Shown piece by piece: positions 1 through 64,000 of a DNA stretch of 64,000 nucleotides. Positions within the stretch are counted from its first letter, which is position 1, and each line of letters opens with the position of its first letter. Made by a program: the position numbers and the translations under genes. Source of the DNA: Serripes groenlandicus. Its lineage: Eukaryota > Mollusca > Bivalvia > Cardiida > Cardiidae. The stretch is taken from positions 110,375,543-110,439,542 of the forward strand of contig JASEVX010000003.1 of assembly GCA_031761405.1 (NCBI GenBank). The letters are read 5' to 3'. Under the pieces are notes generated by a model that saw only the letters and a list, made by a program, of their open reading frames with translations, did no database searches and was not told the origin of the DNA.

Positions 1-66
1 ACAGTGTTTTAAAAAGTTGTCTGCTACAGATGCGTCAGAAAGCATCTGTAATTGTGAATGGGGTTA
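1..66 (-). repeat. TTAA-type MITE, end fragment
   Basis: This matches the last 66 bases of the complete MITE copies near 50 kb: an AAGTCGTCTGCTGCAGAGGCGTCAG-like block followed by the degenerate terminus GGGGTTA. The window edge cuts it, so its length is unknown. The terminal TTAA is mutated. Confidence 0.6.
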
Positions 67-922
67 TAGCCGTATTAATACAGGATAGACTCAAGGACTC
101 ACACAATAAATCATATATAAGATATCCATGCTTATTCTGAAATATTAGTTATTGTATCTCTAGACATTTAGAACTCGCCTCTAGACCAACGATAACGGCT
201 TTATAGTTTACTCTTCGTGCGAAAACAAGATGGTTCTATAAAAACGGGACTCTTCTAAACTTATCTTAGATTAAAACATTTCAATCTTTTAACATATTTA
301 CAATACATCGTTTTTATATCGGGACGATATTGCAAACTTATCTTGCCCCACGATTATAAAACTGTTCTCTCTGATAAGACATTGTTCTCAAACATCTGAT
401 TGGTCTGAAATGAAATTAGTCTACAATATGAAAAGATACAAATATGCCTCTAAAGTCAAAAGTTCATTTGTGATAAACCGAGAGAAGATAAAACATTTAA
501 TAACAAATGAGTAATCTGACGAATATCAATTTATTTGTCTACGAAAGACGATATATGTTTTCATGTAATCCCCTTGAATATAAGTTTGCTGCACTATATC
601 GACTACCTACCAATCATATCAATATAACTCTTACAAACCAGACAGAAGTTGCAATCTAATATGTTGAATCCGTACAGTACAACCTTGTATTAATTTTTTC
701 CCTGTCAAATTTCACAAAGTCCAATGTTAAAATTGAACGACTCCATTTTTCATCAAACAGGAAAGCGAAAGGGTCAACGACATTGTCCTAATTCAATAGG
801 GCCTTGTTCGGCTTTGCACGAAAATCGAGTTAACGAATGTAACCGAAGACTTCCGATCATGTATAAAACTATATATAGATGCTCATTGTCTTTGTAATTG
901 GTTAGCAAACGATCTTTGGATG
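67..922. other. no recognisable feature
   Basis: AT-rich single-copy-looking sequence. I see no reading frame over 60 codons, no tandem structure and no match to the other repeats in this window. Confidence 0.5.
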
Positions 923-1155
923 TATCAATCTGGTGTGAGATAATCTGAACTAGTCTCTAGAAGTGCTATGGTACCTTTGGTTCATTATCCCTGTTGTACA
1001 TATCTTTCTGATGTGAGATAATCTGAACTAGTCTCTAGAAGTGCTATGATACCTGGGGTTCATTATCACTGCTGTAACTATCAATCTGGTGTGAGATAAT
1101 CTGAACTAGTCTTTAGAAGTTCTATGATTCTTGGGGTTCATTATCACTGCTGTAA
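923..1155. repeat. tandem repeat, 3 x 78 bp
   Basis: Three consecutive units start at 923, 1001 and 1079. Each runs from a TATCAATCTGGTGTGAGATA-like start to TTCATTATCACTGCTGTA. Units 2 and 3 share GGGGTTCATTATCACTGCTG while unit 1 differs there, so the last duplication probably involved the 3' pair. No coding potential is visible. Confidence 0.9.
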
Positions 1156-1228
1156 ATACATAGGGTGTTCAAATTCGCATTTCGCAGTTGTCGTAAGATG
1201 GTTGTTTTGACAGTTATCAGAACAATGA

Positions 1229-1485
1229 GAGCCGTTCCACGAGAAAACCAACATTATGGTCTCTGCGTAAAGTATCGACTCGGATCAGCCTAAGCATGCC
1301 GCGCAGGCTAACCCGGACATACACTTATCGCCTCATGTGAAATTTCCGTTTCAGGAATCATTACTCTATACCTCTATCCCCGTAAGACGGAATGTGTCGG
1401 CGATTAAATAGCGTGGACTGCGCAGGCTGATCTGGGTCGATACATTACGCATATACCATAATGATGTTTTTTCTAGTGGAACGCC
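1229..1485 (+). mobile_element. GAGCC inverted-repeat MITE, complete copy
   Basis: It starts GAGCCGTTCCACGAGAAAAC and ends with a diverged inverse (TTTTTTCTAGTGGAACGCC). Inside each end is the paired block CTGCGTAAAGTATCGACTC / GGGTCGATACATTACGCA. The centre has GC-rich palindromic pieces (CAGCC..GCGCAGGCT). There is no reading frame, so it must be non-autonomous. The right terminus is more decayed than the left. Confidence 0.85.
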
Positions 1486-2440
1486 TAGCGTCTGTATTCA
1501 ACTAAACAAAAACTGTGAAGATGACAACTGAACAACTGACATTATGTTACGCAAATCTGAATACATCCTCCATTAATTGATTGCGGTTTTAAGGCGTTTC
1601 AACATGTTTTAAGATATATCACGGTCAATTATCAATTATAGTACTGTTGTGTTTCCTGGATCTTTCGGACCATTTTGTCTGAGGCAGCCACACAGGGGAA
1701 GGTCAAGATATGGCTGCTCGAGACGGATGACTACGTTAGGCAAGTCAATTATATAAGGTAGTGTTATTTGGAAAAACCCTTTACTGGCTGCTTAATACAA
1801 GTTGTCTATTAACGGAGGTGACCGCTAACACAAGTTTGACTGTATTGTACATACATTGTACATACATTGTACCTGGACAAACATACATTTTTGTTAATTA
1901 GCTGGCCTACACTGTTCATAACTGTGTTTGTAATATTTCAACAATGTTTGCCGAACAGAGATTCGAAATCACGGTCTCTGAAGGAACTGATCCCAATAGG
2001 TAGCTCTAGACAAATATTTGGTTCAATTTGCGGTGAATCTTAATTTTTGGCATAACATAATTTAAAAGGAAAATCTTGTAAATGAACAAAAAATCCGAAT
2101 TAAGGGACACGTTGCATTGAGCCGTCATGTAGGAGTATAAGCCGTCGGACACTGTATAATCGGATCAACTTATCTTTGGACACACTCCGATGAAAGGTTT
2201 CAATACTCGACAGAAATCCTTTGGACTATAAGAGAAAACTCGTGTACATATTCGGGATCCATAGAAGACTGTGGGAATGTGTGGGTAGACTAATGTCCGA
2301 ATGTCAAATTTTCTGCGTCAAATCTCAAATATAATATACCAACAGAAGAATCCCAATGAGAGTTCTTGTCACGAGAGAGTCGTTTATCAAAGTTTGAACA
2401 CAGAGTTATCTACACCGCGATACTGCTTCCGAGATCCAGA
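1486..2440. other. no recognisable feature
   Basis: AT-rich sequence. The only regularity is a short GTACATACATT triplication near 1848-1872. No supported gene. Confidence 0.5.
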
Positions 2441-2640
2441 TAAGGAGGTGTATACATCTCTTTTCCCCACAATTTCTCTCTTATAATCCAACAAACTTTA
2501 TGATGTGGGTACTCACAAGAGTCGTCTCATTGAGATGATTCTTTTGAGTACCCACATCATAGGGTTAGAGGGTAAAATAAAGATTTTAGAACGTAAAAAA
2601 CTCCCCTTATCTACAACGCGATACGGCGTGTTAATCCATT
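2441..2640. repeat. palindromic element with long central hairpin (copy 1)
   Basis: An imperfect inverted repeat centred near 2532. TATGATGTGGGTACTCA at 2500-2516 pairs with TGAGTACCCACATCATA at about 2546-2562. Weaker pairing continues outward (GTTATCTACACCGCGATAC against CTTATCTACAACGCGATAC, which is direct rather than inverted). The core and the flank with AAGAGAGA..GGGAAAAGA recur at 27.5 kb in the other orientation, so this is a dispersed element rather than a chance hairpin. Confidence 0.65.
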
Positions 2641-4340
2641 GAGATATGTCCAGTCTGGGAAGCTCTTTATATCATCCTTCCTGTCAAATTTACATGATTA
2701 ACTTCTAAATCGTACCTCGTCCTATATACAAACGAATCTTGATACCACATAAAGAGGAATGTCTTCCTCCTGTTCCCACAATGTCTATAACCTTGTTGCA
2801 AATTAGTTTTCTCACTTACGCGATCCTTTTCATCTTAAAATGATGATTAGAAGTATTCGGTTATGCTGAGACGTTGTGCAACATATTACTCCTTTTCCAA
2901 ACATGTTTTCAACCATCCTGCTTTAAATGATCAAATGAACAATATGCGTGTAGTAAAGAATGGCCGGAATCAATAATCCGAGCATATTTGTGTTACATGT
3001 TGTCATGGAACTCTACTACAGAGGTCAAATTGCGCCAAATACATCCGTTGTCATGCTGATCTACACCCAAATAGTCCCTAAAAAACCCTCATTGTTTGCT
3101 TACCATCATATTGAATATGAGATTGAGTTTAAATTTATTGTAAATGTGTATTGGATGCACTGGAAATGTAGTATTTAGTATGTTGACCTTGTTTGAAGTT
3201 TTGGTCCAAAATGACGGTAACTATTTTTGCCTGGTCAATTCTGTCTTGCATAATGCATGATCCCCTGTTTTCTTTGGATTGCTTTAAAGCTTAGAGGTAA
3301 CTCTTTTCAATGATATATGGTATTCTACATGAGAAACGCTTAGAAATTGTGACAATTGAGGGTTGAAACTGGTCGATTTACATGGATGAAAGAAGTTATT
3401 TATTTGGTGTATTTTAACCTACAGACCTTAAGTTGCAAAATATGGCTTCGGGTCCTTTAGGCATAGATATACACCGAAGTGATTATTATACTCTTTGTCT
3501 TGCTTTGCTGATTTAAACTTGATTACAGATTTTTGTGCATCGGTATTGGAAGAAATATTTTTGCTGATATGACCGTTCATCGGATAATATAATCGGGGCC
3601 TGGCACGCTATAAACAAGACAAACAGGTTTATTCTATATATATATATATATAGACAAGGGGTGCAACTTCCTCGTCAGCCGGATTTGTCCTATGTTTGCA
3701 TTTTGGTCCGATAAAAAATGAAAAACAACGATAGAAAAAACCGCTATGTGCTAACATTTAGCCAACCATCTACCCTAAACACTGGTCACAATGATTTTAT
3801 CCACAAGCGATCGGTTTACGAAGACCAGACTTACATTCAATATAATAATGGTAACATTGGGAAGGTCAGGTCTGACACGAGTCTGCAACCTCAGTTTTTC
3901 AAGAAATGTTAAGGAGAGCTGTGATTTCCCGAGAATTTCCTTTATGCGGGCATCCAATGAAATGACCTTTTACAATAAGGATCAAAGTATACAATAATAT
4001 CTTTTTTAGAATTTTTCTAACGTACACGCATTTAAGGTTATCATGAAATATAAAATAAATACGCTGCTGAAGTAAAAAAATCACTCAGGAGTTTCATATT
4101 AATGTGTTTATTTTTAGATGTCAGAAGAAATTCATGCTGCTAGTGCATCAACCATATGGTCATCGTTGTATTGATATCAAACAATTAATATAAAATGATA
4201 TAGTAAGTATATTATGAAAACTTAATAAATAAATATATGGCCAATACAGAACGCGTTTCTAAAATGGTACCGTAAATGGATATAATTCCGAATGATGTGC
4301 TTTTTTAAACTCATAAAAATAACCAATCTTGGTTTCTAAG
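2641..4340. other. no gene seen; short TA run
   Basis: AT-rich. Small frames of 60-72 codons overlap on both strands and resemble no family I know. A (TA)n run of 18 bases lies at 3635-3652. Confidence 0.5.
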
Positions 4341-4351
4341 ATTACCTACAC

Positions 4352-4475
4352 TTTTCTCAATATGTATGTATCACATGTCATTTATTTAAAACATACACTA
4401 TGTATAACTCTACAAACTTCTAGCATGTATACGTTGCACAACATGTTAAATGTGATGCAAAATACCCCAACTTGA
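4352..4475. repeat. dispersed repeat, possible retroposon 3' end (copy 1)
   Basis: It aligns by eye with 44741-44880: both have CACTTTTCT..TCACATGTCAT, then GTATACGTTGCACAACATGT / GTATATGTTGCAACAACATG, then an A-rich stretch and an AACTTGAA motif. The other copy ends in tandem TTGAAC units, typical of LINE or SINE 3' ends, so I read this as a decayed retroposon tail. Confidence 0.4.
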
Positions 4476-4935
4476 AATGGGTTATTATAGGATACCTCTT
4501 TATTCCTGCCTCCTCGTAAAAATGCCATTGAATACGGTTTTGACTGCAGAGTAAATAATTCTAGCCATATCCATGAACGGCATATTCACGGCTAGTCTCA
4601 CTTCTATCCATCAAACTATATTACGTTTTCTCCATGGGTGTGCTCATTTATTGTTCTTTTATTGCGATATAACCCACTCTCCGACAAATGGTGGAATGAG
4701 CCGTGGTTCAAAACAAAACAGCCATTGTGTATAAACGATCGGTTTAAATCCATGCCAATCGACCAGAGCATGCCAACTAATCTATATTTAGTTTCTATAT
4801 TGTATAACATTTGATATCCCTTAGGAAGAAATATCGCTGTTAATGATAACGACACAATGTACTGGGACCCATCAATGACTTTGAGGCATCGACGTGTTCT
4901 AGTAAATCCCTCGTCTTAAACTAAATGAGCCCACA

Positions 4936-5027
4936 AGTGCCAGTCTCGTTGAAAATCTAAAAATAGCGTTTGACTATATATTGTCAATATAATAGTCAAA
5001 TGCTATTTTTAGACTTTAAAACGAGAC
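4936..5027. repeat. long hairpin fused to a GAGCC MITE
   Basis: A palindrome of about 92 bases. The left arm (CAGTCTCGTT..TCTAAAAATAGCGTTTGACTATA) pairs with the right arm (TATAATAGTCAAATGCTATTTTTAGACTTT..AACGAGACT) around TTGTCAA. The stem is over 35 bp with few mismatches and a tiny loop. It sits where the first 40 or so bases of the adjacent GAGCC element should be. Confidence 0.8.
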
Positions 5028-5250
5028 TTGCGTATCGACCGGATTAGCCTTAGCATGCCGTGCAGGCTAACCCAGACAGACACTTTTCGCCTCCTGTGGA
5101 TTTTGTGTTTCAGGAATCATAATTCTATACCTCTATTCCCCCTGAAACGAAATGTGTCGGCCCAGATTAGCCTGCGCGGAATGCGCAAGCTATTCTGGGT
5201 CGATACATTACGCAGAGTACATAATGTTGGTTTTCTCGATGAACGGCTAA
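5028..5250 (+). mobile_element. GAGCC MITE, left end replaced
   Basis: It begins inside the left arm at TGCGTATCGACCGGATTAGC and runs to the right terminus TTGGTTTTCTCGATGAACGGC. The terminal GAGCC..AACAT segment of the left arm is missing and the hairpin just upstream takes its place. The 83-codon frame across it is a by-product. Confidence 0.8.
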
Positions 5251-6020
5251 AATGTATTTATGTATATTCAGCTTCGTAATGAATTGATACTTTAAATGGG
5301 CTGAACTCAAGATGCAGATAAACAATCTGATATGTTGAAGCTTCTGATAATATTGCTTATAGTTACAGCAAAGTAAGTAATAATTAGGTCAAACTATCTT
5401 GGCAGTAAATGTTGAAAAAGTCAATGAAAATGTATAAAATGTGGCTTACTCGATATGTTTACCCAGTGAAAATGAAGCATAAATTGTGTATTGTACTGGA
5501 ATGTGAAAAATTCTAGCACTAATTTTATTTCAGAATTATGATTCTAATATTTGAAGAGAACTTTTGAACAGTTTAAAACCTCGACTCTATACAAGTACTA
5601 TCTATACTCTGGAGGTCAGCACCTTTAATGTTTCTTATGAAAAGCATCCACGTTTCTTGTATTGACGTGTTGGTGAACGAGATAAACATCTTTTGGAATG
5701 CATTAAAGCTATTCAATACGGATAAAGCAGAAATTTAAATGAGACTTGAGTTCGCCTCACTTCAATTTCCTTTCAATAGTGCTGAAAAAAGGATGATTGA
5801 ATACAACCTGTCGATTGTATTGATTTTGTAATCGTATGAAACAGATAATGGTCGAAAACTGAATAAAACAGAGTTCTTTTACCTTTTATGTCACCAACAT
5901 GTAAAATGTTTCGAGTACATAACTTCATACGCGGTATTGTTAATAATCTATACATACGCATATATTTAATTCGATATTATTTACATTATCGAAATTTGAA
6001 CATGAACAGTAGGGCTTAAG
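5251..6020. other. no recognisable feature
   Basis: AT-rich. The largest frame is about 62 codons (minus strand, 5773-5961) with no recognisable motif. Confidence 0.5.
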
Positions 6021-6522
6021 GGCCTGTCACACATAGCCCAATGGGCTTGCCGGAGCACAAATTTAGCGGTTTTCGGGGATCGGTACTAGTTCGGCAGCGC
6101 AACGGTATCACATCGCTTAGAACGGTAGTACATCGTCAGGACATCGTCAGAACATCGGCGAGAACATTAGCAACGGCAGGCGACGGTATACATTTTTGAA
6201 CATGCTCAACACATTCTACCGTTGCGGTGCCGGAGCGAGCAACGGAACTACAACGGCAGTACTCCGGTATGGCTCCGTTAATGTCGGTAGAGCACCGGTA
6301 GCGCCCCGTAATAGATCGGCGGCTCTCCGGTGGCATCAATGTATACTGTAATTGTAAATATGTGAAACCTTAGTCCTGCCAATGTACTAACGATGTACTA
6401 CCGTTCTTAGCGATGAGATACAGCATTATATCGGTAATTGATACAGCCAATTTTCTCGCCGTTGTTAATAGTATGCTCCGGTTTAGTCCCGGCGAGGTAC
6501 ATCGGTAGTGTGTGACAGAGCC
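6021..6522. mobile_element. GC-rich 0.5 kb element with TGTCACAC inverted ends
   Basis: Left end GGCCTGTCACACATAG and right end GTGTGTGACAGAGCC are imperfect inverted repeats of about 14 bp. The interior is much richer in G and C than its surroundings. It is full of short CGG-containing near-repeats such as AACGGTAGTACATCG and CATCGTCAGAACATCGG. There is no long frame. I infer a non-autonomous DNA transposon. No clear target duplication was found. Confidence 0.6.
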
Positions 6523-6697
6523 ACTACAAGTGCTATGCCTCGAAACAAAGGGTTGCGATACAAGCTATATGGTAAAGGTTAAAGTGCAAACCCTCACATT
6601 TATCTTGGATACTGGTAACTTGGCGGTCAGACTTGTAAATGTCAATTAACACTTTCCAACATACAGATGCTTTCTGACGAAACTGCTAAATGAGAAA

Positions 6698-6838
6698 TTC
6701 CTTAAAATCAGCATTTTTTACTTTTGCCACATCTCTGCTTGATTAATATTCTTGCATTGAGAGAGTGTTTTCAATGTGTTACCTATACAATTTCAAAGTC
6801 GTCTGCTGCAGATTTTATGGTAAGTGGGAAAGGTTTAA
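6698..6838 (+). repeat. TTAA-type MITE, degenerate copy
   Basis: Matches the MITE right half: CTTTTGCCACA..., then TTTCAAAGTCGTCTGCTGCAG, ending GTGGGAAAGGTTTAA. Internal parts are diverged or missing. Confidence 0.5.
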
Positions 6839-6999
6839 AGCAGAGTTAAGACACAGGCGGTGATCTAACAAGAACACTAAATGAGCCACGCTTTCCCGAA
6901 ATCGACAATCGGATCATCTGAATGTATTGACAATTACGAGCAAGTTGCATATTCTTTTTTTACATTGATTGCGAAACAAGCTTTCAGCTGATATTAATC

Positions 7000-7085
7000 A
7001 CGATTGATGTCTGCTGCCTGGACGTGGACTTGGTGCGAGAAGCCGACGCTCTACCACTGTACCACTTTCCTCCAGTCGTTTCTTG
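7000..7085 (-). repeat. tRNA-like SINE head fragment
   Basis: Read on the minus strand it contains GGTACAGTGGTAGAGCGTCG, a good match to a tRNA A-box region (TGGTxxAGTGGTAGAGC). The B box and body are not recognisable, so this is a remnant of the tRNA-headed SINE family found elsewhere in the window, not a tRNA gene. Confidence 0.5.
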
Positions 7086-7198
7086 TAATACCGACTTAGG
7101 CTACAATTGTATATAGATCATCTTGATCTTAGCTTTCCGCAATGACCCGAAGGTTGTTTTTTCACGTTGTGAAGTTGCCTATTCAATCTTAATTGTAA

Positions 7199-7338
7199 AG
7201 AGTAATGATTCCTGAAACAGAAAATCCACAGGAGGTGAAACGTGTCTGTCCGGGTTAGCCTGCGCGGCATGCTTAGGCTTATCTAGGTCGATACGTTACG
7301 CAGAGTCCACAATGTATGTCTTCTTGTGGAACGGCTCA
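7199..7338 (+). mobile_element. GAGCC MITE, right half
   Basis: It starts at AGTAATGATTCCTGAAACAG, the internal part of the family, and ends GTCTTCTTGTGGAACGGCTCA. The left half is absent. The 3' flank is TATATT, compatible with the TA-rich targets of other copies. Confidence 0.8.
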
Positions 7339-10300
7339 TATATTAAATGATGTTGAGTTAAGTTTAGCCGACAATTTGCAGAACGTTCACCATCTGCTTT
7401 TAAAGTCCTACTGAAATGCTATCCGTGAGAATGCGAGTTAAATCATATATTCTTGGGAACGTTCTATTTTAGAACCAATTATTTTCTTTAACTGGTTGTT
7501 AGTATAAAAAACCTCTCCAATTATAGGTGTCTACACGTTCAAAACCGCTGTTACTGTCAATGGATAATGACTGTGGAAATTGCTTGTTTTCATGCTAACC
7601 AGTCGTCAGTCGGAAGTTTATCTACAAATGAGTCTTGGCACAGCAAAGACAAGCTTCCAGACGAATAAACATTGTTTGGATTCTGATTGGCCCATACTTT
7701 TCTACAACATGATCATTAATAATAGACGGTAGGTCAATGCAATATTGACTCGAAAGGGAATGTTTCCGATTCTGGTTGGGTTGTGGTATGGTCGAAAATG
7801 TCCGAGAGCCTTTTTTCCTTGCATTCAGGCGCAACTTATTTATGGCCGTATTCATTGCGCACAGATAATTAAATAAATGTACAATGGTATCTTAGACATA
7901 AATAATGTGGACTTCAAATGAATGCTGATAGTCATCAAAACTGTTTATACAATTATTAAAAGGCACGGCAACTCTGTACAACCACTGGACATACTCCAAT
8001 TTTACATCTCTGTATGATTCATTGAAAAACATGTAAATACTTTATTTAACCTTCCTAGAACCCTATACAGGGAGGTGCCAAATGGGCTTTATCTCACACT
8101 ATTTCTACTAATGCTCAATTGAACAACAGTTTCTGAGTATGCAAACAATACCCTTTGTCGAATATCTCCTAAGAGTAAGTCATTCATAAGATACCATGTT
8201 CAATAATTGCAATGCGATGTCAATTCGCCCAACGTGTTAGAATGTACAAATATACTTTGCTTGTATGAGTGCATTTTGTGATATTGGCAAAATAAATGCA
8301 AACAATATGTAATGAATACCGCATGTTAATCTACTGCGTCACAACTGGCGCAAGGTGTTTTGTTGCATTTACGGGTCGGCGTCGCAAAGAGGTGTTTGTT
8401 TAGAATGGCAGAGATGGCAGAGATGGCATCAGTATACTCTTCACGGCCGGCTCAGGATAACTCGAACATCCTTTTAATCGATCATATTGTTTAACTCGAA
8501 CAATTTATCGAAACAGATATGTCTTTTGTAAACCGTGTAGCCGAACTTGCGATAGCTCATACGAGTATACAAACATTTTCCATTTGTTCTTGACACGGTG
8601 TCCACAGGGTGTCCTAATAGCCTTGTTATTTTGGTATTACTTAATGCCTTACAACAGAATACTATAATCTTATTGGCACAGTTTTAAGTAATATATGCCG
8701 TATAAGGATACAATTACTGACCTTGTCCGAATGACTTGATTTAACACTATTAAAGTAAGCTTTGTTCTCGGAGTTTGCGTTCAAGTGCTTGATTGTTCAG
8801 AAGCAAATTCTGAATTAAGATTGACTTTTCAGGAGTTTAATTTGGAGCATAAAGCTCATTTATGAACTAAAAAAAGTTTTCATAATTTTACAGTATTAAG
8901 GCCCTTATTATGAACTGGTATGACAAACAATTGTAATGTGTCTAGACGACGCTCATTGTATCAATATACATTTTGTTTATTGATGTATTTTGATTTTGTT
9001 CAATTATTAATGCAGTTGCAAATTAAACTCGAGTTGTGTTCTTTATTTTCAACTTTTTTAGTCTTATAGTGTATCGATTTGGAAAAATTTGACAACGATT
9101 AAAGATTCGGTGCACTTAAGTTTAACATTTACTATTCTTCTTCTAAATATATATTTTTCAAAGTGTATTCTGTATTACATTTAAAATGAAATTTAAATAG
9201 TCATACTTTGTGCCTTTTTTCAAGAAATGTGAAACGTTTGTAAAACCGGGACCCTTCATTTTCCTTCCGTCTATTGGTTACCATGACAACATTTCACAGA
9301 AAAGGCACATTTTACAAACTCATAAGTAAAAATGATATGAGAGACATGTGTTATTTTAATGACGTATCAAAGCTACAATGGATACAGTTAGAACAGGTTT
9401 TCCCGAACACCCTTTACACATTGATTTGGTTGTGGGTTTACTGCGTACATGTAGAAGGAATTTATCACGCTGGTCAACTTAAATCGACTGTGGGGGACAA
9501 TATCACTGAGACGCTGTTCTTTTCGAAGACAAATGTAAATACCCAGAGGGTGTAAAATCCTCACATATAAATTTACATTATTGTAGACGTTCTCCCTTAA
9601 ACCCTCAGCGTAAAAAGTGCGTAAATGCCGAGTCAGGTGATGGAGGCCCTTGTTGAATTTGTGTACATTAATGACTGATTCGAGCATGGGCATCCGAACA
9701 TTATCAATATACTCACCACTGTAAAATTACATTATTAAGAGCTGTATATTAATTTAGAAGTTACGAATTCATTAGAAATTAAGATGGAGATGCAACGATA
9801 CTTCGTATTGTCTGAAGCGGAGTTATAGCTATGTGTTTCGTAATTTGAACCCGTCTGAGAAAGTTTGCATTTCCTTGCAGTGTAGGTTCATATCTAAGTT
9901 AAACTACTTTAAAGACCGGGAATTAGTAACGAGGCAAAGCTTTCGCCTTGAAGGTACGAATTTCATTATCCATGAACATTATCCACCTGAGTTTGTGACT
10001 AGAAATTCTTTTCTTTCTTTTTTATAATGAAAATAACATACTACTCATGTTTTAAAATTCTATTATGATGAGCACCCTTGTGTAAATGATGCATACCACT
10101 ATGCGAAACGCAAGCAAAATGCCTCTAGGGAATCTAATGACACATTTAAAAGTGTCAAGGACGAAATATCTTGTACGAAAGACTCGATTTGTGAACCATT
10201 CTTCTTCGCAGAATTGTCGTTCTTTACACTCTCTTTATAGGTAGAGAGTGTTCATTCAAAGTCATATTTCTATTAAAACCAGTTTCATCTCAGTTTGTTC

Positions 10301-10434
10301 TTTTCTTCATTTGTTTCGAACCAAATAAACATTAAATCACCTTCAAATAACTATTTGCAAGTGAGTGAAAAGAACGGCTCTCTGCAAAGGAGATTGATCT
10401 ACGCGGTCGGTATTCGCTATTCACGTGATCAACA
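7339..10434. other. no gene recognised over 3.1 kb
   Basis: AT-rich. The best frames are a 93-codon plus frame (9274-9555) and an opposing 101-codon minus frame (9388-9693). They overlap each other and match nothing I recognise. A short ATGGCAGAG triplication lies near 8405-8425. No tandem or inverted structure of note. Confidence 0.5.
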
Positions 10435-10862
10435 GTTTTAGCTTAAAAACAGTTCATATTTTAGATATACAAAGGATAAACATTATTAAATGAATTCTTC
10501 ACAAATCAAGACATCTCTTTGAACATGAAAATAACATTTAGTGAGTTAAAATTATTTACAGGAGAATTCGACGTGATGACACATTACAGTCTGCTGCAAG
10601 TCTTAAAGGGACTCATTTGTCTCCGTAAATAAGAAAAAAAAAACAAAAAACTGCGAGTCAAAATAAAGAAAATAAACACTTAAAACATCGGAATATTTAT
10701 TTCATTTTAGATGTGTCATAACTTTGTGTTTTGAAATAAACGCAATTGTAATATGCTCAAGACATTTTAATTTGCTTTTTTCTAATAATAACTCGTCCTC
10801 CCATGTCATTTAGGAAAAACTTTAAAAAATATAAGTCGCCGGCTCCTGCTCGGCGACTAATA
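10435..10862 (+). repeat. dispersed 0.4 kb element with terminal hairpin (copy 1)
   Basis: It aligns along its length with 51597-52050. Shared blocks include AACATTATTAAATGAATTCT, CAAATCAAGACATCTCTTTG and CGGAATATTTATTTCATTTT. It ends in a GC hairpin (GTCGCCG..CGGCGAC) followed by TAATAAC. Here an early stop breaks the frame that stays open in the second copy. It abuts the LINE remnant. Confidence 0.75.
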
Positions 10863-12500
10863 ACGCATCATGTTACCATACAAATATGTATTCAAGCGTA
10901 AACTGATCGGAAAACTACTCGATTTAAATCGAATCGTCGATAATGAAAATATCTCAGACAAAACATCGATAGATAAAATGATAGAACGATTTTCGTTTCA
11001 TATTCAGGAAATTGCTGCTCGGCCTTTTGAAAGAAACATTGCGGGTAATTAACCACAAAAAAATGCTAAATATAATAGCAAATGGTTCGATGGTGAATGT
11101 GCAGACGCAAAGCGGTTATATAACAAAAGCTGTGTCAAGTATCAATAAAGAGAGAAATGATAAGAATAGAATTTTGTTCTGTGAAAATAAAACTAAATTT
11201 AGGAAATTGATACAGCGCAAGAAACGAGCTTACTCTTTGAGTTTTCGAAGTAAAAGTCCTCGGGAATTTTGGAATTCATTTAAACGGAAGAAGAAGGATA
11301 ACAATCACGAGGCATGTATTGCAGATTTGGAATATCATTTAAGGAGCATACATGTATTTAATACTATCGAGAAAACGGAAAATACTGGATATTGAAAAAT
11401 TCACTAAATATAGAGATTTAAATATAGATTCCCCTACATTTGTCGCGTTTAATGAGCCAATATCAGTGTCTGAAGTTGAACGGGCAATTAAACGTCTAAA
11501 ACGTCACAAGACGCCTAGGCCTAATGACAATTTACTACATGATTATTGCATCGGAACCATTGCCATTATATCGTGTCACTTTGCCGATTTGTTCAATATT
11601 GTATTTAATTCTGGATATTTCCCCCAAAGTTGGTCTGAAGGATTAATAATTCCCATTCATGAAAAGGGAGATAAGCAAGACCATAATAACTATCGCGGCA
11701 TAACTTTACTGAGTTACTTAGGCGAATGTTTCATAAGTGTATTGGACGAAAGTTTGGATTTAGAAAAGATTGTAGCACTACTGATACTGTATTTATCCTA
11801 TCAAATCTAATTGGACATTTCCTTAATGGCAATAAACGGCTTTATTGTGCCTTCGTGGACTTCAAAAAAGCTTTTGATTTGGTTAATAGAAACGCATTGT
11901 TGTATAAATTGTTCAAAGACGGCCTTGGTGGTAAAATACTTTGCATATTTAAATATATGTATGAGCGAGTTAAATCCTGTGTCAAACGCGGCAAGGATTA
12001 CTCTGATGCTTTCGATATTTCAGTAGGGTTGAGACAAGGCCAACTAAATTCATCTATTTTATACGCACTTTTTTATTGGAGATATTGTTCTATCTTTGCA
12101 GGATAGATCTATACTGTGGTCTTAACATTACAGATATTTGTATTATTTTTGTATTATTCGCGGACGATATGGTAATGATCGGCCAATTCAAAGAGGATCT
12201 GCAGTCCAGTTCAATTCGTTTAAACAAGTATAGTGTATTGCTATATATGGGGACTCGAGGTTAACATTGAAAAGACTAAGATTGTTATATTCAGAAAAAG
12301 GGGCAACATTCGAGGATGTGAACACTCTTGTTATAATGGCAGAATATGGAGAATGTGGATAATTCTACTTATCTCGGTTTGGTTTTAAATTACACAGGGT
12401 CTTTTGTTATATCTAATATCTAATCGGCGCAGCATCAACGGCGCAGCATGTACTCCATAACAATGTGATTAAATACGCTGTAAACTGCACAATGGCTTTA
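10863..12500 (+). pseudogene. non-LTR retrotransposon (LINE) ORF2 remnant: linker and reverse transcriptase
   Basis: Decayed coding sequence spread over at least four frames. From 10870 comes the endonuclease-RT linker, including KWFDGECADAKRLYNKS at about 11079-11130 and a basic FRKLIQRKKRAYS stretch. From 11352 come RT entry motifs (KTPRPNDN, NNYRGITLLSYLGE). From 11726 come the palm motifs FVDFKKAFDLV (catalytic Asp) and VGLRQG. FADD, the second catalytic motif, lies near 12150. Downstream, outside any long frame, VNIEKTKIVIFRKRG (about 12255) and TYLGLVLNYTGSF (12366-12404) mark the start of the thumb. The endonuclease domain is missing, as expected of a 5'-truncated LINE. Frameshifts and stops make it dead. 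The FKKAFD/RGITLLS wording is most like jockey/CR1-group elements of invertebrates. The 3' limit is uncertain. Confidence 0.9.
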
Positions 12501-12509
12501 TAACTAAAG

Positions 12510-12793
12510 TTTCACCTTTTGCCACAATATATATGATAACTAAGCTAGATATAGTGTAACGTTTATTTGTGTATTTTGCTTTTCTCACAGATCATGTGGC
12601 CTATTGAACTTGTATTTGAAATAAACTTCGTCGTGTATATAACTCATAAAATCTTTCTTATCTTTGATTTAAAGGGAGTCAATTAAAGTAACAGTTTACA
12701 CTACAAGGATTAACAATTCTAACCGGCGTGTTAGTCGATTGTCTTCTTGACGGGATAGTGTGGAGATGTAATGTCTGTCACAGCTAACTGATT
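12510..12793. other. no recognisable feature
   Basis: AT-rich spacer between the LINE remnant and the duplicated block. It may include decayed LINE 3' sequence. Confidence 0.4.
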
Positions 12794-13165
12794 ACATATA
12801 GAGACTTAAGTATGCGTTTGACAATAGTGCATTAACGTTTCCATTATTTATTGACATAGAGCAAAAGGTTGTAATTTAGTTTTTGACAATATGTATACGT
12901 GAATAATTCATTGCAACTACTAGAGTCATTGAACTCGAAAATATCGAAAATACTGAATCGCTTTAAGGAAATAATAACTGACTTCATCTAGAGACTTAGG
13001 TATGCGTTTGACAACAGAGCATTAACGTTTCCATTATCTGCTGACATAGAGCAAATGGTTATTTAGTTGTTGACAATATGTATACCTGAATAATACATTG
13101 CAGCTACTAGAGTCATTGAACTCGAACATATAGACAATACTGAATCACAATAAGGAAATAGTATA
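12794..13165. repeat. tandem duplication, 2 x about 185-190 bp
   Basis: GAGACTTAAGTATGCGTTTG at 12801 recurs as GAGACTTAGGTATGCGTTTG at 12991. The match runs through ATTAACGTTTCCATTAT, GACAATATGTATAC and CTACTAGAGTCATTGAACTC. The second unit is a few bases shorter. Non-coding. Confidence 0.9.
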
Positions 13166-16100
13166 ACTTGTAATACTCACATAATACCATGGTATATATA
13201 TATACATATACCAATGTGGTTAACCCACAGTACAACCACAGTTCTTATTTTGAAAAATACATCTGTTAAAGAGGCTTACTTTATTCACAATTAAGATACT
13301 TAAAACAAGTAGGTTCTACAAAGTAAAAACGCTGCCAAACTTATTAAACATATTAAACAGATCGTTTAGCTGTCTATTTAAAATTGCTGTAATACAGCAA
13401 CTGTGTCGAGCTTATTGAAAGCAACAATAAATATTTCAACAAGAGGGTCGTGCGCACTGTATCGATTACCTGACCTGAGTACTGCGGATGAAAACCAGAT
13501 CAATAGTATTGGAGGATAAATGTGTTTGATATTTTTGCTTGGATATCTGTTTAAATAGCTTTGTCAAATTATCTTGAGATCAGTCCAGCGCTTTCAGAAA
13601 AGATGAAGCTTTAAATATTGCCATTTAACCCTCTTTCCGATGCCACATTACTATCATGTCTGTCGACAAAATCTTTATGGCTTGAACAGTTCTTGTATAT
13701 GGTCATCTTTCGACTGTTTCTTCCAAATCATCATACAATCAGACCAGCAATGTCCGTGGCGAATACTGTCAAATCTGTCCATTTACCTCCTTTTAATTTC
13801 CAAGTCAGAGTAAATATATTATAATGTTATATAATTAGTTGAACATTTTTGTTACGGAGACCATCAAGGTGACATCCATGTGAAAATTGATTTAAGAGAT
13901 ATTGCTAAAAGGATTTATTGACGATACATGGTAGATACATGCTGATCACAATTACTCCCATAGCATTGTAAGCTCAGGATCAAATTCCACCAACGTTACT
14001 AATCGCTGAGTGATACTTAAATTTAAGGGCGTATTTCATATGTTTTGTTTTCCGCATAAAAATATAAAAATATTTCATTTCTTAACAAATGTTGTTAGTC
14101 AACAAGATAACTATTTATGTCAACTTAGTCACTTACTTAAATACATTCGACCATTCGTGTTTTACAAAATATAAGGGAAACGAAAATGCTTTTCAGTAGT
14201 TAAGTATTACTTAACGCTAAGATAGGTAAGTGGAATTGGACCCAGGTTACCTTAACATGTACTCAATATTATTGTAACGTCACCAATGAGCTTATAAAAG
14301 TTATATTATTATATATTAAACTAGCATGATATCCATTCTAAGCATTCTTTGACTCCATATGCAATAACCGTAGTATATCGAATGAGATATCTCTGTCCCC
14401 TTGTTTAATAATGCAATGCTCCAACTTCTAGACGTCATAAATCACACACGCAATCATTGCCATTCATCAAGAAAATGATTCATTGTTTTAATGAATTCCC
14501 TCTGGCAGGCTGGCGGATTAATCAGAAAACTGAGATCATACGTGTTCATTCGTACACATGTGGACTCGACTAAGGCAAAATTAAAACGGAAGCCCAGTTG
14601 AAACAAAGCCAAGAGCTGTTTGGAGAAAAACGGAAGGACTTGTGATAACAAAAATGACCAGACGCAACTAGTATTCATTTGACTATTCTTTGTAGATAAT
14701 ATCATCTGTATATGTGTCCATCAAATTGACTTAAATTTGGTATCTATCTAAAAGTAGTAGCTAAGAAAAATGTATGGTATGTTAAAGTCGAGGAAAATAA
14801 TAGCTTTTTCCATTTCAATTATGTTTGCTTTTTGATTGTCGAACATCGGAAACGTAAAGCCATTTCAGTGCTGTTATAACACGTTTTGACATACATAATT
14901 TCACACTCTCCTAAACTGCTTAAAGTTAAAGGTTAAATTTTCATTATTTGTTATAATCTATTTTTGAAATCTAGCAAAATCAGGAAACTTCAAAGTTATT
15001 TCGGATTATTATTTGTTGTTCACGTATTAATTTTGTTAATGTAAATGTATGTAAATGATGAGATACATGTATTTGTATAAGTCGATTAAAATCTATCTAT
15101 CTATCTATCATAATAATACAGTGATATGGCATCTAGACATCTAGTTAATAAGTTTGTGATTTATCCTTAAATATAGAATAAACGATTTTACAACGATTTA
15201 AAAAAGTAATCGGACCATATTAGAAATGTCATCTACCATTCAGTCGTTTTGTCAGTATATGGAACACTTTTATAGCCATGCACAAATACAGGTTTCAAGT
15301 ATTGATGAAAACAAATTACATGTTTATATAGGAAGATAATATGGAATGAAGTATCATTTACGTAAATATATGTACTGGTATGGCAATGCAGACAATTACC
15401 GTAAAACACGATTCAATAAGAAACTGAATATTATTGATTTCAACCATTATGTCTACCATTTACCACATACAAAAACATATTGACGTAAATGCAGCATACC
15501 ACGTTCCCCCCTCTATAAAATAATTATGCTTTCTTTTATGGAGAGTTTGCATATCTTTTCCTCGACGTGATTAAATATGCCTCCTACAGAGGTGTTATGA
15601 AAGGGTTAGTTCTAATTTGACAGAGACGGATCTGATATGATTTAATTTCTTCAATCAAATCTATAACTCGATCATTTATCTCATTTTCCCTATGTCATAC
15701 GAAAACTGTCCCTCGGGACTCTCCGCCCATCGATAATACAGGTCAGCCTACGTTTTCAAACATTGCGAGTATGATTAACCTAATTTCCAGCCTGAGCATA
15801 CAGTTTACAAGAAGCAATTCAGAACAGAAATGACAAAAACATAAACTACGAGTATACAAATCTTCGAAGATGCCATGCATTCATTTGAATGTAATGCCAT
15901 ACCTTTCAAAATTGGTTTTCTAATGCAGTGACATTGACATGTATCAATCAATCAAAATTAAATATCCTTTTCTTTACAGTGCAATTTATGTCGCAACGAG
16001 ATATATATTAACTGAACACCATGCTATCGTACAGGCCAAGCGTTCAAGGGACACAGAAACATACAGTGTTATTGATTATTCTTTATTGAAAACTGACTTA

Positions 16101-16470
16101 ATTGCACGGACACGAACTGTACTATCGTGTATAACTTGGGCAGTTATATATAATAGTGTCATTTGAACGTAGCCTTACATGTAATAGACTTTGAAAATAT
16201 CAACATATTAAGTGAAAGCTGACTAAATATACTGGAACGAAGTTTGCTTTTTGTTCTGAACGCTACAACTTAAATGTTGCCGCAGTGGCTGTGGAACACT
16301 CAGTAGAAATTGCAGCCACAATATAACCCTTGCTTCAACCGTTAGAGCTATGTTTATGGGTCTGAACAATTGGAGTCAATGTCAGTCTTGAGCTCCAAAC
16401 GGTGGGTCGGTATTAATGTCATACCTTATATATTATTATCATTATGTTACTATATGTTGTGGGACCAATA
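13166..16470. other. no gene recognised over 3.3 kb; microsatellites
   Basis: AT-rich. (TA)n at 13193-13204 and (ATCT)n at 15091-15109. The stretch before the latter (14990-15110) reads like a retroposon 3' end with a tetranucleotide tail. Frames of 68-83 codons at 13618, 14454 (minus) and 15939 show no family signature. Confidence 0.45.
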
Positions 16471-16477
16471 TCATCTT

Positions 16478-16540
16478 TCCTGTCCGCCGCGATATGACCC
16501 TAGCTGTTGAAAGTGGCGTAAATCCCAAACACAAACAAAT
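16478..16540 (+). repeat. SINE 3' tail fragment
   Basis: Contains GCCGCGATATGACCCTAGCT followed by GTTGAAAGTGGCGTAAATCC and an ACAAACAAAT end. This is the conserved 3' part of the tRNA-headed SINE family seen at 22.1, 30.0 and 50.6 kb. Confidence 0.6.
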
Positions 16541-16544
16541 CCTG

Positions 16545-18446
16545 TATTTGTTAGACGGCCTAAACGCAGCTCTGGTTTATCTGAATCAAATCTTTCTGCA
16601 AAATCATACATACTGTTACACTTGTCTTTGCTATCGATCTAATTTTGTCAATACGTATAAAAGACATGGTTTTCCTTTTCAGAAAATGAGATGAAGTAGA
16701 GGAAATCCGTAGATCAAAGAATGTGAACTATAGATAATGATGTTTCATAGTACTATGACCCTATTTTCAAGTTGAAGATCGTTACGATTGGTTTATTACT
16801 AAAAGTTTAATACAAATGTATGGTTTTTACTTGATTCCATTATTAAATAAATACACATATATATATATATACAAATGTACCTGTCTATACTGCTTTCATA
16901 TCCAAATGGACAAAAGCCCAGAAACTTTGGATGTCGGAAAACTTAAAAACTGTAACAGTAGACCATGTATCGGTATACAAGTTGGACCAAATGATCAGTT
17001 AACATTGTAACCAGTACACCATCGAGCGCATGTGCATTAATCGCGTGTGCTTGTTGTGATGCATCACACTTAACATTCTAGACCGTATTCGAAACGTACA
17101 GTCGTGGTAGTCGAAATGTTTAATTGTATTTCGCAAACATGGTTGTGTTTAGGTGTCATATAACATTGACAGTACTGCTTGGCACGCATTGCAAACGGGC
17201 TAGGGCTTGCAGAGAATCAACGTTTATGTTCAGTTGGTATGCTCAAAGCGGCAATACGGCATTATGTTTTTACACGGCGTTTGAAGTTTCATAAGAACAC
17301 GACAGAGTCTTTTGAACTCGATTAAGAAACAAGATAGTCATACCCGTGATTTTCCGTGTGCAAAGGTCATGACAACAAATTACCACTTAGGCTCACGCAC
17401 CTTTATAATCATTTTCAAACATACAGTTTGAATGCCCCGGTGTATTAATGGAATCTTTGCAAAACCGTGCGAAATCATTTGCCTGAGCACGTTATCCAAC
17501 CGCGACGACAATAAGTACGTCCTGTTAAACGTGACGTCCGAGTACTTCAAGGTTAGCCTACGGTATGAATAATGATCAAGTGTTCTGTTAACAAATTAGT
17601 CGATGTTTCGTTTGGATAGCAATGGCCGCCATGCAGGGTGTACCGTCGTAATAGAGAGATGCTATAGTTTTGTGATTCAAAGTCGCGCCTGATGTTTGGG
17701 AATGATCATGATTCGGGATGATTATAGTTTACCCCTCTCGTGCCAAGGGAAGACATTTAACATACGCAATAATGATATTGTCACTCAGCAAGATTTTGAG
17801 TTTTTCATGTATGCCCAGCGACGTCATATCACATTGCAACAGAACATAGATAGTCTACACGTCGAACATAATGTCAGAGACTTTTCGCGACGAATCAACA
17901 TTCACGCCTTTATAACCTTACGGCTTCTACACAACTCCTATGGAAGATGTGAATGGACACAATGGAACTGCGTGTACAACATGTGGCGAAAGATACTGTT
18001 GACGCTAAAGGAACTTGAATACTAGTTAGTGCAAATTTTGAATGCCATTTTTCAACAATCTGTTAACGTCTATCAGGCGTCGATGCCAAGGCTGCATTGA
18101 AAACAACATTCCTGCAGTTTTAACCTCTCCGATTTTTGAAAGATTTCTCATGATAATAAGTAATAGTTAGAACAAGTGTTTTTTTTTCATGTTTTTCTTC
18201 ATTATACATGACTAAATGATTTGGCCAATTATTGTTTTTCTTACTTTTAATCTTACTTTTAAACTTTTCAGTTCATGTAACATATCAGATAGGCACAGTT
18301 TCTTTATTTCCATTGATATAAACATTATAATGTAGCTTTTGGAAGTTGTCGTAGGATTGATTTTCTTTGCGTTCGACGTTAATAATAACGTTCAACTATA
18401 TAATTTAACGCAGATCTCTTAGTTCACAATTTTAGTAAACATGAAA
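16545..18446. other. no gene recognised; one 109-codon frame
   Basis: AT-rich, with (TA)n at 16857-16871. The plus frame at 17696-18025 (109 codons) has no recognisable motif, no splice context I can defend and no repeat match. I leave it uncalled. Confidence 0.45.
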
Positions 18447-18707
18447 TGAACCGTTCCACGAGAAAACCAACATTCTGGTATCTTCGAAATGTATCGACCC
18501 ATATCAACCTGTGCAGTCCACGCAGGCTAATCTGGGCCGACACATTCCGTCTAGGAGGGATAGAGGTATAGAGAATTTATTCTTTAAACAGAAATTCCAC
18601 ATGCGGCGACAAGTAGCTGTCCGGAAGCCTGTGCGGCCTGCTTAGGCTGATCCGGGTCGATACTGTACGCAAAGTCCACAATGTTGGTCTTCTCGTTGAA
18701 TGGCTCA
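18447..18707 (-). mobile_element. GAGCC MITE, complete copy
   Basis: Runs from TGAACCGTTCCACGAGAAAA to TTCTCGTTGAATGGCTCA, with the paired sub-terminal blocks ATGTATCGACCC and GGGTCGATACTGTACGCA. The internal order (CACATTCCGTCT first, GGCGACAAGTAGCTGTCC second) is the reverse of the copy at 1.2 kb, hence the minus orientation. Confidence 0.85.
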
Positions 18708-19784
18708 TATGTTTTCCGCTAAAATAGGGAAATTAGTAACTGTCTTCTACAGAGGTTTTCCATCTACAGAGGTGTTATTTCGACATGTCACACTGTGCCT
18801 CTAATTTCACTTTTACATCTCGATTTGTAAATATTGTAACCTCTTATGTATATATACTTACAACTTCAATTGTCGTCTAAAGCATTACTTTGTAACTTGT
18901 GTCGTTGGATTGTGTTGGGTTATTCATATATGCACATAGTTTCAGACAAAAAGAAACAGACAATAGTGTAAGTTGTCTAATATTCCCTGATACGAAATTC
19001 AGATTTTTTGCAGACAGGCTTGGATTTCCCTCTAGAACAATAAAACGCACGGAGCTTTAAATTAACCGTGTTCAAAATTGACAAACGCAACACAGGTCTG
19101 ATTGATTCTATTTTGATTCGTCCCTTAGTTTAATGTGGATTCGTCCGTCAGCTGAATTATTACAACTGTTTGTTTCTATTTCAACGATTCCTCTTACGCA
19201 TGTTCTAACGAATCAATGATGTGTACGAAGCATGACCTGACTGCATTCACTTTTCTTCTGTCGTGTCGCTGCATTATTATTTCCCTTCTAACCGCTATCA
19301 ATAACCCCACAATACATTTAATTAAACATTCTGTAAATAACTAGGCTTATCTTCGATGGAAATAACAAAGAAGAAACGAAAGATTGGGCTTATTCATATT
19401 TCATTTAGAGCCGTGGAACTCTAATCATATAGATTTAGCTGTTTTAGTCAATAATAACTGGAAATTGCTAGTTTGGTGGTAGAAACCCTTTGTTTATATT
19501 TATAGATACATTTATAAGTTATTTCAACTTATTCGACGTTAAATAAACACTATGTTCTATTTTAAAAATTTCCAAAAATAGATAATTAACAGTTGAGTAT
19601 TTATTGAGTTCTTTAGAGATATCAAAATATTAGGTTATTGACGTGTTAGGGTAATGAACATTCACATTGCATGGAACATTGATTCTGAAAAATAATTATA
19701 TCCTGATATTTAAGCACTTCCCACATGCGACAATTTTGAAAACATCTAGACAAAGTTAAGTAAATTTCTATATATAAGCTTTTA
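18708..19784. other. no recognisable feature
   Basis: AT-rich. No frame over 60 codons and no repeat structure noticed. Confidence 0.5.
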
Positions 19785-19788
19785 AATA

Positions 19789-19916
19789 AATTTGAAAACA
19801 TTGCGGCCGAAAGAGAAATTACTCATTATGAGCAATTTGCTATTTTGACACATTGATTTCAAAAGTCGTCTGTTGCAGAGGCGTCAGAAAGAGTCTGTAT
19901 GTTGGAAAGGGTTGAA
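19789..19916 (-). repeat. TTAA-type MITE, half copy
   Basis: Matches the MITE from GAAAACATTGCGGCC through the GAGCAATTTG hairpin to GTCTGTTGCAGAGGCGTCAG and a GGAAAGGGTTGAA end. It is the first member of the tandem duplication. The terminal TTAA is mutated. Confidence 0.75.
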
Positions 19917-20078
19917 GATAACTATATGTCTGGTAAAGACATTGTTGCAAAAATAGAAACAAATGTTCTAAAAAGGTTTTCGCCTAAATGTATTATTTAT
20001 GCTAAATTATGGTGTGTTCTATCTAATTTTCAATCGAATTATTAAACAGAGCTATACATGGAAGAACTGTTATTGAAT

Positions 20079-20208
20079 AAATTTGAAATCATTGCGGCCA
20101 AAGGAGAAAATACTCATTATGAGCAGTATCCTATTTTGACACAATGTTTTCAAAAGTCGTCTGTTGCAGAGGCGTCATATATCGTCTGTGTGTGGGAAAG
20201 GGTTAAAC
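20079..20208 (-). repeat. TTAA-type MITE, half copy (duplicated)
   Basis: Second member of the duplication: GAAATCATTGCGGCCAAAGG to GTGGGAAAGGGTTAA. The terminus is intact TTAA here. The overlapping 66-codon frame (20058-20258) is a by-product. Confidence 0.75.
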
Positions 20209-20411
20209 CGTACATAAAGATAACTAGTTGTCTTGTTCAGACATTGTTCCGAAAATAGAAAAAAATGTTCTAAAAAGGTTTTCATCTAAATGTATTCTTT
20301 ATTCTAAATTCTGGTGTGTGCTATCTAATATGCAATCGAATTAACATACAGAGGTCACCCTCAACAAAATAAAACTAGAACTGTGAGTTAACTCACAAAA
20401 GGATGCCCCCC

Positions 20412-20600
20412 GTTGCGCTTACAAGACATATGGACAGACAGACGGACAGATATATATCCGACCGGTATAATCTTACTTCATGCACATCCTCAGGTTGTGT
20501 ACTGCAACTGTGTAAAGTTTCATGAGAATCAGTTTAGCCGTTACGGAGGAGTTGCGCTTACAAGACATATGGGCAGACAGACTGAAGGACGTACTCATGT
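20412..20600 (+). repeat. dispersed repeat with ACAGACAGACGG motif, partly duplicated
   Basis: GTTGCGCTTACAAGACATAT followed by GGACAGACAGAC occurs at 20412 and again at 20551, 139 bases apart. Between them lies TTTCATGAGAATCAGTTTAG CCGTTACGGAGGA. I recall this as a common bivalve interspersed repeat. The element class is not clear from the sequence. Confidence 0.6.
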
Positions 20601-20655
20601 GTATTTGTGGGGTTATTTCTTTTGTTTCAAACGTGTGGGTTGCAACCCACAAGTA

Positions 20656-20700
20656 TGCTATTCATTCCGTAAGTATCCCCCTTTTACGGAATGAATAGCA
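20656..20700. repeat. perfect 17 bp stem hairpin
   Basis: TGCTATTCATTCCGTAA pairs perfectly with TTACGGAATGAATAGCA around an 11-base loop. A smaller palindrome, GGGTTGCAACCC, lies just upstream at about 20637. Probably the centre or end of a decayed foldback element. It is too short to class. Confidence 0.85.
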
Positions 20701-20841
20701 TTAATATGCAAATAAGATACCGGTTATAAAACAAACAAAAACAATATTTATCTAAGTGTCTTTATAAGGGTGGAAGGAACTTTGTTTGCGGGGAGAGTGG
20801 GAGGGGGGGTATAATGAACAACAATAGACTGTCGACATGTA

Positions 20842-20950
20842 TCTTATGAAATCAAAGTAATGTTAGTTTAGTGACGTCATCAAGTAATTACTCAAGATAA
20901 GATATCTAAAGTCCATGTCTTCTGATGCCAACTTGGATATCTACTACATG
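20842..20950 (+). repeat. diverged direct repeat, copy 1
   Basis: ATGAAATCAA..AATGTTA..TTTA.TGACGTCATCAAGTAATT then CCATGTCTTCTGATGCCAAC and TTGGATATC align with 21376-21480. The copies flank the SINE tail and the 61-base hairpin. Confidence 0.65.
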
Positions 20951-21004
20951 TTTCAATTAAACAATGCAGGGTACAGCTATATTGTGTGGGTTACTGGTGT
21001 GAGA

Positions 21005-21095
21005 AAACCGGGAAACATATGAGAAGGTGAACTGGCCGCCGTGATATGACTGACAAATTGTTGAATTCGGCGTTAAACCCCAATCAATCAATCAA
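21005..21095 (+). repeat. SINE 3' part with (AATC)n tail
   Basis: GCCGCCGTGATATGACTGAC, AATTGTTGAATTCGGCGTTA and then AACCCC(AATC)n. This is the clearest example of the SINE family's 3' end in the window. No tRNA-like head is recognisable upstream, so the copy is 5'-truncated or decayed. Confidence 0.75.
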
Positions 21096-21175
21096 TCCAT
21101 TTGAGCTCAAATTCCTATTCAGTGAGGGCGTCAATGGTAATGTGTCTCAACGAAGAAGTAATCTATAACAAAACC

Positions 21176-21236
21176 CATCCTCGGTACCCAGGCTATCCAT
21201 ACTAATGTATGCATAATAGCATGGGTACCGAGGATG
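21176..21236. repeat. 61-base hairpin, 21 bp stem
   Basis: CATCCTCGGTACCCAGGCTAT pairs with ATAGCATGGGTACCGAGGATG with one mismatch around a 19-base loop. It has the shape of a small-RNA precursor or the centre of a foldback element. Nothing else supports transcription. Confidence 0.85.
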
Positions 21237-21375
21237 ACAAATACGGGACATTGCACCCATGTAGGCATTGCCATAAGACAATGTTTCATATTGGTTTGAG
21301 AAAAAGACATGGCTTCAAACGTGTCCTTGATACCGTATATAATATATGCATCCAGACAAGCACGATTCGGAGAGC

Positions 21376-21480
21376 CTATGAAATCAAATCAATGTTATTT
21401 TAATGACGTCATTAAGTAATTGCATACCACAATATATGTACAGACCATGTCTACTGGTACCAATTTGGATATCCCTAACG
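21376..21480 (+). repeat. diverged direct repeat, copy 2
   Basis: Partner of 20842-20950: ATGAAATCAAATCAATGTTA, TGACGTCATTAAGTAATTGC, then CCATGTCTACTGGTACCAAT and TTGGATATCC. Roughly four of five bases agree by eye. Confidence 0.65.
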
Positions 21481-22110
21481 TTATCAATACACGCTTGGAA
21501 TAAGTCTTGTCTGCCACATTCATGCTACGAATCCCAATGGACACTGCTATGCAGAACTCTTTTTGAATACTTCAAAAGTGCATAGCCAGATCGGATTTCT
21601 CAGATGCACTAGTGGATAAAGATCTACACTGGTCGCAAATGATTTACGGTTGGAATTCGCAGAGTGCAGCTTATATCTAAAATCAGTTAAAAACAGACGA
21701 ATACATTAAATTGATACTAATCTTGAAGACATCACATTTCCCTCACATTGCCGATAATTAATTCTAAAACATTGAACGATAACACTGAAATGTAATTTCT
21801 ATTATATCTCTCATTGCGCATTAACTGTCTCTGACGTTATCACAGACACACACCACGACAAGGGGGAAATGGTTCCATTTCACATGAGGAGAACAACGAT
21901 ATAACCTCCGAATACATCAAACATGTAGATCGGTAACCGCTTTAAAACGATGTGTTAATTTTACCTTCAAAACAATAAGCAAAATCCTCGAAGACAGAAA
22001 TAATACTCTTAAGATGCAATCGAAAACATTTCCTAGAAGGCTTTCTACAGTGGTCGGCATTCAGATACGGCAGGACGTGTTTCTATCAAAAGGTGCCAAG
22101 CTCTTAAAAG
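21481..22110. other. no recognisable feature
   Basis: AT-rich with no frame over 60 codons and no repeat noticed. Confidence 0.5.
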
Positions 22111-22390
22111 CATCGATTGATTGATTTGTTGGTGCTTTATGCAACTTTCAACAAAATTTCAGTTATTTCACGGCGTTTCCTGGGTATGTTACCAGTACTA
22201 CTGGTCCGTTTATCGTGACACCAGCCGTTCAGTCGTTATGCTTAACCTGCAATACTGAGCACCAATGAGGGCAGCCATTTCTATCATTTCTTAAGTACTT
22301 GGTATGACCTGACAGAGAATCGAACCCACGACATCCCGCACCCGAGGCGTACGCTCTTCAGAATGGCTTGTGTCATTTGCCAATACCAGA
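22111..22390 (-). mobile_element. tRNA-headed SINE, near full length
   Basis: On the minus strand the order is: tRNA-like head with a B box (GTGGGTTCGATTC), GTCAGGTCATACCAAGTACT, body with AAGCATAACGACTGAACGG, CCAGTAGTACTGGTAACATA, CCAGGAAACGCCGTGAAATA, then a GTTGAAA..GCAC end and an (AATC)n tail. The same order of blocks is found at 22.96, 29.99, 38.75 and 50.2 kb, which defines the family. The A box is degenerate. Confidence 0.8.
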
Positions 22391-22533
22391 TGCCGTTCTG
22401 AAGAGGTTGTACTGTATCAATATCAAAAGATGTTGAACTCATTGTTGATATTATAGTCTTTTTATAACTTCAGATTACCGCCGGGGATGCTTGTGTTGAT
22501 GAGAAGACGGTGATAAAGAATTAAGTCATTAAA

Positions 22534-22780
22534 TCGAGGGCTTGGTGTCGAACGGTTGCAACTAAAAACCTTTTTTGAAAACCCTGGTTTAGGGGTAATT
22601 TTGACCCTTTGTAAACAATGCAAATTTAGGTGCCATTGCTCAGAACGAGCAATGGCACCTAAATTTCCATTGTTTACCAAGTAAAATGATTTAACGCTTA
22701 TAAGGATTTAATTGCAAGGTGATTAACCTTGGTAAATATAGAACGAATTTAGTTACAACTGTTTCACGCCAAGCCCTCGA
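22534..22780. mobile_element. foldback MITE with CGAGGGCTTGG ends (copy 1)
   Basis: The ends TCGAGGGCTTGGTGTCGAAC and TTTCACGCCAAGCCCTCGA are imperfect inverted repeats continuing through GTTGCAACTAAA / TTTAGTTACAAC. The centre (22611-22677) is a 31 bp stem with a single mismatch and a 5-base loop. A nearly identical copy lies at 48613-48861. No frame is present, so it is non-autonomous. Possible short target duplication (AAAT / AAAG). Confidence 0.85.
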
Positions 22781-22789
22781 AAGGAACTG

Positions 22790-22875
22790 CCAGCGAATAT
22801 TTTGACCAGCCTGCGTCTCTGTTAAGTCTGATCAGAATCTTATGTTTTCGTTATCTCGTCGTTCAAGGATGTGTT
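22790..22875 (+). repeat. fragment of GACCAGCCTGCG..AGTCTGATCAG repeat
   Basis: GACCAGCCTGCGTCTCTGTT AAGTCTGATCAGAATCTT resembles the sequence bordering the 41 bp minisatellite at 40.58 and 43.73 kb, and a repeat I recall as common in heterodont bivalves. Fragment only. Confidence 0.4.
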
Positions 22876-22956
22876 TCTAGCCTCTGCAGATAAGTGATGT
22901 CAGAAGATTCCAAACAAGTGTTTGTTTGCGTGTTGCTTCACATCCATTTAAACAAT

Positions 22957-23190
22957 TGTTCATTTATTTCAAGAAGTTTCCTGGGTAGGTTCAAATTATA
23001 CTGGTCCATTTATCCTAATACCAGCGTATCAAGTCTTAAAGCTTACCCCACTCCCTGTTTGAAAACGAGGAAAACAATTACTACGATTTGTTAAAGTATT
23101 TGGTATGAACAGGTCGGGAAATTGAACCCGTGATCTCCCGAACCGAGGTGGACGCACTACCACTACACCATCAATGCGGTCCCTTAACAA
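22957..23190 (-). mobile_element. tRNA-headed SINE, 3'-truncated
   Basis: The best-preserved head in the window. The minus strand reads GATGGTGTAGTGGTAGTGCG (A box) then GATCACGGGTTCAATTTCCC (B box), then the family link TTCATACCAAATACTTTAAC and body. The expected 3' GCCGTGATA tail is missing. A 127-codon minus frame (23029-23412) runs through it but encodes only SINE plus unrecognised sequence. Confidence 0.85.
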
Positions 23191-23194
23191 TATA

Positions 23195-23870
23195 ATTTGT
23201 TTAACAATTTCCGTTAATTTCAGTATGTCTTTAAAGATGAGTTTCCCTCTTTTGAGTGAGGCCGTTGAAATCCACTTAAATGTCGTGACATTTTTGTCGC
23301 GATTGATTACTATGAACAATCGTATTTTGACATCTGTGGCTATCGATGAAGAGTGCACCACTTGTAACTCGCCACAATTGTATGAGGGTGTTTCCGGGTT
23401 CTGTAAGGTCATTAAATTGTCCTTAATTCACCTTGTAGATTATTGTCTTGGTATTATTCAGCTTTATTCAAATCTTCGTCTCCCACAGTTTCCGTTAGTG
23501 GTACAATTTGACCTTGTACTAATACCGTAATAGCCTACTCAAAGGTATTTGTATAAGCCAAAAGGCAAACGCAGTTCGAGATGATAAATGTCACTTTAAT
23601 TGCCGACTTTGTACTAGAACGCAAAAAATCAATTATCACTAATGCCTTATACAATACTGTTCACACGTCTATCGAGCAAGAACAGTATTTTGTTTATTTG
23701 TTTACATGTTATATTATGCCACTGTCAACATTATTCAGCGGTTTATAACAGTGTTTCATCTGTACATATGACCAATATTGCTAGTACCTTTATTTAGAAA
23801 CTGGCAAAAGAGTTGTGAAGCTTTATCCACGAAACCGAGTCTTTAGGCGGGAAGCTATAACTGCAACTCT
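23195..23870. other. no gene recognised; overlapping 118-codon frame
   Basis: A 118-codon plus frame at 23174-23530 overlaps the 127-codon minus frame that begins in the SINE. Neither resembles a family I know. An exon cannot be excluded, but no splice or promoter evidence stands out. Confidence 0.4.
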
Positions 23871-23874
23871 TACG

Positions 23875-23965
23875 GTCTTTGATATGAACCATCCGAAGAT
23901 CGAACAAAGGTCTCATATGCATGAGGCGGGCGCAACTACACGGAGCATGCACCAACAATCTAAGG
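23875..23965 (-). repeat. tRNA-like SINE head remnant
   Basis: The minus strand has GCGCCCGCCTCATGCATATG then CCTTTGTTCGATCTTCGG, an anticodon-arm-like region followed by a B-box match, and then TTCATATCAAAG. The A box is poor. Confidence 0.45.
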
Positions 23966-24230
23966 ACTCTACATTAATGTAAATGTTCATGAAATAGTTT
24001 AATATATGGTAAAAAAATGTTTAACGAAAACACGGGCAACTTTATCTAACACTCGATTTATAAAACGACTTCTAACGACATATTCGGAGTCGATTAACTT
24101 TCTTTAATCCTTTTACCACATAAGACAAATCTGCAGCTGACGATCATTAAAAACATCTAGGCAAACTATGAATGCTCTCTATAAACAAAAGTGTAATTAT
24201 AAAATAGAGCTTAAATCGTTGCGTTAAAAT

Positions 24231-24304
24231 GAGAATGTTTTCATTATGCGCACTTTTCATCTTCGTCGTCTGCTTCAAAATGCGTCTGCAAGTTGGAAAG
24301 TGTT
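24231..24304. repeat. TTAA-type MITE, degenerate fragment
   Basis: TCGTCGTCTGCTTCAAAATG CGTCTGCAAGTTGGAAAGTG TTAA is a diverged MITE end. It retains TTAA at the terminus. Confidence 0.45.
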
Positions 24305-25312
24305 AATAGGTGACGCCGTCAGACAGACAATACGATACCCTATAATTGAATGCCACTAATACGTAATTAATAACACGTGGCCTCGCCGACACATATGGTT
24401 AACTTGTAGATACCATTACAACCTCATTTAATTATTGTTTACTTCTTAGTCTACGTTACGTCTATTTAATTACCATATTCTACTATTGTTTTGTCTTGAG
24501 CATCCACTTAGCCAAACCACACGGACACCGATCAGCGATCAATCTCAGCTTTCGCGCATTCTGTTCAGGATCGTCCCCGTTATGTGGCTAATCAGACAGG
24601 CATTCTAGAGGAATCTGCAGTTGTGATCAAACACACACTATACAAGTATGCAAGTTTATCTTAACAGTAATTGACTTGAACCCAAAAGCAGTCCAATAAC
24701 TTGGGAATTATTGCCTGCCATAAGGTTACTAAACTACTGCATCGATACTGGTGCGATGCAAATATATTTAGAATATGATTTTATTTGACACTGTAATGCA
24801 TCAACTGTTGACTCCATTTGTTGCATGTTATATCATTGTCGACGCAACGTTTAATACACTTGTTTATATATCTATTTCAATCGATCATATGATCGTATAT
24901 GAATATATAGCCTTTAGTCGTTTCAAAGCTTGACTTTCAACTTTCTTTTGACATATTGTGTTCATTCAGATTTAACGATCTGGGTGTTAGGTTTGATGTT
25001 TATACTCCAACAGTTGATCGGTTCGAACATAAACTATAAACGAAGTGTTAGGCAGACATGTCGTTTAGATGAAATTACGGCTACTGTGTAAGACAGCTTT
25101 GAATATACATAATATACAGTATATCAATTGAATGTTAGGCGTTTAGTTGTAACATCCGTAAGTTTAACTGTAGCAAAGCAACGAATAAATCACACATTTG
25201 GTTAATGATTTACCACGGGCTAATAATCGGGATGGGGATTCCTCCGCTAATCGACTATTTTATGTGGTACATCTGAACACTGTTATGAAAAAAAACCTAT
25301 ATCAACGACACG
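24305..25312. other. no recognisable feature
   Basis: AT-rich. No frame over 60 codons. No tandem structure until the satellite that follows. Confidence 0.5.
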
Positions 25313-26640
25313 TTCTTCCTGACATGTGTCGAGTTAATCTCATGTAAGGTCACTTAAAATAGTGTGACGCACTCGGAGAGACTGCTACAATGTTAACATG
25401 CCACGTAAACCCAGACACGTGTTATGTTAATTGGATATACCGTCGATATAGTGTAACACTCCGATCGATCGCTGCAATGTTCAGATGAAAGAGTTACCCG
25501 GACACGTTTCAGGTTAACCTGATATACCGTTTATAAGAGTGTAACACCCTGACATATTATATTAACACGACACGTTAACCTTGGCTATGTTTAGGTTTAT
25601 CTGACATACTGTCGATATGTGTGACACACTCGGACAGATTGCAGGTTTACATGAAAAGTGTTTTATCATACACGTTTCAGGTTAACCTGATATACAGAAG
25701 AGTGTAACACCCTGACATATTATATTCCCACACGTTAACCTTTGCTATGTGTAGGTTTATCTGACATACTGTCGATATGTGTGACACACTCGGACAGATT
25801 GCATGTTTACATGAGAAGTTTTTTTTATCAGACACGTTTCAGGTTAACCTGATATACCGTGTATAAGAGTGTAGCACTCCAATAGATTATATTAACACGT
25901 TACACCTGACACGTTTCATGTGTATCTGACATTCCATCGATATGTGTGACACAGTCGTACAAGTTGCATGGTTACATGACACATTTAATCATACACTTTT
26001 CAGGTTAACCTAAAAGACCGTGTATAAGAGTGTAACACACTGACAGATTATATTAACACGACACGTTAACCTTGGCTATGTTTAGGTTTATCTGACATAC
26101 TGTCGATATGTGTGACACACTCGGACAGATTGCAGGTTTACATGAAAGGTTTTTTATCATACACGTTTCAGGTTAACCTGATATACAGAAGAGTGTAACA
26201 CCCTGACATATTATATTAACACGACACGTTAACCTTAGCTATGTTTAGGTTTATCTGACATACTGTCGATATGTGTGACACACTCGGACAGATTGCAGGT
26301 TTACATGACAAGTTTTTTTATCATACACGTATCAGGTTAACCTTGATATACAGAATAGTGTAACACCCTGACATATTATAGTAACACGACACGTTAACCT
26401 TAGCTATGTTTAGGTTTATCTAACATACTGTCGTTAGGTTTGACATTCTCTAACAGACTGCTTCAATGTTAATATAACATATTTAATCATACACGTTTCA
26501 GGTTAACCTGATATACCGTATATAAGAGTGTAGCACTCCAATAGATTATATTAACACGACACGTTTTAGGTTTATCGGACATACCGTCGATATGTGTGAC
26601 ACACTCGGATAGACTGCTACAATGTTAACATGACATTTCT
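25313..26640. repeat. dimeric satellite, about 165 bp repeat of two related halves
   Basis: TTTCAGGTTAACCTGATATA starts recur near 25506, 25673, 25836, 25996, 26164, 26328 and 26495. Each repeat has half A (GGTTAACCTGATATACCGT, AGAGTGTAACACCCTGACA) and half B (GGTTTATCTGACATACTGTC, GATATGTGTGACACACTCGG). The halves align with each other, so the basic unit is about 82 bp and the array is a higher-order dimer. Border units at both ends carry GACTGCTACAATGTTAACATG in place of the internal GATTGCAGGTTTACATG. Confidence 0.9.
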
Positions 26641-27440
26641 CGTTTAGACTAATGAAGTCAAATTGTATGAGTATTATCGACGAGTCGAATTAATTCTATT
26701 CAACAGATTTCCCACAGACGTCTAGCATCGCTCGTCGCTTCCATTCGTCGTTTCCCCCATTGAACAAAACTTTGTGGTTCTAAAATAAAACCAATCTTGA
26801 ATGCTGTGTTTCAGAAGAACGCGTCAAATCGCCCTCTTGTTCCAATGGTAAATCAACAATAAGCTTCAAACTGTTTTACACCACCTGTCATCTATGTAAC
26901 TAAATGTATAAATATTTTATTTTGAATGGGGATTATTGATATATCGTAGCCGATTCCTCGACACGAGCTTTACATTTAGATTTCAAACCATTATTCAAAC
27001 TTTTACGTGAAAATGATTAATAAGTTGTCGAAGGAAAATACTGATGTGATCAAACTGGAGCTTATAAAGTTAAAAATATAAAAAAATCAATGTGTTTTTG
27101 TGACATATAACTATTTTAATTATAAATTATATGATCGACTGATTTGAAAACGTATTATAATAGAAAATGTCTGGAAACGTGCAAGTCCAATCTTGATATG
27201 GAAAAAAACAACATTGCGTGAACAAGAATAAAAACTTCAGTTGTATCAATTACTCCATATCTTGTAATATATTTAATCGCATGTTGTTGCTTACAGTCTC
27301 AAAATACGTTCGTATCGGGCAAAGTGTCATCAAGCAACGCGTATTTGCTCCTTCATATTTCAGATGTAAATGAAGATCCATTAGTCGTGTCCCCTGGGAG
27401 TCGATGAACAAATACCCTGATTACTAACAATACCGACCTA
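26641..27440. other. no recognisable feature
   Basis: AT-rich. No frame over 60 codons and no repeat noticed. Confidence 0.5.
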
Positions 27441-27522
27441 TGTGCCTCCGAAGAGAACCCTAATACATAATCAGAGCTCTAGATAGGGTTCGTTTTGTAT
27501 GTTCTAAGATTCGTATTTGACA

Positions 27523-27660
27523 CTCTAGCCCAATGTTGTGGGTACTCGAATGAATCGTCTCAATGAGACGATTCTGTTGAGTACACACGTCATAGGGTTT
27601 GGTTGGACAATAAGAGAGATATTGTTGGGAAAAGAAATGTATTCTTGTCCTTATCTAGAC
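27523..27660. repeat. palindromic element with long central hairpin (copy 2)
   Basis: ATGTTGTGGGTACTCGAATG..GAATCGTCTCAATGAGACGATTC..GAGTACACACGTCATAG forms a hairpin. The inner GAATCGTCTC/GAGACGATTC part is perfect. The right flank GTTGGACAATAAGAGAGATA then GTTGGGAAAAGA matches the inverse of the left flank of copy 1 at 2.44-2.50 kb. Confidence 0.7.
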
Positions 27661-28452
27661 ATCTGAGTCATTGAATCTTGTAATGTGCGAGTTGCCATGG
27701 AAAAGGGGGTAACTCTTCGAATGTAAGGGAGCTGGAGCGGCAAACTGTCCCAAATATACGCCCGCCATAGAGTGAAGCGATCTGACTTTAAATCGTACTT
27801 AGTCGAGGCAGTTTGCCTATACATATTGCGAGCGAGTTAAGTGAAGCTCAGATAAAAAAGAGTTCTAACAAAACTTATTCAGAAACTTTCAAGGGTAAAA
27901 GATTATAGAGTGTCTCTGGTTATTTGGCTGGATATCCCTACCCGGCCCTCTTTGGCGGGATAACATCCCGACAAAAAATGTTTACTAAGGATTGGATAGA
28001 GTTCGTATAAGTTATGAGTTAGCGATCGGCCAAGTATTTGGGACTACGCCCTCTAAACGTACACCCAATAAAACACACAGTTTGAACATATGCGTAAAAA
28101 GTACTTCTGTTTCAGAAGGAGCTTGGATTGCTGAAAGTATACACACTCAAAACAAAATGAAGACAAACAACTTTTCAAACGCAGGCGAAAATTCGTATAA
28201 AACACCTTAACAAGTATTTTTTTGCTAACTCAATTGCTAACATAATAAACTAAATAACACTCATTTGATTTTGTATTCTGGATAGGACGCCTTATATAAA
28301 AAGAGCAATTCAGGTTATAATATTTCAGTTGGATATACATTAAACCATTTATTAACATCTAATGTCTTACATCAAATCCTACGAATTATTAAATGTGTAT
28401 TCTCAGTCTACACATCTGGTACGAGGTTACAGATGCATTTTCAGCAGGACAA
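27661..28452. other. no gene recognised
   Basis: AT-rich. A 72-codon frame at 27992-28210 has no recognisable motif. A small inverted motif (GGCGGGATAACATCCCG) lies near 27954. Confidence 0.45.
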
Positions 28453-28625
28453 ATTTGAAAACATTATGACCAGAAATTTCTCATCATGAGCAATTCTCCC
28501 TTTGACGAAATTGTCTCTACTCTTTTCTACAATGCATCTTTCATATATTGAAACTTTTTATATTTGTGTTCAGTTATTTTCAAAGCCGTCTTTTAGATTT
28601 GTTGTATGTGGGAAATAGTTCATCA
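28453..28625. repeat. TTAA-type MITE, degenerate copy
   Basis: TTTGAAAACATTATGACCAG, CTCATCATGAGCAATTCTCC and TTCAAAGCCGTCTTTTAG..GTGGGAAATAGTT follow the MITE order with several gaps. No intact terminus. Confidence 0.5.
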
Positions 28626-29292
28626 AAAATAATCAAGTAAATACTACCTTTTAAAAGGTGTTCCATACGACATGGACAGGAAGTATGCCGTTCCTATAAC
28701 GTGCCATATGACACCACATTCGACCAAAGAAGGATTGGTCTATCAAAAATAAGGAAATCAGTATGTTTAGTAGCACATCGTTAACATTTACAGCATAATC
28801 TGCGGTACGTCAACACGAGAATATATTCATGACAAAACGATTTGAAACTATCCTTTTACTAGCGCTAAATCTAATTTTGACCACGCCATACGAAAACGTA
28901 TATTTGGGAACACATCAGTCTAATATCGGTCTTCAATACTCACCTCTTAATGGAAATTAATTACTAAAAACAACTATATAATAATGGTATTTATTACATA
29001 ACTAAACATTTTCCGGCGCCAATTCATACAGATGATCATGTGCAGTTCAAACAAGACAAATTAGAATGCCGTATACGGTACCAAAAATGGTAATGATACG
29101 TCACTGAAAAGTGTGACGTCATTGAAGTATGAATAGTCGACATTCAAAATAAGGTAGTTGGGCGTGATGATTCACACGCCAATCATAACATTTATTGTAT
29201 GCGTAAATTTAGTTATTTCGATAATTAAAATTAAAAAAAGGGTACATTTTTTTTATTTTGTCTGAAAAGTTATACAAGGTATATATAAAAAA
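28626..29292. other. no recognisable feature
   Basis: AT-rich. A short palindromic TGACGTCA-type pair (TACGTCACTGAAAAGTGTGACGT) lies near 29097. Nothing else noticed. Confidence 0.45.
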
Positions 29293-29460
29293 GGAAAATT
29301 ATGTTCCATTGGCGATATCGGGTTTGATAGTGTCTACTCGGGGTATGGACAATTTGACATCTCTCTAGACCTTCGGTCCCGCGAGATATCAATTATCCAC
29401 GCCCCACGTAGTTCGTAGTACAGTAATAAACCCGATATCACTACTGCAACATAATATTCC
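29293..29460. repeat. imperfect foldback element, about 168 bp
   Basis: GGAAAATTATGTT at 29293 pairs with AACATAATATTCC at the other end. GATATCGGGTTT pairs with AAACCCGATATC further in, and the pairing continues weakly to GACATCTC / GAGATATC. The arms are about 70 bp with roughly a quarter mismatched. It has the shape of a foldback MITE. Only one copy is seen in this window. Confidence 0.65.
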
Positions 29461-29980
29461 ATAGCTATCGTACTTGCCACTAACTTCAAAATATAATTGT
29501 GCAGCCCTATACGGTCAGTCGCAGATTTTTAAGTTTCTAAAGGATAAGTCTCTCTTGCTGAGGTTATACACATGACATAGTGATAGCTGTGAAGTACTGC
29601 ATTCCTTTCATGGAGAATTACAACTGCATACAAGACATGCTTTAATTGAAGAATCATGTCTAACCATACTTTAGGAGTTATGAATGCATGCATCTATATT
29701 ACAGAAGTGGTTTTTTATGACAATTTAATGACACCGTGTGGTTTATTCTCATATTTTATTAGATACATTACTTCTTCAGAACGAGATCGGCGAAAAGATT
29801 TGCATGACTTCAACTATGGATGTTTCAGTTTTCCTATGACTCACGCAGTGTATAATAATAGAAAATAAATGGACGTACTAGTGCTTGATTAACATTTACA
29901 CCAAGATGTTTCTCGTTTTTCGGCGACAAAACACGGAACTATTACTTTTGCGATTTAGTTTTTTTAGCTTGGTGTGTTAC
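29461..29980. other. no gene recognised
   Basis: AT-rich. One 70-codon frame (29656-29868) without a recognisable motif. Confidence 0.45.
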
Positions 29981-29984
29981 GCCA

Positions 29985-30195
29985 CTTTCACCAATGTTAC
30001 AGTTATATTACGGCGTGTCCTGGGTAAGTAACCAGTACTACTGGTTCACTTATCCTGACAGCATCGACTCAGTCGTTATGTTAACCATAACCTCGTGAGC
30101 GCAAATGAAGAAAAGCCATTACTTCAATGTTAAAGTATTTGGGATGACCTGGGATCGAACCCGCGACATCCCTCACCCGAGAGCAAAAGCTATGA
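29985..30195 (-). mobile_element. tRNA-headed SINE
   Basis: The minus strand carries GGATGTCGCGGGTTCGATCC (B box), CAGGTCATCCCAAATACTTT, GTAATGGCTTT, AACATAACGACTGAGTCGAT, GTCAGGATAAGTGAACCAGT, CCAGGACACGCCGTAATATA, then GTTACATTGGTGAAAGTGGC-like tail sequence. The A-box half of the head is decayed. Confidence 0.8.
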
Positions 30196-30589
30196 GCAAT
30201 TTCTCGTTTGCCACACTGTTTTCATTTGCTGTTCGTAGGGCGCAAAATGACACGTAGGGTATTATGTTTTTGCTTGTTGCATCACTAACGATAATCTTGT
30301 CTAGAATGTGTTGGGTACACTTAAGTGGTTCCTTTCAATTATTCACGACTTCTAAAAGCTTTTGCATGAGTACACTTTCGGATATTATCAAGCAGTAATT
30401 AAAATCTCAGATGCAACGTTAAGGTATTTCATCTTTTACAAAATTGATACGCTTATCGACGTTTTAGGTGCTGTCGACCTTTGTTAGCAGGATTCTGTCT
30501 CGTTTCAAGCAAACAACTTTAAACAAAAATAGTATGGCTCACTACATTGAAAATGAGAATTGGAAGGAATGCTTTGCGACTGATCAATT
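30196..30589. other. no recognisable feature
   Basis: AT-rich. A weak MITE-like GAGCAATTTCTCGTTTGCCA lies at about 30194-30213. Confidence 0.4.
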
Positions 30590-30665
30590 GGTGTAAGGAT
30601 AAACTTACCGCTAGTACTGGTGATATATCCAGAAATCGCCGTGACTCAACACTAAACAAACAATT
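30590..30665 (+). repeat. SINE 3' fragment with internal deletion
   Basis: AAGGATAAACTTACCGCTAG TACTGGTGATATATCCAG AAATCGCCGTGA then AACACTAAACAAACAATT follows the family order on the plus strand. The block between GCCGTGATA and GTTAAACCC is shortened. Confidence 0.6.
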
Positions 30666-33205
30666 CCTTTTTGATTAAAAAACCCGATGCCTTTATGTGT
30701 CGAAAGTGTAAGTAAACCATCTGAATGCACCCAAGCTATCTGCTCCATATGTACAATATATCTTGTTCACAAGCATGTTGCATACATCCGTGACTTATTG
30801 ACCAACATTGTAAATCTAGAATAGAATTCGGTGGCTGATCTTATCTAGCATAAGGATGGTATATGAATGGCTTTCCTTGATAATATATTTCCCTCAAATA
30901 TATCAATATCTGTTTTATTTTTTATAATTTACGTTTTGCAAATGTTATCTTTAACCACCCAGTAACATATCATGCATAAATCATTCATTCAATCAAAAAC
31001 AACTATATCGTAAAACAGACCATAACTTTATTAATGTTGGACATAACTAAATTCAAGCATAAGCCAAAACAGTACTCATTCTGCTCATTGTGTAATAAAA
31101 TACTCTGGTTTATATAGAAGTATAAGGAAACAAACAATACTTCTTTACTTGATATCAAACATTGAATGCAATGCAAAGTACTTTCTTATTTTACAACCTT
31201 ATACAAATAAACGTCTTTTGTATTTATTATGATATAAATGTGCAACCCAACCTTCAAGAGATTACGATGCCTTGTCAAAGTCTGGTGAAGATCTTCCATG
31301 GTCGATATATTACCATACAAGCACATAAAAAGCCCCTCTGGTGCATGATTTTGACCGGAAAACTACTAAGCATAAATTTTTAATTGTAATCATTACTTAT
31401 TAGTAAAAGCTCCGAAATGTCTCTCTCCTTCGTTAGACATATATCGCTGTGTTGCTGAATATGTTATTTGGTAAATATTAATAAATGAGAAAAATGGATA
31501 CAATGGTAAATATCAAACTGCCAGCAAACCTTTCTAAGCTGTGATTGTACTAAGCGTCGCATTGACAAGGATTAGGGTAAGATATAAATAGATTAATCTG
31601 ACTCAATCCGCAAGACAAAATAAGCTGCTAAAGGCTACTAAAAGGAGAGAAATCCGCACAAAATTCAGTTGGTAATGGTGTCAAAGTGTAATTATTGGCT
31701 GATACTGTTGGAATGGAGGCGAAGTAGAGACTTGGGAATGCGTATAAAATGACACGACTTTCTGGAATTTCTTATATCTAATTTAGCAAAAACACAGACG
31801 TTTCTTTAAATATAAAGTCGTTACCATGGCAATATCGTTATAAATTTACCTGAGGCGTTTCTTAGGCTTGTCTCGCCAACCATATTCTTGAAACAGAAGA
31901 GGAGAAATCACTTTTTGTTCATATCGCTAACCTACAACCTACAAGATAAGGATCAATCCTTTCAACCTATCTACTAAGATAGTATCTAGCTGTTCACTTC
32001 GGAAGGGAATCATACTCCGTTATTCCGTTCAGACTCTTTTTAGCAGATCACATGATCCTTTCTTCATGACTAAACAATGCATGAAGATCCAGATAAGCCT
32101 GTTCCTATGAGCAGTCCATTCAGAACTGTCACTGTTCTATTTTTGGTCGTTCGTGTATTATTTATATGACCACAAGTAGGGTGTGTTATGTTTCTCCTCT
32201 AATGTCATACGGAATGTGCAGGCTTTCTTATGTCCACGTTTCATTTTTTTTTCTTATTATTATCAATAAGTGATAAACATATACTTTCCGTCCTTGGAAC
32301 TCGGCAATCAACTACCTAATCTAAAGTAAACTGGACAAACATTTCAATAGCTGAATGACTTCGATAAATATAAGTGTAGTTTATGTTTAGTAAAGAAATG
32401 TTTTATCAGATTAATGTTTTGCGATGATTGTCTACACAACGATTCCACATATTATAGACATTATTGACCAACTTAAATGAAATCGGATTATATATCATAA
32501 TAATTTCGTTTCTAATAGTCTAATGTCTAAACTGGTGTCTATGGCTTCCTCTTCAACAATTCAATGTTCACAGATCGAATGCTATAGACGTATATAGTAA
32601 ACCATTTTTGAATGCGATCCAAATGCACGCTTAATATACAGTTCGCGGAAAGCTTTTATGTGAATTAAACATCACACTTTCTAACGATTCCCATGACCAT
32701 CGTCATATGTGTTTTATTGTAATGCTAGCTGCATATTACAATGGAGATAACATGTTTAATAAATTGCTGTAACCTCTCCAATGTTCCTACCGATATAAGT
32801 TACGATAGGTCAATATTAAAATAATTAATGCATTCAAAATGTTGTAGGAATATTCTTATTTTTATGTACGTCCAACACTTTTTTTGAACAACAGATGAAG
32901 ATTTATTAAAAACAGGTATCCAATGAAAGCGAACCAAACCACACAGTAATTGTCCAAGACGTAAGCACTACAAAAAAGAAAAATGGAATGAAATTAGAAA
33001 CATATCTGTTTGTGTTCTACACTTTCGCTTTTACTTATTCATTTAGACATCATTGGTACTTTAAACCAGTTATATTCTGAACAAACATGTGTTACATAGA
33101 CAAGGGTACGGATGAGAACGGTAAAAGCTGCGACAACCATAACTTTAACGTAATTGTAATCTGGTCAACTAAAATGAGTTATTGTTGTTCGCATGACAAA
33201 TTACG
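30666..33205. other. no gene recognised over 2.5 kb
   Basis: AT-rich, apparently single copy. Longest frame 73 codons (31162-31383). No tandem or inverted repeat noticed. Confidence 0.5.
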
Positions 33206-33211
33206 TTGCAT

Positions 33212-33254
33212 TACTCAGGTGAGTGATCCATAGCCATCATGATCACCTTGTTTA
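33212..33254 (+). repeat. fragment of CTCAGGTGAG..CTTGTTT dispersed repeat
   Basis: TACTCAGGTGAGTGATCCAT AGCCATCATGATCACCTTGTTT matches, from memory, a repeat terminus widespread in bivalves. A second copy on the other strand lies at 62809-62850. Confidence 0.5.
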
Positions 33255-33259
33255 AGAAA

Positions 33260-36200
33260 GGGTCGCTATGATAGAAATAAGTTGAAATTTTGATCGTTAA
33301 CTCAACGTACTACGTTAAAATTGTTCGTAAACCTCTTTGGGAAAAGGTATGCCCCGTCTCTTCACTGGACACTGTGTTTCATCACGATTCCATGATGTCA
33401 GGCCGAAGGGACCAGATACAGCGACAAAGGACCTCTGAAAAGCAGTTTACATAAAGAAATATGTCAACACCTTAACATGGCTCAAACGTGCCCTGAAAGA
33501 GATCAGTTGAGACAACTTGATACGGTAACTATACATAAGACATCAACATCTGTGCCGAAACATTGTGTAATGATAAATCATTGTTATTTAGCTCTAATTG
33601 GACATGTGTTGCAATAACATGTAAAACCAATGCGTTTTTTTGTTATTTTCAATGTGTATATCAGTTGACCACCCCTGTATAAGCTCTAGTGTTTTTTACA
33701 CATGTGAATATTTGTGATATATTTATTTACTGTAACCTTTGCACTTATGTTGTTACTTGGATATATATTGAATAAATGACAAGCATGTTGGAATCATTTT
33801 TCGGCACTTTCTTTCTATATCCTTCTGGCGTAAACATAATTATTTGGTATAATCAGGGACCGTGTAGTATTGTATATATTGTCCCTGGTATAATATAGCA
33901 ACATTATAGTTGATTTAGATGTAGAGACCGGATACGTTATTATTTTAACATATACGCGTATAGCTTCTATTGGTAAAAATACAATGAAGTGTTAAAGTCG
34001 CGCACTATGTATCTTGTAATCTTTGATATTGCTGCAAAATGTAGATTTTAATAAAAGTGCAAGCCTTTTCAGTATCAAAGTACAGTAACAAACTCTGTTT
34101 ACGCATTTGATATGGATTTCAAATAAAGGTCATTTCTTTTATCCTATAAGGCATTAATAGTAAAGCTTATCAAGGCCAATATATATAGGAAAACAACGTC
34201 CGCCAAAGAAAATATCAAGTCTGATATTCTTGGCACTTCTGACACTTCCGCTTGATTGACATCTGCCCTCTATAATATGTGTCATGTTTATTTACAGGGA
34301 AGTGTCTGTTTCCAGGATTATGTCAAATTAAGACACTGGGTTTATTTGTTTCGGTGGGAAATTCACATCAGATAGTTCAAGAAGTGGAAAGACGGTCATC
34401 AATACACAAACGAATGCGTTCATTTTACTCACACATGGCCTAGCCGGAAATAAATTTACGCTGAGAAGTTATCAACCCATTTTCTTTTCTTAACAATATC
34501 CCTTTTCTATCTTATTAGACCTATCCAACGACTTAGAGGCGTGTCTATCTTGAAACATCTGATGATAAGAGGATTTATCTTTATAATTGGAATTCTTTAT
34601 TTTACATAATTGAAAATATTGAAGTAAAAGAAAAGTATGGTTAAAATAAAGATCTCAGCCTCAAAAGTTGAAAGTACAATGGAACGAGATAGCTTTGCCA
34701 TGGACATAATTCGTTTTGCTTGTATTGGAATTATTCATGGAAATTCTTTATTTGTGTTTTCTTTCTTTAAAATGACTCGGTTGTTAACGAGAAGTCAAAT
34801 TAGAATCTTTTAATCAATTATCCTTTAATGAACATATCAAAAACATGAGGAAAATGACATCTGACACGACGTTATCGTCAAGAAGGAAGAACTGTTGTAT
34901 TCTTTACTACCCCTTAAATGCAAACCCTGAAATGTTATAATTAATTGACTGGTAAATATGTACCTCAAAACACCCAACATGCACGTAACACAATATGGGT
35001 ACATTTGTATTCTTGCTTTTTCGTATCGGATGCATGTAACGGTACTTTTCAATATTTCCTGATGTGTGTTGTCCCTTGACATACATAAGATAAACCTAAA
35101 GGAGCAGTTTGTGTGTCTCACCTTCAACCAAGAGTTCCTTTTTAAAGATGTCATAAGTAGGCCATAATTCTGATATATTAAAGAATCATATTTCTTCGAG
35201 AATAAGGTCAATAAATAGTAAGTCTTTTTTTATTTTGCAGTCGGTGACTGGTATATTTCGATAATGCATTAACATTATTGAATGCAGTTTCCTCATGTTG
35301 ATCAGTGTATCATATTGCAAACCGTATACTGAAGTGTCTGGATAACCGCCAGTGTAGACAAGATAGGAAATTGCTTTCCAAACTTATATATTCATTCAAA
35401 TGGAAATGAGACCTTTAACACATAGAATCAATCATCTGTAATGATATCGAGACAAAAAGGTCAATTACATTACAGACGTGTTTGCACTACGAAAACATAT
35501 CATTTGATACCATCATATCGGCTCTTTTTCAATCAAAGTGTACCAATCCTGACAAGCAAACAACTTATATTCCCAAAGTGTTACCCAAAACTGGAATTCG
35601 GACGACAGGAACCGCTTTTTTTTGGAGAGTTGACATGTCAAAATTTACACAATGACCTTAATTCATTCCACTATATTTTTAAAGTGTTGAAAATAAAAAT
35701 CACGCGAAGTTGATAGAGATTTAAAGATGTATAGAATGAATCAAACTGAGTAAAACTACAGAGACATTTAACAGATATCGGCACCAGGACAATCGAATTT
35801 ACATGTATAAAGTCGTATTAGCAGTTGCATAATTCTTAACAAGGGCATTTAACGAGAGGGAACACTTTATTAATCCGAGTGGTTTGAAATGTCATTTTTA
35901 TGATAATATTAAACCGTTTGTATTCTATTTAGATTGACATTACGCATCCAGACTTCGACCGTATGCTTGTGCATGTTAAATATTTGTTTTGACTGGCGGT
36001 TTCTGCAAACAATCTCTTTACAGGACTCTGTTATGTAAATCTGAAAAAGGCATAGTCTACGTAAAAAACCTCCATGCATACATATGTAGATAGAAGTAAT
36101 ACATATTTCTCGGTAAAGAAGCAATGATGTGTGAACAATTAAAGTTCTTAATTACAGGAACTCAGTAGGAAATGGTAAGACAAAGTGTACACTAACGTTT

Positions 36201-38740
36201 CGACTTGTTGACAGTAAAACCAATCTGTGCAGTTTTTAAGTATAAAGAGCCATCACACAGGATTTACTATTATTTTATCATACACAATCCGTAATTAATA
36301 TAATTATTCATATCCGACGAAGCAGTTTATCTGACTTAATAAAACATTTGAAGAAAATGTATTACACGTTTGAGGATCATTTTGATGTAGGTGTGAACTT
36401 AATGTTTAGAACGATCGACTTCTGCCTCACCAACTTACCTAATAAGGTTCTCGTCTACCGTAAGGGCGGCAAACGTCGTAGATATATCAGTAAAAGTGTT
36501 AGATTATTCCTGGAAACATCCACAAGATACTTCTTTAATGAATTGTAGATATTTACCGTTACGCTTAATGTCTGACCTCTTTCGACAGTTTGAAAGACGC
36601 GCTACCGAACACCTTTCATTAGTTTATTATTATATAAATATTGTTCAATCAAAACTTTAAAACGTATTCGTGTTTTAGGTTGCAGGTATCCATATAATTC
36701 TTATGTTAAATTCAAATAATTCTTTTATCTATAAACTATAAGTATTTTTTGTCAGATTATTGGCCGTCAACAGCATCTGTTTAATGTGGAAGTTAACCAA
36801 AAGGTCATAGAACGGAAGATAGAATGTCATTTAAGAAATATAGTTTACCTCGTGTTCCAAGAAATTATAATTATAATATGAACACTTATTATAAATAAAA
36901 GTTAATTAAATGTTAGCAATTTGAATGCATTGCATGTCACGGCATTTCTTTTGTTTGTCATTAACTTTATGTCTGTGAGCTTGGATGCTTAATCCTTTGA
37001 TCGTTGGAAGCAATTTCGTGAAGCCAGCACAACAAGTATAGAAACAAACAGGTTATGCAGATGCGTTAACGACACGTTCGGTCATCCGTTTAACTTGTTA
37101 CACGATGTTCATCCTAACAGTGGTTGTCCCGGCTTTAAAATGTCTTTCTTTGTGGTCATCTATCCGAATAACAGTCTTATGTTGAAGACTGAACACGTAG
37201 GTACCAACTGAATAATGGTAACCTTACCCAAGACCAAACTTGCGTTCCATAAAACAGTTTAAAAGTAGCTCACGGTTGCTAATCAACCTACTATAGGGTA
37301 GCTGTAACCTTATAGGTGTTATTATTTATTTCTGTGTAAGATGACAAATATATATTAAAAATGAATGAACTGTCGAATGTGTACACGTTGTATATTTTAA
37401 ACGTTCCAAACTTCAAACCGGCTAAAGTCTAAGCTACTTTTATTACAGATGATTCGATACGGAAATGTCGAGTTAGTGTCAGTCACAACCTCAAATTAGT
37501 TGTTGATGTCAAGCTATTCAATCAGAATCGATGTATTTAAGAAGAATGTATAGTATAACGTTATTGGTTAACAATTAATTATATAGCCATAAGAATATAT
37601 GATGTCTTCGTCAATCTGTGTCTACATAAAAAACCTCTTATTACAACCAACTATACGAGGAAGCTTGCCGTTTAACGGGATAATCATCATAGACGGGATC
37701 AATACACTCGTATTAGCCGGGTGAAGGGCGCAGAAAATATTGTGTTTTTGTCCATTAAGGAAGGTATCATGATTTTCGTATCCTTCATTTGTTTTACCTG
37801 CGGGTAAAATAGTTTCAGACAATTTGCGTATTCAACTTCATCCCGCGCACACTATTGTGTCAGTAGACTCTTTTCAACACCGATAAATGATATAATACTG
37901 TATTATAACTGTTGTTCATTGCATATCAAATCTATATTAGAACGAGATGCAAGTGAAGGGGCTGAATTCTGACCAGACAGTTGCATATAAGGACAATTAT
38001 AAACATACACTGGTCGCAAATGCCTGAAGCATGTTAAATGATGCTCATTAGTTGTCAGTTTTATCACACAGGAAACTGGGTCTTATATTGACCACGTCTT
38101 CTGCATGAAATTTTGAAACCAAGAAAGATCCGAATTAGTCTGCACATCGCTATGGTCTGGTAGAGATATGATTCGTACGCCATATTAGTGTTCAATATTG
38201 CTGGTAGCTTCTGGAGGAACAACACTAAGACATAAACGCTGTGAGTGTATGTGATGTAATCGGGATTTCCATTGCAAGCTATTACATTATTTAAACGATC
38301 ACGCACAAAACATTGTTGTACACATCGATATGTTCAAAAGCACGAATACGTGATACAAGTAAATTATGATTGAGATAAGATCAGAGGTTCATTTCTGATT
38401 TCGTGATTGAGAGGTTTGAGGATGCTGTTAGAACCGATGGAACATTATTTCGAATTCCATGTGTTTCTCTTTCATTTCCCCCTTCTAAACCAGCTCGTTA
38501 TCGTGTAAAATTGACGATGATTATCATTTCTTACAAAATATTTCAACTGTCAATTAATATACATGTACCCTATATATACTGAATCTATCACCCATTATTC
38601 TTGACAAGTTTGAATGGACCAGTCTTCTCTAAATATAAATGAAATAGCATCTTGGTTTACATTGTTTACAATTGTTGGTGTGTAAAGTAGGATAAACAAA
38701 TTGTGCTTAATGTTGCGTTGAATGGTGTTTTTCGCCGCTT
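33260..38740. other. no gene recognised over 5.5 kb
   Basis: The emptiest part of the window. AT-rich. The largest frame is 124 codons on the minus strand (34837-35211), followed by 90 codons at 35441-35713 (plus) and 66-80 codons elsewhere. None has a recognisable domain. A TTGTTATTT..GTTGCAATAACATGTAAAA stretch near 33580-33630 resembles the retroposon tails at 4.4 and 44.8 kb. Could be intron or intergenic. Confidence 0.5.
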
Positions 38741-38744
38741 GTTT

Positions 38745-38955
38745 TCAGGTGTTTACTGACTATGTTATACGTATGTTATAAGTACTACGGGTCGATTTAT
38801 CCTGACACTAGCAAGACAGACGTAATGCTAACCCCACACTTGCGAACGCCAAAGAGCGAAATACTTTAATACCATGTTTAGGTATTACGTATGGTCCGGC
38901 CGGTGACCGAACCCGAGGCGGACGCTCTACGTATACACCACCAACACGGTTTTTA
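38745..38955 (-). mobile_element. tRNA-headed SINE
   Basis: Minus strand: TGGTGGTGTATACGTAGAGC GTCCGCCTCGGGTTCGGTCA gives a degenerate A-box region and a B box. GGACCATACGTAATACC, GGGTTAGCATTACGTCTG and GTGTCAGGATAAATCGACCC follow as in the other copies. The tail is weak. Confidence 0.75.
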
Positions 38956-39005
38956 AAATTGCGTAAAAGCAGCAGGATAAAGATTGACTACATGAATGAC
39001 TTAAT

Positions 39006-39249
39006 TGAGCCGTCCCGCGAGAAAACCAACATTGTGGACTCTGCGTAACGTATCGACCCGGATCAGCCTTAGCATGCCGCGCAGGCTAAGTCGGACAGAC
39101 ACTTTTCGCCTCCTGTGGATGTTCTGTTTCAGGAATCCTTACTCTATATCCCTATCCCCCCTGAGACGGAATGTGTCGGCCGGATCAGTCTGCGCGGACA
39201 GCGCAGGCTGATCTGGTCGATACATTACGCAGATGTCTATCGCCGCAGC
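39006..39249 (+). mobile_element. GAGCC MITE, first of a tandem pair
   Basis: Starts TGAGCCGTCCCGCGAGAAAA and runs through the usual arms to GGTCGATACATTACGCAGA. Instead of the family terminus (TCCACAATGTTGG..) it then reads TGTCTATCGCCGCAGC. That alternative end is shared with the element at 58.2 kb. Confidence 0.85.
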
Positions 39250-39504
39250 CTCACGAGAAAACCAACATTGTGGACTCTGCGTAACGTATCGACCCGGATC
39301 AGCCTAAGCATGTCGCACAGGCTTACCCGGATAGACACTGTTCGCCTCCTGTGGATTTTCTGTTTCAGGAATCATTACTCTATACCTCCATCCCCCTGAG
39401 ACGGAATTTGTCGGCCCGGATCAGTCTGCGCGGACTGCGCAGGCTGATCTGGGTCAATACATTATGCAGAGTCTATAATGTTGGTTGTATCGCGGGACGG
39501 TTCA
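39250..39504 (+). mobile_element. GAGCC MITE, second of a tandem pair
   Basis: Starts at CTCACGAGAAAACCAACATT, lacking only the first bases of the terminus, and ends TTGGTTGTATCGCGGGACGG TTCA. It is very similar to the preceding copy, so the pair looks recent. Frames of 61-94 codons across the pair are by-products of the low stop density of this repeat. Confidence 0.85.
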
Positions 39505-40222
39505 TATATGTATTGCTCGCCGCCAAATGGCACTAACGCCGAGCACGAGGGAAAACAACATCAACAAACAAAAAACAAAGACATATTTGCATTCATATTA
39601 ACACTTTCGTAAAGTTGCGTACATCAGAATATAGGTTAACGACTGCATTGATAGTTTAACTAACACCATCGTAATTGCGTTCAAGTTGATACAGCGACAA
39701 TTGCTTTCAACCGATGGTATAGGTGGGGAAATAATTACATTTGAACAAATAATTCACGTGTTCGCGCAGCAGAAAGGCGAGGGGGTCAACAGCCTTACGG
39801 ATAAATGCTCTGTCGGGATACTACAAAGGTCGCAAATTAACAAAATGGCTATTCAAGTGAGAAAGCATTTCCACGGGGAATAAGCTCCTTCCTTTCTTTT
39901 TCAACTGGCACCTGACAGCCCGTTTTTCTTTTATCATACATTATTTACATAGATAACACAATTCACAGTAACTGAACGCAATTTTCAAAGATAAAGGAAA
40001 CCAGGGATATTTTCCTTATTTATGTTACCAATGATTCCAACTGAAAAAAAAAGTACTGCTGCTGCACAGTTTTAAAGTTGTTTACTTCAAGTGAAAGGTA
40101 TAAAGATCTACTATCATATTATCATAACAGAATTATCAATCTAGTACATAACGAAAACGAAAAATCGCTAGAATGATGAAGTGATCGTGTGTGATCAATT
40201 TCGCAGTGGATAACCTAGTTTC
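39505..40222. other. no gene recognised
   Basis: A 65-codon frame at 39686-39883 has no recognisable motif. AT-rich otherwise. Confidence 0.45.
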
Positions 40223-40436
40223 TTAACTCTTTCAGCGCCAAAGGCAATATTCAGGTTTTTGCAAACAATACTTATTCAGGCGAGTCAGCTCGTAACGAGC
40301 TGTCTCACCTGAAATCAACATTGTTTGCCTTTTATTCATCAAAACAGGCAAACACTGTTATTACATGAGAAATGGAGACGCCCGATTTTGAACATGTCAG
40401 GGTCTACTTTAAACAATTCGTCGCTGAAAGAGTTAA
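40223..40436. mobile_element. second TTAA-flanked MITE family, 214 bp
   Basis: TTAACTCTTTCAGCG at the left and CGCTGAAAGAGTTAA at the right are perfect 15-base inverted ends including TTAA. The centre holds a short hairpin (GGCGAGTCAGCTCG / CGAGCTGTCTCACC). TTAA target duplication and a C after it are features of the piggyBac superfamily. It has no frame and must be mobilised in trans, if at all. Confidence 0.8.
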
Positions 40437-40579
40437 CGACAAGATACGATGGCGGGTAGTTGTTCTTATGTGTGTTTGATTACTAAAATATCAAACAATT
40501 AATTATAACAAATGGACGACAACAGATTGAATGGGCCTAGTCAGGCGAACATCGACCTTCAGCGACCAGCGAGGATCTA

Positions 40580-40634
40580 GATCACCCTGCACATCCACGT
40601 AGTCTGATCATAATCTTTTCGTTTCGCCATCTTG
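40580..40634 (+). repeat. 55 bp direct repeat bordering the minisatellite, left
   Basis: GATCACCCTGCACATCCACG TAGTCTGATCATAATC..CGTTTCGCCATCTTG recurs at 43731-43785 with few differences, directly outside the far end of the 41 bp array. The text resembles the GACCAGCCTGCGCATCC-type dispersed repeat. Confidence 0.85.
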
Positions 40635-40884
40635 ATTTAACCCCTTCAAAAGACAATGCGAATACATCCATCTTGATTTAACCCCTTCAAAAGACAATAT
40701 GAATACATCCTTATTGATGTAACCCCTTCAGAAGACAATCTGAATACATCCATCTTGATTTAACCCTTTCGGAAGACAATCTGAATACATCCATATTTAT
40801 TTAACCCCTTCAAAAGACAATATGAATACATCCATATTGATTTACCCCTTCAAAAGACAATCTGAATATATCCATATTGATTTA
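40631..40884 (+). repeat. 41 bp minisatellite, left part
   Basis: About six copies of a unit running TTTAACCCCTTCAAAAGACA then ATATGAATACATCCATATTGA, with AAAAG/GGAAG variants. Interrupted after 40884 by the 2.0 kb foldback-like element and resumed at 42901. Some units lack one A (40 bp). Confidence 0.95.
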
Positions 40885-40904
40885 TGTGGAAGGGTATTAA
40901 CGCA

Positions 40905-41090
40905 TAAATTGCATCTTTCCTTCTTACATTACAACTTGCATTCGTACATTTACATCTTGCATTCGTACATTCACATCTTGCTTTGTGACATTCACATCTT
41001 GCTTTGTGACATTCACATCATGCTTTGTACATCTTGTATTGTGACATGCACATCTTGCTTCCGTACATTTACATTTTGCGTTCATACATT
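40905..41090 (+). repeat. left arm sub-repeats of the foldback element
   Basis: Eight or so units of about 20 bp of the form ACATTCACATCTTGCTTTGTG, with CATTCGT variants near the outer end. They are the inverse complement of the units at 42590-42860. The 115-codon frame here is a by-product. Confidence 0.9.
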
Positions 41091-41310
41091 CAATATTACA
41101 TTCGATTATCTGACATTAGGATCGTCCTTGAATATTTTGCTTGATGGCATGATGCATTTTTTTATTTAATGTTTTAACCTTATTTCAAATTCTTCGCTAG
41201 ATCGGCGATTCATCGTCTAACTGTAAACAAATAATAGAACATGTCACAGAACAGAACGCGACCAAAACGGTTTTTGACAGCAGAAGGCGCATGTTCGGAA
41301 ACAAAATAAA
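41091..41310. other. unique stretch inside the foldback element, left
   Basis: About 220 bases between the left arm and the satellite. No frame or structure noticed. Confidence 0.5.
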
Positions 41311-42240
41311 TTTGACTGTCGACCTACGACCTATGTGCCAGGTCAACACTTTCTGAACATAAGTTTGACTGTCGACCTACGACCTACTCGCCAGATCAAC
41401 ACTATCTTAATGTAAATTTGACTGTCGACCTACGACCTACGAGCCAGGTCAACACTTTCTGAACATAAGTTTAACTGTCGACCTACGACCTACGCGCCAG
41501 GTCAACACTATCTTAATGTAAGTTTGACTGTCGACCTACGACCTACGAGCCAGGTCGACACTTTTTGAAAATAAATGTGAGTGTCGACCTACGACCTACG
41601 AGCCAGGTCGACACTTTCTGAAAATAAACGTGAGTGTCGACCTACGACCTACGAGCCAGGTCGACACTTTCTGAAAATAAATGTAAGTGTCGACCTACGA
41701 CCTACGAGCCAGGTCGACACTTTCTGAAAATAAACGTGAGTGTCGACCTACGACCTACGAGCCAGGTCGACACTTTCTGAAAATAAATGTGAGTGTCGAC
41801 CTACGACCTACGAGCCAGGTCGACACTTTCTGAAAATAAACGTGGGTGTCGACCTACGACCTACGAGCCAGGTCGACACTTTCTGAAATAAATGTGAGTG
41901 TCGACCTACGACCTTCGAGCCAGGTCGACACTTTCTGAAAATAAACGTGAGTGTCGACCTACGACCTACGAGCCAGGTCGACACTTTCTGAAAATAAATG
42001 TAAGTGTCGACCTACGACCTACGAGCCAGGTCGACACTTTCTGAAAATAAATGTGATTGTCGACCTTCGACCTACGAGCCAGGTCGACACTTTCTGAAAA
42101 TAAATGTGAGTGTCGAACTACGACCTACGAGCCAGGTCGACACTTTCTGAAAATAAATGTGACTGTCGACCTACGACCTACGAGCCAGGTCAACACTTTC
42201 TGAAAATAAATTTGAGTGTCGACCTACGAGCTACGACCTA
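41311..42240 (+). repeat. 53 bp satellite array, about 17.5 copies
   Basis: The unit reads GTGTCGACCTACGACCTACG AGCCAGGTCGACACTTTCTG AAAATAAATGTGA. GTCGACC and GGTCGAC inside it form an inverted pair. The first four units (to about 41520) are variant (TTTGACTGTC, GGTCAACAC). The middle units largely alternate AAATAAACGT with AAATAAATGT, a 106 bp higher-order period. One unit near 41885 has lost a base. Confidence 0.95.
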
Positions 42241-42589
42241 CGTGCTAACTTCACACACCTTATCTTCAAAGTATATTTGAGAGTCATTTACGGAAATTGC
42301 CGACAACACACACGTAGCGCCACCTGTTAGCATAATTTGGTTGTCGCGTCATTATTACACCAGGTGTCGCATCGTATTATGCCTTCTGTATTATGCTGTT
42401 TACATTCGGCTTTCTACATTCGGCTATTCGTCATTGTTACTGCTTTGCACACTGACATTTGTCATTCGTAAAGAGGAAGGCGTTATTGAAATTAGAATAT
42501 AAACATGAATTCTTCTCATCAAATTAATATTAATTGATGGTGTTAAATAACGAGAATAACAGACAATATTTATTGCAATATGTGCATAT
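42241..42589. other. unique stretch inside the foldback element, right
   Basis: Contains TTTACATTCGGCTTTCTACA TTCGGC doublets and a short palindrome (AATTAATATTAATT at about 42522). No frame. Confidence 0.5.
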
Positions 42590-42860
42590 CACATAGCAAG
42601 ACATAAAGCAAGATGTGCATGTCACAAAGCAAGATGTACAAAGCAAGATGTGCATGTCACAACGCAAGATGTACAAAGCAAGATGTGCATGTCACAACGC
42701 AATATGTACAAAGCATGATGTGCAAGTCACAAAGCAAGATGTACAAAGCAAAATGTGCATGTCACAACGCAAGATGTACAACGCATGATGTTCAAGTCAC
42801 AAAGCAAGATGTGAATGTACGAATGCAAGATGTAAATGTACGAATGCAAGTTGTAATGTA
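42590..42860 (-). repeat. right arm sub-repeats of the foldback element
   Basis: Tandem GCAAGATGTGCATGTCACAA and AAGCAAGATGTACAA units, the inverse of the left arm but with more copies (about 13). The arms are therefore unequal beyond the first 105 bp. The 82-codon Cys/His-looking frame (42613-42861) is a product of the repeat. Confidence 0.9.
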
Positions 42861-42900
42861 AGAAGGAAAGATGCAATTTATGCGTTAATACCCTTCCATA

Positions 42901-43720
42901 GATTTAACCCCTTCAAAAGACAATATGAATACATCCATATTGATTTACCCCTTCACTGGACAATCTGAGTACATCCATATTGATTTACCCATTCGGAAGA
43001 CAATCTGAATACATCCATATTGATATAACCCCTTCGGAAGACAATCTGAATACATCCATCTTGATTTAACCTCTTCACTGGACAATCTGAATACATCCAT
43101 CTTGATTTAACCCCTTCAAAAGACAATATGAATACATCCATATTGATTTACCCCTTCAAAAGACAATCTGAATATATCCATATTGATTTAACCCCTTCAA
43201 AAGACAATATGAATACATCCATATTGATTTACCCCTTCACTGGACAATCTGAGTACATCCATATTGATTTAACCCATTCGGAAGACAATCTGAATACATC
43301 CATATTGATATAACCCCTTCGGAAGACAATCTGAATACATCCATCATGATTTAACCCCTTCAAAAGACAATATGAATACATCCATATTGATTTACCCCTT
43401 CACTTGACAATCTGAGTACATCCATATTGATTTAACTCCTTCGGAAGACAATCTGAATACATCCATATTGATGTAATCCCTTCGGAAGACAATCTGAGTA
43501 CATCCATAGTGATTTAACCTCTTCAAAAGACAATATGAATACATCCATATTGATATAACCCCTTCGGAAGACAATCTAAATACATCCATCTTGATTTAAC
43601 CCCTTCGGAAAACAATCTGAATACATCTATAGTGATGTAACCCCTTCGGAAGACAATCTGAACATCCATATTGATGTAACCCCTTCACTGGACAATCTGA
43701 ATACATCCATATTGAGTTAA
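42901..43720 (+). repeat. 41 bp minisatellite, right part
   Basis: About 20 units of the same repeat as 40631-40884. Variants after the CTTC are AAAAGACAAT, GGAAGACAAT and ACTGGACAAT. Blocks of units recur in the same order (for example around 42905-43080 and 43195-43330), so multi-unit duplications occurred. Minus frames of 62-95 codons here are by-products. Confidence 0.95.
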
Positions 43721-43730
43721 CGATGATCTT

Positions 43731-43785
43731 GATCACCCTGCACATCCACGTAGTCTGATCATAATCATTCCGTTTTGCCATCTTG
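43731..43785 (+). repeat. 55 bp direct repeat bordering the minisatellite, right
   Basis: GATCACCCTGCACATCCACG TAGTCTGATCATAATC..CGTTTTGCCATCTTG. Partner of 40580-40634. Confidence 0.85.
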
Positions 43786-44470
43786 TTGGAAGAGAAAACC
43801 CGGACGTCTCTTGAAAACCGTGACAAACACCAACTATAAACGTTTACATTCAACGATACCAACCAAGACATTTTATACAACATTTTATTTTATTTTTTGC
43901 CATGTTTTTTTTCACCTCTCAATCAAGACACTTGAACAAGATGAGGTCACGTGTCTCCAGAATTGGAAAATGGCGTGAAGAGTGATTATGTTTCCGACAA
44001 GCAATTAAACTCAACAGCATGTATTGATGGCTTAGCAACGTTCTAATCCTCTTCCCCATTTCATGAACACAAACGTACTTTGTTGCGGAGGTGACCTGTA
44101 TGATTGTATGATGTAGAGTTATTTTGGCAACAATATCATTTGTCGTAAGATCTACACACATTGCATTTAGCTGAGAGATGAGTTCTTAATGTGTTAGTAT
44201 CCTGGTTTATTTCAAGATAAAACAAATCATATACACATATTTAGCGAACCTAATTATATATAAACCAATATTTCCCTGAAGTCAAGTTATGAACTGATTT
44301 ATGCTTAATCGATGAATAACACGTTTCTTCCCACGTACAAATTGAACCGCGTCATAGAAATTTACGACTGAATTTGGAAATGTCAAGATTAGTCAGAACT
44401 TGCGTCTATATTCTGTCCAGGATCGTCCTTATCCGTGAACATTTTATTACAACATCCTACATACTGCTGG
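43786..44470. other. no gene recognised
   Basis: AT-rich. Frames of 67 and 80 codons oppose each other at 43775-43978 and 43919-44161. No motif recognised. Confidence 0.45.
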
Positions 44471-44565
44471 GCTAACAGTGGAAAAGTCGCCGTGATATGT
44501 CTAAAACGTTGTTGAAAATGGCGTGAAAATGGCGTTTCGTCCCAATCAATCAAAAACAAGCTGCT
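44471..44565 (+). repeat. SINE 3' part
   Basis: AAGTCGCCGTGATATGTCTA, GTTGTTGAAAATGGCGTGAA and TCCCAATCAATCAA follow the SINE tail order, with a short duplication of AAAATGGCGT. Confidence 0.65.
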
Positions 44566-44740
44566 GGACTAGTGTTGTAGATACACTATAACTGAGCGGT
44601 GCTCCAGGAAAACTTGAAATGTATTGTAATTATTAGACGTGTGGAAACAGACCTGCCTGTGCATCAATGCTCTAGGATCCAAATTGATAATGATTTTACT
44701 AATCTAAGTTTAGTCTACCTGTACTTATTAATAGTAATTA

Positions 44741-44880
44741 CACTTTTCTATATATCACATGTCATCTATTGAATGAAACTATACCATATGTATTGCTATA
44801 CACATGTTTAGTATGTATATGTTGCAACAACATGTAAAAATATTATGCAAATAAAGAGCTTTAACTTGAACTTGAACTAA
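44741..44880 (+). repeat. retroposon 3' end with TTGAAC tail
   Basis: Ends ATGCAAATAAAGAGCTTTAA CTTGAACTTGAACT. An AATAAA signal is followed by tandem TTGAAC units. It aligns with 4352-4475. Likely the 3' end of a LINE or SINE. The parent element cannot be named. Confidence 0.5.
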
Positions 44881-44884
44881 AGTG

Positions 44885-45504
44885 TATTGAACCCTTCTAT
44901 GACCAATAGGCGAACAGTATAGAGCCAGGTCAGACTGCGTTGACATAAAGGCTGGTCACAATGCATAAATGTTGTTTTTCGCAGAGAGTTCCACTTTCGG
45001 AGGACATGTTTGTTTGTTCGTATTTTGTTAACGTTTTTACGTATCTCATGTTGGGAATTCCAAAAGTATGTATAAGTAGTTTGTACTCCTTATAAGTATT
45101 AGGTTTCGAAATGTGTGCGTGTTAAACAAAAATGAAGCCTTGTCACCGAACAATGATATCTATTTGGTAGAAAAACCTTTACCTTTCATGTGTAGATTTC
45201 ATTTTCACGATAGTAACAAGACATAAACATACGCCGATCGCGGAAATTTGTGAATGTATATTTGTTTGGCATATGAAATGATAAATGATTTATCAATAAC
45301 TATTTAAATATGGCATATCGATAGGAAGAAACGCGTCTACTTTTTTGAAGGCAATTCAAAGCAACTATATCGCTTTGGACAATCTACAGTACAGCGTATG
45401 AGTCGACTGATTCAGATTGTCCTATAACACCCAGCACTCCGACAATTGCAAGCCGTATAAATCTATCAAAGAACAGATTTTATCTCTCCGAGTAATAGGA
45501 GGTA
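44885..45504. other. no recognisable feature
   Basis: AT-rich. No frame over 60 codons. Confidence 0.5.
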
Positions 45505-46575
45505 AGGGACAATCTGAATACATCCCTAGTGATATAGCCCCTTCAAAAGACAATCTGAATACATCCCTATTGATTTAACCCCCTCGTGGGACAATCTTAA
45601 TACACACCTATTGATTTACCCCCTTCCAAGGACAATCTGAATACACCCCTATTGATTTACCCCCTTCACAGGACAATCTGAATACATCCCTATTGATTTA
45701 ACCCCTTCAAAAGACAATCTGAATACATCCCTATTGATTTACCCCCTTCACAGGACAATCTGAATACATCCCTATTGATTTAACCCCTTCAAAAGACAAT
45801 CTGAATACACCCTATTGTTTTACCCCCTTCACGGGACAATCTGAATACATCCCTATTGTTTTACCCCCTTCACGGGACAATCTTAATACATCCCTATTGA
45901 TTTAACCCCCTCGTGGGACAATCTGAATACACACCTATTGATTTACCCCCTTCAAAAGACAATCTGAATACATCCCTATTGATTTAACCCCCTCGTGGGA
46001 CAATCTGAATACACACCTATTGATTTACCCCCTTCCAAGGACAATCTTAATACATCCCTATTGTTTTACCCCCTTCACGGGACAATCTGAATACATCCCT
46101 ATTGTTTTACCCCCTTCACGGGACAATCTGAATACATCCCTATTGTTTTACCCCCTTCACGGGACAATCTGAATACATCCCTATTGTTTTACCCCCTTCA
46201 CGGGACAATCTGAATACATCCCTATTGATTTATCATGGGACAATCTGAATACACCCTATTGGTTTACCCCTTCACGGGACAATCTGAATACATCCCTATT
46301 GATTTACCCCCTTCACGGGACAATCTGAATACATCCCTATTGTTTTACCCCCTTCACGGGACAATCTAAATACATCCCTATCGATTAACTCCTTTCCCAG
46401 GACAATCTGAATACACCTAATTGATTAACCCCTTCCTAGAACAATCTGAGTAAACTTCTATTGCATTAACTCCTTCCCAGTACACTCTGAATACGCCACA
46501 ATTGATTACAACCCTTCCCATGATAATCTGCATACGCGTTATATTGATTTAACGCCTTCCAATGACATTTTGAAT
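45505..46575 (+). repeat. 41 bp minisatellite, second array
   Basis: About 26 units of GGGACAATCTGAATACATCC CTATTGATTTACCCCCTTCAC. It is the same family as the array at 40.6-43.7 kb but with locus-specific changes: CATCCCTA for CATCCATA, and CACGGGAC or CGTGGGAC for AAAAGAC. GTTTTACC and GATTTAACC variants cluster in runs. Units decay towards 46575. Confidence 0.95.
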
Positions 46576-47076
46576 CCCAAATCGTTATATTGTAAAGGTC
46601 ATGGAACTAGACTACATGTGTGTACACATATGTACATCCGCGGATTCAGTCTACACGGTTTCAATTATTTTGCTAAATGCATAAATGCCATTATGTAGAA
46701 AAAAATGACTAAGCTGGACAAATAGAACTCTTAAACCAAAATACCTGCACAGAAGAAAATGAAATAAATTACTATTTCCCTTTAAATGAATTGGATAGAA
46801 TCGTAAATGTGCATGGTGTTAGTTCTCTTTATTCGGAGTTAGAATGCGTAGGAATTAATGTATAAGAAATTTGGGATTGGATGCCCTAAATATCTGAAGT
46901 ACAAAACATGATTTATTCAACTGCAAGCCATTACAAGGGACAAACTGATTCCTCAGTAATGTTATAAACCAAGTCCTTATTTAGTTATTGTGCCAAGGGT
47001 TCTTGACTAAATGAAGGGTCATTAGATAAATGGCCGCATTCTTGAACAGAATGGGCTAATATAGGTGATCATTATT
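46576..47076. other. no recognisable feature
   Basis: AT-rich, no frame over 60 codons. Confidence 0.5.
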
Positions 47077-47332
47077 TGAGCCGCCACGCGAGAAAACCAT
47101 CATTAAGGACTCTGCGTAATATATCGAACCAGATCAGCCTCCGCAGTCCGCGCAGGCTAATCAGAGCCGACACATTCCGTCTCAGGGGTATAGAGTAATG
47201 ATTCCTGAAACAGAAAATCCACAAGAGGTGAAAAGTGTTGGTCCGGGTTAGCCTGCGCGGCATGTATAGTTTGATCCGGGTCGATACTTTACGACAATGT
47301 CCACAATGTTTGTTTTCTCGCGGGACGGCTCA
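47077..47332 (-). mobile_element. GAGCC MITE, complete copy
   Basis: TGAGCCGCCACGCGAGAAAA to TTTTCTCGCGGGACGGCTCA, with both sub-terminal blocks and the central CACATTCCGTCTCAGGGG and TCCTGAAACAGAAAATCCAC. Same internal order as the copy at 18.4 kb. Confidence 0.9.
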
Positions 47333-48109
47333 TTTGTGTAGAATTTAAGCATAAGTGTCAATGTAGAGAAGCTCGACCAGGATGCTCGTCAAGAAAAGAA
47401 ATGGGGGAAGTAATCGATGGCTGGAAATGTCATCCTGTTTACACTACATCACTGAAACAATGGTGTGTTTAAATCATGTTTACGGCCCAGTGTGTCTTAT
47501 CTTAACACAAATGAATCAGTTGTAATGCTATCCCCTTGAAACCCAGCGCCAAGGCCGGGCGACATTACTGCCGTTTTTTCTCAAACATTATACTTTTCTA
47601 TATATAGACATGGGTACATTTTGTAGCACTTATAGAAAGTCATATTGACGCAACAGTGTGAAAAAGTATCGGAAACTTCAAGCCACATTCTAATGGAACG
47701 TATGTGAAGGGTTATCTTCGTCTACACTAGTCGGAAAATAACCGAATTCTGGTTTCCAGTAGAAATAATGTGTCCAGAACGCAGCATCCTATTCCCCATT
47801 ACCGGTCCAATTAGGAACATTTTATGAACGCTGGAATCGCTCGGAATATTTTGTCAATGTCACAATTTGACGTTTATAACCGCACTCGGCCTGATCGAAT
47901 TGACGGGATTTCTCTGATTAATCATTCTCTGTTAATTAATACGTCTGGATAATGACATAGTTGATCATGTTTACAACAGATCCCTAAAGACAGAATTGTT
48001 TAAGGTGTTTTACAAATAATCAATTTTCAGTTTACGAAACAAAGTCTAAAAATAGATATATATTTATTATTAACCATTGTCCATTTACAGGCGCCTATTG
48101 ATGCAGTTG
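47333..48109. other. no recognisable feature
   Basis: AT-rich, no frame over 60 codons and no repeat noticed. Confidence 0.5.
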
Positions 48110-48114
48110 CAGCT

Positions 48115-48292
48115 TACTATTTTTGAAAATATTGTGGCCAAAGGTGAAATTGTTCATAATAAGCAAGGTCTCCTTTAGCCACAATGATTTCCTTTTTTTT
48201 TTGTATAATCAACATTTCCCTTATAAGGAGTTGCCATAAGTTCGACTACATAGATGTGTGCTGCAGATTTGCTGTATGTAGGAAAGTGTTAA
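48115..48292. repeat. TTAA-type MITE, degenerate copy
   Basis: TTTTTGAAAATATTGTGGCC AAAGGTGAAATTG, TAGCCACAATGATTTCC, then GTGCTGCAGATTTGCTGTAT and GGAAAGTGTTAA. The order fits the MITE but most blocks have diverged. Confidence 0.5.
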
Positions 48293-48612
48293 GTCAATCA
48301 CTATTATACAAATGCTGATCCATTTTCAGAGAGAGCATTGCTAATTGAATACTTATTTAAATCAAGAATATCGAATTCAATACATGGTAAGGAGACACTG
48401 ATTTCTGATCGAGTGAAATTATATCAAACCGAACAGAACAGAAGATACACTTTATTTTTACATTAAGCATCAACTAATGCTAATATAATATCATACAGTG
48501 GAAAATGGCATGTCTTGGTCTATATTTACATGTATAAACACTGGTGAGAGTACTGCATACAGTGCATACATAGAGTCGTTGACAAGCTTATTGGTGTTCC
48601 TGTGTACACACA

Positions 48613-48861
48613 TCGAGGGCTTGGTGTGAAACAGTTGTAACTAAAAACCTATTTTGAAAACCCTGGTTTAGGGGCAATTTTGACCCTTTTGTAAACAATG
48701 CAAATTTAGATGCCATTGCTCAGAACGAGCAATGGCACCTAAATTTCCATTGTTTACCAAGAAAAATCATTTAACGCTTATAAAGACTATATGGCGAGGT
48801 GATTAACCTTGGTAAAAAAAATACCAATTTTAGTTACAACCGTTTCACGCCAAGCCCTCGA
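48613..48861. mobile_element. foldback MITE with CGAGGGCTTGG ends (copy 2)
   Basis: TCGAGGGCTTGGTGTGAAAC to GTTTCACGCCAAGCCCTCGA. Nearly identical along its length to 22534-22780, including the long central hairpin (48691-48757). ACAT lies on both sides (ACAT|CGAGGG and CCCTCG|ACAT), a possible 4-base target duplication. Confidence 0.9.
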
Positions 48862-49060
48862 CATACTCGTATCAGCAGTATGAGACATTGAATCTTCACT
48901 CTCCCTGTTTTCACTAATGGCTATACTCATATAGTTTAAAGTGCTATACATGCAAACTATCTGTTATTTGTTTACAAAGGATTTATTTACACTGGTTACC
49001 ATAGTCTGATAGAAAACAATTGTTGATATATATATTTTTTATAAAAGAAAGCACATTCCA

Positions 49061-49552
49061 TTGCGATAGATAGAGAAGCGGTGATTGTCGAGTTTTGATA
49101 TTGTAAAGAACCGAGGTTTGGTTGTATTGTGCGATTTCATTGGACTAAAGAAGCTGTCATGAGTATTAGATTGTAAAAGGTCATTTCGACACGACGACCT
49201 AGTACGCGGTGTATTCAGGTCTAATTGCGATAGATAGAAAAGCGTCGATTGTCGATTTTTCCTATTGTAAAGAACCGAGGTTTGATTGTATTGTGCGATT
49301 TCATTGGACTAAAAGAGCTGTCATGAGTATTACATTGTAAAAGGTCATTTCGACACGACGACCTAGTACGCGGTGTATTCAGGTATAATTGCGATAGATA
49401 GAAAAGCGGCGATTGTCGATTTTTCCTATTGTAAAGAACCGAGGTTTGATTGTATTGTGCGATTTTATTGGACCAAAAGAGCTGTCATGAGTATTACATT
49501 GTAAAAGGTCATTTCAACACGACGACCTAATACGCGGTGTATTCAGGTGTAA
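49061..49552. repeat. tandem repeat, 3 x 164 bp
   Basis: TTGCGATAGATAGA starts at 49061, 49225 and 49389, exactly 164 bases apart. Each unit contains TTGTAAAGAACCGAGGTTTG, GAGCTGTCATGAGTATTA and TTTCGACACGACGACCTAGT. A few bases of a fourth unit (TAATA.ACG) follow. Units 2 and 3 are the most alike. Non-coding. Confidence 0.95.
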
Positions 49553-49946
49553 TATACGTAAAGCGGATTTTGTCGCTGTGAACAAAATACACGAATGCTT
49601 TGTTTACACATCAACTGTAAGGACAAACAGCAATGTTATTGTAATTGTTTACTGCAATTATCAATATATCCTAGGTATCTAAGGTGTGGAAGTATTGCTG
49701 GTTGATGAATTATGTAACAAAATCAATGGATACGTTGTATACACGTCTGGCGAAAAGGGGTTTGTTGTTTCTATGCATCTTCATCATTGTTTGCTTCATC
49801 ATCAATTAGAAATTTCCTCTTCTACCACAATGTTTTCAATGGTCGTTATGTGTGAAAAGTTTAATACAAATTATAACAAAACATTGAAAAATATATAAGA
49901 TAAAACTATCACCCGCAGAGATAGTTCACACTGTACCATTGGTTAA
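49553..49946. other. no gene recognised
   Basis: One 70-codon frame at 49686-49898 without motif. Confidence 0.45.
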
Positions 49947-50176
49947 TTAACCTTTTCCCTCATATAGACGCTTTCTGAGGCCTCTGCAGCAGACGGCTTT
50001 TTGAAACCATAGTGACAAAAGAAGAAACTGCACAAAACGTGCAATTTCTCCTTTTGCCACAATGTTTTCCCCTTTTTGTCATAGGTTATCCATTCAATTA
50101 TGGAGATTTTCTATGTTTTGGCAAAATACGTTCAAAGTCGTCTGCTGCAGAATTGTCGTTTGAAGGAAAGCCTTAA
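49947..50176 (+). mobile_element. TTAA-type (piggyBac-like) MITE, complete copy
   Basis: TTAACCTTTTCCCTCATATA at the left and GAAGGAAAGCCTTAA at the right. Sub-terminal GCAGCAGACGGCTTTT pairs with AAAGTCGTCTGCTGC. About 230 bp with no frame. The inner part has GTGCAATTTCTCC and ATAGGTTATCCATTCAATTA blocks shared by all full copies. Confidence 0.9.
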
Positions 50177-50199
50177 CTGTTTCAAGTGCATTATTTTCA

Positions 50200-50328
50200 G
50201 ATCGCCACGGTGGAGTTGTTGCAGTTCGTCAGCCTAGAGTGCGATAGGTCGACTATGCTACACCGTAGACATAAGAACTGGTAGTAATGGCTTTCTCCCC
50301 TTGGCGTTCAGGGGTGTTGGGGTAAGCA
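50200..50328 (+). mobile_element. SINE 5' part, interrupted by a MITE
   Basis: Contains a decayed head and the family body: AACTGGTAGTAATGGCTTTC, CTTGGCGTTC and TGTTGGGGTAAGCAT. The sequence stops at TTAA where the MITE begins and resumes at 50566, so the SINE is older than the MITE insertion. Confidence 0.75.
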
Positions 50329-50565
50329 TTAACCCTTTCCCTCATACGGCTATTCTGCAGCAGACGACTTTTAACGTATTTTGTCGAAAAATAAAAATAA
50401 AAAATCTCCATAATTGAATGGATAACCTATGACAACAAGTGGAAAACATTGTGGCAAAAGAAGAAATTGCTCGTTTTGAGCAATTTCTTGTTTTATCACT
50501 ATGTTTTCAAAAAGCCGTCTGCTGCAGAGGCGTCAGAAAGCGTCTATATGAGGGGAAAGGGTTAA
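50329..50565 (-). mobile_element. TTAA-type MITE, complete copy, inserted in a SINE
   Basis: TTAACCCTTTCCCTCATACG to TATGAGGGGAAAGGGTTAA. It lies in the opposite orientation to the copy at 49947. TTAA at both ends is the target duplication: the SINE reads ..GGTAAGCA before it and GACTGACTCACTGG after it, matching the uninterrupted family sequence (GCATAACGACTGAGTC on the minus-strand copies). Confidence 0.95.
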
Positions 50566-50672
50566 GACTGACTCACTGGTGCCATGATTAAAGTACCAAT
50601 AGTACTGATAACTTGGCCAGAAAAGTTCGTGGTTTCCACTGAAAAATTGTTGAAATCGGCATAACACATCAG
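50566..50672 (+). mobile_element. SINE 3' part, continuation after MITE
   Basis: GACTGACTCACTGGTGCCAT, ATTAAAGTACCAATAGTACT, TTGGCCAGAAAAGTTCGTGG and AAATTGTTGAAATCGGCATA follow the order of the other SINEs to the tail. The 67-codon minus frame here is a by-product. Confidence 0.8.
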
Positions 50673-51596
50673 AAAACAAATCATTATATTCAACTTCGTA
50701 ATTAAACCGGCTATGACACAAATACCATCCATCCAATATTACGCCATTTCATATAATGATATCTTATCTGCATCTACTTAGAAAGAAGATATCGATACGT
50801 GCTCTTACAAGAATGTTTCAAATTTATGTTCCCACCATTTATCTGACACGGCAGACATCGTGCAGAAGACGATTAATGAACATTCAGACGTTGAGGAAAC
50901 GACGCGAGATATATCACCTTTTCATATAATATCTTCTACTGTACTTGAAAGACTTATTCAATTCTTCCTTGTATCCAGCTATTGACTGACTTCAAGTGTT
51001 TTAGAAGGGGGCTATACCAAACGTAACAAGAGAAAGTTGATGCAAGGCATCAATGTCGCCGGAAAAGACTGCATTGATTTATTTATGTATTCTTGACTTT
51101 CCTTAGTCTATTCAAACATTTGTTTATAAATTTTATATATATACCTATACATTAGGTATCTATAAAAAATTAACGAAATGTGTACACATTTATCTTGTCT
51201 TAAATTTAATTTTGCTGTTGTTACTTATTTAAATAATAGTATTCATTCATATAATTTCAATGTTTGTCAATCTTATTCGAATCACAAGGTAAATATCCTG
51301 GTATTGCTTTAAAGGGAGGTAATTTGAAGAAAACAAAAGTCTTCAAAAGGAGAAATATATCAGCATTACCGTCTACAGTTTAAATTGTTCTATTGTTTGT
51401 GGATTTAAAAATGTTCTTTTTTTCTTATTTCTACATGTACAACGAAATATTGCGGCTTCTCTTTGACGCTTTGCGTCAAACATTCGTCTTGTACTTGTCT
51501 AAAATAAAATAATATCACTCGCTTTTTCATATCGAAATGCGCATGCGCGAAAATCGATGTTAAAGGTCACGAAACTACACAACAGAATAGGGTCTA
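50673..51596. other. no gene recognised
   Basis: AT-rich. A small inverted pair, TTTGACGCTTTGCGTCAAA, lies at 51461-51479. Nothing else noticed. Confidence 0.45.
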
Positions 51597-52050
51597 TATT
51601 TAGCTTAGAAACAGTTCCTACTTTAGATATTCATGGATTAACATTATTAAATGAATTCTACACAAATCAAGACATCTCTTTGAACATGAAAACAACATTT
51701 AGTAAGTTAAAATTGCTATTAAAAGGAGAATCCGAAATTGACCTCAATGATGACATATAAGAGTCTGCATTAGGGGGTGTTGGTTCACGTCTTGAAGGGA
51801 CCACTTTTGTCTTCGTAAATAAGACAAACAACTTAAATGCGAGTGAAATAAAAAAAACTGCAAACATTAAAAAATCGGAATATTTATTTCATTTTAGATG
51901 TGTCATTTATTAGTGTTCGTAAACAACCACAATTGTAATATGTTCAAATCATCTAGATTTGTTTCTTTCTAATAATAAGCCGCCCTCCCATGTGATTTCC
52001 GAAAAGCTATTAAAAATAGAAGTCGCGGGCTTCTGCCCGGCGACTAATAA
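51597..52050 (+). repeat. dispersed 0.4 kb element with terminal hairpin (copy 2)
   Basis: Partner of 10435-10862. Here a frame (51557-51760) stays open through the shared block and ends in KTTFSKLKLLLKGESEIDL before a stop. It may therefore be the C-terminus of a transposon protein followed by a 3' region. I do not recognise the family. The end is the hairpin GTCGCGGGC..GCCCGGCGAC followed by TAATAAC. Confidence 0.75.
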
Positions 52051-52109
52051 CATCGGGACACTGGGGTAATAGACCGCGTTATCAAATTGTCCGTATCGTG
52101 ATAGATGAT

Positions 52110-52339
52110 TTAATCCTTTCCCTCATACAGACGCTTTCTGACGCCCCTGCAGCAGACAGCTTTTTAAAAACATTGTGACAAAAGAAGAAATTACTCAAAA
52201 CCAGCAATTTTTCCTATTGCCGCAATGTTTTCCACTTTAAGTGATAGGTTATCCATTCAATTATAGAAATATTCTATATTTTGACAAAATATGTTCGAAG
52301 TCGTCTGCTGCAGAATTCTCGTATGAGGGAAAGGGTTAA
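52110..52339 (+). mobile_element. TTAA-type MITE, complete copy
   Basis: TTAATCCTTTCCCTCATACA to GTATGAGGGAAAGGGTTAA, same orientation and same internal blocks as the copy at 49947. The C after the left TTAA has become T. It is directly flanked by TTAA on both sides. Confidence 0.9.
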
Positions 52340-52719
52340 TAACGAGTTCGTGCAACGGCAATTGAGTCCCATAAAACCGTTCACATACTTTACAAGGCTA
52401 TCGTTCATAGATTCTAAATTGAATTATGTCACTTGGTGGTCACATCCCGCTTTCATTCTTCGCTCAGACAAATTACCCAAGACTGCGTGATATCACGTCG
52501 AGAGTTAGACTGTAATACGCGACATTGCTTGTCGTAATTGTAAGCCTAATCAGGCTGAATTCGTGCATTTAGTATCATCACCTTTGAACGAGTCATGGGG
52601 AACAACATGAAGAGCAATCTCAACCGTTTGCATCATTCAAAACATATGACTCTGACAACATTTTGATTTTAAATATGGAAAATATGCATTTATGAAAATA
52701 TAACTATCGAATACAGTGA
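52340..52719. other. no recognisable feature
   Basis: AT-rich spacer without a gene or repeat noticed. Confidence 0.45.
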
Positions 52720-52830
52720 GAAACATTGTGACAAGAGCGGGAATTGCTCGAGATGAGATATTTCTCATGTTACCACAATGTGGTCTAATGAAGATTTATC
52801 AGAAACGATATGTGTGTGGGGAAGGGTTAA
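52720..52830 (-). repeat. TTAA-type MITE half copy ending at the minisatellite
   Basis: GAAACATTGTGACAAGAGCG through a hairpin-like GAGATGAGATATTTCTC to TCAGAAACGATATGTGTGTG GGGAAGGGTTAA. The terminal TTAA at 52827-52830 is also the last four bases of the 33 bp unit that repeats from 52831. Confidence 0.8.
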
Positions 52831-53752
52831 AGTCGCGTATATATATAGCGAAGTAAGGGTAAAAGTCGCGTATATCTATAGCGGAGTAAGGGTTAAAGTC
52901 GCTTATATCTAAAGCGGAGTAAGGGTTAAAGTCGCGTATATATATAGCGAAGTAAGGGTAAAAGTCGCGTATATCTATAGCGGAGTAAGGGTAAAAGTCG
53001 CGTATATCTATAGCGGAGTAAGGGTAAAAGTCGCGTATATATATAGCGAAGTAAGGGTAAAAGTCGCGTATATCTATAGCGGAGTAAGGGTTAAAGTCGC
53101 GTATATCTATAGCGAAGTAAGGGTTAAAGTCGCGTATATCTATAGCGGAGTAAGGGTTAAAGTCGCGTATATCTATAGCGAAGTAAGAGTAAAAGTCGCG
53201 TATATCTATAGCGGAGTAAGGGTTAAAGTCGCGTATATATATAGCGAAGTAAGGGTAAAAGTCGCGTATATCTATAGCAGAGTAAGGGTTAAAGTCGCGT
53301 ATATCTATAGCGAAGTAAGAGTAAAAGTCGCGTATATCTATAGCGGAGTAAGGGTTAAAGTCGCGTATATATATAGCGAAGTAAGGGTAAAAGTCGCGTA
53401 TATCTATAACGGAGTAAGGGTTAAAGTCGCGTATATATATAGCGGAGCAAGGGTTAAAGTCGCGTATATATATAGCGAAGTAAGGGTAAAAGTCGCGTAT
53501 ATCTATAGCGGAGTAAGGGTTAAAGTCGCGTATATATATAGCGGAGTAAGGGTTAAAGTCGCGTATATCTATAGCGGAGTAAGGGTTAAAGTCGCGTATA
53601 TCTATAGCGGAGTAAGGGTTGAAGTCGCGTATATCTATAGCGGAGTAAGGGTTAAAGTCGCGTATATCTATAGCGGAGTAAGGGTTAAAGTCGCGTATAT
53701 CTATAGCGGAGTAAGGGTTAAAGTCGCGTATATCTATAGCGGAGTAAGAGTA
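52831..53752. repeat. 33 bp minisatellite, about 28 copies
   Basis: The unit is AGTCGCGTATATCTATAGCG GAGTAAGGGTTAA, with a second type reading GTATATATATAGCGAAGTAAGGGTAAA. The types occur in mixed, partly alternating order. Because 33 is divisible by three and no stop falls in one frame, the minus strand is open for 324 codons (52799-53773) of an 11-residue repeat (YSAIDIRDFNP). I regard that frame as incidental. Confidence 0.95.
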
Positions 53753-53925
53753 ATGCGGAGTAATGCACGTCACCAGTTCATTCTGCTGATTAGCTCGGCT
53801 GTATAAACGATATTAAAGGAAAGCACCTTTTCTCAGTTAATGTAATGTCACTTATTTTATATGCGATCAGAGGAACGGTGTCTAGTTAAACTTTCAACAT
53901 GTCATTATGCGACTTAAAATATATA
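53753..53925. other. no recognisable feature
   Basis: Short spacer between the minisatellite and a GAGCC element. Confidence 0.4.
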
Positions 53926-54188
53926 TGAGCCGTTCCACGAGTAAACCAACATTATGGACTCTGCGTAATGTATCGACCCAAATGAGTCTGCGCAATCCGC
54001 GTAAGCTAAACCGGGCCGACACATTCTGTATACGGGGGATAGAGGAATAGAATAATGATTTCTGAAACAGAAAATCCACAGGAGGCGAAAAGTGTATGTC
54101 CGAGTAAGCATGCTTGGCATGCTTAGGCTGATCCGGGTCGATAATTTACGCAGAGCCCACACTGTTTGTTTTATCGTGGAACGTCTCA
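53926..54188 (-). mobile_element. GAGCC MITE, complete copy
   Basis: TGAGCCGTTCCACGAGTAAA to TTTTATCGTGGAACGTCTCA. Flanked by ATATA on the left and TATAT on the right, consistent with a TA target. The overlapping frames of 61 and 91 codons are by-products. Confidence 0.9.
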
Positions 54189-55757
54189 TATATATTTATG
54201 CACACGTGTCGCCTTATCGCCATCTCTTCACGCCACCCTCTTTATCTCTCTTTTATATTTTTTATCTCTCTTTTTTTATTTCACTCCGTAATACCGCATT
54301 TAATAGTATCCCTCTCTTTTTCTCCCTCCTCCTTCATTCTGATCGTTCCTATCCCGCATCTGTATCTCATTCTCTGTCTGACTTTCTCTCGTAAAGTTTA
54401 CCAGCACAAAATGCATTCGAATCAGATTTTGAAGCCAATTATTCTAATCATTTATCTTTTAAAGTCTAAAATGGTGCCAGTGTTCCTATCTATGTTGACT
54501 GCAAAGTTAATTCAATTGAAATATAAAAAAAAAGCTTTGACAATATAGTGCCAAAGAACAGTACTTCAAAATCAGGATTATTTTACTCCTGGCTGTCCTT
54601 TGATTTTCTTTAATACATCGTAATGTTATCCCATATATCAACTTACTCTCGCATTGCTTTACGCTATCGAGCAGTCATTTCGCTGTCAAAGTTGACTACG
54701 TAAAGTCTGACAGCGTGCGGAGTCTAATAATGGTCCTTATAGTTTCGGCCTACACAAGGTCTTGTTTGTTTTTAGGACCAATATTTCAGTTTATTTTTCG
54801 GCGATAGCTGATTAACGTGGGTTTTGACCTAGATATTAAAAACAAATTATCTAGATTGTAGACCAATCAAATGTTGTATTTAATGAATAATGTCGAAGAA
54901 ATAAAGGAAATTAAATGTTTTCATTGGTTCATAGTTAAGTTGGCGATCCTTCGAGAGGTAATAAATAGGGAAGTTTTAAATGAAATGTTCTGCATACTAA
55001 CCTTTAATTGTTTTCCTTAAGAATTAAATTTCAGTGAAAAAAATCAGTGAAAACGTATGAAATATAATATTTAAGAGCAAAATATTAATTATTTTTGAAA
55101 CATGATAAGTTTTCAGTTATTTATCGTCAATTGAAACTAATACTGTGTTACAGGAGCCTCGCGTAATCTCCAGTGTAATGGATGTTGACTTTGATTGTCA
55201 AGTGAAAGGTCTGTGGTTCGCTTACCGGCAGAGGCAAGCTTTTTCTCTCTCTCTCATTCATATCAAAACCAAAGTATATATATGAACTAAAACATTTATA
55301 AACCAAATATCTTTTCTTATTAACTACCTAAAATATATCGGATGGCTTTTATCAAAATATACAACTTATCCAGTAATCAGGTGCTTGCTTATTGACCATT
55401 CGTCAAAAACGTTTATCAATTAGATCACCAGTTTGAGCTAACATTATGGCGTCATGAATATGAAAAACCTGTTATGACATATTTTTTTATATAATGTAAA
55501 TTACGGCAGCTTCTTTTGAGCGACTCATTTCCTTTCAAAAGACTGAATGCCTAATAAAATATGTAACCCACCTATGTCTTAGCAACTCTTTACATGGACT
55601 AATTATGCAACTCTGGATTCTTGATTCATTTTTCTAGTCATTATTTTGGTAAATGTCAAATTGCTTACGTCATTAATAATATATGACATTTTCAACAGAA
55701 CAACGTGTAATTATTTTTCGCCCTAGTATTGCAACAAAAAAAAACTCAACCAGAAAT
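54189..55757. other. no gene recognised; pyrimidine-rich stretch
   Basis: 54218-54390 is strongly T/C-rich (CTCTTTTTCTCCCTCCTCCTT) and gives overlapping 100- and 116-codon frames rich in Ser, Leu and Phe. I treat those as artefacts of composition. A (CT)n patch lies near 55243-55257. The rest is AT-rich. Confidence 0.5.
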
Positions 55758-56018
55758 GATCCTACCCGCGAGAAAACCAACAATATGGCATCTGCGTAAT
55801 GTATCTACCCAGATCAGCTTGCGCAGTCCGCACAGACTGATCCGGGGCGACACATTCCGTCTCATGGATATAGAAGTATAGAGTAATGATTCCTGAAACA
55901 GAACATTTACAGGAGGCGAAAAGTGTCTGTCCGGGTTAGCTTGTGCGCATGCTTAGGCTGTTCCGGGTCGATACTTTACGCAGAGTCCACAGTGTTGGTT
56001 TTCTCGCTGGACGGCTCA
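55758..56018 (-). mobile_element. GAGCC MITE, complete copy
   Basis: TGATCCTACCCGCGAGAAAA to TTTTCTCGCTGGACGGCTCA, with the usual paired blocks (GCGTAATGTATCTACCC / GGGTCGATACTTTACGC). The left terminus is mutated from TGAGCCGT. Confidence 0.9.
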
Positions 56019-56648
56019 AATGTAGACCCACAGTAGAAGATAGCGATTGTGGGTTAACGGAGGGTTTATAGATGGACGGGGAGATTACAAAAATAGTGTT
56101 AGCTTACTTAGATCACAAATAACAGAAGTTGAACCATAGTGTCTGACCTATACATTGTGATGATAGAGCTTTTTTGTTTTCATCTATATTTAGAGCCAAT
56201 TTTAAAATTTAGTCATCGAATTATAAAGTGTAGGGTTTGCATATTTAAGCCAATGATTGATTTCGACAATTCAGTTTTTGCAGAAATATATTTATTCTGT
56301 CCAAAATTGTTATCCGAATCTCCTCAAAAAAATGCAACTAGAAATATGCATACATTGCCTGTTAAATCACGTACATACACATATATCAGGTTAAAAATAA
56401 TGTGTCCATCGGTTAATACATAATGGAACTATTAACATGTCGCTACGGATTTAACGAAAACTCCTACAAAGTAAATAAAATATAAGCATGCCAAGTCCAT
56501 TCAAAATTAGGCGATTCGCGTGTGCGAGCTGATGTATGCGCCTGCATTCAGCCGATCCAGTATTGTAACTATAAATGAGAAACTAACAATTAAGCCCAGG
56601 TGCCTATTTGGTCTGATGCCCAGACCTCAGACGCTTAACGCGGCTCGA
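56019..56648. other. no gene recognised
   Basis: A 94-codon frame at 56139-56423 and an 84-codon frame at 56520-56774 have no recognisable motif. Confidence 0.45.
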
Positions 56649-56690
56649 TTAACCCTTTCCCTCATACGACAATTCTGCAGCAGACGTACC
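56649..56690 (-). repeat. TTAA-type MITE, terminal fragment
   Basis: TTAACCCTTTCCCTCATACG then ACAATTCTGCAGCAGACG is a well-kept MITE terminus. The match stops after about 42 bases. The rest of the element is missing. Confidence 0.8.
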
Positions 56691-57511
56691 TATTTGTATT
56701 GCTTTATATTGCAAACATCTACGTCATTCTTTCTGTTCCCACCTCTCATTAATGTACACAATGTATTCGTTTAAAAACGAGCAATGCTGATAATGCAGGA
56801 AAACATATTTGAATACTATTACGCATAGACCTAATATTAAGTTAAATAATATAAAGAATAAATTTAAGCCTTTAAACATATCTGGAGAGGAAAAAGTATT
56901 GCGACGACAGTCACTATTTGGTATCATTCTAGCAGTTATTATTGGGGATCTAGTTGGGATCAGCCTCCAGTACTTCGTTGAAAGTATTATCTTGTCCTGT
57001 GAATCGACATCAAAAAGCAACATGTATAAACTAACTGAGCCAATGCAAAACCTCACGTGAGTCTTGACGATTTAAATATGCAATACAACGCATGGAGTGA
57101 TGGATGTCTATCTTACATAACTGACAGTATGTATACTATTTTCCATTAACCACGGATTGTTTTCTCAAAATCACATAATATTTATCACGATAAAGTGTGC
57201 ACGAACTGATGGATTGAAATATTGTACAGACAAATGATACAAAATGGCAGATTAATACATTTATAAAGTGAGCAGTTTTGACAGTTGTATTTCCAGAAGC
57301 GTCTGATAGATAAGACCGACTTCCATGAAGAGTTGGAGAATAGTGAATAAATGTCTGCATCTTAATCTGACATGTAATATATTTTGATTGATGAACGGAT
57401 TGTCTCCGAAAACTGATACATCTAAAACGTTCCTTACTTACAGAAACTTTCGAAAAGTGTGAAAATAAATTATTCTTTGAGCGTCACGACGCCTTTATAG
57501 GCAGATTGACT
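56691..57511. other. no gene recognised
   Basis: Opposing frames of 83 (56809-57060, plus) and 110 codons (56724-57056, minus) overlap. The plus frame has a hydrophobic stretch (LFGIILAVIIGDLVGISLQY) that could be one membrane segment, but no family is recognisable. Confidence 0.4.
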
Positions 57512-57709
57512 TTAACCCTTTCCCCCATATAAACGCTTTCTGACGCCTCTGCAGCAGACAGCTTTTTGAAAACATAGTGACAACAGAAGAAATTGCTCAA
57601 AACGAACAATTTCTCCTTTTGTCGCAATGATTTCCGCTTTAGTCATAGGTTATACAAAATATGTTAAAAGTCGTCTACTGCAGAATAGTCGTATGAGGGA
57701 AATGGTTAA
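57512..57709 (+). mobile_element. TTAA-type MITE, internally deleted copy
   Basis: TTAACCCTTTCCCCCATATA to GTATGAGGGAAATGGTTAA. Compared with the 230 bp copies it lacks about 32 bases between ATAGGTTAT and CAAAATATGTT. Both TTAA termini are intact. Confidence 0.9.
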
Positions 57710-58172
57710 TGTTTTACCACTTTGCACCAAAGCGGGAGAGCGTCGAGCGTCCACTCATATTCCAAGCGCTTTCAACATATGTTCTAATGTTGCCATGGGT
57801 CATGACATATATACGACACATGAAGTGGTTACACGACACGGTTTGCAAGGAATTGTGTTGTCAAACGAGCATTAGTTTGTCAGACCACGTACTTCCTTGG
57901 ACATAGCGTGTATACATTGATGATCGTTAACTGTGTTGGTTTCCATTCATTACCATGTTTGCGTTTTTAAAGCTCAAACCGGAGACGCTTTATACTTATT
58001 TTAGACAATACCTATTGTAGAACGGACCGAGAGTTGTACAAGTAGTTAGAATAATGAGAAGTTTGAAGTGAATCCTTTTAAAGGTGCTGAACTCCAAATT
58101 ATAGATAGAATAGGCAGAGTTTAAAACTGTTTAAAGTTTTTCTTGAAATATTAGATTCATAAATCTGGTATA
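57710..58172. other. no gene recognised
   Basis: Frames of 65 and 82 codons starting within or near the MITE overlap each other. No motif recognised. Confidence 0.45.
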
Positions 58173-58177
58173 AAATT

Positions 58178-58378
58178 CAGGGGCGTAGCTTGGCAATAAT
58201 CAATGTGTAGGCCGTATCGAGAGAAAATCAACATCGTGGACACTGTGTAAAGTATCAGCGCAGGCTGATCTGGTCGATACATTACGCAGATGAGTATCGC
58301 CGCAGCTGCAATTTGGGGCATTTTTAGAAAAAATGTGTAGGCACGTGCCTACAGTGCCTAAAGGGAGCTACGCCCCTG
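58178..58378 (+). mobile_element. CAGGGGCGTAGC element containing a GAGCC MITE piece
   Basis: The inverted ends CAGGGGCGTAGCT and AGCTACGCCCCTG are flanked on both sides by AAATT (58173-58177, 58379-58383), a likely 5-base target duplication. Inside, from about 58214, is a shortened GAGCC MITE (GCCGTATCGAGAGAAAATCA to TTACGCAGATGAGTATCGCC). A perfect 16-base palindrome, GTAGGCACGTGCCTAC, lies near 58338. CAGGGG ends recall hAT elements, but the duplication length does not fit, so the superfamily stays open. Confidence 0.8.
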
Positions 58379-58476
58379 AAATTAGAGTAATGGTTTCACT
58401 TTCCATTAAATTAAACATCTAAATATTGATCGTTTATGTTTCATTTTTGCTGGGTAGACACATTTTTATTTTATTT
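58379..58476. other. no recognisable feature
   Basis: Short AT-rich spacer. Confidence 0.4.
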
Positions 58477-58545
58477 TTAATTGGGGTTTTACTCTGTTTT
58501 CCTTATTTCCGTTATATCACGGCAACAGTTACTGGGTAGACATAC
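58477..58545 (-). repeat. SINE 3' fragment
   Basis: Minus strand: TACCCAGTAACTGTTGCCGT GATATAACGGAAATAAGG then AGAGTAAAACCCCAATTAAA, the SINE tail order. No head upstream. Confidence 0.6.
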
Positions 58546-59400
58546 CCTGTACGCCAAATATTGTACATTTTCATGATTTTCAATTGACTGTTTTTCAACA
58601 TTCCCTGCCAAAATAGTTTTGAACTATTTATTATTGACTTTGTTGTCACAATTAGCAATATTTGCAGAAGTTTCAACATTTCAGCGCCTTTAAACACAAA
58701 CTTCTTCTTTAGATTGTAATATTTTTTTTTAATTTAGCGCCTTTATTTTACATGATTATTTTTTATGTTCTTTTTATCAAAGAGAGTATTATTTATGTGA
58801 AGGTCTCAAAGGGAAATACTTTCCACACTAAACTTAATTGCTTCCAAGTAAATTGCATTAGTAAGTGAATATTTTATGAAGCGCGTTAACGGTTTGCTTG
58901 AGTTGCCATGTTAGGCTTCTTTTGTTTGAAACACGTATAAAACTGAACAGAACATTTAAAAGATAAACGTATACTTCGCATTTAAATGTAAAATTGCGAG
59001 AAAACGTTTATATTTTTAAATTGTTCAAAACCATTCCAAAATGAAGTTTGCATCTTAATTATTACCTACGTCAGTTAGACGTTAAGGAATGTATACTCCA
59101 TCACATTTTAAACCTATTATTGAAATTGAATATATTTTGTGCGAATCTGTTTAACGTCGCGTAATGTGATGATGAATCGTATACTATTTCCGTTCAATCT
59201 TTAATTCACCGAGTTTAGGCTTGGAATCTCTCGAAAACGTAATGCTATTTGACGAGCAATTATTGGCCTTTATTTAAACACGTACATATAAAGGCAAACG
59301 CCGCATGGATCTTCCTATACTATTAATATAAACCGAGACAAACGCCTTGGTAAATGATTTGTCATTACGTAACATTTACAACCAATTGTTTGAGTTACAG
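58546..59400. other. no recognisable feature
   Basis: AT-rich, T-rich near 58700-58780. No frame over 61 codons. Confidence 0.5.
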
Positions 59401-59810
59401 AGGGAACAGTCGTTATGCTACCCCACAGTCCCGATCATCATAGAGGCAAGCCTCTAAATCCGGAACCAATTCCACAATGTGCAGTGGCAGTATAAAATGA
59501 AAGAGATTCTTAAGTATGTTGCACACGATTCATTGAGTGAGCTGACGGTATGCTATCCTTTCACTTCGGATCACCATGAAGGTAAGCCACTAAATCCGAA
59601 ACCAATTGCAGCTCCATGTGCAGTGAGAGTATAGAATTAAAGAGTATCTCCAGAATGTCTGCGCACGATTCTGTTGGATTCACCGACGGATCAGTCGTAA
59701 TTGTATCGCCGCCATGAGCGCCATCGCCGGAAGCCACTTATAATACGTTTCAAGAATGATCCATAGGGGTTTCGAACTCATGTATCCCGCTCACGAGACA
59801 TTAGCTCTAT
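59401..59810 (-). repeat. SINE-like block with tandemly repeated body (about 140 bp units)
   Basis: CAGTCGTTATGCTACCCCAC..AAATCCGGAACCAATT..GTGCAGTGGCAGTATA..GCACACGATTC (59401-59540) is repeated with changes at 59541-59683. The start of a third unit (CAGTCGTAATTGTATCGCCG) follows from about 59690. At 59750-59805 the minus strand shows a head-like TACATGAGTTCGAAACCC with a B box. The block order suggests one SINE whose body has expanded in tandem. Confidence 0.6.
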
Positions 59811-60672
59811 TCACTACAACGTTGACTTGAAGATAACATTGAGTATAGGCATGTGTGTCCTGTCCTGCTGTTCGAGACATTAAACATCACTTGCGCATTT
59901 GGTTATGTACAACTTTAAACACATAAATGGATCAATATTTACGAAGATAATCATGCAGTGTCATCTGTGTATACATTTATTCAAACAAATATTTAAGTAG
60001 TGATATAAGAATTTTACAACAGTCATGGGTAATGCTACTGCTTGTACGAACTCAGCATGAGTCAATGCGTCAAGTGTGTTGGTTTAGACTAAAGTATTAT
60101 ATCTACATTTGTAGGTTGTTTTCAATACATCAAGTTTATTTGAGATTTGCGATATAAGTCTGGAACGTACTTTCTCCACATCTAGAACATTCAACAGGAA
60201 ATTAAATGTCTGACACATTGTTAATGTATTAAACTATTGGTTACTAGAATTGTTTTATTTTGTTTATTTTCTGTTTTAGTTAACGTGTTATTCTGTCCGG
60301 TTATTTGAGAAAAACTGAGTTATTTAAAGGATAAAGAACATTGTGTGTTACCCTAGTTACATGTATATGAAGGCTACAGTAAACGACGAGTACATATTAG
60401 TAAAGACATGAATCAAAATGGAAAACTTCGAACATGATACAGACCAATTGTTGATCAAGTAGTAAATAGTATCATTGGATGTGATTGTCAGTTCCTAGCA
60501 ATAAATTTAAATCGTCTGTCCTGCGATGCTTGTTCGAAAAGAAGATAAACTCCTGTCATTGAATCTTTGTCTAAAGATGCCTCATTAAAACAATAGGTGT
60601 GCATTATAACAGTAACTATACCGACAAAATATAAGATTGCTTAGTAAGTATTAAGTTAACCACATAAACATA
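59811..60672. other. no recognisable feature
   Basis: AT-rich, no frame over 60 codons. Confidence 0.5.
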
Positions 60673-60935
60673 TGAGCCATCCCGCGAGAAAACCAACATT
60701 ATGCCATCTGCGTAATGTATCGACCCAGATAAGCCTGCGCAGTCCGCGCAGACTGATCCGGGCCGACTCATTCTGTATCAGGGTGATAGAGGTACAGAGT
60801 AATGATTCCTGAAACAGGAAAACCACAGGAGGCGAACATTGTCTATCCGGGTTAGCCTGCGTGGCATGCCTAGGCTGATCCGGGTCGATACTTTACGCAG
60901 TGTCCACAATGTTGGTTTTCTCGAGGGTCGGCTCA
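60673..60935 (-). mobile_element. GAGCC MITE, complete copy
   Basis: TGAGCCATCCCGCGAGAAAA to TTTTCTCGAGGGTCGGCTCA. TA stands on both sides (CATA|TGAGCC, GGCTCA|TATA). Very similar to the 47 and 55.8 kb copies in internal order. Confidence 0.9.
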
Positions 60936-61262
60936 TATAGACATACATACATATAAACATATATATAATTTTATTTTTCGCTGTTTATTCAGTATTTCGG
61001 CTGCTAGTTCACATACATGTACGCATGGATGTCGTGCCCTTTTCGTGCCAGTACTACCCAAACATTAGTCCTAGGCAACTGGCTACCATCCCACATATAT
61101 TGTAATTGTATTGGTGGAAGAAGATCGACGTTTGTCACAATATATTTTGTCAAACGTCGAATTGAACAAATGGCTTGGCAACGATTTGAACTCAAGTCCC
61201 TTTGATAGACAGCCTCGTACTAAAGTGTCCCATCGCTGCTCGACGACATCTATACAAAAGAC
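60936..61262. other. no gene recognised
   Basis: Several overlapping frames of 62-64 codons on both strands and no motif. A weak inverted pair (TGTCACAATATATTTTGTCA / AACGTCG) lies near 61130-61155. Confidence 0.4.
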
Positions 61263-61345
61263 TCCTTTTGAAAACATTGTGACAGAAAAGGAAAACGTCT
61301 ACATCGAGAATATTCCAATTTTACCACATTGTTCTAAAGCCTGCT
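61263..61345. repeat. TTAA-type MITE, degenerate fragment
   Basis: TTTTGAAAACATTGTGACAG AAAAGGAAAACGTC and TTTTACCACATTGTTCTAAA match the internal part of the MITE. Ends are missing. Confidence 0.45.
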
Positions 61346-62198
61346 TTACATTGTAATACCATTTTATTTTACTACTTTTACTCTTTTTCTCGTATTATTC
61401 TTGAAACAGACGATTCTAGGCTAGCAAACGATGTGAACACATTTAATAATAAACGATGATAAACATTTCTTCCGACACGCATTAGGGACCTGTCTATCTA
61501 CTATAAAATTACCCAAATGTTTTTATCTAAAATATAATTAATCCATCTAAATTTCCATTTAATGATCGCTATAATGATATCCTGCAATTACACCTTACAG
61601 CGTTTGTCAAACCAGTTTTGTTGATAAATGATATTAACGGTAATTACTATGTGTAAGGTGTGTTTTATTATGAAATATCGGAACTATCTCCCTCCATTTT
61701 ACATTTCACGCGCTAATTGAAAGTGTAGTCAATTTAAATCAGTGTATGTTGATCAGTATAGCGATACTTCGATAAAGTTGGTTCTGCATGCTGTTTGACC
61801 TACGTTCGTGTGTTCGTGTATTCCTTCGTTCGTTTGTCACGCGTTTTTTTTTTTTTTTTTTTACCATTCATTTAAGCTTGATTTAAGAGCCTAATGTTCC
61901 AGAAGTATGCTCTTTTTTTGAAAAGCATTTGCATTCAGTGTAGATTCCTATCAACATGCACATCCGCAGAGACTGATCTGAATCGGTACTGAACGCTAAC
62001 CAGGCACAGAAGCGTTAAAGCAAGTCTGACTAACCGTGTACATTTGTATGGTACACCATGGATGCACTGACTCATATTTATCTACACGTATTGGAATTAC
62101 ATTAAGGATTGTTTTCCTGGAGCACATCTTAATTAATTTACTCTGCTCGGCGAGCGCTCGTCGCAAAGCTGTCATTTGATGCAACATATGATTTGATA
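61346..62198. other. no gene recognised; poly-T run
   Basis: A run of 19 T lies at 61844-61862. A short GTTCGTGTGTTCGTGTATTC repeat precedes it. CATCCGCAGAGACTGATCTG near 61963 is a scrap of the GACCAGCCTGCG-type repeat. Confidence 0.45.
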
Positions 62199-62598
62199 TG
62201 AGCCGTCCCGCGAGAAAACCAACGTTGTGGACTGTTCAAAAAGCATCGACCCGGATCAGCCTAAGCATGCCGCGCAGGCTAACGCGGACAGACACTTTTC
62301 GCCTCCTGGGGATTTCCTGTTGCAAGGAATCATTACTCTATACCTCTATCCCCAAGAGACGGAAAGTGTCGGCCCGTGTCCGCGCAGACTGATCCGGCCG
62401 ATACTTTCCTTCTAAAGGAGGATAGATAGAGTAGTGATTCCTGAAACAGAAAAATCCACAGGAGGCGAAACGTGTTTATCCGGGTAGGCCTGTGTGGCAT
62501 GCTTAGGCTGATCCGGGTCGATACTTTACGCATAGTCCACAATGTTGGTTTTCTCACTAGACGGCCTACACATTGATTATTGCCAAGCTACGCCCCTG
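62199..62598 (+). mobile_element. expanded GAGCC MITE fused to a CAGGGGCGTAGC end
   Basis: TGAGCCGTCCCGCGAGAAAA starts a GAGCC element about 110 bp longer than the others. Near 62380-62420 it repeats the CGCAGACTGATCCGG..GATACTTTCC block and then has a second central part (GTAGTGATTCCTGAAACAG). At the right, TTTTCTCACTAGACGGC passes directly into CTACACATTGATTATTGCCA AGCTACGCCCCTG. This is the inverse of the left end of the 58.2 kb element with the same junction. Confidence 0.8.
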
Positions 62599-62800
62599 GT
62601 ATGCTCGTGCTGTTATAGGTGATCAGTGTTCGCAAAGGTTGAACGTCTAAAGCATTAATTGAAATTGTCGCATTGTTACAAGTAGTAACAAGACGAATGT
62701 TTGACGCTGAGCATCAAAGACGCCGCGCATGATTTTAAAGCATGACTTAAGGGAAGCAGATGCAGTTCAGTACATTTAACTAACCTGTGCTAAATGTCCC
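62599..62800. other. no recognisable feature
   Basis: AT-rich spacer. GACGAATGTTTGACGCTGAGCATCAAAGACG near 62690 resembles 51460-51490 inverted (TTTGACGC..GCGTCAAACATTCGTC). Confidence 0.4.
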
Positions 62801-62808
62801 TTTATGTT

Positions 62809-62850
62809 AAACAAGTTGGCCAAGATGTGCCTATATTGCTCACCTGGCTA
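62809..62850 (-). repeat. fragment of CTCAGGTGAG..CTTGTTT dispersed repeat
   Basis: AAACAAGTTGGCCAAGATGT GCCTATATTGCTCACCTGGC is the inverse of the fragment at 33212-33254, diverged. Confidence 0.45.
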
Positions 62851-63475
62851 CCATAGTATATACTAAAAGTTTATCAAGAGCAGAAAGGGTCAACTTTGAC
62901 GGAGGGATTAGACATTTTATATGCTACGATCTATATGATAATTCAGCATGTAAAGTTTAGTCGTGAAAGGAAATGTTTAGTCTTCAAACCGTTTGCTTAA
63001 CATTGACTGCAACTTAACAAGTCTTTACAAGCTGAAGTTTCTTAATTCTTATCAAAAACGTTTTTAAATCTGCTCTAACTAGATTAATTAGATAAACAAA
63101 ACACATAGGTGCTGAAATATTAACAGATCTTAACTTAAGGTTTAATGCCTCTAGTTATAAGTTAAGTGTGACACAAACTTTAGAAGGAGAGAGGGAAGTC
63201 TATTCTCCTTCCAGTTTAGCAGAAGTATGATAACAAAAAATAATTTTAACAAGTTTAAAGATATTTATAATCAAAATTGAGCATTTATGAAATTAAAAGA
63301 AAAAGTGCACATGTATATTCAACATATAGCAGGAATACAATGGTCTGAATGAACAACTGTATGGGAAGGAACGTTTTAAGTTTAGAAATAAAACAGAAAT
63401 AAAAAGGAAAAGACATACCCCGAAACATTTGTCTGAGCTTTGATGAATCGAGTCGTCAGAGCATTAAACCAAACA
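62851..63475. other. no recognisable feature
   Basis: AT-rich, no frame over 60 codons. Confidence 0.5.
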
Positions 63476-63480
63476 ATTAA

Positions 63481-63565
63481 AAAAGCGTAGCCTAGGAAGT
63501 TTGGGAAAAGTGAACTACGTAAACCAACTTATAAAGAAGCGTATCCTAGGAAGTTGGGGAACAGT
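63481..63565 (+). repeat. short tandem duplication, about 53 bp
   Basis: AAAAAGCGTAGCCTAGGAAGTTTGGG at 63481 recurs as AAAGAAGCGTATCCTAGGAAG TTGGGG at 63534, followed by GAACAGTTATTAAA against AAAAGTGAACT. Two units only. Confidence 0.75.
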
Positions 63566-64000
63566 TATTAAATACATATTAAATGTGTCTTAAGTTTTGT
63601 AATAATGGTAGAAGACGTACGTATTTTGTATCTTGTTGTTTCTTACATCAGTTAATACAATTTATTCATTCATAAAGGTTGTTTTTTCAAATATATAAAA
63701 GAGTTTTTCTTTACAATAAGAATTGTTGGTTGCTCCCTTTCCGATTACGTAACCCCATGGTACAAAATTGAAACGTATCCAATACTGACACTGCGCTGAC
63801 GCGCGGCATCAATGAAATATTTGCGTGGACACGCGATACACTGAGTGTCTTTTGGGCCCTTATATTACCGACTGTATACACGTTTCTACATATAACAAGT
63901 GTAATGGAGTGTATGCATTATAATAAGGGAATAATCGCGTTATCTGGACAAAATGGATTGTCTTAGCCTTCTGTTAAATTCGTACATTGACCGCATAGGG
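63566..64000. other. no recognisable feature
   Basis: AT-rich to the window end. No frame over 60 codons. Confidence 0.5.

Follow-up and report, generated by a model that had tools for sequence, protein, structure and literature searches.

Is the insert that breaks a 41-bp minisatellite of Serripes groenlandicus a mobile element, and how did a satellite come to form its core? In the window analyzed here, a stretch of 64,000 nucleotides, the minisatellite (40627–43721) is interrupted only once, as an earlier note made from the sequence letters had reported, by an element of 2,016 bp at 40885–42900; the span given in that note, 40879–42906, took in both copies of the target as well. The inverted ends (40887–41007 and 42778–42898) are 96% complementary over 121 nt, slightly longer than the near-identity of about 105 bp noticed previously. 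Inward from the ends follow arms of tandem repeats, spacers, and a core made of a 53-bp satellite, hereafter sat53 (table 1). The arms are present as described, but their units, taken to be of about 20 bp, measure 21 and 35 bp, whereas the estimate of about 17 satellite copies agrees well with the 17.6 copies (92% match) counted by TRF. The left end of the window copy reads TGTGG, whereas the 44 other complete copies considered below start with TATGG. GATTTA, said to stand on both sides of the insert and once in an intact unit, does so: when the flanks are fused with a single GATTTA, the resulting 40-mer has one further occurrence, with 0 mismatches, in the same 41-bp array. It is thus a normal array unit, and the 6-base duplication is therefore real.

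Table 1. The insert and its host minisatellite, with positions counted in the window.
Feature	Position	Strand	Basis or remark
Host 41-bp minisatellite, left part (target)	40627..40884	+	TRF; array resumes at 42901
Target duplication GATTTA, left copy	40879..40884	.	Single in paralogous empty site
Left terminal inverted repeat (TIR)	40885..41007	+	Begins TGTGG; inverted-repeat comparison, genome matches
Left arm, 21/35-bp tandem repeats	40912..41104	+	TRF; overlaps inner part of TIR
Left spacer (spL)	41120..41300	+	Comparison of copies; inner limit varies by core type
Core, sat53 x 17.6	41303..42236	+	TRF; core type of 31/45 complete copies
24 bp, spR1 q1–24	42237..42260	+	With one mismatch, also the edge of a sat53 array at C1 221.77 Mb
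Right spacer: rest of spR1, and spR2	42261..42600	+	Comparison of copies
Right arm, 35/21-bp tandem repeats	42575..42877	-	TRF; inverted relative to left arm
Right terminal inverted repeat (..CCATA)	42778..42900	-	Inverted pairs
Target duplication GATTTA, right copy	42901..42906	.	Flank comparison
Host 41-bp minisatellite, right part	42901..43721	+	TRF

Scans of the window with Rfam (gathering cut-offs) and ARAGORN (bacterial code) gave no match. Several other repeats lie in it. A similar sequence of ~50 bp (..gatcaccctgcacatccacgtagtctgatcataat..) bounds the minisatellite on both sides (40570–40630 and 43728–43790, by eye), and a further 41-bp array occupies 45506–46575. Outside the element, a 33-bp tandem repeat at 52822–53748 (28 copies, 93%) has reading frames open on both strands. 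A dispersed repeat of ~250 bp occurs in both orientations (1229–1486, 5031–5263, 18436–18712, 39005–39513, 47073–47359, 53917–54210, 55753–56024, 60662–60944, and 62188–62565) and is tandem at 39018–39476.

By searching the genome (1,758,966,737 bases, or 1.76 Gb, in 1,739 contigs) with the first 123 bp of the element, we obtained 472 candidates, the best 40 of which were scored and gave 53 matches. Among these best 40, 40 of the 53 matches are 100% identical over 121–123 bp, and the remaining 13 (75–91%) lie in or beside the arms at the same places; in the best candidates scored, 121 of the 123 bp of the left TIR recur at 100% identity at 39 other places. The exact 17-bp end TGGAAGGGTATTAACGC occurs 346 times genome-wide (172 forward and 174 reverse) against 0 for the reversed control, and this is therefore not chance. 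Among the first 100 places listed for the 17-mer, 82 form 41 convergent pairs 1.1–6.1 kb apart, and 18 are unpaired (L025, L027, L028, and 15 others), the latter being truncated, mutated, or nested copies. The 41 pairs, two more pairs met in the 123-bp search (L009 and L010), the window copy, and L077 make up a set of 45 complete copies, 1.1–6.1 kb long, which have the ~120-bp ends and the tandem-repeat arms in common; all were picked by the exact 17-bp end, and old copies are under-sampled in this set.

The boundaries of these copies are constant: the element ends in ..CCATA in 45/45 and starts with TATGG in 44/45, in a set picked by the 17-mer TGGAAGGG.., which leaves the outermost two bases as the only free test of the termini. 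Identical 6-bp target duplications, of 33 different sequences, flank 38 of the 45 copies; two more (L019 and L020) have a 6-bp duplication with one mismatch, and five (L015, L022, L033, L035, and L054) have none. A single insertion is common to six copies with the ~62-bp core (L031, L038, L050, L051, L052, and L055), whose duplicated flanks are 96.8–100% identical, and no other two of the 45 copies have flanks alike up to the element edge. The independent sites number 40, 33 of them with exact duplications, and the target is symmetric at 32 of these 33 (L077 left out). Three bases out from the duplication, 33 of 64 half-sites have a G (17.4% expected; binomial p ~5e-10), and the first base of the duplication is C or G in 44 of 64 (34.8% expected; p ~3e-8), p-values that take half-sites as independent and concern positions picked after the profile had been seen.

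At two paralogous empty sites the target is single: GATTTA for the window copy and CTAGTA for L016, whose flanks run on into each other across one CTAGTA within a repeat nested in L044. A third case is weak, as L042 lies in a 72-bp minisatellite and its joined flank has 4 mismatches in 40 with neighboring units. The earlier note had counted against its own reading the finding of the end at this place only, or of other copies with no target duplication and no consistent boundary; the search it had proposed instead returned many copies with consistent boundaries, so that the element is not confined to the window, as well as the duplications and empty sites that it had suggested looking for. Taken together, the many copies, target duplications, constant ends, and empty sites argue that the element is a mobile, non-autonomous DNA transposon, in agreement with the mobility that the note had proposed for an inverted-repeat element with a satellite core.

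The comparison of core satellites between copies, also suggested previously, revealed that the same ends and arms enclose cores of four kinds. The core consists of sat53 in 31 of the 45 copies, of a 62-bp repeat in 8, of a ~160-bp repeat in 4, and of an older core in 2 (L043 and L077), in which a 1.67-kb core without these satellites consists of older core joined to another repeat. The ~160-bp core is one that we take to resemble a Pearl/Helentron-type repeat; relatives of it (71–82%) are found outside the complete element in L026 and form arrays in L028. Independent sites with an exact duplication of their own number three for the 62-bp core, four for the ~160-bp core, and two for the L043 core. 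Each core type thus has exact duplications at at least two independent sites and has therefore moved after forming.

The junctions with the spacers also differ between core types. The inner limit of the left spacer is at position 181 in sat53 copies (except L009) and in L043, at 138 in copies with the ~160-bp core, and at 93 in those with the 62-bp core, with local losses in L009, L011, L036, L044, and L046. The right spacer starts at 1 or 2 in the sat53 copies that keep it, at 25 in the ~160-bp forms, and at 38 in L043; it was not found in the 62-bp forms, and L010 and L016 are without it via two different junctions. Of the L043 core, about 363 bp is an older interior that L072, L073, and L076 also have; what remains is part of another multi-copy repeat. 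This other repeat (about 1670–2970 of the L043 locus; also on C852, C1185, C1074, and elsewhere) has an inner ~170-bp tandem stretch and, in several genome copies, a ~84-bp end that recurs inverted nearby; part of it is joined to the older core in L043 and L077. We rejected it as a transposon nested in L043 with ~84-bp inverted ends, the second inverted end not having been found there. Position 40 of the TIR tells sat53 copies from the others: non-sat53 copies have G there at 27 of their 28 ends, and sat53 copies have T at 57 of 62, which makes the latter look like a younger branch that has been amplified. On balance, we lean toward a modular shuttle, in which IS3EU-type ends and arms would be the vehicle and the interior would have been replaced independently by genomic 53-bp, 62-bp, and Pearl-like ~160-bp repeats, each loaded version transposing alone and seeding dispersed arrays.

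Arm and core lengths vary from copy to copy. When the 31 sat53 arrays were cut into units, variant D was among the first five units in 22, and 17 ended in one common edge unit (labelled I, or L when cut in another phase); many units were unlabelled or out of phase, and the order is shared by most arrays, not all. The simplest reading would be one ancestral cargo array with growth and loss in its middle, rather than 31 captures. L031 and L038, which are the same insertion in duplicated flanks, differ in their arms by steps of 21 and 153 bp and have an unchanged core; arms therefore change length in place. Homogenization of left and right TIRs within a copy was considered and set aside, the permutation being confounded by subfamilies and by one rearranged end.

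As to the origin of sat53, an exact 46-mer of it occurs 745 times genome-wide (control, 0). Among the first 100 places listed, all on C1, 79 lie in 12 elements that have the exact 17-bp end, and the other 21 fall by coordinates into 7 further clusters, judged from pieces of 400–600 bp with 671 bp more at three. One cluster (98.136 Mb, 10 places) looks, in two pieces, like a truncated element, and two show only sat53 in the pieces examined. At 221.77 Mb (L082), the edge of the array consists of right-spacer positions 1–24, with one mismatch, followed by unrelated DNA. The arrays at 27.88, 40.75, and 135.97 Mb have another junction in common, and no part of the element except sat53 was matched in their pieces; at 27.88 Mb (L088, L084), the flank is shared over its last ~100 bp only, and beyond lies a different repeat. 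At 40.75 Mb (L089/L085) and 135.97 Mb (L090/L086) on C1, a long-period tandem repeat is joined to sat53.

Positions q1–24 of spR1 are absent from the four copies with the ~160-bp core, whose right spacer starts at q25. Because the array edge at 221.77 Mb stops at 24 and this spacer starts at 25, positions 1–24 would have come in with the satellite, and the simplest reading is that a sat53 array was captured by the element together with 24 bp of its flank. This reading draws on one array edge (L082) and on three arrays seen in short pieces, and loss of the ends of an element at this junction would give a picture like the L082 edge. We regard as possible, if rather doubtful, a history in which the mobile element is the same but sat53 was born inside it, the outside arrays being escaped or decayed copies (compare TIR-220 of Tetris). 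Such a birth would suit the 79 of the first 100 listed units that lie in 12 elements and the 10 more in an apparent truncated one, and the order of unit variants common to most arrays suggests a long residence in the element. It accords poorly with the three arrays that share another junction, in pieces without element parts except sat53, and with an edge that ends at q24, exactly where the right spacer of the ~160-bp-core copies begins. Capture with 24 bp of flank is the reading that we favor.

The ends and the target length also bear on the superfamily. IS3EU elements are reported to end in TA..TA and usually to duplicate 6 bp, GingerRoot elements to duplicate 6 bp and mostly to end in TA..TA (PMC10045372), and the IS3EU elements described in fungi end in TAYGG..CCRTA, with TIRs over 30 bp (PMC12730594). 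Both traits are found here, with 6-bp duplications exact in 38 of 45 copies and with one mismatch in two more, and with TA..TA termini to which the left end of the window copy (TGTGG) is the exception. We therefore think it quite probable that the element is a non-autonomous cut-and-paste transposon of IS3EU/GingerRoot type, a superfamily placement drawn solely from ends and target length; it is called IS3EU-like and non-autonomous because the protein that defines autonomous members, an IS3/IS481-like DDE transposase, was not found. Polintons/Mavericks are large elements with integrase and polymerase genes; this description does not fit the complete copies, which measure 1.1–6.1 kb and of which the longest, L023, has a unique interior that reads as a nested retroelement-like piece, though larger autonomous relatives may exist. 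The 6-bp target duplication of Polintons (PMC10045372) is found here too.

The foldback, Galileo-like superfamily proposed in the earlier note was not supported, even though "foldback" remains apt for the shape. A true Foldback/Galileo/Tetris-type element appears improbable: the long inverted arms of tandem repeats and the variable non-coding middle are as in Tetris, but the duplications are of 6 bp (38/45 exact) and the ends are TATGG..CCATA. Galileo duplicates 7 bp of its target and FB 9 bp. In Tetris, the target duplications are of 8–10 bp (PMC4079207). Still less credible is a Helentron/HINE (Pearl-like) element with a satellite core, the usual carrier of satellites in bivalves, against which stand the long terminal inverted repeats and the exact 6-bp duplications. 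One core type, the ~160-bp repeat, is presumably Pearl-like. HINEs have the same plan, with constant flanks and a variable satellite middle, but are described as making no target duplication and preferring oligo-T sites (PMC7492417), neither of which applies to the copies found here. That the structure is not mobile at all, being a local palindrome in the minisatellite or a sequence spread by segmental duplication only, can practically be dismissed: six ~62-bp-core copies are indeed one insertion in duplicated flanks, but only those six share flanks, and there are 33 different exact duplications and two empty sites.

No frame of at least 150 codons is present in 35 of the 45 complete copies. 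Among the 10 copies that have such frames, those of L011, L023, and L044 are arm repeats or a retroelement-like piece, and one frame of L030 has no Pfam match; 10 peptides scanned against Pfam gave no transposase above the cut-off. No transposase was seen at the 18 unpaired ends, where a minority of the frames was scanned. A pattern search for ends identical over exactly the outer 19 bp and diverging at position 20 gave no match. We rejected L023, the longest copy (6.1 kb), as an autonomous form, since its extra DNA, nested in the left arm, reads by eye as a Ty3/gypsy-like piece, and the core of L043 as coding, since older core makes up its first ~363 bp and another multi-copy repeat the remainder. 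No Pfam match was obtained for an exon-like peptide of this core, and a 58-residue frame gives below-cut-off matches to KilA-N (E 0.008) and HTH_Tnp_1_2 (E 0.061), on which we do not rely.

Longer forms (L072/L076 and L073) run from the left end through the arm, the left spacer, and ~363 bp to the start of a gene-like frame, which has no Pfam match. L072 and L076 have the same left flank and are probably one locus on two contigs. The right end was not seen in 14.4 kb (L072 and L074), 9.5 kb (L076), or 12.9 kb (L073 and L075, with an N stretch), and no complete autonomous copy was found among the 45 complete copies or the longer forms examined. L072, L073, and L076 lie on C855, C937, and C1141, and their gene-like stretch has close matches at three places on C1518. 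In L074, Mutator-like transposase frames (PF20700) stand beside a frame with a PML_C match; we rejected the PF20700 frames as belonging to the element, as they are 8–10 kb from its left end and on the other strand.

A mechanism can be proposed in which a transposase supplied in trans by an IS3EU-like element would recognize the ends and the whole unit, satellite included, would be cut and pasted into a symmetric target, the interior being tolerated because only the ends would be needed. Pieces of the interior might be replaced in the interrupted repair of a donor break, which would bring unrelated DNA in between the arms; in one such case the sat53 array would have been captured with 24 bp of flank, and that form would then have amplified. 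Slippage and unequal exchange may later have altered the repeat numbers in arms and core. Both the replacement of interiors by interrupted break repair and slippage with unequal exchange are standard ideas.

That satellites lie inside mobile elements, mainly Helentrons, is already known. The present element, which has many copies in this large genome and mostly carries a satellite as cargo, offers a clear case of how satellite DNA can be moved to new places, the spreading route that the earlier note had envisaged for a satellite inside a mobile inverted-repeat element. The scattering of short satellite arrays, and their birth in or pick-up by transposons, are usually argued from decayed remnants; here duplications, empty sites, shared junctions, and unit order can still be read, which allows capture, transposition, and later growth to be told apart and dated.

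In the open-licence literature, as far as its accessible portions go, we found no IS3EU-type element with exchangeable satellite cores described. IS3EU and GingerRoot elements resemble ours in their 6-bp duplications and TA..TA termini (fungal TAYGG..CCRTA, TATGG..CCATA here), whereas 21/35-bp arms and a satellite core are not part of their descriptions in the sections used here (PMC10045372, PMC12730594). CgiSat35 and CgiSat47 of Crassostrea gigas are satellites annotated, in a table only, as DNA/IS3EU; unlike sat53, they have monomers of 690 and 129 bp, and the table's context gives no element structure (PMC8268682). The miDNA4 and Xstir MITEs of Xenopus are likewise inverted-repeat elements carrying tandem repeats, and capture of a pre-existing repeat has been proposed for miDNA4 in a review, but miDNA4 belongs to Tc1/mariner, and the part of the review that concerns these MITEs describes neither core exchange nor tandem-repeat arms (PMC12628747). 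Tetris of Drosophila virilis, for which only three structurally complete copies were reported, is similar in its long TIRs with internal tandem repeats, its variable non-coding middle, the variation of array length between allelic copies, and its link with satellite DNA, but differs in its 8–10 bp duplications and in having the satellite in the TIRs, not in the core (PMC4079207). The non-autonomous Helentrons Cg_HINE and Pearl of bivalves, for which capture or cut-and-replace has been discussed, also combine related flanks with different central satellite arrays, but they are rolling-circle elements with no target duplication, oligo-T insertion, and a 3' palindrome (PMC7492417); for the element described here, in contrast to such Helentrons, the carrier of the satellites would belong to a cut-and-paste superfamily.
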